38,071 nucleotides of DNA, taken from assembly GCA_017551765.1 (NCBI GenBank), contig JAFZKV010000047.1, positions 1-38,071 of the forward strand. The letters run 5' to 3'. The translations under genes were made by a program, and so were the position numbers. Position 1 is the stretch's first letter. The number at the start of each line of letters is the position of its first letter. The notes beneath the pieces were generated by a model. The model was not told the origin of the DNA and ran no database searches. It saw only the letters and a list, made by a program, of their open reading frames with translations. Origin of the DNA: Bacteroidales bacterium (lineage in GTDB: Bacteria > Bacteroidota > Bacteroidia > Bacteroidales > P3). This document shows, piece after piece, positions 1 to 38,071 of this stretch.

Positions 1-141
1 ACCCACCGCGTAGTTGTCGCCCGCGTGGGAGAAGAAAATAACGATTGATTTGCCCATAGTGTTATCCTTTCTTTGGTTATTCTGTGCGCATGCGCCCAGC
101 ATCAAGCAGCATGCAGCGATGATTAATGTGATGCGTTTCAT
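1..141 (-). CDS. Flavodoxin-family lipoprotein, partial (3' end outside window)
   Basis: Only the first 47 codons are in the window; the gene runs off the left edge. The N-terminus MKRITLIIAACCLMLGACAQ is a short lipoprotein signal with a lipobox-like LGAC, so the mature protein should be anchored by the cysteine. It is followed by SIVIFFSHAGDNYAVG, which resembles the first beta strand and FMN phosphate-binding loop of the flavodoxin_4 family. I infer a flavodoxin-like electron carrier or quinone/flavin reductase outside the cytoplasm. An in-frame internal ATG at codon 29, preceded by an AAAGGA-like sequence, could instead start a cytoplasmic form. It lies 20 bp behind the glutathione peroxidase on the same strand, so the two probably share a transcript. 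Confidence 0.6.
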   Translation of the reverse strand, partial: MKRITLIIAACCLMLGACAQNNQRKDNTMGKSIVIFFSHAGDNYAVG

Positions 142-161
142 GACAATGATTTGTTCTGAGG

Positions 162-704
162 TTATAGCATTGCCTCTATTTCCTTCTCAAAATCCTTCGG
201 CTCGGTGGTGGGGGCAAAGCGTTTCACCGTGGTGCCGTCCTTGGCGATGAGAAACTTGGTGAAGTTCCACAGGATGTCGCTCTCCTTCTTGGCGGTGGTG
301 CTGAGGCCTTTGAGCAGCGTGTGGGTGGCTTTGGCCTTGAGGCCTTTGTACTCCTCGGTGGGAGCCTGCTCTTTGAGCCAAGCGAAGATGGGGTGCTCGT
401 CGGCACCGTTGACGTCGATTTTCTTCATCATCTGGAAGGTGACGCCATAGTTGAGGCGGCAGAACTCCTGTATCTCGCTGTCGCTGCCGGGGTCTTGCTC
501 CTTGAATTGGTTACAAGGGAAGCCGATGCAGACGAGCCCGCGGTCGCGGTATTTCTCATTGAGTGCCTCCAATCCGTCGAACTGAGGCGTGAAGCCGCAC
601 TTGCTGGCGGTGTTGACGATGAGGAGCACCTTGCCCTCGAACTGACGGAAGTCAATCTCTTTGCCGTTACTGGCAACAGCCTTGAAATCATAAATTGTAG
701 CCAT
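162..704 (-). CDS. Glutathione peroxidase family protein (thioredoxin-type peroxidase)
   Basis: This 180-residue protein has the usual length of bacterial glutathione peroxidases, which reduce hydrogen and organic peroxides and in bacteria usually draw electrons from thioredoxin. The peroxidatic residue is cysteine, not selenocysteine, at position 36 in [11 protein letters not shown]. The catalytic glutamine (GFPCNQF) and the tryptophan/asparagine motif near the C-terminus ([10 protein letters not shown]) are present. The start at 704 gives MATIYDFKA, the normal family N-terminus; an upstream ATG at 737 would add eleven atypical residues. It has no signal peptide, so it should be cytoplasmic. 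It probably forms an operon with the downstream flavodoxin-like gene, and the AraC-type gene behind it is a plausible regulator (inference). Confidence 0.93.
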
Positions 705-781
705 AATATTACTGTTTTTAATACGTTTAAAACGCATAACGTTGGAAATGGAAATTTAGTGCGCACAAGCCGTTTTTTGAA

Positions 782-1657
782 TCATTTCTGCTCACGGAAG
801 GCCTTGGGCGACTGACCTTTCAGGCGGGAGAAGAACTTGCTGAAGGAGGGGGTGTCGGCGAAATGGAGGCGGTCGGCTATCTGGCTGATGCTCAGCTCTG
901 AGGTGCGCAGCAGGAACGAGGCTTCCATGAGGAGCATCTGGTTGATGTAGTCGACAACGGTGCGCCCCGAGACCTGGCGGACGACGCGCGAGAGGTAGAC
1001 GGGGCTGATATGAAGCGCGGAGGCGTAGAACGGGATGTCGTGGTGCTCGGCGAAATGGTCGGGCAGCAAACGGATGAAGCCGATGAAGATTTCCTCGACG
1101 CGCTGTGGGACCTGACGGTAGACAACAGCGTGTTGCTGTGCGTTCTGCAGGTCGAGCAGAAAGACGGCATAAAGCAGGCGCAGCACTTCGGCCTTGTATA
1201 TGTGGTCGGATTGCAGGTAGCCGATGATTTCGCGCATCTTCGCGGCCAGATGCCGCGCGGTGTCGGCAGGTAACGTTTGTTTCGGCTCGTTCAACTGAAC
1301 GATGGGCAAGTAGGCGATGTGCACGAGGTCGTGGAGCGTGGGGTCATCAATGGCGGCGTGTTCGTCGGCCATCAGGCTTAATCCGTGAAAGTCGTCGGAT
1401 GTGGCAATGACCGTGATGGGAAGGCCGGGCGAGTAGGTATAGAGGTCGTTGGGATGGAACGTCAGTTCGCGACCGTTGTAGCGGATTGTCAGCCAGCCCC
1501 TTTCAATCAACGTGAAGACATAGCAGGCGAAGAATCCCTGCGTCTCGTTCGTGCGCATGGCCGTCACGGCATCGGTTTCAAAGCAGTACATCGCTGCGTT
1601 GCAGCCATTTGCCTCGTCGCCCGAAAACAATCCAATTGCTTCTTTCAAACTGTACAT
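782..1657 (-). CDS. AraC-family transcriptional regulator
   Basis: The 291-residue protein has the two-part layout of AraC regulators. An N-terminal cupin-like sensory half spans about residues 1-170. The C-terminal 100 residues form the double helix-turn-helix, with ALHISPVYLSRVVRQVSG as the first unit and ISQIADRLHFADTPSFSKFF as the second, ending in the typical G-x-SPKAFR motif. It should bind DNA and activate or repress nearby genes in response to a small ligand. The ligand cannot be read from sequence. It lies 77 bp upstream of the peroxidase gene on the same strand. Its own leader contains three heptamer repeats just before the start codon. Confidence 0.92.
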   Translation of the reverse strand: MYSLKEAIGLFSGDEANGCNAAMYCFETDAVTAMRTNETQGFFACYVFTLIERGWLTIRYNGRELTFHPNDLYTYSPGLPITVIATSDDFHGLSLMADEHAAIDDPTLHDLVHIAYLPIVQLNEPKQTLPADTARHLAAKMREIIGYLQSDHIYKAEVLRLLYAVFLLDLQNAQQHAVVYRQVPQRVEEIFIGFIRLLPDHFAEHHDIPFYASALHISPVYLSRVVRQVSGRTVVDYINQMLLMEASFLLRTSELSISQIADRLHFADTPSFSKFFSRLKGQSPKAFREQK

Positions 1658-1661
1658 GAAT

Positions 1662-1682
1662 AAGGTTTAAAGTTTAAGGTTT
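1662..1682. repeat. Heptamer tract, unit AAAGTTT/AAGGTTT, 3 copies
   Basis: Three head-to-tail 7-bp units lie four bases upstream of the AraC-type gene's start codon, in its presumed 5' untranslated region. The same unit recurs at 2552-2593. Confidence 0.75.
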
Positions 1683-1719
1683 ATTTGCTCTTGCCCTTTT
1701 GCTCCGTTATTTCACGGTG

Positions 1720-1727
1720 CAAAGATA
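1720..1727 (-). promoter_or_regulatory. Candidate promoter -7 element for the AraC-type gene
   Basis: On the minus strand the sequence reads TATCTTTG, matching the Bacteroidetes TAnnTTTG element, about 60 bp before the start codon. No clear TTTG lies at the expected upstream distance; the region there is an A/T tract. Confidence 0.5.
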
Positions 1728-1774
1728 CACAAAAAAAATATATCCATAGATACATTAAAGTATTTACAACGTAG

Positions 1775-1909
1775 TAACTCCGCACATACTACGCCTTTTC
1801 AACCATACTTCGACCATACTTCAACCATACTTCGACCATATTTCAACCATAATAAATGGTTAAAGTATGGTCGAAGTATAGTCGATAGATAGTCTATAAG
1901 ACGGAGTTA
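1775..1909. repeat. 11-bp tandem repeat palindrome A (five units plus inverted copies)
   Basis: Five consecutive 11-bp units occupy 1800-1854, with consensus CRACCATACTT, alternating CAACC and CGACC. They are followed at 1857-1885 by an inverted run of the same unit, so the block can fold into a long hairpin. An outer 8-bp inverted repeat, TAACTCCG at 1775-1782 and CGGAGTTA at 1902-1909, encloses the block. It lies between the divergent AraC-type and ferritin-like genes. Confidence 0.85.
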
Positions 1910-1993
1910 TATGCCTGTTAATACTAAGGAAGGAGAAAGTGACACGAGGGTGGCAGCTGTATCGTTTCAGACAAAAATTGTGTCGTTTTGGAA

Positions 1994-2024
1994 TTTGCCA
2001 AATACGAAAATATTAGTATTTTTG
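1994..2024 (+). promoter_or_regulatory. Promoter of the ferritin-like gene
   Basis: TTTG at 1994-1997 and TATTTTTG at 2017-2024 are separated by 19 bp, an exact Bacteroidetes sigma-factor promoter. The expected transcript start is near 2030, giving an AT-rich leader of about 60 nt. Confidence 0.8.
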
Positions 2025-2088
2025 CAGTTGGAAACAAATACTCCATACGTCAACAAATCACTAATAACCAACAATAAACATTACAATT

Positions 2089-2550
2089 ATGACAAAAGAA
2101 GAAGCATTGAAGCAGTTTGCCCAAGCTGGCGCTGTATGGTTTGGCAACAGCAAACAGCATTTCGCATTCTCGGCCTATTGCCGTCTGAATGGCTGGAACA
2201 AATTGGCCGACAAATGGAAAGAGGAAGCCGAAGAGGAGTGGGACGAGGCCGAGGAGGTGCTCAACCGTCTCGTCGAGCTCGGCTGCAAGCCCGCCGACCT
2301 TCAGGAGGCCATGAAGACCATCGAGTTCCCCTTCTACGACGACCCCAAGCAGCAGATCGAGAGCGACTATCAGCCCGATGCCGTGAAGATTATGAGCGAG
2401 ATGGCCGCAGCTTTCGCCGACGACTATCCCACCCAGAAGCTCATCTACAAGTGGATTGACGGCGAGAAAGACCACATGGCCTGGGAGGCGCAGTACCTCA
2501 ACTACATCGACAAGCTCGGCTACGAGAATTTCCTCACCGCAATGATGTAG
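2089..2550 (+). CDS. Ferritin-like / bacterioferritin-like helical protein
   Basis: The 153-residue protein is almost entirely helical and acidic. The spacing of acidic and histidine residues resembles ferritin-like four-helix proteins: a first helix with H20 and F22-S24, a second rich in glutamate (EEAEEEWDEAEEVLNRLVELG) ending in the LG turn seen before the loop of bacterioferritins, and a last helix with DGEKDHMAWEAQYLNYIDKLG, close to the E-x6-Y and H-x2-W pattern of the family. I infer iron storage or a ferroxidase role, but I did not see a complete canonical diiron set, so a catalytically altered ferritin-like protein is possible. It has its own strong promoter and lies 46 bp before a small winged-helix gene. 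Confidence 0.6.
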   Translation: MTKEEALKQFAQAGAVWFGNSKQHFAFSAYCRLNGWNKLADKWKEEAEEEWDEAEEVLNRLVELGCKPADLQEAMKTIEFPFYDDPKQQIESDYQPDAVKIMSEMAAAFADDYPTQKLIYKWIDGEKDHMAWEAQYLNYIDKLGYENFLTAMM

Positions 2551-2551
2551 T

Positions 2552-2593
2552 AAAGTTTAAAGTTTAAGGTTTAAAGTTTAAAGTTTAAAGTCG
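2552..2593. repeat. Heptamer tract, unit AAAGTTT, 6 copies
   Basis: Six head-to-tail 7-bp units, one carrying AAGGTTT and the last ending AAAGTCG, fill nearly the whole gap between the ferritin-like stop codon and the start codon at 2597. They therefore cover the ribosome-binding region of the next gene. Confidence 0.85.
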
Positions 2594-2596
2594 GTT

Positions 2597-2770
2597 ATGA
2601 AAGAACAAGTTCTTAAGGCCATGCGCGAGGCGGGAAAACCCGTCAGCGCTGGCGATGTCACCAAAGCTCTCGGTGCCGACCGCAAAGAGGTGGACAAGGC
2701 TTTCGCCGAACTGAAGAAAGAAGGTGCCATCGTGTCGCCCGTGCGCTGCAAGTGGGCACCTGCAAAGTAA
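2597..2770 (+). CDS. Small winged-helix-like DNA-binding protein (57 aa)
   Basis: This short frame encodes 57 residues. The sequence starts MKEQVLKAMREAGKPVSAGD and continues with VTKALGADRKEVDKAFAELK, then KEGAIVSPVRCKWAPAK. It has the shape of a minimal winged helix: helix 1, a turn, a helix 2/recognition-helix pair (DVTKALGADRKEVDKAFAELKKEG) and a short wing ending in lysines. Such proteins occur in Bacteroidales beside redox and iron genes, so a regulatory role for the ferritin-like gene is plausible but inferred. It follows that gene by 46 bp, with a heptamer repeat in between, and is closed by a good terminator at 2828-2853. Confidence 0.7.
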   Translation: MKEQVLKAMREAGKPVSAGDVTKALGADRKEVDKAFAELKKEGAIVSPVRCKWAPAK

Positions 2771-2827
2771 TTTTCAAATGGCTTCGACGATTGCATCCGC
2801 ACCTCGACGCAGATAAATTTTTTGCTC

Positions 2828-2853
2828 AAGGAGGGCTCCGGCCCTCCTTTTTT
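2828..2853 (+). terminator. Rho-independent terminator
   Basis: A 9-bp stem, AAGGAGGGC with GCCCTCCTT, closes a 4-nt loop and is followed by a run of T. It ends the ferritin-like/winged-helix transcript. Confidence 0.9.
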
Positions 2854-2855
2854 CT

Positions 2856-2894
2856 TTAGGAGAGACAGGCGACAGGTTCCTGTCACAGGCCTAA
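2856..2894. repeat. Small heptamer-like palindrome
   Basis: The block contains GACAGGC and GACAGGT at 2864-2877 and then the inverted TCCTGTC and ACAGGCC, with outer TTAGG and CCTAA. It is a minor, less certain member of the heptamer-armed palindromes seen elsewhere in the window. Confidence 0.45.
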
Positions 2895-2959
2895 GCCAAA
2901 GGATACATCGTATATTGTGTTTTGCAAATGTTTTTTTTCGGGGATTTAGAAAAAAATCG

Positions 2960-2967
2960 TATATTTG
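2960..2967 (+). promoter_or_regulatory. Candidate promoter -7 element for the T9SS surface protein
   Basis: TATATTTG matches TAnnTTTG and is 22 bp before the start codon at 2990. The upstream element is weak (TTCG at 2937-2940). Confidence 0.55.
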
Positions 2968-2989
2968 CAGTTTGAAAAAGCAGTCTTTT

Positions 2990-5900
2990 ATGCGACGGTT
3001 AGGGCTGATAGTGATGCTGATGCTGTTGTGTTGCAGCACGATGGCGCGCACGGAGCGCGACACGCTGGGAGTGGGCACGGTGGTGAATTTCGTTGCCAAC
3101 GAGGGGCAATGGGAGGGGCCGTACCTGCTGGAGGCGCAGTTGCACGACGCGGCGCTGTTTGTGGAGCGCGGCGGCCTGACGGTGGCGCTGCGCGAGCATG
3201 TGCCCCACCCTGCCCCGCCGAAGCTCACGACGCGCTATCACGCCTACCGCATGACGTTCGCCGGCGCCACAGAGGCCGCGCCGACGGGCCTGTACAAGCA
3301 GGAGGCGGTGTGCAACTATCTGCTGGGCAACAGTCCTGCGCGCTGGCGCAGCGGCGTGGCCGCCTACGACGCGGTGCGCTACGAGGGGCTGTACGAGGGC
3401 GTGGACCTGGAGATTTACGGTGCCAGCAAGGCTTTGAAATACAATTTTATTGTGCACGCGGGAGCCGACCCGACGCAGGTGGCCATCGACTATGAGGGCA
3501 CCGACGGCGTGGAGGTGGGTACGAACGGCACGCTGCGCATACGCACCTCGGTGAGGGACATTGTGGAGATGAGACCCTATGTGTATCAGCTGGTCGACGG
3601 CAAGCCTGTGGAGGTCAGCAGCCGTTGGTCGGTGCGCCGCACGAAGGAGGGGCTGTATCGCGCCACCGTCGTGGTGGGCGACTATGACCGCAACAGCGAC
3701 CTGGTGATTGACCCGATGCTGATTTTCTCGACCTACACGGGCTCGACAGCCGACAATTGGGGCACTACGGCGGCCTACGACTCATACAAGAACGTCTACA
3801 CCGCAGGGTTGGTGTTCAACATCGGCTACCCTGTGTCGTTGGGGGCATACCAGCCGGCGTTCGGCGGCGGGGTGGACATCGGCATCTTCAAGTTCGACTC
3901 GTCGGGCACGCAGCGGCTCTACGCCACCTATCTGGGCGGCGCGTCGGCCGATATGCCGCACAGCATGTTTGTCAACTCGTTTGACGAGCTGCTGATTTTC
4001 GGCACCACCGGTTCGGCAGACTTCCCCGTGACCCCCGGCGCCTATCAGGGCAGTCACGGGGGCGGCGACAGCATCGGCTACTTTTCGAGCATCAACTTCC
4101 CCGCCGGCAGCGACATGTTCGTCAGCCGCCTGAGCAGCGACGGCGCACAGCTGCTGGCGTCGACCTATGTGGGCGGCAGCGGCAACGACGGCCTGAACTA
4201 CCGCAACCGCTATAACAGCAACTACACCATCATGATGCAGGGCAACGACACGCTCTACTACAACTATGGCGACGGTGCCCGCGGCGAAATCATCACCGAC
4301 AACCTGAACAATGTCTATATCGGCAGCACCACTTTCAGCGCCGACTTTCCCGTCACCGAGGGGTGTGTGCAACCCACCCTGGGGGGCCGGCAGGACGGTG
4401 TGGTGCTCAAGCTCGACTATAACCTGCACAACCTGCTGTGGAGCACCTACCTGGGTGGCTCGAACGACGATGCCGTCTACAGCATCGACGTGGACAGCGC
4501 CTACAACCTGCTGGTGTGCGGCGGTACGGCGAGCAGCAACTTCCCTGTGACCGACAACACCTATCAAACCACCTACAACGGAGGCTCGGCCGACGGCTTC
4601 GTGAGCATCATCTCCTACGGCGGCGAGCGCCTGATGGCCTCGTCGTTTGTGGGCGGCTCGCTGTACGACCAGCTCTATTTCGTCCGCGTGGGCAACCACA
4701 ACGAGGTGTTCCTCTTCGGCCAAACACGCAGCGCCAGCACGTCGATGATATACAACGCCGGCTACGGAGTCACCGGCGCCGGTATGCTGCTGGCGCGCAT
4801 GAGTCCCGACCTGCGTCAGCGGCGCTGGAGCACTCTTTTCGGCACTCCCGGCCGCATCAACCTGTCGCCTACCGCCTTTGCGGCCGACATCTGCAACCGC
4901 GTCTATGCCGCCGGCTGGGGACGCGACTTTGTGGGATACAACAGCGTGCAGTGGAACACCGCCGGCACCACCGGCATGGAGACCACCTCAGACGCCTTCC
5001 AATCGACCACCGACGGGCAGGATTTCTACATCATCAGCCTTGATGCCAACGCCAACCAGCTGGAGTACGCCACCTTCTTCGGCCAGATGCACCAACCCTC
5101 GGCCAGCGGCGGCGGCGCCGACCATGTGGACGGCGGCACCTCGCGGTTCGACCGGCAAGGCACCCTCTATCAGTCGGTGTGCGCCTCCTGCGGCCGCTAT
5201 CAGGGTTTCCCCGTCACCGCCAACGCCTGGAGCGACAGCAACCGCTCAAACAACTGCAACAACGCCCTGTTCCGCTTCAACGTCACCGACGGCTTCCCAG
5301 TGGCCGAGTTTGTGCCGCCGGCGGCCGGTTGCGCCCCCTACACGGTGCATTTCCACAATACGGGACGCGGTTCCAACTTCGTGTGGGACTTTGGCGACGG
5401 CACCACGTCGACCCAGCGCAGCCCCACGCACACCTATGCTACGGGCGGCTCCTACACCGTTACGCTGGTGGCCATACAACCTATGGGATGCGCCATCACC
5501 GACACCGTGCGCCACACCCTGCGCGTCATCGGCACGGGCGCACCCTACACCGCCAGCAGCATTGCCTGCAACAACGACCGTGTGCAGATAGGCCCCACGC
5601 CGCAGTTGGGCGCCACCTATGAATGGCTCACCCCGGGAGTATCCGACCCCACGGTGGCCAACCCCTGGGTCAGCGATTCGGGCACCTACCTGCTGCGCAT
5701 CTCGGCCGACGGCTGCAGCGAGGTGGACACTTTCATTGTGGATGCCTACAACCTCATCAAACGCTGGCGCACCACCGCCATCTCGTGTCACGACTCGGCC
5801 GACGGCAGCATTGTCCTGATTTACGGCGACGACCTGTCGGCAGATTCCATCACGATGAGCATCACACCCAGCAGTCCTCTGCACTACGCCTCGATGGACT

Positions 5901-6736
5901 CGGTGGTGTTTGGCAAACTGCACGCTGGCAATTACACAGTCTCCGTCAGTGGCTACGGTTGCAGCAAGGAGATAACGTTCACGCTCGACAACCCCGACCC
6001 GCCACGCTACGAGAAGGAGGCTGTCACGGCCCTGTGTACCGACAGCTGCACGGGAAGCCTGCACATCACCTACAGTTTCAGCGACCTGCACCCCCTCGAC
6101 ACCCTGATTGAAGGACTCTGTCCAGGGACCTATATCACAGAGCTTCTCGACCACGGTTGCCCGCTGACAGACACCACCGTCATCATCCGCGACCACAGCA
6201 TTGACAGCCTTAGGGCGTGGGCCGACGACAACCACATCTACCTCGGCCAGAGTGTGGGCCTGCACGCACGGGTGAACCAGAACGCCAGCGGCGTCAGCTA
6301 TGTGTGGTCGCCCGCCGGCGACTTGAACCGGCCCGATGTGCAGCACCCTGTGGCCACCCCATCGGACACGCTGGTGTGCTACACCGTGACCGCCACCACA
6401 GCCAACAACTGCAGCCGCAGCGACAGCGTCTGTGTCCATTGTACCGAGATTATCTGCGGCGCTCCCGAGTTCACCATTCCCAACGCCTTCACCCCCAACG
6501 GCGACGGCGTGAACGACCGCCTCTGCTTCAACGCCGACATCCTGGCCGAGTTCCATATTGCCATCTTCAACCGTTGGGGACAATGCGTCTATGAGAGCAG
6601 CGACGCGCAGGAGTGCTGGGACGGTACCTTCCGCAACGCCCCCTGCCTGCCGGGTGTCTACACCTACACCTGCCACGTGCGCTGCCACAGTCAGGTGGAA
6701 AACGATTTCAAAGGCGACATCACGCTCATCAGATGA
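2990..6736 (+). CDS. Giant secreted protein: SBBP-type beta-propeller, PKD domain, T9SS type B sorting domain
   Basis: This 1248-residue protein begins with a Sec signal peptide (MRRLGLIVMLMLLCCSTMA). Residues about 30-240 form an N-terminal beta domain. About residues 245-760 carry repeated SBBP-like blades (STYTGSTADNWG, ATYLGGAS, STYLGGSNDDAV). A PKD domain follows (about 770-860, FVWDFGDGTTSTQRSPTHTY), then Ig-like stretches. The C-terminus carries the gliding-motility/T9SS type B domain: FTPNGDGVNDRLCF, NRWGQCVYES, and a final strand ending DITLIR. It should be exported by Sec, moved across the outer membrane by type IX secretion and exposed at the surface. An upstream frame would add 56 residues reading through the terminator, so I start at the ATG before the signal peptide. 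Its substrate is unknown. It overlaps the next gene by 4 bp. Confidence 0.9.
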   Translation: MRRLGLIVMLMLLCCSTMARTERDTLGVGTVVNFVANEGQWEGPYLLEAQLHDAALFVERGGLTVALREHVPHPAPPKLTTRYHAYRMTFAGATEAAPTGLYKQEAVCNYLLGNSPARWRSGVAAYDAVRYEGLYEGVDLEIYGASKALKYNFIVHAGADPTQVAIDYEGTDGVEVGTNGTLRIRTSVRDIVEMRPYVYQLVDGKPVEVSSRWSVRRTKEGLYRATVVVGDYDRNSDLVIDPMLIFSTYTGSTADNWGTTAAYDSYKNVYTAGLVFNIGYPVSLGAYQPAFGGGVDIGIFKFDSSGTQRLYATYLGGASADMPHSMFVNSFDELLIFGTTGSADFPVTPGAYQGSHGGGDSIGYFSSINFPAGSDMFVSRLSSDGAQLLASTYVGGSGNDGLNYRNRYNSNYTIMMQGNDTLYYNYGDGARGEIITDNLNNVYIGSTTFSADFPVTEGCVQPTLGGRQDGVVLKLDYNLHNLLWSTYLGGSNDDAVYSIDVDSAYNLLVCGGTASSNFPVTDNTYQTTYNGGSADGFVSIISYGGERLMASSFVGGSLYDQLYFVRVGNHNEVFLFGQTRSASTSMIYNAGYGVTGAGMLLARMSPDLRQRRWSTLFGTPGRINLSPTAFAADICNRVYAAGWGRDFVGYNSVQWNTAGTTGMETTSDAFQSTTDGQDFYIISLDANANQLEYATFFGQMHQPSASGGGADHVDGGTSRFDRQGTLYQSVCASCGRYQGFPVTANAWSDSNRSNNCNNALFRFNVTDGFPVAEFVPPAAGCAPYTVHFHNTGRGSNFVWDFGDGTTSTQRSPTHTYATGGSYTVTLVAIQPMGCAITDTVRHTLRVIGTGAPYTASSIACNNDRVQIGPTPQLGATYEWLTPGVSDPTVANPWVSDSGTYLLRISADGCSEVDTFIVDAYNLIKRWRTTAISCHDSADGSIVLIYGDDLSADSITMSITPSSPLHYASMDSVVFGKLHAGNYTVSVSGYGCSKEITFTLDNPDPPRYEKEAVTALCTDSCTGSLHITYSFSDLHPLDTLIEGLCPGTYITELLDHGCPLTDTTVIIRDHSIDSLRAWADDNHIYLGQSVGLHARVNQNASGVSYVWSPAGDLNRPDVQHPVATPSDTLVCYTVTATTANNCSRSDSVCVHCTEIICGAPEFTIPNAFTPNGDGVNDRLCFNADILAEFHIAIFNRWGQCVYESSDAQECWDGTFRNAPCLPGVYTYTCHVRCHSQVENDFKGDITLIR

Positions 6737-7542
6737 AAGACCAATTCGTTATAGCCTGTGTTGAGTCGGCCGCCGACGCCGCTGTGGTGCTCCCCTGGGT
6801 GCGCCACTTCGCCGAGCACCTGAACCACAAAGGGGTGATGGCGCTGCATGTGGAAAGTGAAAAGCAGAAAGCGAAAAGCGAAAAGAACGACGAGTGGCTG
6901 AAGGCGCTGGGGGTACCCTATGTGAGCCTGCAGGGCGATTGGCGCACCGCCATCGAAGGGTTGCCGACCGCCTTCAACGGAATACTTGCCGTGGTGGCTG
7001 TCAACCCATCGGCACCGCGCACCTCGTTGACCCATCCAAAGTGTCTGCTGCACGAATTCAAAAACTGCAAGACGGCCTATCTGGTGGTCGGTGGTCAGTT
7101 GCCGGCAATCGGTGGTTGCGACAATCCCCTACGGACAACCTGCCTCACGATGACCCACCGCCGTGAGGGCAAGGAGTTGCTGGTGTGGGCCTCCTACCTG
7201 GCACGCTTCCTCGGCAGCAAGATTACGATAGCCCACCCCGACTATCGCGACGAAGGGTTGCGGCAACGCTGGCAGAACAACATGCGCTTTGTGGACAAGA
7301 TGTTCACGCCGCTGAACATCAGCTACACCTCGACAGCCATCGACGGCAGCACCCGCGAAGACCTGCGCACCCTCAACCAACAGAAGCCCGACCTGCTGAT
7401 TGCCCGCACCACCGACACGCGCGACCGCGACCTGCTCGACCTGCTACAGCCGCTACCCGAGTGGCGGCTCCTCACCCACCCCTCGCGCACGCCGCTGCTG
7501 CTGCTCAACCCGCGCGACGACCTCTACATCCTCTGCGACTGA
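6733..7542 (+). CDS. UspA-like protein with two nucleotide-binding-fold halves (function unknown)
   Basis: The 269-residue protein looks like two tandem universal-stress-protein folds. The first half begins MKDQFVIACVESAADAAVVL and runs to about residue 130; the second begins near KELLVWASYLARFLGSKITI and includes PDLLIARTTDTRDRD. No clean ATP-binding G-2x-G-9x-G(S/T) motif is visible, so it may not bind ATP. The ATG overlaps the stop of the surface-protein gene (ATGA), which suggests coupled translation. Two 7-bp repeat tracts lie inside the frame, at 6852-6886 (giving ESEKQKAKSEK) and at 7083-7117 (giving VVGGQLPAIGG). The first falls where a surface loop is expected. The assignment is by fold only. 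Confidence 0.55.
   Translation: MKDQFVIACVESAADAAVVLPWVRHFAEHLNHKGVMALHVESEKQKAKSEKNDEWLKALGVPYVSLQGDWRTAIEGLPTAFNGILAVVAVNPSAPRTSLTHPKCLLHEFKNCKTAYLVVGGQLPAIGGCDNPLRTTCLTMTHRREGKELLVWASYLARFLGSKITIAHPDYRDEGLRQRWQNNMRFVDKMFTPLNISYTSTAIDGSTREDLRTLNQQKPDLLIARTTDTRDRDLLDLLQPLPEWRLLTHPSRTPLLLLNPRDDLYILCD
6852..6886. repeat. Heptamer tract inside the UspA-like gene, unit GAAAAGC, 5 copies
   Basis: Five 7-bp units run head to tail within the coding sequence. They encode a lysine/glutamate-rich segment between residues about 41 and 52. Confidence 0.75.
7083..7117. repeat. Heptamer tract inside the UspA-like gene, unit GGTGGTC, 5 copies
   Basis: Five 7-bp units, two perfect GGTGGTC and three diverged, lie in frame. 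The same unit GGTGGTC is used at 33565-33592 and within pdxK at 34784-34818. Confidence 0.7.
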
Positions 7543-7543
7543 T

Positions 7544-7560
7544 TGGCACGGAATTTGCAA
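7544..7560 (+). promoter_or_regulatory. Sigma-54 (RpoN) promoter upstream of the SPFH gene
   Basis: TGGCACG, four bases, then TTGCAA matches the -24/-12 consensus TGGCACG-N4-TTGCW, with the invariant GG and GC 12 bp apart. The predicted transcript start is near 7570, 30 bp before the start codon at 7600. The element begins two bases after the stop codon of the upstream gene. Confidence 0.8.
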
Positions 7561-7599
7561 CGACAAAAATATAACAAACAATTAAAAAAAAATAAAGAC

Positions 7600-8388
7600 A
7601 TGAACTTTTTCGGAGACACAAAGAAAATGGCCACCAGAATTGTGGTCGCGATTGCAGTCGTGATACTGCTGTCGTCGTCGTTCTACACCATTAAATCAAC
7701 CGAGCGCGGCATCCTGAGCACCTTCGGACGCATCTCGGAGAACACCATCGAGGACGGCCTGCACATGAAGATACCCTTCATCCAGAGCGTCAAGAAAATC
7801 AACATCCAGCAGAAGAAATTCGACGGCCACGAGAACAGCTATACGAAAGACGTGCAGACCTCGGAGGTGGAGTACACCATCAACTATGACCTGGTGCGCG
7901 CCAATGTCAACAAGCTCTATCGCAACGTGGGCATGGATTACCACAACCGTATCGTGGTGCCCTTCATCCGTTCGGCCATGAAGGAGAGCTTCGGCAACTT
8001 CGCCGCCACCGAGATAGTGGAAAACCGCGACGCTGTGCGCCGTGAAATCGAGAACACCCTGCGCCACACGCTGGACAGCAACTACTTCATGAACATTCAG
8101 TTCCAGCTGGTCGACATCGACTTTGACGACCAATTCGAGAACGCCATCAAGGAGAAGCAGGTGGCCGAGCAGGAGGCCCTGAAGGCCAAGAACGTCACCA
8201 TTCAGGTGGAGGAGAAAGCCAAGCAAACCAAGATTGCCGCCGAAGCCGAAGCTGAAGCCATGCGCATCAAGGCCAACGCCCTGGAGCGCAACCCCAAGCT
8301 GGTCAGCTACGAGGCCGTGCAGAAATGGGACGGCAAGATGCCGCAGTACATGCTGGGCAACAGCGTGCCCTTCATCGACCTGAAATAG
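7600..8388 (+). CDS. SPFH/prohibitin-family membrane protein
   Basis: The 262-residue protein has one N-terminal membrane segment (residues about 11-28, ATRIVVAIAVVILLSSSFYT), then the SPFH/Band 7 domain. Its start, STERGILSTFGRISENTIED, is typical of prohibitins, and the domain ends with AEAEAEAMRIKANALERNPK, the coiled-coil-forming C-terminal helix. Such proteins assemble into ring or cage oligomers that organise the membrane and often restrain the FtsH protease. The start at 7600 gives MNFFGDTKK and fits a membrane protein; the in-frame ATG at 7543 would lie inside the sigma-54 element and is rejected. The gene stands alone, with its own sigma-54 promoter in front and an 11-bp repeat palindrome behind. 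Confidence 0.9.
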   Translation: MNFFGDTKKMATRIVVAIAVVILLSSSFYTIKSTERGILSTFGRISENTIEDGLHMKIPFIQSVKKINIQQKKFDGHENSYTKDVQTSEVEYTINYDLVRANVNKLYRNVGMDYHNRIVVPFIRSAMKESFGNFAATEIVENRDAVRREIENTLRHTLDSNYFMNIQFQLVDIDFDDQFENAIKEKQVAEQEALKAKNVTIQVEEKAKQTKIAAEAEAEAMRIKANALERNPKLVSYEAVQKWDGKMPQYMLGNSVPFIDLK

Positions 8389-8398
8389 TCCGACCTGA

Positions 8399-8478
8399 CA
8401 CCTACCTTTCGACGGTATTTCGACAGTATTTCAACGGTATTTCAACGGAAAAAAGCGTTGAAATACCGTTGAACTGCC
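8399..8478. repeat. 11-bp tandem repeat palindrome B
   Basis: Four 11-bp units at 8410-8453 follow the consensus CRACGGTATTT; the fourth decays to CAACGGAAAAA. The inverted part follows at once. CAACGGTATTTCAACG at 8432-8447 pairs perfectly over 16 bp with 8456-8471, with an 8-nt loop. It lies between the SPFH and DUF349 genes and might terminate transcription, but no T run follows the stem. Confidence 0.88.
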
Positions 8479-8554
8479 ATTAAACCCACAATGAAATGCC
8501 GGAGTCATTAAGGAGTAGAAAACAAATTATTTACAACACATTGGAAAAAATGTG

Positions 8555-8562
8555 TATATTTG
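8555..8562 (+). promoter_or_regulatory. Candidate promoter -7 element for the DUF349 gene chain
   Basis: TATATTTG matches TAnnTTTG and lies 111 bp before the start codon at 8674. The upstream element is poor. The long leader contains an ACGCG/CGCGT inverted repeat near 8612-8632. Confidence 0.55.
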
Positions 8563-8673
8563 CAATTCGTTCCCATTTGGAACGAGAGAGTAAAACAACC
8601 TGTAATGCAAAGTGATACGCGCGCATACGCGTGAACTATGCAGTAATTCTTAACAAACAAAAAACTTCTCATC

Positions 8674-10653
8674 ATGGAAGAAACCACCCCCATGCAGCCC
8701 GAACAGAACGAAGAGCTGCAAAACAACGCCCAGGAGACCGTAGTGGAAACTATCGTCGAGGAGCCGCACACTGACAACCAACCCAAAGAAGAACCCGCCC
8801 CTGCAGCCGAAGAGGCACCCGCAGCCGAAGCGCCCGAAGAGGCTCATGAGGCCGCCGCTCCCGCAGCCGAAACCGAAGAGAAGCAGGAAGCAGAAGAACC
8901 CGCAGTGGACCTGAACAGCATGGACCGCGAAGGCCTGCTGGCAGTCCTGCAGGAACTGATGACCGAAGAAATCCAAGCCATCAAAGGACGTGCCACCGCC
9001 TTGCGCGCACGCTTCAACGAACTGAACAAGGAGGTGCAGAAGAAAGCCTTCGACACCTTCGTGGCCGAGGGTGGCAACAAAGAAGAATACGAGGCACAGA
9101 ACGACAGCGTGGCTGAGGCGTTCTACCGCCTTTACGACCAATATCGCGAGCGCCGCCAGAAATACCTGGCAGACCTCGAAGTGCAGAAGCAGAAGAACTA
9201 CGAGGCCAAGCAGGCCCTCATCGAAGAGTTGCGCACACTCATCGACTCGGAAGAGGAGCAGGTGCGCACCGCCCTTGACCGCTTCAACGCCATCCAGGAC
9301 CGCTGGAAAGCCATCGGCGATGTGCCGCGCGAGAAGATGAACGACCTGTGGCAGAGCTACCACTTCCAGATTGAGCAGTTCTTTGCCAAGCTGAAAATCA
9401 ACCGTGAACTGCGCGAGCTTGACCAGAAGCACAATCTGGAGCAGAAGATAGCCCTCTGCGAGAAAGCCGAGGAGCTTATCGTAGAGCCCTCCATCACCAA
9501 AGCCTTCAAAGAGCTGCAGGAGTTGCGTGCCCAATGGAAAGAGATAGGCCCTGTGCCCGCCGAGCAGAACGAGGAAATCTGGCAGCGCTTCCAACATGCG
9601 GCCTCACAGATTGACGAGCGTCGCAAAGAATACTATGAGCAGCGCAAAGAAGAATTCGACAACAACCTGCTGGCCAAACAGGCCCTGATTGAGAAAGCCG
9701 AAACCCTCACCGCCGAGCATCCCGAAACCACCAAGCAGTGGAACGACCTCACCGCCGCCCTCGACGAACTGCTGAAGGTGTGGAAGACCATCGGTCCCGT
9801 GCCACGCGAACAGAACGAGGAAATCTGGAACAAGTTTAAAGGGATGATTGACCGCCACTATGCCGAGAAGAAGGAATACTTCTCGGCCATCCGCGACGAG
9901 CAGGAAAGCAACTACCAGAAGAAGATAGAGCTCTGCCTCAAGGCTGAAGCCGTTGCCCAACGCGAGGATTGGAAGAAGGCCACCGAGGAGTTGCTCCAAC
10001 TGCAGGAGGAGTGGAAGAACATCGGCGCCACCAGCCGCAAGGTGAGCGAGAAAGTGTGGCAGCGCTTCCGTGGCGCATGCGACACATTCTTCACCAAGAA
10101 GAGCGAGTTCTTCAAGGAGCGCCGCACCAGCGAGAGCGAGAACCTGGCCAAGAAGGAAGCCATCCTGACCGAACTGAAGGGTCACGAATGGGGCGACAAC
10201 CGCGAAGAGAACCTCGAGGCCATCAAAGACTTCCAACGCCGCTGGGCCGAGGTGGGATTTGTGCCCATGCACGACAAGGAGCGCCTGCAGCAGGAGTTCC
10301 GTGGCGAAATCAACCGCATCTTCGAGCAACTCAAAATATCGGCCCGCGAAGCCGAAGAGACCGCCTACCGCGAGCGGCTGCGCAATGTGGCCGGCGACGC
10401 CAAGAAGTTCATCGGCAGCGAGAAGCAGGAGTTGCAGGAGAAGATTGAGAAACTGCGCGCCGACCTCAACCTTTGGGAGAACAACCTGGGCTTCTTCGCC
10501 TCGAGCAAGCAGGCCGACCTGCTGAAACAAGAGTTCGAGAAGAAGATGCAGGGTGCCCGTCAGCAGATAGCGCTGCTGCAGGCCAAACTGCGCATCTTGA
10601 ACGAGAGCGAAAAAGCCGAACAGGAGAAAGAGGAGAAGAAGGATGCCGAATAG
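8674..10653 (+). CDS. DUF349-repeat protein
   Basis: This 659-residue protein starts with about 85 residues rich in glutamate, proline and alanine (probably disordered), followed by charged coiled coil. It carries at least five DUF349 repeats, recognisable by W-K-x-I-G-x-V-P followed by W-x-x-F. Examples are DRWKAIGDVPREKMNDLW, QWKEIGPVPAEQNEEIWQRF, VWKTIGPVPREQNEEIWNKF, EWKNIGATSRKVSEKVWQRF and RWAEVGFVPMHDKERLQQEF. It has no signal peptide. DUF349 proteins are widespread in Bacteroidota and have no firm function; I assign none. It heads a chain of overlapping genes and overlaps the next gene by 11 bp. Confidence 0.85.
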   Translation: MEETTPMQPEQNEELQNNAQETVVETIVEEPHTDNQPKEEPAPAAEEAPAAEAPEEAHEAAAPAAETEEKQEAEEPAVDLNSMDREGLLAVLQELMTEEIQAIKGRATALRARFNELNKEVQKKAFDTFVAEGGNKEEYEAQNDSVAEAFYRLYDQYRERRQKYLADLEVQKQKNYEAKQALIEELRTLIDSEEEQVRTALDRFNAIQDRWKAIGDVPREKMNDLWQSYHFQIEQFFAKLKINRELRELDQKHNLEQKIALCEKAEELIVEPSITKAFKELQELRAQWKEIGPVPAEQNEEIWQRFQHAASQIDERRKEYYEQRKEEFDNNLLAKQALIEKAETLTAEHPETTKQWNDLTAALDELLKVWKTIGPVPREQNEEIWNKFKGMIDRHYAEKKEYFSAIRDEQESNYQKKIELCLKAEAVAQREDWKKATEELLQLQEEWKNIGATSRKVSEKVWQRFRGACDTFFTKKSEFFKERRTSESENLAKKEAILTELKGHEWGDNREENLEAIKDFQRRWAEVGFVPMHDKERLQQEFRGEINRIFEQLKISAREAEETAYRERLRNVAGDAKKFIGSEKQELQEKIEKLRADLNLWENNLGFFASSKQADLLKQEFEKKMQGARQQIALLQAKLRILNESEKAEQEKEEKKDAE

Positions 10654-11644
10654 CATGGTTCACACCCTCAATACGATGCAGAGACACACCGCCGTGTGTC
10701 TCTGCGTTGTTGCTGTACTGCTTGGTCTCTCGAGCTGCCAGCACGCCGAAGAGGTGCACTTTCACCGTTTCGAGCAACTGTTGTTCAACACTCCTGCCGA
10801 CCAACTGCAAGCCGAACTGAAAGCCCACCAGGAAGAGTACGACAGCGAACTCCTCACACTCTATCCCGACGAGCCGGAGTTCATGCAACTGACACAAGAG
10901 TATGTAGCCGACCCCGTGATGCGCGACGTATACCACATCAGTGACAGCCTCTACCACGACCTCACAGACGTAGAGCAACAGCTGGGGCGCGCCCTCAGCC
11001 GAGCCTACAAGCTCTACCCGAAGATGTATCATGTGGAGCGTTTCTACACGTCGGTCACAGGCGACTTCAACTATGATTGGAGGGTGTACAGCAACTGCAG
11101 CGACCTGTGTGTGTGTGTCGACCAATACTCTATTGGCGCAATGGAACGCTACCATTACTTCGGCATACCCAACTACATTGTGCGCACCCTCTCGCGTGAA
11201 TACATCGTGCCCGACTGCATCTACACGCTGGCCGGATTGTATATCGAAAGTCCCGATGGCGAAAAGACGCTGCTCGACCACGCCATTGCCGACGGAAAGA
11301 AACTCTACTTCATGGAGAAGGTGTTTCCGGGCATCGCCGACACCCTCCTGCTGCGCTACAGCAAAGAGCAGCTCGATTGGATGCACCACAACACCGAGCA
11401 GGTGTGGAGTTACTTGATACAGAACCGTCTGCTCTACAGTACCGACCAGAACCTCTACCGCAACTTCCTGGGCGACGCACCCCACACCAACGCCTTCGGC
11501 AACGGGTCGGCGCCGCGCACCGTCTGCTATATCGGTTGGCAGATTGTGCGTGCATACATGAAGAAGAGCGGTGCCACGATGGAACAATTGTTTGACGAAC
11601 CCGACAGCCAGAAGATACTCACCACCTCTGCCTGGAGACCATGA
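10643..11644 (+). CDS. GldB-like lipoprotein
   Basis: The 333-residue protein carries a lipoprotein signal with the cysteine in GLSSCQHAEE. Its C-terminal third has features of the gliding-motility lipoprotein GldB: a histidine/tyrosine-rich middle (MERYHYFGIPNYI, HHNTEQVWSYLI), then CYIGWQIVRAYMKKSG and the closing motif ILTTSAWRP. In flavobacteria GldB is needed for gliding and type IX secretion, which fits the T9SS cargo proteins in this window. Transfer of function to a Bacteroidales member is inference. The start is uncertain: ATGs at 10643, 10655 and 10676 are all in frame, and the last gives the shortest normal signal peptide (MQRHTAVCLCVVAVLLGLSS). It overlaps its neighbours on both sides. 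Confidence 0.8.
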   Translation: MPNSMVHTLNTMQRHTAVCLCVVAVLLGLSSCQHAEEVHFHRFEQLLFNTPADQLQAELKAHQEEYDSELLTLYPDEPEFMQLTQEYVADPVMRDVYHISDSLYHDLTDVEQQLGRALSRAYKLYPKMYHVERFYTSVTGDFNYDWRVYSNCSDLCVCVDQYSIGAMERYHYFGIPNYIVRTLSREYIVPDCIYTLAGLYIESPDGEKTLLDHAIADGKKLYFMEKVFPGIADTLLLRYSKEQLDWMHHNTEQVWSYLIQNRLLYSTDQNLYRNFLGDAPHTNAFGNGSAPRTVCYIGWQIVRAYMKKSGATMEQLFDEPDSQKILTTSAWRP

Positions 11645-13521
11645 GAAAAAAGAGAGAACATAACCTCTATGCCTACCTTGTGCTCAAGCTGCTGCTTGCG
11701 TTCTTCTCGCTATTGCTGATGCAGGCGCTGTTCTACCTCTGCAACAGCCACATACTGCGCCCCGAGGGAAGCGAATGGTACGGTATCCTCTTGGGCAACA
11801 CCGTCTTCGGCATGGCCACCGTCGCCACCTTCCTCCTGCCCTACTTCCTCATGATGCTGCTTCCCTTCGGCTTCCTCCAGAAGAAAGGCTACCGCATTGT
11901 CGCCGAAGTACTCTATCTGCTCGCCATCCTGCTCATTCTCATCCCCCGCGGAGCCAACGCCGCCTACTACCAATACACCTACCGCTTGCTGAGTGACGAG
12001 ATATTCTCCTACCTCGGCATCAGCGGCCAGATGGGCTCGCTGGCTCCACATTTCGCCACCGACTATTGGTACGCCTGGGTGGGGCCCCTCGTCGTCTTCG
12101 TCCTCTTCCTGTTCCTCAACAGCCGCATAAGGCTGGCAACCGACAAGCGTTCCCCCAAGTTGCACCTGATAGGCACCCTTGCGGCAGCCCTTCTGCTCGG
12201 CTTCCTGGTGCGCGGAGGCTTCGGCAAATTCATCACACCCGACAGTGCCGCCGACTACTGCCAGCCAAAATACACGGCCCTCGTCAGCAACGATGCCTAC
12301 AACATCCTGCGCACCCTCTTCACCCCCGAACTCGAGGAGGTGCACTACATGAGCGCCGAAGAGGCCGAGCAGCTGTGTCCCACCGTGTTCACTTCCCTGC
12401 CCAAAGAGCCGTGGGAAGAGGCAAACAGTCCCTCGCCCAACATCGTCCTCATCGTGGTGGAAAGCCTGGGACAGGAGTTCATGGGCTGCTACAACAGCCA
12501 GCCCGATGCCGACACCCGCACCCCCTTCCTCGACTCGCTGGCACAATACTGCACCCTCTACGACGGACGCGCCAACGGCAAGAAAAGCATTGAGGGCATC
12601 CTGGCCATCAACACCTCTATCCCCAACCTGATGGCCCAACCCTTCACCAACTCCAAGTACGGCGACAACGACTTCACCGGCCTGCCTGCCATCTTCAAAC
12701 AGCACGGCTATCGCACCGCCTTCTATCACGGCACCTACAACGGCGTGATGAACTTCGATAAACTCTGCGCCAAGATAGGCTTCGACGAGTATCTGGGCAA
12801 GAATGAATACGAGGCCGAGGGAATGGGAAAACCCGAAGACTACGACGGTGCCTGGGGCATCCTCGACGAGCCCTTCCTGCAATACACCGTGCGGCACATC
12901 AACACCTACGGCCACCAGCCCTTCTTCGCCGAAGTGTTCACCGTCAGCTCGCATCACCCCTATCCCATCCCCGACCATCACAAACACCGCTTCACCGAGG
13001 GTCAACACCCCATACTGAAATGCGTCGAATACACCGACCATGCCCTCCGCCGCTTCTTTGAGGAGGCACAGAAACAGCCCTGGTACAGCAACACCCTCTT
13101 CATCATCACCGCCGACCACAGCGGACACGGCCTTAGCCCCGAATACAACGACTACGACGGCTGGTACCGCATACCGATGATGGTGTTCGACCCGCAGCAA
13201 CCCGAAGGCCGCCACGACCCGCTCATCGTGCAGCAAACCGACATCTTCCCCTCCCTGGTCGACCGTTTCCGCTTCGGCGACCGCTTTGTCACCTTCGGCA
13301 ACAGCATCCACCAACTCTGCAAGGTCGGCAACCAAGTCTACTTCGGCAACGGCTACTACTGCCTGGTCTACAACGACTTGCAATTCCCCACGCAACACCA
13401 CATGGCCGTCATACAGGGCGACCGCGAAGAGGGCGACCCCAAGGCGCTCAAGTACCTCAAGGCACTCATCCAACAATACAACGACCGTATAATCAACAAT
13501 AAACTAATATTAAATCGATGA
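11641..13521 (+). CDS. LTA-synthase-like membrane phosphotransferase (sulfatase superfamily)
   Basis: The 626-residue protein has five or so membrane segments in its first 200 residues and a sulfatase-fold catalytic domain facing the periplasm from about residue 260. The metal-binding start motif is NIVLIVVESLG, followed by TPFLDSLA, and the histidine motif ITADHSGHG closes the active site. The position of the lipoteichoic acid synthase nucleophile threonine is a serine here (S316 in GKKSIEGILA). Enzymes of this group move phosphoglycerol or phosphoethanolamine from phospholipid to a sugar or lipid acceptor. Bacteroidales lack lipoteichoic acid, so the acceptor is unknown. It overlaps GldB-like and diacylglycerol kinase genes by 4 bp each. 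Confidence 0.88.
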   Translation: MRKKREHNLYAYLVLKLLLAFFSLLLMQALFYLCNSHILRPEGSEWYGILLGNTVFGMATVATFLLPYFLMMLLPFGFLQKKGYRIVAEVLYLLAILLILIPRGANAAYYQYTYRLLSDEIFSYLGISGQMGSLAPHFATDYWYAWVGPLVVFVLFLFLNSRIRLATDKRSPKLHLIGTLAAALLLGFLVRGGFGKFITPDSAADYCQPKYTALVSNDAYNILRTLFTPELEEVHYMSAEEAEQLCPTVFTSLPKEPWEEANSPSPNIVLIVVESLGQEFMGCYNSQPDADTRTPFLDSLAQYCTLYDGRANGKKSIEGILAINTSIPNLMAQPFTNSKYGDNDFTGLPAIFKQHGYRTAFYHGTYNGVMNFDKLCAKIGFDEYLGKNEYEAEGMGKPEDYDGAWGILDEPFLQYTVRHINTYGHQPFFAEVFTVSSHHPYPIPDHHKHRFTEGQHPILKCVEYTDHALRRFFEEAQKQPWYSNTLFIITADHSGHGLSPEYNDYDGWYRIPMMVFDPQQPEGRHDPLIVQQTDIFPSLVDRFRFGDRFVTFGNSIHQLCKVGNQVYFGNGYYCLVYNDLQFPTQHHMAVIQGDREEGDPKALKYLKALIQQYNDRIINNKLILNR

Positions 13522-14459
13522 AAACAAAAACATTGGTTGTCGTCAACCCCATTTCGGGCGTGGGACGCCAGAAGCGCATCGAAACCTTGCTCAAACAGAA
13601 CCTCAACCACGACCTTTTCGACTATGAGGTGCGCTACACCGAATACATCCACCACGGACGCGAGATAGCCCGCGACGCCGCCGACCGCGGCTATGGCTGC
13701 GTGGTGGCCGTCGGCGGCGACGGCTCTGTCAACGACGTGACCCAAGGGCTCAAAGGCTCCGACACTCGGCTCGGCATCATTCCCTGCGGCTCGGGCAACG
13801 GGCTGGCACGCTCGCTCAAAATACCCCTGCAACCCTGGCTCGCCATCCGCGTGCTCAACCAGCAATACGAACAGGTCATCGACTCTATCGTCATCAACGA
13901 CCAATACGTCTGCGTCAATGCCGCCGGCTGCGGCTACGACGCCTACATAGCCCGCCTCATGCAGGCTGCCAAGACTCGCGGCCTCACCGCCTACACCAAC
14001 CTCATCCTCCGTGAATACGAGCGCTACAAATGCTCCGAATATCACCTCGTCATCAACGGACACGACTACTACCGCACTGCCTGGTTCATCGCCGTGGCCA
14101 ACAGCCAACAGTTCGGCTACAACCTCGCCGTAGCCCCCAAAGCCAAACTCGACGACGGCCTCATCGACATCTCCATCATCGACAAAGTGCCCCTCGACCA
14201 CGTGCCCATCACCGCCCCCCTGGCCTTCACCAACCACCTCGACCTCTCTCAACACGTCGAAATGTTCCGCACACCCGAAGTGCTCATCGAAGGCAACCTT
14301 GACAAATGGGTCAACATCGACGGTGAAGGTGAAAACATCGGCACCACCGTCCACTTCGTCAACCACCCCAAGTCCGTCAAAATCTACGCCCGCGACCTCA
14401 ACCAGCTGCTCATCGTGCGCACACCCACCGGCGACCCCATCACCCTCCCAAGAATATGA
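13518..14459 (+). CDS. Diacylglycerol kinase / lipid kinase family protein
   Basis: The 313-residue protein has the hallmarks of the DagK/YegS lipid kinases. The ATP-binding signature is VVAVGGDGSVNDVTQGL, followed by LGIIPCGSGNGLARSLKIPL, and the C-terminal beta sandwich contains the GDDLIDIS-like segment (KLDDGLIDISIID). It should phosphorylate diacylglycerol or a related lipid on the inner face of the membrane. The ATG overlaps the stop of the phosphotransferase by 4 bp. That enzyme class would release diacylglycerol when it takes a head group from phospholipid, so recycling by this kinase is an attractive inference. Its own stop again overlaps the next start. Confidence 0.93.
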   Translation: MKTKTLVVVNPISGVGRQKRIETLLKQNLNHDLFDYEVRYTEYIHHGREIARDAADRGYGCVVAVGGDGSVNDVTQGLKGSDTRLGIIPCGSGNGLARSLKIPLQPWLAIRVLNQQYEQVIDSIVINDQYVCVNAAGCGYDAYIARLMQAAKTRGLTAYTNLILREYERYKCSEYHLVINGHDYYRTAWFIAVANSQQFGYNLAVAPKAKLDDGLIDISIIDKVPLDHVPITAPLAFTNHLDLSQHVEMFRTPEVLIEGNLDKWVNIDGEGENIGTTVHFVNHPKSVKIYARDLNQLLIVRTPTGDPITLPRI

Positions 14460-14782
14460 GCAAGAAACAACCCGTCGGGGTGGTCTACAGCACCAACCCC
14501 GACTATCAGTACCAATACGACGAGGAGCCCGTAGCCGAAACCCTGGCGCCCGAGAAGCAACGGCTGCGTGTCAGCCTCGACCGTCACCATCGCGGCGGCA
14601 AGACCGTGACACTCGTCACCGGCTTTGTCGGCACCGACGACGACCTGCAAGCCCTGGGCAAGATGCTGAAGGGCAAGTGTGGCGTAGGTGGCTCGGCCAA
14701 AGACGGCGAAATCATCATCCAAGGCGACCAGCAAGAGAAAGTGCGTGCCGCCCTCACCGCCGCCGGCTACAAACTCTGCTAA
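14456..14782 (+). CDS. SUI1/YciH-family translation factor homologue
   Basis: The 108-residue protein matches the bacterial YciH family, related to eukaryotic eIF1. The first 35 residues are a variable tail; the conserved core runs from LRVSLDRHHRGGKTVTLVTG through the CGVGGSAKDGEIIIQGD loop to the end. eIF1 checks start-codon choice; the bacterial homologues can affect initiation fidelity but their physiological role is uncertain. It is expected in the cytoplasm. The ATG overlaps the lipid-kinase stop by 4 bp, so it is translated from the same messenger. Confidence 0.93.
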   Translation: MSKKQPVGVVYSTNPDYQYQYDEEPVAETLAPEKQRLRVSLDRHHRGGKTVTLVTGFVGTDDDLQALGKMLKGKCGVGGSAKDGEIIIQGDQQEKVRAALTAAGYKLC

Positions 14783-14795
14783 GCTTGTACCCGTC

Positions 14796-16100
14796 ATGAT
14801 ACGCAGAGGCATAGGACTATTGCTGTTGCTGCTCACCATCGCCGGCACGGCGTCGGCACAGGAGGTGCTGGTGCTGAAAGGGCGCGTGATGGACGGCCAC
14901 AACGGCGTGCCCTACGCCACGTTGCAGCTGGGCAACAGCATGATTGGCGTCTGCTGCAACGACCAGGGAGACTACGAACTGAAGGTACCCGCCGAACATC
15001 TGGGCGACAGCATCCTGGTGCGGTCGGTGGGCTACACGCCTGCCCGTTTCAGCGTGAGCGACCTGCAGCGCCGCAACCGCATCAAGCTCAAGGCACAGGC
15101 GGTGGAGCTCCGCGAGGTGAATGTCTCCACCTACCGCAGTGCCCTGCACCTGATGATGGACGTCATCCTCAGCCTCGACTACAACTACCATCAGGACACC
15201 GCCTACTCCACCTTCTTCTACCGCGATTGGCGCGCCGTGGACGACGAGATATACCTCTTCGACGAGGCCGTCATGGAGGTGGAGCGCGCTCCCTATTCCC
15301 AATATGCCGAGAAGAGTAGCTACCTGTTCAACCCCTTGATACGCGAGATGGAGACCAACTACAAAACCCTCCTTCGCCACCGCCTGCTGGTGAACGACCG
15401 CCGGCTGCTCAAGGAGAAGGTAGGAAAGGCGTTGGGGGTGGACGAGATGATGGAATATGCCGACGACAAGCTCTTCTACGACCCTGCGGCGGCACCCAAC
15501 GCCAGCTTCAGCCTATCGAAAAGCTGGCTCATCCGCCAAAGTTTCAAGCCCCTCATGGAGTTCACCGACGGCGGCGAAGGCTATTACCTTGTCCGCTCCA
15601 CAGGCTCCAGCAGCATCTCGCGCGAGACGAACTACGAATATGTGGTGCGCAAACGCGGCTTGGCGCTGGTGCGTATCACCTCGTGGATCGACAAGCCCGT
15701 CAAAAAGAAAGCCCCCGAGGAAGCCTGGGTGAAGCCCTACTTCACGAAACTCATCATTGAGGCCGACTCCACCACATGGATCTACGACGAGCGCGACGGC
15801 AAACTCACCCTCGCACGCTACTACTCCACCTCAACCACCCGCCTGATTTCCAAAGGACGCGGCCACGACAACGAGGAGCAGTGCTGGCGGCAGAGCGTGG
15901 ATTGGACGCTCACCCACTTCTCCTCCGTGCCCACCGTCACGGAAGGCGAAGCTGTCGACAGCCACCCGCGCACCCTCGACAGCGCCTTCGGGCAGAGCGA
16001 CTTCACCCCCGCGTTCTGGGGCAACTACAACACCATCCCCATCGACTCGCTGCCATTGCACCTGCTGGAAATGAAAGTATTGAAATACAAAAAGCAATGA
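14796..16100 (+). CDS. Exported protein with N-terminal carboxypeptidase-like regulatory domain
   Basis: The 434-residue protein starts with a Sec signal peptide (MIRRGIGLLLLLLTIAGTAS, cleavage after SAQ). Residues about 22-100 form a carboxypeptidase-regulatory-like (CarboxypepD_reg) domain: LKGRVMDGHNGVPYATLQL, then NDQGDYELKVP, then VRSVGYTP. The rest (about 110-434) is a conserved-looking Bacteroidota beta-rich region of unknown function. Proteins of this form sit at or outside the inner membrane, and some are outer-membrane associated, but this one lacks a TonB-dependent barrel. The start at 14796 is 13 bp after the SUI1 stop. It overlaps the next gene by 4 bp. I assign no enzymatic role. 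Confidence 0.75.
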   Translation: MIRRGIGLLLLLLTIAGTASAQEVLVLKGRVMDGHNGVPYATLQLGNSMIGVCCNDQGDYELKVPAEHLGDSILVRSVGYTPARFSVSDLQRRNRIKLKAQAVELREVNVSTYRSALHLMMDVILSLDYNYHQDTAYSTFFYRDWRAVDDEIYLFDEAVMEVERAPYSQYAEKSSYLFNPLIREMETNYKTLLRHRLLVNDRRLLKEKVGKALGVDEMMEYADDKLFYDPAAAPNASFSLSKSWLIRQSFKPLMEFTDGGEGYYLVRSTGSSSISRETNYEYVVRKRGLALVRITSWIDKPVKKKAPEEAWVKPYFTKLIIEADSTTWIYDERDGKLTLARYYSTSTTRLISKGRGHDNEEQCWRQSVDWTLTHFSSVPTVTEGEAVDSHPRTLDSAFGQSDFTPAFWGNYNTIPIDSLPLHLLEMKVLKYKKQ

Positions 16101-16699
16101 AGACTCACCGCCTGCTCATGGTCCTGCTGCTGGCCGTCACCGTCGCCAGCCAAGCCCAGACGGACACCATCGCCATCACCGGCACTGTGTACAACCAGCA
16201 CACCCGACTGCCCGAGCCCTACTGTCTGGTACAACTGCTGCAGGACAGCGTCGCCAAGGCCGTCCGCGTGTGCGACAGGGAGGGGTTCTTCTTCATCGAC
16301 AGCCTGCCGGCAGGCACCTATACCCTCAATGTCGGCGTGGGGCGCATGACACTCTTCCAGAACGACTTCGAGCTGCTCGAACCGGCCAACCTCAGCATCT
16401 ATGTGGACACAGTGCAGCTCATCAGGCTCATCCCCGTCGACATCAACAGTCGGCGCAAAGTACCCCGACACCCCGGCACGCTGCTCATCACCTCGACCAG
16501 CGACCAGCGCCTGTGGAACCTCGGCGGCCGCATGTCAGAGTCAGGCCCCGCCAGCGCAGACCTCTCCGGCGGGCCAAAAAAGCAGTCCATGCTCAGCGGC
16601 ACCGTGCCCATCTGGTACTACGAGTTCTGGAGCACCTGGCCCACACGCAAACGCAAGTCCACAGCCACCCCACCCTCCGACACAACCGCAACAAGATAG
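16097..16699 (+). CDS. Exported carboxypeptidase-regulatory-domain protein, short
   Basis: The 200-residue protein begins with a signal peptide (MKTHRLLMVLLLAVTVASQA) and carries a beta domain of the carboxypeptidase-regulatory type: ITGTVYNQHTRLPEPYCLVQ and DREGFFFIDSLPAGTYTLNV. The C-terminal 60 residues are rich in serine, threonine and proline and look unstructured. It is likely periplasmic or surface-exposed. The ATG overlaps the stop of the upstream gene, so the pair is translationally coupled. An upstream in-frame extension would overlap that gene by some 320 bp and is rejected. No specific function can be given. Confidence 0.65.
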   Translation: MKTHRLLMVLLLAVTVASQAQTDTIAITGTVYNQHTRLPEPYCLVQLLQDSVAKAVRVCDREGFFFIDSLPAGTYTLNVGVGRMTLFQNDFELLEPANLSIYVDTVQLIRLIPVDINSRRKVPRHPGTLLITSTSDQRLWNLGGRMSESGPASADLSGGPKKQSMLSGTVPIWYYEFWSTWPTRKRKSTATPPSDTTATR

Positions 16700-16721
16700 G
16701 CTGTCACCCCCTGTCATGTAC

Positions 16722-16843
16722 CTACCAAGGACTTCCCATCGACTACCCAAGGACTTCCCATCGACTACCACGGTGGTGGTTGGATAGTGGTAAATAAGTG
16801 TTAAAGTTTAGTTAAAAAAAGTGTTAAACGTGTTTTAACACTT
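16722..16843. repeat. 11-bp (22-bp) tandem repeat block C with hairpins
   Basis: Positions 16722-16764 hold four units of about 11 bp alternating CTACCCAAGGA and CTTCCCATCGA, so a 22-bp pair is repeated almost exactly. An inverted GGTGGTGG run follows at 16771-16790. A second run at 16800-16828 repeats GTTAAA every 11-12 bp and ends in a perfect 10-bp hairpin, AAGTGTTAAA at 16819-16828 with 16834-16843. Confidence 0.78.
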
Positions 16844-16922
16844 ATTTTATTATATATATATCCGTCGCACTTCACGGTACGGCGGATAATCATTTATTAT
16901 TAACCAATAAAAATTAAAAACC

Positions 16923-17552
16923 ATGGGAAAACAAAACAACGGAATCAACGGAGGCTATCAAGGGACGGTGGGCACCGCCATCGGCTACAATTGGCGCGGG
17001 CGCTGGTGCACGCGGTCCAAACCCTCTGCAACGAAAGACCCTTGCACCACGCGGCAGGTGGCGGCACGGGGCTGGTTCACCGCCTCAGTGCAGTTGGCAT
17101 CACACATGCGGCTCGCGCTACGGCAAGGGCTGCACGACAGTTCGCTGGCACAGCACATGACGGAGGGCAACTACTTCATCCGGCTGAACAGGCCTCACCT
17201 CGGATGGCAGGACGGGGCCCTGGTGGTGGACTACGGCAGCCTGGTGGTGGCCGAAGGACCGGTGACGCCGGTACACTTCGGCGTCGTGACCTCGCCGGAG
17301 GCTCATGTGCTGACGGCCACCTTCAGCACCGACCCCGCCGACGGGTGCTCGGCGTACCACGACACGGTGCACCTCTTCGCCTACTGCCCCGAGGCCATGC
17401 AGGGGGTGATGGCAACGCCGGTCTATCGCTCTGCGGAGCGCGTAACGGTGACGACGCCGCGACCTTGGGGCGACAGCGAGGTGTGGCTCTATGGCTGGGT
17501 GCAGAACATCGACGGCCACTGCTCCGGCAGCGTATGCCTGGCTGAGCCATAA
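16923..17552 (+). CDS. DUF6266-family protein
   Basis: The 209-residue protein opens with MGKQNNGINGGYQGTVGTAI followed by GYNWRGRWCTRSKP. This glycine-rich start is characteristic of the Bacteroidota DUF6266 family. The remainder is a two-domain beta-rich sequence with several cysteines and tryptophans. There is no signal peptide. The family has no agreed function; I have no basis for one here. It is a single gene with its own 220-bp upstream region full of short-period repeats and A/T tracts, and is closed by the strong hairpin at 17559-17586. Its GC-rich body contrasts with its AT-rich leader. Confidence 0.75.
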   Translation: MGKQNNGINGGYQGTVGTAIGYNWRGRWCTRSKPSATKDPCTTRQVAARGWFTASVQLASHMRLALRQGLHDSSLAQHMTEGNYFIRLNRPHLGWQDGALVVDYGSLVVAEGPVTPVHFGVVTSPEAHVLTATFSTDPADGCSAYHDTVHLFAYCPEAMQGVMATPVYRSAERVTVTTPRPWGDSEVWLYGWVQNIDGHCSGSVCLAEP

Positions 17553-17558
17553 AAAAGA

Positions 17559-17586
17559 GAAGCCGCGGGCTTGAGCCCGCGGCTTC
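17559..17586. terminator. Convergent bidirectional terminator
   Basis: A perfect 12-bp stem, GAAGCCGCGGGC with its complement, closes a TTGA loop. Read on the minus strand it is followed by six T, so it mainly ends gcvP; it also lies directly behind the DUF6266 stop. Confidence 0.9.
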
Positions 17587-17611
17587 TTCCTGACATTTTG
17601 TGTCCTGGGGG

Positions 17612-20461
17612 TTACTCAGCCCAGACGGCCTGCAGATTGCGGTCGCCGTAGGCGTCGTCAATCTTGCTGATGGTAGGCCAATACTTCTCCACATGGGGCT
17701 GCGGGAAGGCGGCTTTCTGGCGGCTGTAGGGCAGCGTCCACTCGTCGGCGCAGACCACCTGCATGGTGTGGGGCGCGTTGGCGATGGGGTTGTTCTTCTC
17801 GTCGCTCTTGCCGGTCATGATGTCGTCAATCTCCTGACGGATGGCAATCATGGCGTCGCAGAAGCGGTCGAGTTCGCTCAGCGGCTCGCTCTCGGTGGGC
17901 TCCACCATGAGGGTGTTGTGCACCGGGAAGGCCACCGTGGGGGCGTGGAAGCCATAGTCCATGAGGCGCTTGGCGATGTCGCCGACGCCGACCTTGAGGC
18001 TGAACTCGTTGAAGTCGACAATCATCTCGTGGCCGCACATGCCGTTGCGGTTGGTGTAGAGTATCTTATAGTACTTCTGCAGGCGCGCGCGCAGGTAGTT
18101 GGCATTGAGGATGGCATGGGTGGTGGCGGAGGTGAGCCCCTCGGCGCCAAGCATCAGCAGGTAGCCGTAGGTGATGGGCAGCAGATAGGCACTGCCGTAG
18201 GGGGCTGCCGCCATAGTGTTGCCCTTCTTGCCACCCACCTCGACCACGGGGTGCGTGGGCAGGAAGTCGAGCAGCTTCTGGCTGACGCAGATGGGACCTA
18301 CGCCGGGGCCGCCGCCGCCGTGAGGCATGGCGAAGGTCTTGTGCAGGTTGAGGTGGCACACGTCGGCACCCATGTGACCGGGGCTGGTGAGGCCCACCTG
18401 GGCGTTCATGTTGGCACCGTCCATGTAGACGAGGGCGCCCATGCTGTGGATGATGTTGATGATGTCGAGGATGCCTTCCTCGAAGGCGCCGTGGGTCGAC
18501 GGATAGGTAATCATCAGGCAGCTGAGCGTATCCTTGTACTGCTCGGCTTTGGCGCGCAGGTCGTCGATGTCGACATCGCCTTTGTCGTTGCACTTCACCA
18601 CGACCACCGTCATGCCGGCCTTGGCGGCGCTGGCGGGGTTGGTGCCGTGGGCCGAAGCGGGGATGAGGCAGACATTGCGCTGCGGCTGGCCATTGGCGAT
18701 GTGATAGTTGCGGATGACGGTGAGACCACTGTACTCGCCGAAGGCACCGCTGTTGGGCTGCAACGAGCAGCCTGCAAAGCCGGTGATGACGGAGAGTTGG
18801 TGTTCGATGTCCTTAATCATCTCAAGGTAACCCTGGGCCTGGTCGGCGGGCACGAAGGGGTGCATGCCGGCGAACTTGCTCCAGCTGAGGGGCATCATCT
18901 CGGCGGCAGCGTTGAGCTTCATGGTGCAGGAGCCCAGCGGAATCATGGCACGGTTGAGACTGAGGTCTTTCTCCTCAAGGCGCTTGATGTAGCGCATCAT
19001 GGAGGTCTCGTCGTGGAAGCTGTTGAAAATCTTCTGGGTGAGGAAGGCGCTGGTGCGCTTCAGCTCGGCGGGGATGGCCTCGTCGGCGAACTTGCAGCAG
19101 CAGCCCTTGCACTCAAGCGGATGGGCGCTCTTGCCGGCGGCCTCGGCGAGGCAGGCGGTGATAGCGTCGAGGTCGGCCTTGCTGGTGGTCTCGTCAATAG
19201 AGATACCGATGCACTCCTCGCAGATGTAGCGGAAGTTTATTTCATGCTTCAGGGCCACTTCGCGCACCTTGGCGGTGGGCACGGGGCACTGCAGGGCGAG
19301 GGTGTCGAAGTAGACCTTGTTCCACTGCTTGTAGCCATACTGTTCAAGCTCCTGAGCCAGACGGTGGGCGCGGGCGCAGATGCGGACGGCAATCTCCTTG
19401 ATGCCTTCGGGGCCGTGCCAGATGGCGTAGAAGCCGCTCATGTTGGCCACGAGGGCTGCGGAGGTGCAGATGTTGGAGGTGGCTTTGTCGCGTTTGATGT
19501 GCTGCTCACGCATGCCGAGGGCCATACGCAGGGCGGGGTTGCCCTTGGCGTCGACGCTCCAGCCGATGATACGGCCTGGGAAGGCGCGCTTGAAGGTCTC
19601 GGTGAATGCGAAGAAGCCGGCGTGAGGACCGCCGAAGCCCATCGGCAGGCCGAAGCGCTGGGCGTTGCCAACGGCGCAGTCGGCACCCATCTCGCCAGGG
19701 GTCTTCATCAAGGCCAGCGCCATCAGGTCGGTGGCCATGCAAACGAAGATACCCTTCTCGTGGCACTTGCTGATGAACTCGGTCCAATCCTGTGCCTCAC
19801 CAAATTGGTTGGGGTACTGCACAAAAGCGGCGAAGTAGCTGCCGTCGAGCTCGGTCTGGTTGGCTTTGCCGGTGACAATCTCAATGCCGCGGGGGGCTGC
19901 GTTGGTCTGCATCACGGCGAGGGTCTGCGGGAGGATGCCCTCGTCAACAAAGACTTTGCAGATACCGTCTTTGACGGCTTGACGCGAACGGCTGTTGAAG
20001 AACATAATCATGGCCTCGCCGGCTGCGGTAGCCTCGTCGAGCAGACAGGCGTTGCTCAGGGGCATGCCGGTCATGCTGGCAATCATGGTCTGGTAGTTCA
20101 TCAGGGCCTCGAGACGTCCCTGCGAGATCTCGGTCTGGTAGGGAGTGTAGCTGGTGTACCAGCCGGGGTTCTCGAAGACGTTGCGCATGATGACGGCGGG
20201 GGTGATGGTGCCGTAGTAGCCCATGCCGATATAGGAACGGTAGAGCTTGTTCTTTTGTGCCAACGAGCGGACATGGTTAAGAAACTCGTATTCGCTCATG
20301 CCCTCGGGCAGGGGCATGGGTTCCTTGAGACGGATGGCGGCAGGGACTGCTTTCTCGATAAGCTCATCCATTGAGGAGACCCCGATGGTTTGGAGCATCT
20401 TCTGCGTTTCGGCCTCATTGGAAACACCGTTGTGGCGGGATGCAAAATTATTGTTTTTCAT
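17612..20461 (-). CDS. gcvP: Glycine dehydrogenase (decarboxylating), P protein of the glycine cleavage system
   Basis: The 949-residue protein has the length of the fused (alpha+beta) P protein. It decarboxylates glycine using pyridoxal phosphate and passes the aminomethyl group to lipoyl-GcvH. The PLP lysine lies in DVCHLNLHKTFAMPHGGGGP, preceded by MITYPSTHGAFE and VYMDGANMNAQVGL; the N-terminal half contains YTPYQTEISQGRLEAL. The start at 20461 (MKNNNFASRHNG) fits the family; a longer frame would run into the upstream LRR gene by 130 bp. No gcvT or gcvH is in the window and no glycine riboswitch is visible upstream. It is the last of four minus-strand genes and is closed by the terminator at 17559. 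Confidence 0.97.
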   Translation of the reverse strand: MKNNNFASRHNGVSNEAETQKMLQTIGVSSMDELIEKAVPAAIRLKEPMPLPEGMSEYEFLNHVRSLAQKNKLYRSYIGMGYYGTITPAVIMRNVFENPGWYTSYTPYQTEISQGRLEALMNYQTMIASMTGMPLSNACLLDEATAAGEAMIMFFNSRSRQAVKDGICKVFVDEGILPQTLAVMQTNAAPRGIEIVTGKANQTELDGSYFAAFVQYPNQFGEAQDWTEFISKCHEKGIFVCMATDLMALALMKTPGEMGADCAVGNAQRFGLPMGFGGPHAGFFAFTETFKRAFPGRIIGWSVDAKGNPALRMALGMREQHIKRDKATSNICTSAALVANMSGFYAIWHGPEGIKEIAVRICARAHRLAQELEQYGYKQWNKVYFDTLALQCPVPTAKVREVALKHEINFRYICEECIGISIDETTSKADLDAITACLAEAAGKSAHPLECKGCCCKFADEAIPAELKRTSAFLTQKIFNSFHDETSMMRYIKRLEEKDLSLNRAMIPLGSCTMKLNAAAEMMPLSWSKFAGMHPFVPADQAQGYLEMIKDIEHQLSVITGFAGCSLQPNSGAFGEYSGLTVIRNYHIANGQPQRNVCLIPASAHGTNPASAAKAGMTVVVVKCNDKGDVDIDDLRAKAEQYKDTLSCLMITYPSTHGAFEEGILDIINIIHSMGALVYMDGANMNAQVGLTSPGHMGADVCHLNLHKTFAMPHGGGGPGVGPICVSQKLLDFLPTHPVVEVGGKKGNTMAAAPYGSAYLLPITYGYLLMLGAEGLTSATTHAILNANYLRARLQKYYKILYTNRNGMCGHEMIVDFNEFSLKVGVGDIAKRLMDYGFHAPTVAFPVHNTLMVEPTESEPLSELDRFCDAMIAIRQEIDDIMTGKSDEKNNPIANAPHTMQVVCADEWTLPYSRQKAAFPQPHVEKYWPTISKIDDAYGDRNLQAVWAE

Positions 20462-20490
20462 TGTATGTGATGTTTTGTTGTTTTTTTCGG

Positions 20491-21996
20491 TTAACGTTTT
20501 CTGACGTGGAAGAAGCGGAGGATTGTCTCGTCGTAGATGGTGGAGACGCGGACGATATAGGAGCCGGTGGGGAAGCGGCGCATATTGACGCGGCCACGCT
20601 TGGGAAGACCCGTGAAGACGCACTGTCCAACATCGTTGTAGAGGGCAATGCCGACGAGTTCGTTTTTATCGGTGGGCACTTCGATGCGGCGCTTGTCGCG
20701 GTTGTAGACGATGTCCTGCTGGTTGTTGATGGGTTCGGCCACATCGTTGATTTCGTAGTACTCGGTGACGATTTCCTTGCCCTCCATGTAGGTAGTGTCG
20801 TGCACATATTCTATCTGGTGGATGATTTCGGCGGGCTGCATGAGGGCGAGGTAGGTGGCGGTATCGCTGACGACGATGTTGCGCGGGTTTTCCTGGTTGC
20901 CGTCGCTCCAGCCCTTGAAGCCGTAACCGGCGTTGCAGATGACAAGGAGCGACACCTGTGTGCCTACTTCGTAGGTGCCGCCGCCGCGGACGGTGCCGCT
21001 CTGGGGGTCGCTGACTTGGGCCACCACGTCGAGCTTGCAGGGGTAGGTGGTGCGCAGGTTGCGGATACGCTTCCAGGAGGTTGATGCTTTGTAGCGCTCG
21101 ATGCTGATGCAGGGTACATTGTAGACGACGTTAGTCTTGAGGCCGGCAAAGGCTTCCAAGCCCAGGGTGGGCGGCTCAATGGTCTTGACGTTGACCTCTT
21201 TCACCCCGATGCATTGATAGAAGGCACGCTGGTCGACCTGCTGGAGACGCAGCGGCAATTCTATCTGGGTGATGTTGTGGCACTGTGCAAAGGCGTTGGC
21301 GCCGATGTGCACCACGCCGGTGGGCAGTTTGAGCGCGCCACGGATGCCGTCGCAATAGGCGAAAGCATATTCACCCACATACTCCAGCGCTTCGGGAAGC
21401 ATCCACTCCATATTCAGGGCGTCCATGCCCACAAAGGCATAGTCGGGGATACGGGTCACGCTGGGACCGAAGTCGATGCGGGTCAACGCGCGGCAGCCAC
21501 CAAAGGCGATGGTGCTGCGTGTGCCACCCATGCCCTCGCACTTGACGGCGTTGAAATGCACCACAGCGATGCCGGAGCAGCCATAGAAGGCCGAGCGGCC
21601 GATGCGGACTATCTCCTCCCCTATGGTCACTTCATCTTTGATGCCGGTGCACTGATAGAAGGCATAGGCACCTATCTCGGTGACGGTAGAGGGAATGGTG
21701 ATGGAGGTAATCTCGTTGCACCCCGAGAAGGCGCGGTCGCCGATGGCCACGACGGTGTAGGTAACGCCGTCGTGCTCCACCTCGGCGGGAATCACCAGCT
21801 CACCCCACGGTGCACGGTGACCCTGCCAACGGTTGTTGCCTGTGGTGGCCGGATAGGTCACCTCCACCACATTGTCTTCATCATCCTCAAGGATGTTGAA
21901 GTAGAGGGTATAGCCCTCATCGCGCTGCGACTCGAAGTCGAAGGCAAAGAGCGGCAGGGCTATACCCAGCATCAGTATTATCAGCAGTCGTTTCAT
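20491..21996 (-). CDS. BspA-type leucine-rich-repeat surface protein with T9SS type A tail
   Basis: The 501-residue protein begins with a signal peptide (MKRLLIILMLGIALPLFA). Residues about 65-290 hold LRR_5 (BspA/TpLRR) repeats: AFSGCNEITSITIPSTVTEI, AFYQCTGIKDEVTIG, AFAQCHNITQIELP. An InlB/bacterial-repeat segment follows (about 318-375, GYGFKGWSDGNQENPRNIVV). The last 75 residues look like a type A T9SS sorting domain (GIALYNDVGQCVFTG, FPTGSYIVRVS, ending HVRKR). It should be exported, sent through type IX secretion and attached outside, perhaps for adhesion. It lies between pckA (10 bp) and gcvP (29 bp) on one strand, an odd place for a surface protein. Confidence 0.88.
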   Translation of the reverse strand: MKRLLIILMLGIALPLFAFDFESQRDEGYTLYFNILEDDEDNVVEVTYPATTGNNRWQGHRAPWGELVIPAEVEHDGVTYTVVAIGDRAFSGCNEITSITIPSTVTEIGAYAFYQCTGIKDEVTIGEEIVRIGRSAFYGCSGIAVVHFNAVKCEGMGGTRSTIAFGGCRALTRIDFGPSVTRIPDYAFVGMDALNMEWMLPEALEYVGEYAFAYCDGIRGALKLPTGVVHIGANAFAQCHNITQIELPLRLQQVDQRAFYQCIGVKEVNVKTIEPPTLGLEAFAGLKTNVVYNVPCISIERYKASTSWKRIRNLRTTYPCKLDVVAQVSDPQSGTVRGGGTYEVGTQVSLLVICNAGYGFKGWSDGNQENPRNIVVSDTATYLALMQPAEIIHQIEYVHDTTYMEGKEIVTEYYEINDVAEPINNQQDIVYNRDKRRIEVPTDKNELVGIALYNDVGQCVFTGLPKRGRVNMRRFPTGSYIVRVSTIYDETILRFFHVRKR

Positions 21997-22006
21997 GACT
22001 ATGTTG

Positions 22007-23641
22007 TTAATTCATCTTGGGGCCGGCAGCGACAAGTGCTTTACCAGCCTCGTTGTGCGTGAACTTGACGAAGTTCTTCACAAAGCGGTCGGCCAGGTCG
22101 CGGGCCTTCTCGTCCCACACCTTGGCGTCGGTATAGGTGTCGCGCGGGTCAAGGATCTTCGGGTCGACGCCTGGCAGCGAGGTGGGCACCTCAAAGTCGA
22201 AGAACGGTATCTTCTTGGTCTCTGCCTTGAGGATAGAGCCGTCGAGGATGGCGTCGATGATGCCGCGCGTGTCCTTGATGCTGATGCGCTTGCCGGTGCC
22301 GTTCCAGCCGGTATTGACCAGGTAGGCCTTGGCGCCGCTCTTCTCCATGCGCTTCACCAACTCCTCGGCATACTTGGTGGGATGCAACTCAAGGAAAGCC
22401 TGACCGAAGCAGGCGCTGAAGGTAGGCGTAGGCTCGGTGATGCCGCGCTCGGTGCCGGCCAACTTGGCGGTAAAGCCGCTGAGGAAGTAGTACTTGCACT
22501 GCTCGGCGGTGAGGATGCTCACGGGAGGCAGCACGCCGAAAGCGTCGGCCGAAAGGAAGATGACATTCTCGGCAGCAGGACCTGCACTCTTACCATGCAC
22601 CGGTTCCACAATCTTCTCGATATGGTCGATAGGATAGCTCACACGGGTATTCTCCGTGACGCTCTTGTCGGCGAAGTCAATCTTGCCGTTGGCGTCGACG
22701 GTGACGTTCTCCAGCAGGGCGTTGCGGCGGATGGCGTTGTAGATGTCGGGCTCGCTCTCCTTGTCAAGGTTGATTACCTTGGCATAGCAGCCGCCCTCGA
22801 AGTTGAAGACACCCTCGTCGTCCCAGCCGTGCTCATCGTCACCAATCAGCAGGCGCTTGGGGTCGGTGCTGAGGGTGGTCTTGCCGGTGCCGCTCAGGCC
22901 GAAGAAGATGGCCGTGTGCTTACCCTGCATGTCGGTGTTGGCCGAGCAGTGCATAGCGGCGATACCCTGCAGCGGCAGGTAGTAGTTCATCATCGAGAAC
23001 ATACCCTTCTTCATCTCACCACCGTACCAGGTGTTGAGGATGACCTGCTCGCGGCTGCTGACGTTGAAGGCCACACAGGTGTCGCTGTTCAGGCCCAGCT
23101 CCTTGTAGTTGTCCACCTTGGCCTTGCTGGCGGCGTAGACGGTGAAGTTGGGGGTGAAGCTCTTCAGCTCTTCCTCGCTGGGCTTGATGAACATATTGCG
23201 CACGAAGTGAGCCTGCCAGGCCACCTCCATGATGAAGCGCACCGACATGCGGGTGTCCTTGTTGGCACCGCAGAAAGCGTCGACCACAAAGAGTTCCTTG
23301 CCACAGAGCTGCCGCTTGGCCAGGTCGCGCATCTTGCACCACACCTCCTCGCTCATGGGGTGGTTGTCGTTCTTGTAGTCGTCCGAGGTCCACCACACGG
23401 TGTTCTTCGAGTTCTCGTCCATGACGATATATTTGTCCTTGGGCGAGCGGCCGGTATAGATGCCGGTCATCACGTTGATGGCGTCCAACTCGGTGAGCTG
23501 ACCCTTGTCGTAGCCGGTGAGGCTGGGGTCCATCTCCATCTTGAACAGCTCCTCATACGAGGGGTTGTAGTGAATATCCTTCACGCCGGTAATGCCCAGC
23601 GCTTCGAGCTCTTTACGTATTGTCTGATTGTTTGATTGCAT
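22007..23641 (-). CDS. pckA: Phosphoenolpyruvate carboxykinase (ATP)
   Basis: The 544-residue enzyme interconverts oxaloacetate + ATP and PEP + CO2 + ADP; in anaerobic Bacteroidales it commonly runs toward oxaloacetate. The substrate-binding segment [15 protein letters not shown], the kinase-type P loop [11 protein letters not shown] and the metal-binding [19 protein letters not shown] are all intact. The N-terminus from residue about 16 ([17 protein letters not shown]) aligns with the family. The first nine residues (MQSNNQTIR) are encoded by short-period repeats, so this start codon itself lies inside the repeat tract 23625-23735. It follows ppdK by 88 bp on the same strand, making a PEP/pyruvate/oxaloacetate module. 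Confidence 0.96.
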
Positions 23642-23735
23642 GATTGTTTGAGTATTTATTGTCTAACAATTGCCTGATTGTTTGAGCAGTTGATGCGTCA
23701 GCCACTCAAACAATCAAGCATTTACACATTCAAGC
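23625..23735. repeat. Short-period (7/8-bp) repeat palindrome spanning ppdK stop to pckA start
   Basis: TGATTGTTTGAG occurs at 23641-23652 and 23675-23686, with TGATTGTTTGA also at 23625-23635. The inverted CTCAAACAATCA at 23705-23716 pairs perfectly with 23675-23686 over 12 bp. The loop, 23687-23704, holds the start of a 19-bp core, GATGCGTCAGCCACTCAAA at 23692-23710, that recurs at 37885-37903. The left part is closer to 8-bp units (TGATTGTT). The ends fall inside the pckA start and the ppdK stop. Confidence 0.82.
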
Positions 23736-26450
23736 ATTCTCTCTTGCTTCCTTGATGGCGGCCTGGGCGGCGGCAAGGCGGGCCACAGGCACGCGGAACG
23801 GCGAGCAGCTCACATAGTTCATGCCGGCCTCGTAGAAGAACTCGGCAGCCGTCGGGTCACCACCGTGCTCACCGCACACGCCACACTTCAGGTTGGCGCG
23901 GGTGCCACGTCCACGCTCGATACCCATCTTCACCAGCTGACCCACACCTTCCTGATCGAAGCTATTGAACGGGTCGGCGGGGATAATCTTCTCGTCGACG
24001 TAGGTCTTCACAATGGCGTTCACGTCGTCGCGGCTGAAACCGAAGGTCATCTGGGTGAGGTCGTTGGTGCCGAAGCTGAAGAACTCGGCCACCTCGGCAA
24101 TCTGGTTGGCCACCAGGGCGGCACGCGGTATCTCAATCATTGTGCCGAACTTGTACTCGAACTTCACGCCGTACTTCTTCTCCACCTCTTCCTTCACCTC
24201 GTTGGCGATGGCCTTCTGGTGACGGAGCTCGGCGGCGTTGATGGTCAACGGCACCATGATTTCGAGCATCGGGTTGAAACCTTCCTTCATCAGCTCCACG
24301 GTGGCACTGAAGAGGGCTCGGAACTGCACGCGGGTAATCTCGCTGTAGATGATGCCCAGACGCACACCGCGCAAGCCCATCATGGGGTTGACCTCGTGGA
24401 GGCTCTCCACACGCTTCTTCACCTCTTCATAGCTGATGCCGATACGCTCGGCAGCCTCGCGCATCTTCTCTTCGCCTTGCGGGGCAAACTCGTGCAGCGG
24501 GGGATCCATCAGGCGGAAGGTCAGCGGCTTGCCGTCCATCACCTTCAGCGTACCCTTGGCGCTCTCACGGATATAGGGCTCCAGCTCGTCGAGGGCGGCA
24601 ATGCGCTCCTCCTTGGTGTTGGCCAGAATCATATTGCGCAGTTTCTCCAGCGGTTTCTCGCTGTTCTCACCATAGAACATGTGCTCGATGCGGAACAGGC
24701 CGATACCTTCGGCACCGAAGTCGATGGCCTTCTGGGCGTCGGCGGGGTTGTCGGCGTTGGTGCGCACACCCATCTTGCGGTGCTTGTCGACCAGCTTCAT
24801 GAGTTCCTGGAACAGGGGGTTCTCGGTGGCGTTGATCATCTTCACCTCTTCGTCATACACCCAGCCCTTCGAGCCGTTCAGCGACAGCAGGTCGCCTTCC
24901 TTGAAGGTCTTGCCGTTCATGGTCACCGTGCCGGCGGCCATATCGATCTTCACGGCGTCGCAACCCACGATGCAGCACTTGCCCCAGCCACGGGCCACAA
25001 GGGCGGCGTGCGAGGTCATACCGCCACGGGCGGTGAGGATACCGTCGGCGGCACGCATGCCCTCGACGTCCTCGGGGTTGGTCTCCTCGCGGACGAGGAT
25101 ATTCTTAATCTTGGCAGCCTGATACTCCTTGGCCTTCTCGCTGGTGAGGGCAATGACGCCCACGGCACCGCCGGGGCCGGCGGGCAGACCCTTGGCCAGC
25201 ACGGTGTGCTTCTTTTCGTCGGCAGCGTCGAGGATGGGGTGCAGCAGCTCGTCAAGCTGGGCGGGGCTTATGCGCATCACCACCTCGCTGTCGTCAATCA
25301 ACCCCTCCTTCATCATGTCCATAGCCATCGTCAGGGCCGCCACACCGGTGCGCTTGCCCACGCGGCACTGCAGCATATACAGCTTGCCGTCCTGGATGGT
25401 GAACTCGATGTCGAGCATGTCGTGGTAGTTCTTCTCGAGGATGCTACGGATGTCGCACAGCTCCTTATAGGTGTCGGGCATCAGCTCCTGCATCGAGTGC
25501 ATGTGCTTGTTCTGCTCGTTCTTGGTGTCGTCGTTCAGGGGGTTGGGGGTGCGGATACCGGCCACCACATCCTCGCCCTGGGCGTTGATGAGCCACTCGC
25601 CGTAGAATTGGTTGTCGCCGGTGGCGGGGTTGCGGGTGAAGGCCACGCCGGTGGCGCTGGTGTCACCCATGTTGCCGAACACCATCGCCTGCACGTTGAC
25701 GGCGGTGCCCCAATCGTCGGGGATGCCCTCAATCTTGCGGTAGCTCACGGCCTTCTTGCCGTTCCAGCTCTTGAACACGGCCTTGATGCCGCCTTCCATC
25801 TGCGCCTTGGCGTCGTCGGGGAACTCCACGCCCAGCACCTCTTTCACCTTCACCTTGAAGGCCTCGCTCAGCTTGATGAGGTCCTCGGCGGTCAGCTCGG
25901 TGTCGCTCTTGTAGCCCTTCAGGGCCTTGTAGTCGTCCAGCATGTCGTCCAGCTGCTTGCGGATGCCCTTGCCGTCGGCGGGCTCGATGCCCTCGCTCTT
26001 CTCCATCACCACATCGGCATACATCATAATCAGGCGGCGGTAGCTGTCATACACAAAACGGGGATTGTTGGTCTTCTTCAGCATACCCGGGATGGTCTTG
26101 CTGCTGAGACCGATATTGAGGACCGTGTCCATCATGCCGGGCATCGACGAGCGGGCACCCGAGCGGCAGCTCACCAGCAGGGGGTTCTCGGCGTCGTCGT
26201 ACTTCATGCCCATAATCTTCTCGATATTCTCCACACCCTTCCACACTTCTTCCATCAAGCCCTGGGGCAGTTCGCAGTTGTTGGCGTAGTAGGCCGTGCA
26301 GCACTCGGTAGTGATCGTCAAACCGGCAGGCACCGGCAAGCCCAGCAGGCACATCTCGGCCAGGTTGGCGCCCTTGCCGCCCAGCAGGTTCTTCATGTCA
26401 GCTTTTCCCTCGGCAGTCTTGCCGCCGAACGTGTAAACGTACTTTGTCAT
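23730..26450 (-). CDS. ppdK: Pyruvate, phosphate dikinase
   Basis: The 906-residue enzyme interconverts pyruvate + ATP + phosphate and PEP + AMP + pyrophosphate. The length is normal. The N-terminal ATP-grasp part contains LLGGKGANLAEMCLLGLPVP and EGIPDDWGTAVNVQAMVFGN. The phosphohistidine domain carries the catalytic histidine in LTARGGMTSHAALVARGWGK. The C-terminal PEP-binding barrel contains FRIEHMFYG and GIERGRG, and the catalytic cysteine lies in NLKCGVCGEHGGDPTA. It heads the minus-strand group ppdK-pckA-LRR-gcvP. The stop codon lies within the repeat tract 23625-23735. Confidence 0.97.
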   Translation of the reverse strand: MTKYVYTFGGKTAEGKADMKNLLGGKGANLAEMCLLGLPVPAGLTITTECCTAYYANNCELPQGLMEEVWKGVENIEKIMGMKYDDAENPLLVSCRSGARSSMPGMMDTVLNIGLSSKTIPGMLKKTNNPRFVYDSYRRLIMMYADVVMEKSEGIEPADGKGIRKQLDDMLDDYKALKGYKSDTELTAEDLIKLSEAFKVKVKEVLGVEFPDDAKAQMEGGIKAVFKSWNGKKAVSYRKIEGIPDDWGTAVNVQAMVFGNMGDTSATGVAFTRNPATGDNQFYGEWLINAQGEDVVAGIRTPNPLNDDTKNEQNKHMHSMQELMPDTYKELCDIRSILEKNYHDMLDIEFTIQDGKLYMLQCRVGKRTGVAALTMAMDMMKEGLIDDSEVVMRISPAQLDELLHPILDAADEKKHTVLAKGLPAGPGGAVGVIALTSEKAKEYQAAKIKNILVREETNPEDVEGMRAADGILTARGGMTSHAALVARGWGKCCIVGCDAVKIDMAAGTVTMNGKTFKEGDLLSLNGSKGWVYDEEVKMINATENPLFQELMKLVDKHRKMGVRTNADNPADAQKAIDFGAEGIGLFRIEHMFYGENSEKPLEKLRNMILANTKEERIAALDELEPYIRESAKGTLKVMDGKPLTFRLMDPPLHEFAPQGEEKMREAAERIGISYEEVKKRVESLHEVNPMMGLRGVRLGIIYSEITRVQFRALFSATVELMKEGFNPMLEIMVPLTINAAELRHQKAIANEVKEEVEKKYGVKFEYKFGTMIEIPRAALVANQIAEVAEFFSFGTNDLTQMTFGFSRDDVNAIVKTYVDEKIIPADPFNSFDQEGVGQLVKMGIERGRGTRANLKCGVCGEHGGDPTAAEFFYEAGMNYVSCSPFRVPVARLAAAQAAIKEARENA

Positions 26451-26509
26451 CTTAGTTAAGTTGTTTATTATTAATATATTTATACTTATTTATACCAAAA
26501 ACGAGACTG

Positions 26510-26517
26510 CAAAGATA
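26510..26517 (-). promoter_or_regulatory. Candidate promoter -7 element of ppdK
   Basis: Minus-strand TATCTTTG matches TAnnTTTG, about 60 bp before the ppdK start. The upstream element is not convincing. The leader is very AT-rich. Confidence 0.6.
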
Positions 26518-26597
26518 CAAAAAATTCCGCACATGGAGAAGTATTTATTATAAATAGTTTTCCACCGCCAACCAACAACACCCCGCCGACCAGATAT

Positions 26598-26641
26598 TAT
26601 CCGGTAGTTATCCCGAGGTTATCCCGAGGGTAACCCGAAAT
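26598..26641. repeat. 11-bp tandem repeat block D, unit TATCCCGAGGT
   Basis: Four consecutive 11-bp units read TATCCGGTAGT, TATCCCGAGGT, TATCCCGAGGG, TAACCCGAAAT. No full inverted copy follows, but GGTTA and TAACC in the block can pair around CCC/GGG. It ends exactly where the tracrRNA terminator T run begins. Confidence 0.82.
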
Positions 26642-26672
26642 AAAAAAGGCGACGAAAGGTTTATCTTCCGCC
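26642..26672 (-). terminator. tracrRNA terminator
   Basis: On the minus strand an 8-bp imperfect GGCGGAAG / CTTTCGTCGCC stem with a 2-nt bulge is followed by six T. This hairpin is also the normal 3' structural element of a tracrRNA. Confidence 0.8.
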
Positions 26673-26724
26673 CCCTTGGTAGTTTTCACAACGGAATAAT
26701 CCTTATTGTGAATTGCTTGAAATG
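26642..26724 (-). ncRNA. tracrRNA of the type II-C CRISPR system
   Basis: The roughly 83-nt minus-strand transcript begins with an anti-repeat. Positions 26706-26722 are identical to bases 2-18 of the minus-strand CRISPR repeat (TTGTGAATTGCTTGAAA), so the RNA can pair 17 bp with the crRNA repeat. After it come CACAATAAGG and TTATTCCGTTGTG, forming a nexus-like hairpin similar to other type II-C tracrRNAs, and then the terminator hairpin. A promoter with exact elements lies directly upstream (26730-26760). The exact 5' end is predicted, not mapped. Confidence 0.9.
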
Positions 26725-26729
26725 TGATG

Positions 26730-26760
26730 CAAAAATACAACTTTTCTCCCATCTGACAAA
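26730..26760 (-). promoter_or_regulatory. tracrRNA promoter
   Basis: On the minus strand TTTG (26757-26760), 19 bp, and TATTTTTG (26730-26737) make an exact Bacteroidetes promoter. The start is expected near 26724, so the transcript begins at the anti-repeat. Confidence 0.88.
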
Positions 26761-26766
26761 ATTATT

Positions 26767-26796
26767 TTTGTAATTAACAGAAAAAGCGTATCTTTG
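26767..26796 (+). promoter_or_regulatory. cas9 promoter
   Basis: TTTG at 26767-26770, 18 bp, and TATCTTTG at 26789-26796 drive cas9-cas1-cas2. Only 6 bp separate its upstream element from that of the tracrRNA promoter. A possible TTG start codon lies inside the -7 element, which rules it out as the Cas9 start. Confidence 0.85.
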
Positions 26797-26817
26797 CACA
26801 TTCAAAAGTTATCTAAC

Positions 26818-29800
26818 ATGAAACAAATTCTTGGATTAGATTTAGGAACTACGAGCATTGGCTGGGCTGTAGTAAACGAGGCCGAAAACAGCAATGAATC
26901 ATCTTCTATTATTCGGTTGGGCGTCAGGGTCAATCCGCTTTCCTCCGACGAACAAACAAGTTTTGAAAAAGGCAATCCGATTACCACTAACGCCGAAAGA
27001 ACACTTAAAAGAAGTATGCGACGCAATCTGCAACGATACAAATTACGTCGTGACAACCTTATCTCCCTTTTAAAAGAGCAAGGTTGGATTACTGACCAAA
27101 CCATATTGTCGGAACAGGGTAACAATAGTACATTTGAAACATACCGTTTGCGAGCAAAAGCCGCCACACAGGCTATCACATTGGAACAATTTGCCAGAGT
27201 GTTGCTGATGCTAAACAAAAAGAGAGGGTACAAAAGTAGCCGTAAGATGAAGAAAAACGACGATGGCTATTTCGTAAACAACCTTGATATTGCCAGGCAA
27301 ATGTACGACTCAAACCTTACGCCCGGACAGTATGGATATAATCTTATTAAAGAAGGAAAACACTATATACCAGACTTCTATCGTTCTGATTTAATTGCAG
27401 AACTTGACCGAATTTGGACACACCAACATGAATACCACAGCAACATTCTAACCCCGGAGTTTCGTGCAACTATTATCAACCTGGGAAAGAATGGCACTTC
27501 AAGCGCCTTTCGCAAGAACTACAATATATTTACCACAGACATTAAGGGCAACCGATTTGAAAAAAACAAAGAATATTACAAATTGCGCAGCGATGCGCTC
27601 AAAAGAGAACTGACAGCAGAAGAACTTGCCACCGTCATCAGCGAAGTAAACGGACAAATAAACAGCAGTAGCGGCTACCTTGGAGCCATCAGCGACCGGA
27701 GCAAGATGCTTTATATTAACCACATGACCGTGGGCCAATGGCTTATGCGGCAGTTGGACAACAACCCCAACGCCAGCTTAAAGAACCAACCTTTTTACCG
27801 CCAAGACTATTTGGATGAATTTGAGAAGTTATGGGAAACACAAGCACAATATCACAACGAACTAACGCCAGAACTAAAACACGAAATCAGGGACATCATA
27901 ATCTTTTACCAGCGCAAACTGAAATCCCAGAAATGGCTGGTTTCAAACTGCCCTTTTGAGAACCGTAAAGTATGCCCGAAATCGTCGCCTCTGTTCCAAC
28001 ATTTCAGAATATGGCAGATGCTCAACAATGTTACCGTCACCTTTGACGGGGAATCGTACCCATTAAATGAAGAGCAAAAAGCCATTTTGAGCAGAGAACT
28101 CATGTACAAGGAGAAACTCAGCAAGAGCGATGCCCTGAAACTACTATTTGTGAAGACCAAAGGGATTGACTTGAATTTTACAACCCTCGAAGGAAATCGA
28201 ACAATGGCCAACATGCTCAAAGCGGCGCAAGAAGTTGTTTCGATGAGTGGCCACGGCGAATACGATTTTTCCAAACTACCAACCGACACAATCATAGACA
28301 TTGTTTGCTCTGTCTTCAAAGGATTAGGCTATTCGACCGAATGGCTAACACTCAACACAGGTGCCAACAATCTCGAAGACGAGCCTCAAATACGGCTGTG
28401 GCATCTTATCTATTCGTTTGAAGATGACAACTCAGCAACAGGCGACGAAAAACTGGTGGAGCATCTTATGACCATGCTTAACATACCTAAAGAATATGCC
28501 CGCCTGTTCGCAAACATACATCTGGAAGATGATTACTGTGGCTTATCCAGCAAGGCCATCAAACGCATCCTGCCCTTCATGATGGCAGGACACATATATA
28601 GCGAAGCATGTGCACTTGCAGGATACCGTCACTCCGAGCAGTCGCTGACACGTAAGGAAAATGACAACAGGCCACTAAAAGAACACCTGTCACTACTCCC
28701 CAAGAACAGCCTTCGCAATCCGGTGGTGGAGAAGATACTCAACCAGATGGCCAACGTGGTTAATGGCATTATTGACACCTATGGGAGGCCTGACGAAGTG
28801 CGCATTGAGCTGGCACGTGAGCTGAAGAAGAACGCCACAGAACGCAAGGCAATGGACGAATCTATTAAACGTAATACACGAGAAACCGAACAATGCCGCG
28901 AAGTGTTACAAAAAGAATTTGGCCTAACCCATGTAAGCCGAAACGACATTATACGCTATCGACTTTACAAAGAGTTGGCCAACAATGGGTATAAAACACT
29001 TTATTCCAATCAATACATTCCTCAAGAGAAGCTGTTTAGCAAGGATATAGATATTGAGCACATCATCCCGCAAGCCCGCCTTTTCGATGACTCTTTTTCA
29101 AACAAAACTCTTGAGTATCGAAGCATAAACATTGAGAAAGGCAGTGCAACTGCCATTGACTATGTAAGAAGCAAATATGGCGAATCAGAGGTCGAAAAAT
29201 ACAAGGAGCGCGTCAACGAACTATTGAAGAATGGCGCAATATCACCAGCAAAAGCAAAGAAACTAAAAATGTCGGAATCGGAAATCCCCGACGACTTTAT
29301 CGAACGCGATTTACGAAACACACAGTACATATCCCGCAAAGCACAGGAAATGTTGCGCGACATTACCCGAACTGTTACCGCAACAACAGGCAGCATCACC
29401 GACCGCCTACGTCAAGATTGGCAGTTGGTCGACATCATGCAGGAACTAAATTGGGAGAAATACCAAAAGCAAGGATTGACGACCATTATCACAGGACGCG
29501 ACGGTCAGCAGATTAGGCGCATCATTGATTGGACTAAACGCAATGACCACCGTCACCATGCTATGGATGCGCTAACTATAGCCTTCACAAAACCCGCCTA
29601 TATCAACTACTTAAACCACTTGAATTCACGCAGCAACGACGACATCCGTTCAATTGAACGAAAGTACCTGATGCGCGACGCGAACGGTCACCTGCTTTTT
29701 ATTGCACCCATTGCAGGCAACTTCAGAGCAGAAGCCAAGCGTCACCTTGAAATGATTCTCGTCTCAATCAAAGCTAAAAACAAGGTCGTTACGCGCAATA

Positions 29801-30876
29801 AAAATATTACGAAGACCAAAGGCGGCACCAAAGAGACCATCCAACTCACCCCACGAGGCCAGCTACATAAAGAAAATGTATATGGCTCAATGCTACAACC
29901 TCACACCAAACCATTCTCTGTAGGCAGCAAAATGACAGCCGAAATCGTGGCACAAGTACAAGATGCCACATTACGTGAAGCTCTAAAGAAACGGCTTGAA
30001 ACATTTGGCAACGACCCGAAGAAAGCCTTTGCCGGCAAAAATAGCATCGCAAAGAGCCCCATATGGATTGATGAAAGCCACACACAACATGTACCTGACC
30101 AAGTAACAATTCGTTGGTTCGAAAAGCAGTTTACCATCCGCAAAGCAGTCGACAAAGACCTCAATCTCGAAAAAGTGGTCGACGAAGGTATACGCCGTAT
30201 TCTTCAAACACGACTCGACGAGTATGGCGGTGACAGAAACAAGGCATTTGACAACCTCGACAACAACCCCATTTGGTTAAACCGAGAGAAAGGCATAACC
30301 ATAAAACGTGTAACCATCGCCGAGAACATACCGGGCGAACCTCTCCACAACAAGCACGACAAAGACGGCAAACCCATTCTCGATGCCAAAGGCAACCCCA
30401 TGCCAGCCGATTATGTCAACCTCAGAAACAATCACCACGTGTCTATCTTCCAAGATGCAGACGGCAACCTGCAGGAACATATTGTGTCGCTGTACGAAGC
30501 AGTGGCTCGTGTATCCGAACTCGGATTGCCCATAATCGACAGAGATTATAACAAAGATAAAGGTTGGCAATTCCTGTTCACTATGAAACAAAACGAATAC
30601 TTTGTATTTCCAAACACTGAACAAGGCTTCGACCCCAACGAGATAGACCTAACCGACGAGCGCAACTATGCCCGTATCAGCCAAAACCTGTATCGCGTAC
30701 AAAAATTATCAAGCGGCGACTATTGGTTCCGTCATCATCTGGAAACAACCATTGATACTCCGAAAGAATTACAGGGTATCACATGGAAACGAATAACATC
30801 ACTAAATAACCTGAAAGGTATAGTCAAGGTCCGAATAAACCACATCGGACAGATTGTCCACGTAGGAGAATATTAG
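26818..30876 (+). CDS. cas9: CRISPR-associated endonuclease Cas9 (type II-C)
   Basis: The 1352-residue protein is a complete RNA-guided nuclease. RuvC-I is ILGLDLGTTSIGWAVV with D8. The arginine-rich bridge helix follows (ERTLKRSMRRNLQRYKLRRD). RuvC-II is VRIELAREL with E664; the HNH motif is DIEHIIPQARLFDDSFSNK with H748; RuvC-III is HRHHAMDALTIAF with H914 and D917. All nuclease residues I can identify are present, though the residue before the HNH histidine is glutamate where many homologues have aspartate. The remaining C-terminal region would carry the PAM-interacting part. The ATG at 26818 is used because an earlier TTG lies in the promoter. Codon use is AT-richer than the flanking genes, suggesting transfer. 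Confidence 0.97.
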   Translation: MKQILGLDLGTTSIGWAVVNEAENSNESSSIIRLGVRVNPLSSDEQTSFEKGNPITTNAERTLKRSMRRNLQRYKLRRDNLISLLKEQGWITDQTILSEQGNNSTFETYRLRAKAATQAITLEQFARVLLMLNKKRGYKSSRKMKKNDDGYFVNNLDIARQMYDSNLTPGQYGYNLIKEGKHYIPDFYRSDLIAELDRIWTHQHEYHSNILTPEFRATIINLGKNGTSSAFRKNYNIFTTDIKGNRFEKNKEYYKLRSDALKRELTAEELATVISEVNGQINSSSGYLGAISDRSKMLYINHMTVGQWLMRQLDNNPNASLKNQPFYRQDYLDEFEKLWETQAQYHNELTPELKHEIRDIIIFYQRKLKSQKWLVSNCPFENRKVCPKSSPLFQHFRIWQMLNNVTVTFDGESYPLNEEQKAILSRELMYKEKLSKSDALKLLFVKTKGIDLNFTTLEGNRTMANMLKAAQEVVSMSGHGEYDFSKLPTDTIIDIVCSVFKGLGYSTEWLTLNTGANNLEDEPQIRLWHLIYSFEDDNSATGDEKLVEHLMTMLNIPKEYARLFANIHLEDDYCGLSSKAIKRILPFMMAGHIYSEACALAGYRHSEQSLTRKENDNRPLKEHLSLLPKNSLRNPVVEKILNQMANVVNGIIDTYGRPDEVRIELARELKKNATERKAMDESIKRNTRETEQCREVLQKEFGLTHVSRNDIIRYRLYKELANNGYKTLYSNQYIPQEKLFSKDIDIEHIIPQARLFDDSFSNKTLEYRSINIEKGSATAIDYVRSKYGESEVEKYKERVNELLKNGAISPAKAKKLKMSESEIPDDFIERDLRNTQYISRKAQEMLRDITRTVTATTGSITDRLRQDWQLVDIMQELNWEKYQKQGLTTIITGRDGQQIRRIIDWTKRNDHRHHAMDALTIAFTKPAYINYLNHLNSRSNDDIRSIERKYLMRDANGHLLFIAPIAGNFRAEAKRHLEMILVSIKAKNKVVTRNKNITKTKGGTKETIQLTPRGQLHKENVYGSMLQPHTKPFSVGSKMTAEIVAQVQDATLREALKKRLETFGNDPKKAFAGKNSIAKSPIWIDESHTQHVPDQVTIRWFEKQFTIRKAVDKDLNLEKVVDEGIRRILQTRLDEYGGDRNKAFDNLDNNPIWLNREKGITIKRVTIAENIPGEPLHNKHDKDGKPILDAKGNPMPADYVNLRNNHHVSIFQDADGNLQEHIVSLYEAVARVSELGLPIIDRDYNKDKGWQFLFTMKQNEYFVFPNTEQGFDPNEIDLTDERNYARISQNLYRVQKLSSGDYWFRHHLETTIDTPKELQGITWKRITSLNNLKGIVKVRINHIGQIVHVGEY

Positions 30877-30882
30877 TATACT

Positions 30883-31788
30883 ATGATTAAGCGCACCCTT
30901 TGTTTTTCACACCCAGCCTACTTGTCGCTGCGAAACAAACAACTTGTTGTAAAGTTGGAGCCACACGACAACGAACCCGAAAAGCAAGCCACCATACCCA
31001 TTGAGGATATTGGCATTGTGGTGCTTGACCATCGCCAAATTACCCTCACTCACGGTGTAATGGCCGCACTGCTGGACAATAACGCCTCGGTAGTCACCTG
31101 CAACGAAGCACACATGCCCGTAGGATTGATGCTGCCACTTGAAGGTCACACCGTACAGCAAGAGCGTTTTCAAGACCAACTCAACTCTTCCGTACCATTA
31201 CGAAAACAACTGTGGCAACAGACGGTGCAGCAAAAGATACGCAACCAGGCAGCTCTTCTCGCTGAACTACACGGCGTAGAAGTGGGCAATATGAAACGTT
31301 GGGCCGGAGAAGTACTTTCTGGTGACAGCACCAATCTTGAGGGGCGCGCCGCCGCTTTCTATTGGAGTAAAATGTTTCCAACCATTCCCGACTTTACACG
31401 CAGTCGCGACGGGGACTATCCTAACGCGCTGCTCAACTACGGATACGCAATACTACGTGCCGTCATCGCCCGCGCCCTTGTTAGCAGTGGCCTCCTCCCC
31501 ACCCTCGGCATACACCACCACAACAGATACAATGCCTACTGCCTCGCCGACGACATCATGGAGCCCTACCGTCCCTATGTCGACCGACTCGTGGTACAAA
31601 CAATGTCAGAGTGTTGCGATATAGATATCACCACCGCCATTAAAAGCCGACTGCTAACCGTGCCGACTCTTGAAGTGTACATTGGCGGTCAGCGCAGCCC
31701 GCTGATGGTGGCCGCAAGCCAAACAACGGCTTCGCTGGCACGCTGCTTTGCAGGCGAAAGCCGCCGGGTAGCCTATCCAGAAATGTAG
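30883..31788 (+). CDS. cas1: CRISPR-associated Cas1 (type II)
   Basis: The 301-residue integrase subunit joins new spacers to the array with Cas2. The metal-binding residues are visible: E153 in NLEGRAAAFYWSK, the histidines of LGIHHHNRYNAYCLADDIME (211-213), and D224/E227 in the same stretch. The N-terminal beta domain (MIKRTLCFSHPAYLSLRNKQ) is typical of type II Cas1. It starts 6 bp after the cas9 stop and precedes cas2 by 2 bp, so all three genes share the cas9 promoter. No cas4 or csn2 follows, which assigns the locus to subtype II-C. Confidence 0.97.
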   Translation: MIKRTLCFSHPAYLSLRNKQLVVKLEPHDNEPEKQATIPIEDIGIVVLDHRQITLTHGVMAALLDNNASVVTCNEAHMPVGLMLPLEGHTVQQERFQDQLNSSVPLRKQLWQQTVQQKIRNQAALLAELHGVEVGNMKRWAGEVLSGDSTNLEGRAAAFYWSKMFPTIPDFTRSRDGDYPNALLNYGYAILRAVIARALVSSGLLPTLGIHHHNRYNAYCLADDIMEPYRPYVDRLVVQTMSECCDIDITTAIKSRLLTVPTLEVYIGGQRSPLMVAASQTTASLARCFAGESRRVAYPEM

Positions 31789-31790
31789 AC

Positions 31791-32123
31791 ATGGACCGCT
31801 TCAGCGAATACCGCATTATGTGGCTCCTCGTTTTCTTTGACCTTCCCACCGATACCAAGAAGGAGCGCAAAGCAGCCGCCGACTTCCGGAAAAACCTTCT
31901 TACTGACGGCTTCACCATGTTTCAATTTTCCATCTATGTACGCCACTGTGCCAGCCGCGAGAACGCCGATGTTCACCTAAAACGCGTCAAGGCCAAACTT
32001 CCAGAATTCGGCCAGGTGGGATGCCTAACCATTACAGATAAGCAGTTTTCTGAAATAGAACTTTTTATCTGCAAGAAAGAGGTAGAGCCCACTGCTCCAG
32101 GCCAACAATTAGAGTTGTTTTGA
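31791..32123 (+). CDS. cas2: CRISPR-associated Cas2
   Basis: The 110-residue protein is the small scaffold subunit of the Cas1-Cas2 integrase. The ferredoxin-like strand RIMWLLVFFDLPTDTKKERK contains the usual aspartate after the first beta strand, followed by FRKNLLTDGFTMFQFSIYVR, the standard second segment. It starts two bases after the cas1 stop. The C-terminal tail (PTAPGQQLELF) is short and normal for type II. A terminator lies 27 bp downstream. Confidence 0.96.
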   Translation: MDRFSEYRIMWLLVFFDLPTDTKKERKAAADFRKNLLTDGFTMFQFSIYVRHCASRENADVHLKRVKAKLPEFGQVGCLTITDKQFSEIELFICKKEVEPTAPGQQLELF

Positions 32124-32150
32124 CAGGATAATAAAAACGTACTATACAAT

Positions 32151-32186
32151 AAAAAAATCCCGTCCGTTTAGGCGGGATTTTTTTTT
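32151..32186. terminator. Bidirectional terminator between cas2 and the array
   Basis: The stem CCCG/CGGG with an inner CC/GG, flanked by seven A on one side and nine T on the other, works in both directions. It would end the cas operon on the plus strand and crRNA precursors arriving on the minus strand. Confidence 0.88.
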
Positions 32187-32238
32187 AGCCTTTGACACCT
32201 AATAAAACATTGCATATCATTACGTTATTAACATCGTA
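32187..32238 (+). promoter_or_regulatory. CRISPR leader
   Basis: About 50 AT-rich bases lie between the terminator and the first repeat, on the side of cas2. Because the degenerate repeat is at the other end, this is probably the side where new spacers are inserted. The assignment is by position only. Confidence 0.5.
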
Positions 32239-32580
32239 ATGTCAAAGAACAATTATCAATGTTTTCTTTTCAAGCAATTCACAACGTGCATGATTGTGTT
32301 ATATTGCTGAGACAGAATGTCAAAGAACAATTATCAATGTTTTCTTTTCAAGCAATTCACAACTCACCCAGTCCTGGAAACCGTCGTTCTCTAATGTCAA
32401 AGAACAATTATCAATGTTTTCTTTTCAAGCAATTCACAACTACGGGTTGCAGCTTTCGCAGGTAAAAGAAATGTCAAAGAACAATTATCAATGTTTTCTT
32501 TTCAAGCAATTCACAACGTAAGAGTCTTTGAACCAAGTTGAGGAATTAATATCAAAGAACATTTATCAATATGTGATTTA
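32239..32580 (-). CRISPR. Type II-C CRISPR array: four 47-nt repeats, four spacers, degenerate terminal repeat
   Basis: Identical 47-nt repeats lie at 32239-32285, 32317-32363, 32394-32440 and 32471-32517; on the plus strand they begin ATGTCAAAGAACAATTATCA and end AAGCAATTCACAAC. Spacers of 30-31 nt lie at 32286-32316, 32364-32393, 32441-32470 and 32518-32548. The base before every repeat is A, so a 48-nt repeat is also possible. A degenerate fifth repeat starts at 32549 and keeps only one half. The tracrRNA anti-repeat pairs with the minus-strand repeat, so crRNAs are made from the minus strand, as in other type II-C loci with repeat-borne promoters. Confidence 0.98.
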
Positions 32581-32583
32581 TAA

Positions 32584-33000
32584 TTATATCTCTAATAACT
32601 GCAGACCAAAGAGCTCCCGATAATCAGGAAATTTGAGATCAGAGCTGATAAGAGTCTTATGGGTTTGGATGGCACTCGCAATAATAAGCCGATCGAAAGG
32701 GTCAGAATGGGGTCGTCCGTCAATCACCACGAAATCCATGCTCTGAAAGAAATCCAGAATATCAGGTGTAGCTTCGCAGATTTTGATATATGCTTGCTCA
32801 AGAACACGCACAATCTCCGAAGGTGTGGCACGTAGTTTAATACGATTGATTTGCTGTAACTGAACAATTTCGACAAGAGAAATCGCCGCTATGGAATATT
32901 TCCTGTAGCTACATTCGATATCATTACGAATAACTTCCGGCAAACGATTGTCGTCGGTAAGATACCAAATCAACGCCTCGGTATCAAGCAGGTACTGCAC
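32584..33000 (-). CDS. PIN-domain ribonuclease toxin (VapC-like)
   Basis: The 138-residue protein is a PIN domain of the VapC type, expected to cleave RNA with a metal cluster. D6 in YLLDTEALIWYL and the acidic residues in the SLVEIVQL helix and SDPFDRLIIASAI (D and D near the C-terminal third) fit the PIN active site. The final SSDLKFPDYRELFGLQLLE is typical of this subgroup. The start codon is GTG and overlaps the TAG stop of a 35-codon gene upstream, suggesting a toxin-antitoxin pair. The stop codon lies 3 bp from the degenerate CRISPR repeat, so it is transcribed toward the array. Confidence 0.88.
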   Translation of the reverse strand: MQYLLDTEALIWYLTDDNRLPEVIRNDIECSYRKYSIAAISLVEIVQLQQINRIKLRATPSEIVRVLEQAYIKICEATPDILDFFQSMDFVVIDGRPHSDPFDRLIIASAIQTHKTLISSDLKFPDYRELFGLQLLEI

Positions 33001-33107
33001 TATTTACCCGTGTTGAAGGGATCGGCGACCAAATACTCACACTTAGGCAGATATTGTACCTGTCTCCGTTTCTGTGATTTCCTTTTTTTCTTTACAATAG
33101 CTTCCAT
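33000..33107 (-). CDS. Putative small antitoxin or leader peptide of the PIN toxin (35 aa)
   Basis: The frame encodes 35 residues starting MEAIVKKKRKSQKRRQVQYL and ending CEYLVADPFNTGK. It is strongly basic in the first half, like the N-terminus of some antitoxins that bind DNA or RNA, but too short for a full AbrB or ribbon-helix-helix fold. Its stop codon shares one base with the toxin's GTG start, so translation of the two is coupled. A strong promoter lies directly upstream at 33129-33159. A VapB-like antitoxin is the best guess. It could equally be a truncated antitoxin or a non-functional leader. Confidence 0.55.
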   Translation of the reverse strand: MEAIVKKKRKSQKRRQVQYLPKCEYLVADPFNTGK

Positions 33108-33128
33108 TGTCACCAATATTTTTCGCTG

Positions 33129-33159
33129 CAAAAATACAAAGTTTTTTTCATCTGGCAAA
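33129..33159 (-). promoter_or_regulatory. Promoter of the PIN toxin-antitoxin pair
   Basis: On the minus strand TTTG (33156-33159), 19 bp, TATTTTTG (33129-33136) match the consensus exactly. Over 33 bp the promoter agrees with the tracrRNA promoter at 27 positions. Confidence 0.85.
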
Positions 33160-33286
33160 ATTTATTTCTCGCGCTACGCAAAAAAAGTATATTTAGGTAA
33201 AAAAATTTACAAGATTTACAGGATTTCCGCCGACGGCGGGGAGGTAAAAAAAGGGTGTCAAAAAATAGGTCGTGCACGATATAAAT

Positions 33287-33321
33287 AGTTGTCAGCTGTT
33301 AGTTGTCAGTTGTCAGTTTGA
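33287..33321. repeat. Heptamer tract, unit AGTTGTC, 5 copies
   Basis: Five head-to-tail 7-bp units, three perfect AGTTGTC and two diverged, with no palindrome. Confidence 0.8.
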
Positions 33322-33439
33322 CCTCCAATGACCCCCTAAAACGGCGCTTTGTCGGAGAAAAACAGGCAAAAGCGGCGATTGACGCTACTAATAATCACGT
33401 TATAAGCCAATTAAATGCCATTTTGCCACCCGTATCACT

Positions 33440-33548
33440 ACGGACCCCCTCCGACTGTGGTCCGACTCAAGTCCGTATCAAGTCCGAGTGATGTCCGACT
33501 GCAGTCGGACAAAAGACGGTGTAGGTACGGTGTCGGTGCGGATAGGTC
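33440..33548. repeat. 11-bp tandem repeat palindrome E
   Basis: About ten 11-bp units run through this block. Five in a row at 33450-33504 begin with TCCG (TCCGACTCAAG and variants). The turn is a perfect 18-bp palindrome, GTCCGACTGCAGTCGGAC, at 33493-33510. Beyond it the units continue with the period kept as ACGGTGTAGGT and ACGGTGTCGGT. Confidence 0.85.
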
Positions 33549-33564
33549 GTGCACGACATATTTA

Positions 33565-33649
33565 GGTAGCCGGTGGTCGGTAGTCGGTGGTCGGTGAGGG
33601 CATCATTGACTGCTGACTACCGACTACCAACTACCGATTACCAGCTACT
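33565..33649. repeat. Heptamer-armed palindrome (5 + 5 units)
   Basis: Five left units (GGTAGTC, GGTGGTC and close variants) and five right units (GACTACC and variants) are reverse complements and flank a 15-bp centre at 33600-33614. The right arm reaches the xerD stop codon at 33648-33650. Confidence 0.88.
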
Positions 33650-34553
33650 ACTGTTTCTTGTAATGGGGGTGGTAGGTGGCGATGGTGTTGCGGAGGGTGT
33701 CGCGGCTGATGTGGGTGTAGATCTCGGTGATGGAGATGGAAGCATGCCCCAGCATCTCCTGCACGGCGCGCAGGTCGGCACCGTTCTCCACCAGCTCGGT
33801 GGCGAAGCTGTGGCGCAACGTGTGCGGGCTAATCCTTTTCTTTATTTGAGCATTTGCAACCGCCTGTTTCAGAAACATAAAGACATAGTTGCGCGACAGG
33901 CGCGTACCCAGGCGGTTGATGAAGACATACTTCTTTTCGGAGGGCTTGATGTTGATGTGCGAACGCACGGTGTGGATGTAGGTCTGCAGCAACTCCAGGG
34001 CGGTGGGGTTGATGGGCACCCACCGTTCCTTGTCGCCCTTGCCGATGACCTGCAGCATCTGTTCTTCGTCGTAGATGTTTGAAAGTTTGAGGTTTACCAA
34101 CTCCGACACCCGCAAGCCGCAGCCGTAGAGCACCTCGATAATCACGTTGTTGCGGTATTGGTCGGGCTGGCTTAGGTCGAAAGTGGATTGTATCTTCGTA
34201 ATCTCCTCATCGGTAAGCACATCAGGCAGATGGCGCGCACTCTTGGGCAGGTCGAGCAGCTCGGCGGGGCTGCTCTTCACCGCCTCCTCGACAACCAGCA
34301 TTTTGTAGAAGGTGCGCCAGCCGGAAATCATGCGCCGCTGCGTGAGGGGCGACAGTTCGATGTCGTTCAGCACATTCAACAACTGCCTTAACAAGTCTAC
34401 CGTAACATCTTCTGGCTCAACATTCATGCCGTTCATGAATTCAGCCAGGTGGGACACGTCGCGGAGGTAGGCCTCGATGCTGTTGGCGGCCAATCCTTTC
34501 TCAAGCTTGAGGTAGTTTGCGAAGTCGCGCTGGTAGCGCTGCCAGGTGTCCAT
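33648..34553 (-). CDS. xerD: Tyrosine site-specific recombinase, XerD-like
   Basis: The 301-residue protein has the two-domain form of XerC/XerD: a SAM-like core-binding domain (residues about 1-95) and the catalytic domain. All six active-site residues are visible: R148 (CGLRVSELVNL), K172 (IGKGDKERWVPI), H244 and R247 (HTLRHSFATEL), H270 (LGHASISITEIY) and the nucleophile Y279. These enzymes resolve chromosome dimers at dif; XerC versus XerD cannot be separated with confidence here, so the symbol is provisional. It starts 12 bp after the pdxK stop on the same strand. It is a normal chromosomal gene and not clearly linked to a mobile element. Confidence 0.9.
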   Translation of the reverse strand: MDTWQRYQRDFANYLKLEKGLAANSIEAYLRDVSHLAEFMNGMNVEPEDVTVDLLRQLLNVLNDIELSPLTQRRMISGWRTFYKMLVVEEAVKSSPAELLDLPKSARHLPDVLTDEEITKIQSTFDLSQPDQYRNNVIIEVLYGCGLRVSELVNLKLSNIYDEEQMLQVIGKGDKERWVPINPTALELLQTYIHTVRSHINIKPSEKKYVFINRLGTRLSRNYVFMFLKQAVANAQIKKRISPHTLRHSFATELVENGADLRAVQEMLGHASISITEIYTHISRDTLRNTIATYHPHYKKQ

Positions 34554-34565
34554 AGGGGCTGCGGA

Positions 34566-35414
34566 TTAGAGGAGGTCGAGACATTGTTCGATGGGGATGC
34601 CACGACACTTGTCGGAGAGCGAGCGGTTGCGGTCGATGAGGTTGCTGACCACCGTCATGGCGGTTTGCGTACTCTCTTTCAGCGACTTGCCGTTCATCAG
34701 ATGTCCTATGAGCACGGCCGAAAAGATGTCGCCGGTGCCGTGAAAAGCTACGGGGATTTCGTCGTAGTCGAGCCGGAAATATGGGTGGTCGGTGGTCGGT
34801 AGCCGGTGGTCGGTGGTGGGCAGGTTGGCGCCGAGGCGTCCGATGACGCAGCTGTGGCCGTCGACGCGGGCGCTGGTGACAAGGGCCGAGCGGGCGCCGA
34901 GGGCGGCGATGCCGTCGAGCATGGTGCAGGCTTCGCCCCACGAGAGGCCTTCGGGGCGGTAGGGGGTATCGGTGAGGTAGCAGGCCTCGGTGTAGTTGGG
35001 GAAGGTGAGGTCGGCCACACCCACCATGTCGCGCATCAGCTCCACCTGGCGCTGGCTCATGCCGTTATACAGGCGGCCGCCGTCGCCCATGATGGGGTCG
35101 ACAAAGACGGTGGTGCCCTCGCGGCGCAGCTGTGTGCAGTAGTCGGCCACCAGACGGGCCTGTTCGTCGCTGAACATCAAGCCCGTGCACACAGCATCGA
35201 AGCGGAAGCCCAGCTGGCGCCACACGGGGATGGTGCCGCGCATATAGTCGGTGGTTTCCAGAACGTTGAAGCGTCCGTAGTCGAGCGTATTGGAGACGAG
35301 GGCGGTGGGCAGGTTGTAGGTACTATGGCCCAAGTGTGTCAGTATGGGCAGCATGGCCACCATGCCCACATGGCTGTAGCCCACGACATCGTTTATCAGC
35401 AGTATTTGTTTCAA
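34566..35414 (-). CDS. pdxK: Pyridoxal/pyridoxine kinase
   Basis: The 282-residue protein (from the TTG at 35414) belongs to the ribokinase fold and phosphorylates vitamin B6 forms. The N-terminus KQILLINDVVGYSHVGMVAM is the family start, VDPIMGDGG binds phosphate and metal, and the anion-hole/catalytic motif is GTGDIFSAVLIGHL. The promoter at 35448-35478 lies inside the longer frame, which supports the TTG start, so upstream residues are not translated. Residues about 204-212 (PTTDHRLPTTDH) come from an in-frame heptamer tract at 34784-34818 and are absent from the usual family pattern. It is divergent from gapA. Confidence 0.88.
   Translation of the reverse strand: MKQILLINDVVGYSHVGMVAMLPILTHLGHSTYNLPTALVSNTLDYGRFNVLETTDYMRGTIPVWRQLGFRFDAVCTGLMFSDEQARLVADYCTQLRREGTTVFVDPIMGDGGRLYNGMSQRQVELMRDMVGVADLTFPNYTEACYLTDTPYRPEGLSWGEACTMLDGIAALGARSALVTSARVDGHSCVIGRLGANLPTTDHRLPTTDHPYFRLDYDEIPVAFHGTGDIFSAVLIGHLMNGKSLKESTQTAMTVVSNLIDRNRSLSDKCRGIPIEQCLDLL
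34784..34818. repeat. Heptamer tract inside pdxK, unit GGTGGTC, 5 copies
   Basis: Five 7-bp units (three GGTGGTC, two variants) lie within the coding sequence and give a repeated TTDH in the protein. The site is just before the last segment containing the catalytic motif. Confidence 0.82.
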
Positions 35415-35440
35415 GTTTGACGTTTGAGGTTTGTCGTTTT
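35413..35440. repeat. Heptamer tract in the pdxK leader, unit xxGTTTG, 4 copies
   Basis: AAGTTTG, ACGTTTG, AGGTTTG and TCGTTTT follow each other between the pdxK promoter and its TTG start, overlapping the start codon by two bases. Confidence 0.7.
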
Positions 35441-35447
35441 CGGGGTG

Positions 35448-35478
35448 CAAAAATACAACAAATTTTCGAGGTGGCGAA
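35448..35478 (-). promoter_or_regulatory. pdxK promoter
   Basis: Minus-strand TATTTTTG (35448-35455) is an exact -7 element; 19 bp upstream is TTCG (35475-35478), a weak match to TTTG. The start would be near 35442. Confidence 0.65.
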
Positions 35479-35486
35479 ATATTTAT

Positions 35487-35517
35487 TTTGTCAGTTGATA
35501 AATAATTACTATCTTTG
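35487..35517 (+). promoter_or_regulatory. gapA promoter
   Basis: TTTG (35487-35490), 19 bp, TATCTTTG (35510-35517) match the consensus exactly. It stands back to back with the pdxK promoter. Confidence 0.88.
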
Positions 35518-35570
35518 TAGTTCAAGATTGAGCATATAAAACATTACAAAACATTAAAAAACACAATATT

Positions 35571-36578
35571 ATGGCAAAAGTTGCAATCAATGGCTTCGGC
35601 CGAATTGGAAGAATGAGCTTCCGCGCTATGCTCGCCCACCCCGAGCTCGACATCGTCGCTATCAACGACCTCACCGATGCGAAGACCCTCGCATACCTGT
35701 TCAAATATGACTCTGTACACGAGAACTTCGACGGCGAAGTGCACGCCGAGGACGACTGTCTGGTGGTCAACGGCAAGAAGGTGAAAATCTATGCCGAGCG
35801 CGACCCGCAGAACCTGCCTTGGGGCCAGCTGGGCGTGGACATCGTGGTGGAGAGCACCGGTCTGTTCAAGAAACGTGAGCAGATGATGAAGCACATCAAC
35901 GCCGGTGCCAAGAAGGTCATCCTGACCGTGCCTGCCGGCAAGGCCGACGACGTGGACGCCACCGTCGTGATGGGCGTGAACGACAACGTGCTGACCAAAG
36001 ACACCATGCTCGTTTCCAACGCCAGCTGCACCACCAACTGCCTGGCTCCCGTGGCCAAAGTTCTGAACGACAAGTTCGGCATCAAGCGCGGTTTGATGAA
36101 CACCGTCCACAGCTACACCAACGACCAGAAGATCCTCGACCAGCCGCACAGCGACCTGCGCCGTGCCCGTGCTGCCGCCGTCAGCATCATCCCCACCAGC
36201 AGCGGCGCCGCCAAGGCTGTGGGCCTGGTCATTCCCGAACTGATGGGCAAGCTGGACGGCTTCGCCATGCGCGTGCCCACTCCCGACGGCAGTGTCGTTG
36301 ACCTGACCGCCGAGCTGAACTGCAACGTCACCAAAGAAGAGATCAACGCCGCCATCAAGGAGGCCGCCGAAGGCCCCATGAAGGGTGTGCTGCAGTATGT
36401 CGACGAGCCCATCGTCAGCATCGACATCATCGACAACACCCACAGCAGCATCTTCGACAGCCTGCTGACCCAGGTGATGGACGGCAACTTCGTGAAGATT
36501 GTCAGCTGGTACGACAACGAGAAGGGCTACAGCACCCGCGTGGGCGACCTCGCCGCTAAACTCGCCAAGCTGCTCTAA
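35571..36578 (+). CDS. gapA: Glyceraldehyde-3-phosphate dehydrogenase, type I
   Basis: The 335-residue glycolytic enzyme oxidises glyceraldehyde-3-phosphate with NAD and phosphate. The Rossmann start is VAINGFGRIGRMSFRA, the NAD-selecting aspartate lies in INDLTD, and the catalytic cysteine is C153 in SNASCTTNCLAP. The barrel end WYDNEKGYSTRVGDL is typical. The length is normal. It has a strong consensus promoter and only one base separates its stop from the fabG start. Confidence 0.98.
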   Translation: MAKVAINGFGRIGRMSFRAMLAHPELDIVAINDLTDAKTLAYLFKYDSVHENFDGEVHAEDDCLVVNGKKVKIYAERDPQNLPWGQLGVDIVVESTGLFKKREQMMKHINAGAKKVILTVPAGKADDVDATVVMGVNDNVLTKDTMLVSNASCTTNCLAPVAKVLNDKFGIKRGLMNTVHSYTNDQKILDQPHSDLRRARAAAVSIIPTSSGAAKAVGLVIPELMGKLDGFAMRVPTPDGSVVDLTAELNCNVTKEEINAAIKEAAEGPMKGVLQYVDEPIVSIDIIDNTHSSIFDSLLTQVMDGNFVKIVSWYDNEKGYSTRVGDLAAKLAKLL

Positions 36579-36579
36579 T

Positions 36580-37326
36580 ATGATCTTAGAAAATAAGACC
36601 GCAATCGTGACCGGTGCCACCCGTGGCATCGGTCACGCCATTGCTATACGGTTCGCCAAGGAGGGCTGCAACGTGGCTTTCTGCGGCCGCGCACGCAACG
36701 ACAAGATGGTCGCCGTAGAGGCAGAGCTGCAAGCCTTGGGCGTGAAAGCCAAAGGCTACGCCGCCGACGTGGCCGACTACCAACAGGCGCAGGACTTCGT
36801 CAAGGAAGTGCTCGCCGACTTCGGATCGGTGGACATCCTGGTCAACAACGCCGGCATCACCAATGACGCCGCCGTCAAGCGCATGACCGAGGAGCAGTTC
36901 GACCATGTGGTGGGCGTGAACCTCAAGAGCGTCTTCTGCATGACCAAGGCCATCCAGCCCTCGATGTGGAAGCAGGGCCACGGCTCGATAGTCAACATCG
37001 GTTCGGTGGTGGGCATCGCGGGCAACTACAACCAGGCCAACTATGCCGCCTCGAAGGCCGGCATCATAGGCTTCAGCAAGAGCTGCGCCAAGGAGTTCGC
37101 CACCCGCAACATCCGCGTCAACGTGGTATGCCCCGGCTTCATCGAGACCGAGATGACCGCCGACGTGCCCAAGGAACTGATGGACACCTGGTGCAGCCGC
37201 ATCCCCATGAAGCGCCCCGGCACCACCGATGAGGTGGCGCAGGCCTGCGTCTTCCTGGCCAGCGACATGTGCCCCTACATCACCAGCGTGGTGCTGCCCG
37301 TCTGCGGAGGTATGGAAGATGCGTAA
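36580..37326 (+). CDS. fabG: 3-oxoacyl-ACP reductase / short-chain dehydrogenase
   Basis: The 248-residue protein is a classical short-chain dehydrogenase. The cofactor loop is TGATRGIGHAIA, NNAGI follows, and the catalytic triad is S142, Y155, K159 (NIGSVVG, NYAASKAGI). The C-terminus CPYITSVVLPVCGGM resembles FabG, which reduces 3-oxoacyl-ACP with NADPH in fatty-acid synthesis. The symbol is the most likely member but other SDRs cannot be excluded. The ATG at 36580 is 1 bp behind the gapA stop; a longer frame inside gapA is rejected. Its stop overlaps the start of the next gene by 8 bp, so the three genes form an operon. Confidence 0.93.
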   Translation: MILENKTAIVTGATRGIGHAIAIRFAKEGCNVAFCGRARNDKMVAVEAELQALGVKAKGYAADVADYQQAQDFVKEVLADFGSVDILVNNAGITNDAAVKRMTEEQFDHVVGVNLKSVFCMTKAIQPSMWKQGHGSIVNIGSVVGIAGNYNQANYAASKAGIIGFSKSCAKEFATRNIRVNVVCPGFIETEMTADVPKELMDTWCSRIPMKRPGTTDEVAQACVFLASDMCPYITSVVLPVCGGMEDA

Positions 37327-38071
37327 GATTGGGTTTACGGTTTACGGTTTACGGTTTACAGTTGGTCTACTCTGGGCTGTCTTGCTGTTGGTTGCCTGCG
37401 GTCAATCAAACAATCAAGCAATCAAGCAATCAACCACCGACACCGTCACCGACGACTACGGACGCACCGTGGCGGTCCCCTCCCACCCTGCGCGGGTAGT
37501 CAGCCTCTCGCCTGCCGTTACCGAGATTATCTATGCCCTCGGCGCCGAGGAGCTCCTTGTGGGCCGGACCGATTTCTGCGTCTACCCGCCCGAGGCGGAG
37601 GCCATTCCCAGCATCGGCGGCATCAGCAACCTCAATATCGAAAAAATACTGTCGCTCAACCCCGACTTGGTCATCAGCGGCTCGATGGTGGGCAAGAAGG
37701 TGACCGACCAGATGGACGCGATGGGCATCCCGATGGTGTGCGTGATTGAGAAACCGCGCTTTGAAGCCCTCTACGACAATATCACGGCTATCGGCCACCT
37801 TGTGGGCAAGGAGCACGAAGCCGACAGTTTAAATAAAGTTTTAAGCTGTGAGCTTTTAGCTTTAAGTGAGGCTGACGCCATTGCGACGCGCCAGCCACTT
37901 AAAACTCACAGCTCACAGCTCACAGCTCCAACTTGCTACTACGTCGTCGGCTTCGGTGCCGGTGGCAACTTCACCGCGGGCGGCAACACCTTCATCAACG
38001 ACATCATCCGCATGGCCGGTGGCCGCAACATTGCCGAAGGCGTGGAAGGCTGGAGCTACAGCCTCGAAGCC
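37319..38071 (+). CDS. BtuF-like ABC-transporter substrate-binding lipoprotein, partial (3' end outside window)
   Basis: The 251 codons in the window encode a vitamin B12/iron-siderophore-type periplasmic binding protein. A lipoprotein signal ends at LLLVACGQS. The periplasmic-binding fold begins TVTDDYGRTVAVPSHPARVV and SLSPAVTEIIYALGAEELLV, then GISNLNIEKILSLNPDLVI. It would deliver its ligand to an ABC importer. Three repeat tracts lie inside the frame: heptamers in the signal sequence (37332-37359), octamers after the lipobox cysteine (37403-37434), and a heptamer-armed palindrome (37839-37932) that adds about 35 residues (from about SLNKVLSCELLALS) not matching the family. The frame stays open through all three. 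The ligand is not determined. Confidence 0.85.
   Translation, partial: MRKIGFTVYGLRFTVGLLWAVLLLVACGQSNNQAIKQSTTDTVTDDYGRTVAVPSHPARVVSLSPAVTEIIYALGAEELLVGRTDFCVYPPEAEAIPSIGGISNLNIEKILSLNPDLVISGSMVGKKVTDQMDAMGIPMVCVIEKPRFEALYDNITAIGHLVGKEHEADSLNKVLSCELLALSEADAIATRQPLKTHSSQLTAPTCYYVVGFGAGGNFTAGGNTFINDIIRMAGGRNIAEGVEGWSYSLEA
37332..37359. repeat. Heptamer tract in signal-peptide codons, unit GGTTTAC, 4 copies
   Basis: Four perfect 7-bp units at codons 5-13 encode GFTVYGLRFT, i.e. all three frames of the unit in turn. Confidence 0.9.
37403..37434. repeat. Octamer tract, unit CAATCAAG, 4 copies
   Basis: Four 8-bp units (CAATCAAA, two CAATCAAG, CAATCAAC) follow the lipobox cysteine codon and encode part of the linker QSNNQAIKQS. 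The unit is the reverse complement of the one at the pckA start (TGATTGTT). Confidence 0.85.
37839..37932. repeat. Heptamer-armed palindrome inserted in frame in the BtuF-like gene
   Basis: Left units (37839-37866) are TTTTAAG, CTGTGAG, CTTTTAG and CTTTAAG. Right units (37898-37932) are CTTAAAA, three CTCACAG and CTCCAAC. The arms are largely reverse complements of each other. The centre 37867-37897 holds GGCTG and CAGCC, which can pair, and the 19-bp core at 37885-37903 matches that of 23692-23710. Confidence 0.85.

What the first reader, a model, noticed from the sequence alone, without database searches (positions are those of the whole stretch)
37839..37932. Two distant palindromes share a 19-bp core, one lying in frame inside a coding gene
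The core GAYGCGYCAGCCACTYAAA (Y = C or T) is found at 23692-23710, between ppdK and pckA, and at 37885-37903, within the BtuF-like gene. Only three transitions separate the copies. Both are flanked by short repeats arranged as inverted arms, but the arm sequences differ (TGATTGTTTGAG versus TTTAAG/CTCACAG types). This suggests one element family with a conserved core and free arms. The copy in the BtuF-like gene keeps the frame open and adds about 35 residues, much as Rickettsia palindromic elements do.
Basis: partly seen in the sequence, partly recalled or inferred. Interest (0 to 1): 0.85.

Follow-up and report, generated by a model that had tools for sequence, protein, structure and literature searches.

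The report
Gene-less remnants of selfish palindromic elements
Two look-alike DNA palindromes in a rumen bacterium, one sitting inside a working gene, appear to be gene-less copies of a selfish element whose complete form carries a small helical-bundle protein of unknown function between mirrored runs of 7- or 8-letter repeats.

Summary
In detail: GAYGCGYCAGCCACTYAAA lies at 23692-23710 and 37885-37903, three transitions apart, inside inverted repeats. It is a real dispersed family: the tag GCGYCAGCCACTYAA has 156 exact copies in 24 of 80 same-genus genomes (73 in G011, 5 in own) against 12 for the backward control. Arms are inverted arrays of 7- or 8-bp units that differ between copies. The likely source lies outside the window. 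Genes of the four-helix-bundle family PF05635 (23S_rRNA_IVP) sit between such inverted arrays: 29 of 44 genus loci against 1/200, 0/400 and 0/90 controls. In one IVP clade some upstream ends read [array]-AGTGGCTACGC and some downstream ends GCGYCAGCCACT-[inverted array]; both halves of the btuF copy match such ends. Unit length follows the IVP protein tree, so one core can carry 7- or 8-mer arms. In-frame residence is right (also in a RapZ-domain and a GH94-type gene), but btuF is no clean 35-residue insertion: its linker is swapped wholesale between near-identical genomes. How the elements move is unknown. Ten full-text searches found no description of the class.

The parts
37837..37928 (+). 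7-mer type element inside the btuF-like gene: left arm, core, inverted right arm; frame open
   Evidence: Inverted repeat I11; left half matches an IVP-element upstream end (L380_UP 80% over 46 nt, E 2e-7), right half a downstream end (L382_DN 94% over 31 nt, E 2e-8), no hit when read backwards; RNA fold z -4.86
37885..37903 (+). 19-bp core, right half of the inner hairpin (GCGCCAGCCACTTAAA; read as the inner end of the right terminus)
37869..37878 (+). left half of the inner hairpin (AGGCTGACGC; read as the inner end of the left terminus); the same letters are in L074, which has no arrays
   Evidence: IVP left end AGTGGCTGACGC of L380
37905..37928 (+). CTCACAG heptamer array, right arm
37319..38071 (+). 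host gene, BtuF-like periplasmic binding protein (PF01497), cut by the window end; start codon placed by eye
   Evidence: 8e-26, above cut-off
37332..37363 (+). GGTTTAC heptamer array at the signal-peptide region of the same gene; several orthologues show other repeated words there (by eye)
37403..37433 (+). CAATCAAG octamer array in the signal-peptide region; shares 13-mers with IVP-element ends L395 and L392
23668..23740 (+). 8-mer type element between ppdK and pckA
   Evidence: I23; right half matches L392_DN 85% over 34 nt (E 6e-7), left half has no hit; read backwards it still gets a weaker hit (E 3e-5); orthologous junctions; RNA z -5.15
23692..23710 (+). 19-bp core
23619..23662 (+). further octamer array, over the start of pckA on the minus strand ([15 protein letters not shown]; many relatives read MNDKI.. 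or MTDKI.. there, by eye)
33290..33318 (+). TGTCAGT heptamer array, the word at the IVP gene L303 of the same genome
   Evidence: 10 shared 13-mer hits

Best explanation
Both palindromes are gene-less (MITE-like) derivatives of a selfish element, here called an IVP element. Its full form is: [tandem array of 7- or 8-bp units]-AGTGGCTRCGC...ATG-gene for a ~120-aa four-helix-bundle protein (PF05635)-stop...GCGYCAGCCACTY-[the array, inverted]; the 3' tag may overlap the gene's end. Losing the gene leaves what the window shows: array, GGCTGACGC, short loop, GCGYCAGCC, inverted array. Shown: the anatomy, the dispersal, gene-less copies matching both ends of gene-bearing ones, presence/absence between close genomes, in-frame residence in several genes, and unit length tied to protein clade. 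Inferred: that the IVP protein recognises its own terminal array (in DNA or RNA), one subunit per unit or per few units, so that protein geometry fixes unit length while the letters drift by slippage and conversion between the two arms. Not known: the chemistry of movement; no transposase or reverse transcriptase tested tracks the copies. Elements lie mostly outside open frames, in several viewed cases right at a stop codon, and are tolerated in frame in linkers and coiled coils because the unit arrays can be read open.
For: Tag: 156 exact copies in 24 of 80 genus genomes, backward control 12. IVP genes flanked by an inverted repeat: 29 of 44 genus loci, 23 of 30 L319-like loci (a few loci in both sets), 13 of the 29 best-scoring phylum loci; controls 1/200 long ORFs, 0/400 random spacers, 0/90 short ORFs, 2/40 other ORFs of the phylum loci. 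All 7 closest L319-like genes (55-100% identity) have the tag (full or as GCGYCAGCCACT) at one end: G011, G075, G062, G012 and G085 within 12 bp of a hit, G002 and G080. Five of 6 own gene-less elements match an IVP upstream end with the left half and a downstream end with the right half (E 2e-7 to 1e-13), the sixth (23668) by its right half only; read backwards, 3 of 6 have no hit and the best is 3e-5. Unit length on the tree of 63 IVP proteins (59 assigned): 7-mers 5 changes vs 21.4 shuffled, 8-mers 4 vs 17.1, 0/500 as low; the core-bearing clade of 21 (91/89) holds six 7-mer rows and an 8-mer subclade (13 of 14 rows, 100/99). Presence/absence against G092: C14 ~92 bp vs 14 bp; C15 86 vs 29 bp, in frame, 44 vs 25 residues between the same flanking motifs. 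A gene-bearing element with inverted 11-mer arrays lies in G092 where own has a short array (776 vs 162 bp).
Against: The own assembly (89.7% complete) has no L319-type gene (best 6e-6), so its tagged copies are orphans unless the parent is unassembled; G049 has 23 tags but its best L319 match is only 45% identical. A strict tag scan found it beside only 2 of 30 gene-bearing loci; the wider scan, <=2 mismatches, upstream in 9 of 21 and downstream in 5 of 21 loci of the clade, 0 of 9 others, random stretches 17/600 and 14/600; it is exact at both ends in one locus (L382), within 2 mismatches at both in two. The 8-mer parent that matches best (L392) has a stop codon inside its gene. Word sharing between own 7-mer arrays and IVP flanks is hardly above the backward control (28 vs 22 of 45; 8-mers 8 vs 2 of 10; 11-mers 3 vs 1 of 28). 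Arrays alone are common near any gene (53 of 200 controls). Ten longer IVP paralogues (150-160 aa) have no inverted repeat. Near-copies and inherited loci help the clustering of unit length. No target-site duplication was seen by eye. Nearly all genomes are metagenome assemblies. Swap of the btuF linker could be ordinary recombination between species.
Confidence: 0.78

Rival explanations
1. Rickettsia-palindromic-element-like selfish repeats unrelated to IVP genes; IVP elements merely share host sites and repeat habits.
For: In-frame copies in unrelated genes with like peptides; many copies without a gene; tag copy number does not track the IVP gene in every genome (G049, own); strict tag beside only 2 of 30 IVP loci.
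Against: Both halves of gene-less copies match the two ends of gene-bearing elements, with a clear backward control; tag at one end of all 7 closest IVP genes; unit length tracks IVP protein clade.
Confidence: 0.12
2. REP/BIME-type palindromes mobilised by a RAYT (Y1) transposase.
For: Imperfect hairpin core of REP size, mosaic and tandem arrangement in G011.
Against: PF01797 was found in 4 of 8 genomes: none in own or G049 (23 tags), one in G010 (0 tags), two in G011 (73 tags); the core sits at the ends of IVP genes. The flanks of the Y1 genes found were not read.
Confidence: 0.03
3. Palindromes created and kept in place by quasi-palindrome correction (template switching) and slippage, with no mobile element.
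For: In 14 of the 20 btuF linkers labelled as array-bearing the two halves are more complementary than 60 of 60 shuffles, while arms of orthologues differ; a SerRS coiled coil has a repeat block at constant length, 163 vs 163 bp, where G092 has none.
Against: Cannot produce the same core at many unrelated sites or presence/absence of a ~90-bp block. It may well act on top of mobility.
Confidence: 0.05
4. The btuF linker is a recombination hot spot, perhaps under diversifying selection, and the element there is incidental.
For: L023/L092: flanks 98.2% and 97.0% over 330 bp each side, linker 47% identical and 31 aa in both; L097/L103 similar with flanks 90% and 95%.
Against: Turnover is also seen at C14:16811 (own AAGTTTT words, G092 AAGTGGA words with a related core) and in SerRS.
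Confidence: 0.2

Closest known systems
23S rRNA intervening sequences (IVS) with an S23p/IVP ORF (PMC4990558, passages read)
   Same: An S23p ORF inside an element with terminal inverted repeats; called selfish, sporadic; mobility proposed, function and origin unclear
   Different: Here the elements lie outside rRNA genes, their inverted repeats are tandem arrays of 7-11 bp units, and gene-less copies are dispersed, also in protein genes
Rickettsia palindromic elements (PMC10969869 and PMC6649704, passages read)
   Same: Palindromic, dispersed, in frame in unrelated genes
   Different: RPE are ~150 bp with a conserved peptide; here the core is short, the arms are tandem arrays that differ between copies, and a gene-bearing parent is proposed
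MITEs (PMC10969869, passages read)
   Same: Short, gene-less, inverted ends, derived from a gene-bearing element
   Different: The presumed parent encodes no recognisable transposase; no target-site duplication seen
TAACTGA heptamer repeats of Beggiatoaceae, cyanobacteria and five Bacteroidetes (PMC4679880, passages read)
   Same: Abundant heptamer direct repeats of patchy distribution with no evident mechanism of spread
   Different: One word, in that genome mostly just upstream of start codons; the passages read do not link it to IVP genes
Coding palindromes of nematomorph mitochondria (PMC6649704, passages read)
   Same: Inverted repeats within coding sequence whose arms stay complementary while gained and lost
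   Different: Long and mostly perfect; repeat conversion proposed as the cause
PARCELs (PMC2996958, abstract and section list only)
   Same: Palindromic repeats that encode amphipathic peptides
   Different: 25-residue protein motif in tandem within ORFs

Membership tests
Rickettsia palindromic elements | Dispersed palindromic DNA, in frame in unrelated genes | tested here: met
Rickettsia palindromic elements | Conserved sequence over the ~100-150 bp of the element, conserved peptide | tested here: not met
   Only the short core is conserved; arms differ in word and unit length
MITE-like derivative of a gene-bearing element | Both ends match the ends of an autonomous element | tested here: met
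   5 of 6 elements match on both halves, the sixth on one (control); that the gene-bearing form is autonomous is not shown
MITE-like derivative of a gene-bearing element | Target-site duplication | tested here: inconclusive
   None evident by eye at the junctions aligned
MITE-like derivative of a gene-bearing element | Mobilised in trans by the parent's transposase | not testable with these tools
   Parent gene is PF05635, not a known transposase; needs experiment
23S rRNA IVS | PF05635/S23p ORF between terminal inverted repeats | tested here: met
   29/44, 23/30, 13/29 loci against controls
23S rRNA IVS | Located in a 23S rRNA gene | tested here: not met
   Rfam over 20 L319-like loci (about 3 kb each): no rRNA, 11 tRNAs; other IVP loci were not scanned
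REP/RAYT | Y1 transposase flanked by the repeat | tested here: inconclusive
   PF01797 in 4 of 8 genomes, none in own or G049; flanks of the Y1 genes found were not read
Diversity-generating retroelement | Reverse transcriptase beside an Avd-like protein | tested here: not met
   PF00078 in 2 of 10 genomes (G010, G014), none in own, G011, G049, G092, G007

The most novel reading that the evidence does not exclude
PF05635 four-helix-bundle genes are the core of a widespread class of bacterial selfish elements that move without a transposase of their own: the protein recognises terminal tandem arrays whose unit length (7, 8, 9-11 bp) is set by the protein, and the element and its gene-less offspring overwrite or enter loops, linkers and gene ends in place, in frame. 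This would give the orphan S23p/IVP family a function and explain much of the short-repeat landscape of these Bacteroidota.
Probability: 0.4. Interest if true: 0.93.

Novelty: new variant of a known kind. Interest (0 to 1): 0.82.

Why it matters
S23p/IVP proteins of rRNA intervening sequences have no known function (PMC4990558, passages). Here their relatives sit between inverted tandem arrays in this genus and at many loci across Bacteroidota, the unit length of the array follows the protein clade, and gene-less copies reshape coding sequences, housekeeping proteins included. That makes both the function of the protein and the origin of in-frame palindromic repeats directly testable.

Tried and rejected
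RAYT transposase and reverse transcriptase do not track the copies. Rfam: nothing in the window at gathering thresholds. I first read the left half of the btuF core as ordinary gene sequence because L074 has it; after I prefer it as a relic of an older element copy in L074-L076, but the two readings are not separated. The 7-mer/8-mer label on the btuF trees is not clustered (8-mers 8 changes, shuffled 7.7 and 7.5; 7-mers 11 and 10, shuffled 11.3 and 10.7), though all 20 labelled rows fall in one 41-row clade of 72; those trees are poorly resolved. Most 11-mer arrays (25 of 28) share no 13-mer with IVP flanks and may belong to another element. An earlier flank scan of the IVP loci found no ORF in 9 of 30 loci and was replaced. 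Literature: 10 full-text searches found no paper on mobile IVP elements outside rRNA; most subscription papers are not held, and only listings were seen for all but five papers.

Full report
Observation. The two 19-mers are present as described and lie in strong hairpins. In the window the degenerate 16-mer at up to 3 mismatches is no more frequent than chance, and in the own genome at up to 2 mismatches 19 hits face 17 for the backward control; the exact copies and their surroundings carry the signal. Nine of those 19 hits have, by eye, tandem arrays on both sides in inverted order. The stricter tag GCGYCAGCCACTYAA occurs 156 times in 24 of 80 genus genomes, 73 times in G011 and 23 in G049, against 12 backward-control hits. 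In the stretches read, the G011 tag is mostly followed by 7-mers (ACTTAAAACTT...), the G049 tag by 8-mers (ACTCAAGCATTAACACAATC...).

Repeat landscape. In 263,056 bp of the own genome (window plus 16 stretches, several chosen because they hold core hits) tandem arrays have period 7 (45), 8 (10), 11 (29) and 14 (36, mostly double 7s); every other period from 4 to 15 has 0-3, and block-shuffled sequence has none. A rough codon model puts 8 of 68 array clusters within one open frame, 19 between genes of one strand, 22 with both flanks called non-coding, 14 with one, 1 convergent, 4 at edges. The 8 lie in four genes: SerRS, a MATE transporter, a sodium:solute symporter, and five in one GH94-type gene (glucan-synthase-like by recall). 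The core copy C15:5900 lies in frame in a gene with a RapZ C-terminal domain and an APH match just below its cut-off; C115 has an in-frame octamer array in a hexosaminidase-like protein (GH20 domain below cut-off).

The btuF site. Orthologues came from 18 same-genus genomes and 80 named MAGs, partly the same genomes; the linker was parsed in 84 of 100 loci, 72 distinct. Twelve carry 7-mer and eight 8-mer arrays by threshold, all inside one clade of 41 rows, while 31 rows outside have none. In 14 of these 20 no shuffle of 60 reached the complementarity of the two halves (19 of all 72 linkers, one of them, L030, without arrays); right halves of other species reached it in 0 to 15 of 71 cases. 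L074 and L076 have the length of the window's linker and no arrays; L075 has the right array only. Between L023 and L092, 97.6% identical over 660 bp of flank, only the ~95-bp linker differs (47%), a 7-mer against an 8-mer cassette of equal length. So the segment is a turnover site, not a clean insertion of 35 residues.

The ppdK-pckA site. Of 30 pckA loci (the best 30 of 57 matches), 3 have 8-mer arrays (own among them), 2 have 7-mers, and only own has the tag. By eye 13 others have the end of ppdK upstream and no array at threshold. In the own genome the element lies at the ppdK stop codon and over the pckA start.

Close comparison. G092 (the genome of L077) is colinear with own contigs C14 and C15. 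The C14:6898 element (about 92 bp) faces 14 bp; the C15:5900 element (86 bp) faces 29 bp, giving 44 against 25 residues between GRNIM and YYIDYQGG. Of 15 further array clusters on these contigs 12 could be aligned: about five keep the same word (e.g. L045:17118, L046:17971), two have another word (L045:10792; L046:16765 with AAGTGGA in G092 and a related core), four have an array in own only, SerRS among them at equal length (163/163), and one has a large insertion in G092.

The parent. That insertion is an extra ~600 bp with a four-helix-bundle gene between inverted 11-mer arrays. PF05635 genes are in 10 of 10 genomes searched. Of 44 loci, 29 have an inverted repeat joining the 250 bp upstream and downstream, and 27 have arrays; long-ORF controls gave 1/200 and 53/200, random spacers 0/400 and short ORFs 0/90. 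Arrays alone are therefore common near any gene; the inverted pair is the specific sign. In Bacteroidota at large 61 of 80 genomes have the family, and 13 of the 29 best-scoring loci have the inverted pair, against 2 of 40 other ORFs of the same loci. L319/L380 (G011) has AAGTGGCTGACGCG just before its start codon and three more copies upstream in tandem. The protein of L339 matches the solved structure 2rld (1.8e-31). In 20 L319-like loci Rfam finds no rRNA and 11 tRNAs.

Ends. Five of 6 own gene-less elements match upstream IVP ends with the left half and downstream ends with the right half; 23668 matches with its right half only. Read backwards, three get no hit and the rest at best 3e-5.

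Why one core has two kinds of arms. On a tree of 63 IVP proteins (59 with an assigned period) unit length changes 5 times for 7-mers and 4 for 8-mers where shuffles need 21.4 and 17.1 (0 of 500), and the three 11-mer rows are one clade; near-copies contribute. The genes beside the tag belong to one clade of 21 (91/89), with 7-mer members among L380-L386 (L381 unassigned) and an 8-mer subclade. The 37885 copy matches 7-mer parents, the 23692 copy 8-mer parents. Shared core and different arms thus follow from two sister lineages of the parent element.

Limits. Movement has not been observed; no transposase or reverse transcriptase tested is implicated. The own assembly lacks the closest parent. 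A strict tag scan finds it beside only 2 of 30 IVP loci; L392, the best 8-mer match, has a stop inside its gene. Sharing of words between own 7-mer arrays and IVP ends is barely above control. Binding of array by protein, and the kinship of S23p with Avd, are inference and recall.

Noticed in passing
window 33126-33630: A dispersed repeat of up to ~470 bp with about 40 further hits in G092; holds GTCGTGCACGAC palindromes and GTCCGACTnnn 11-mer arrays; perhaps a separate element.
   Followed up: no
window 26794-32123 and 32237-32597: Cas9 (RuvC_III, HNH_4) followed by two ORFs that look like cas1 and cas2 (named by eye) and a repeat array with 77-78 bp spacing, i.e. a type II CRISPR locus.
   Followed up: no
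L090 and L135, btuF linker: Two orthologues carry other repeat-like sequences in the same linker (CTCCCCTCTCC..GGGGGTGAGG; CCCTAAGTTAGGGG..GGGCGGAGGAG), so it may receive several element families.
   Followed up: no
L387, L388, L390, L391, L394, L395, L396, L397, L399, L401: Ten of the 20 gene-bearing loci scanned have a tRNA gene close by the IVP gene; an eleventh (L393) has one further off.
   Followed up: partly
L185, L190, L194, L196, L201 (G011): Some tags are followed not by an array but by a longer common sequence (ACTTAATGCCGAAGGCTGTGA...), another dispersed repeat.
   Followed up: no
L052 (own C88): One GH94-type gene holds five array clusters of different words in one open frame.
   Followed up: partly
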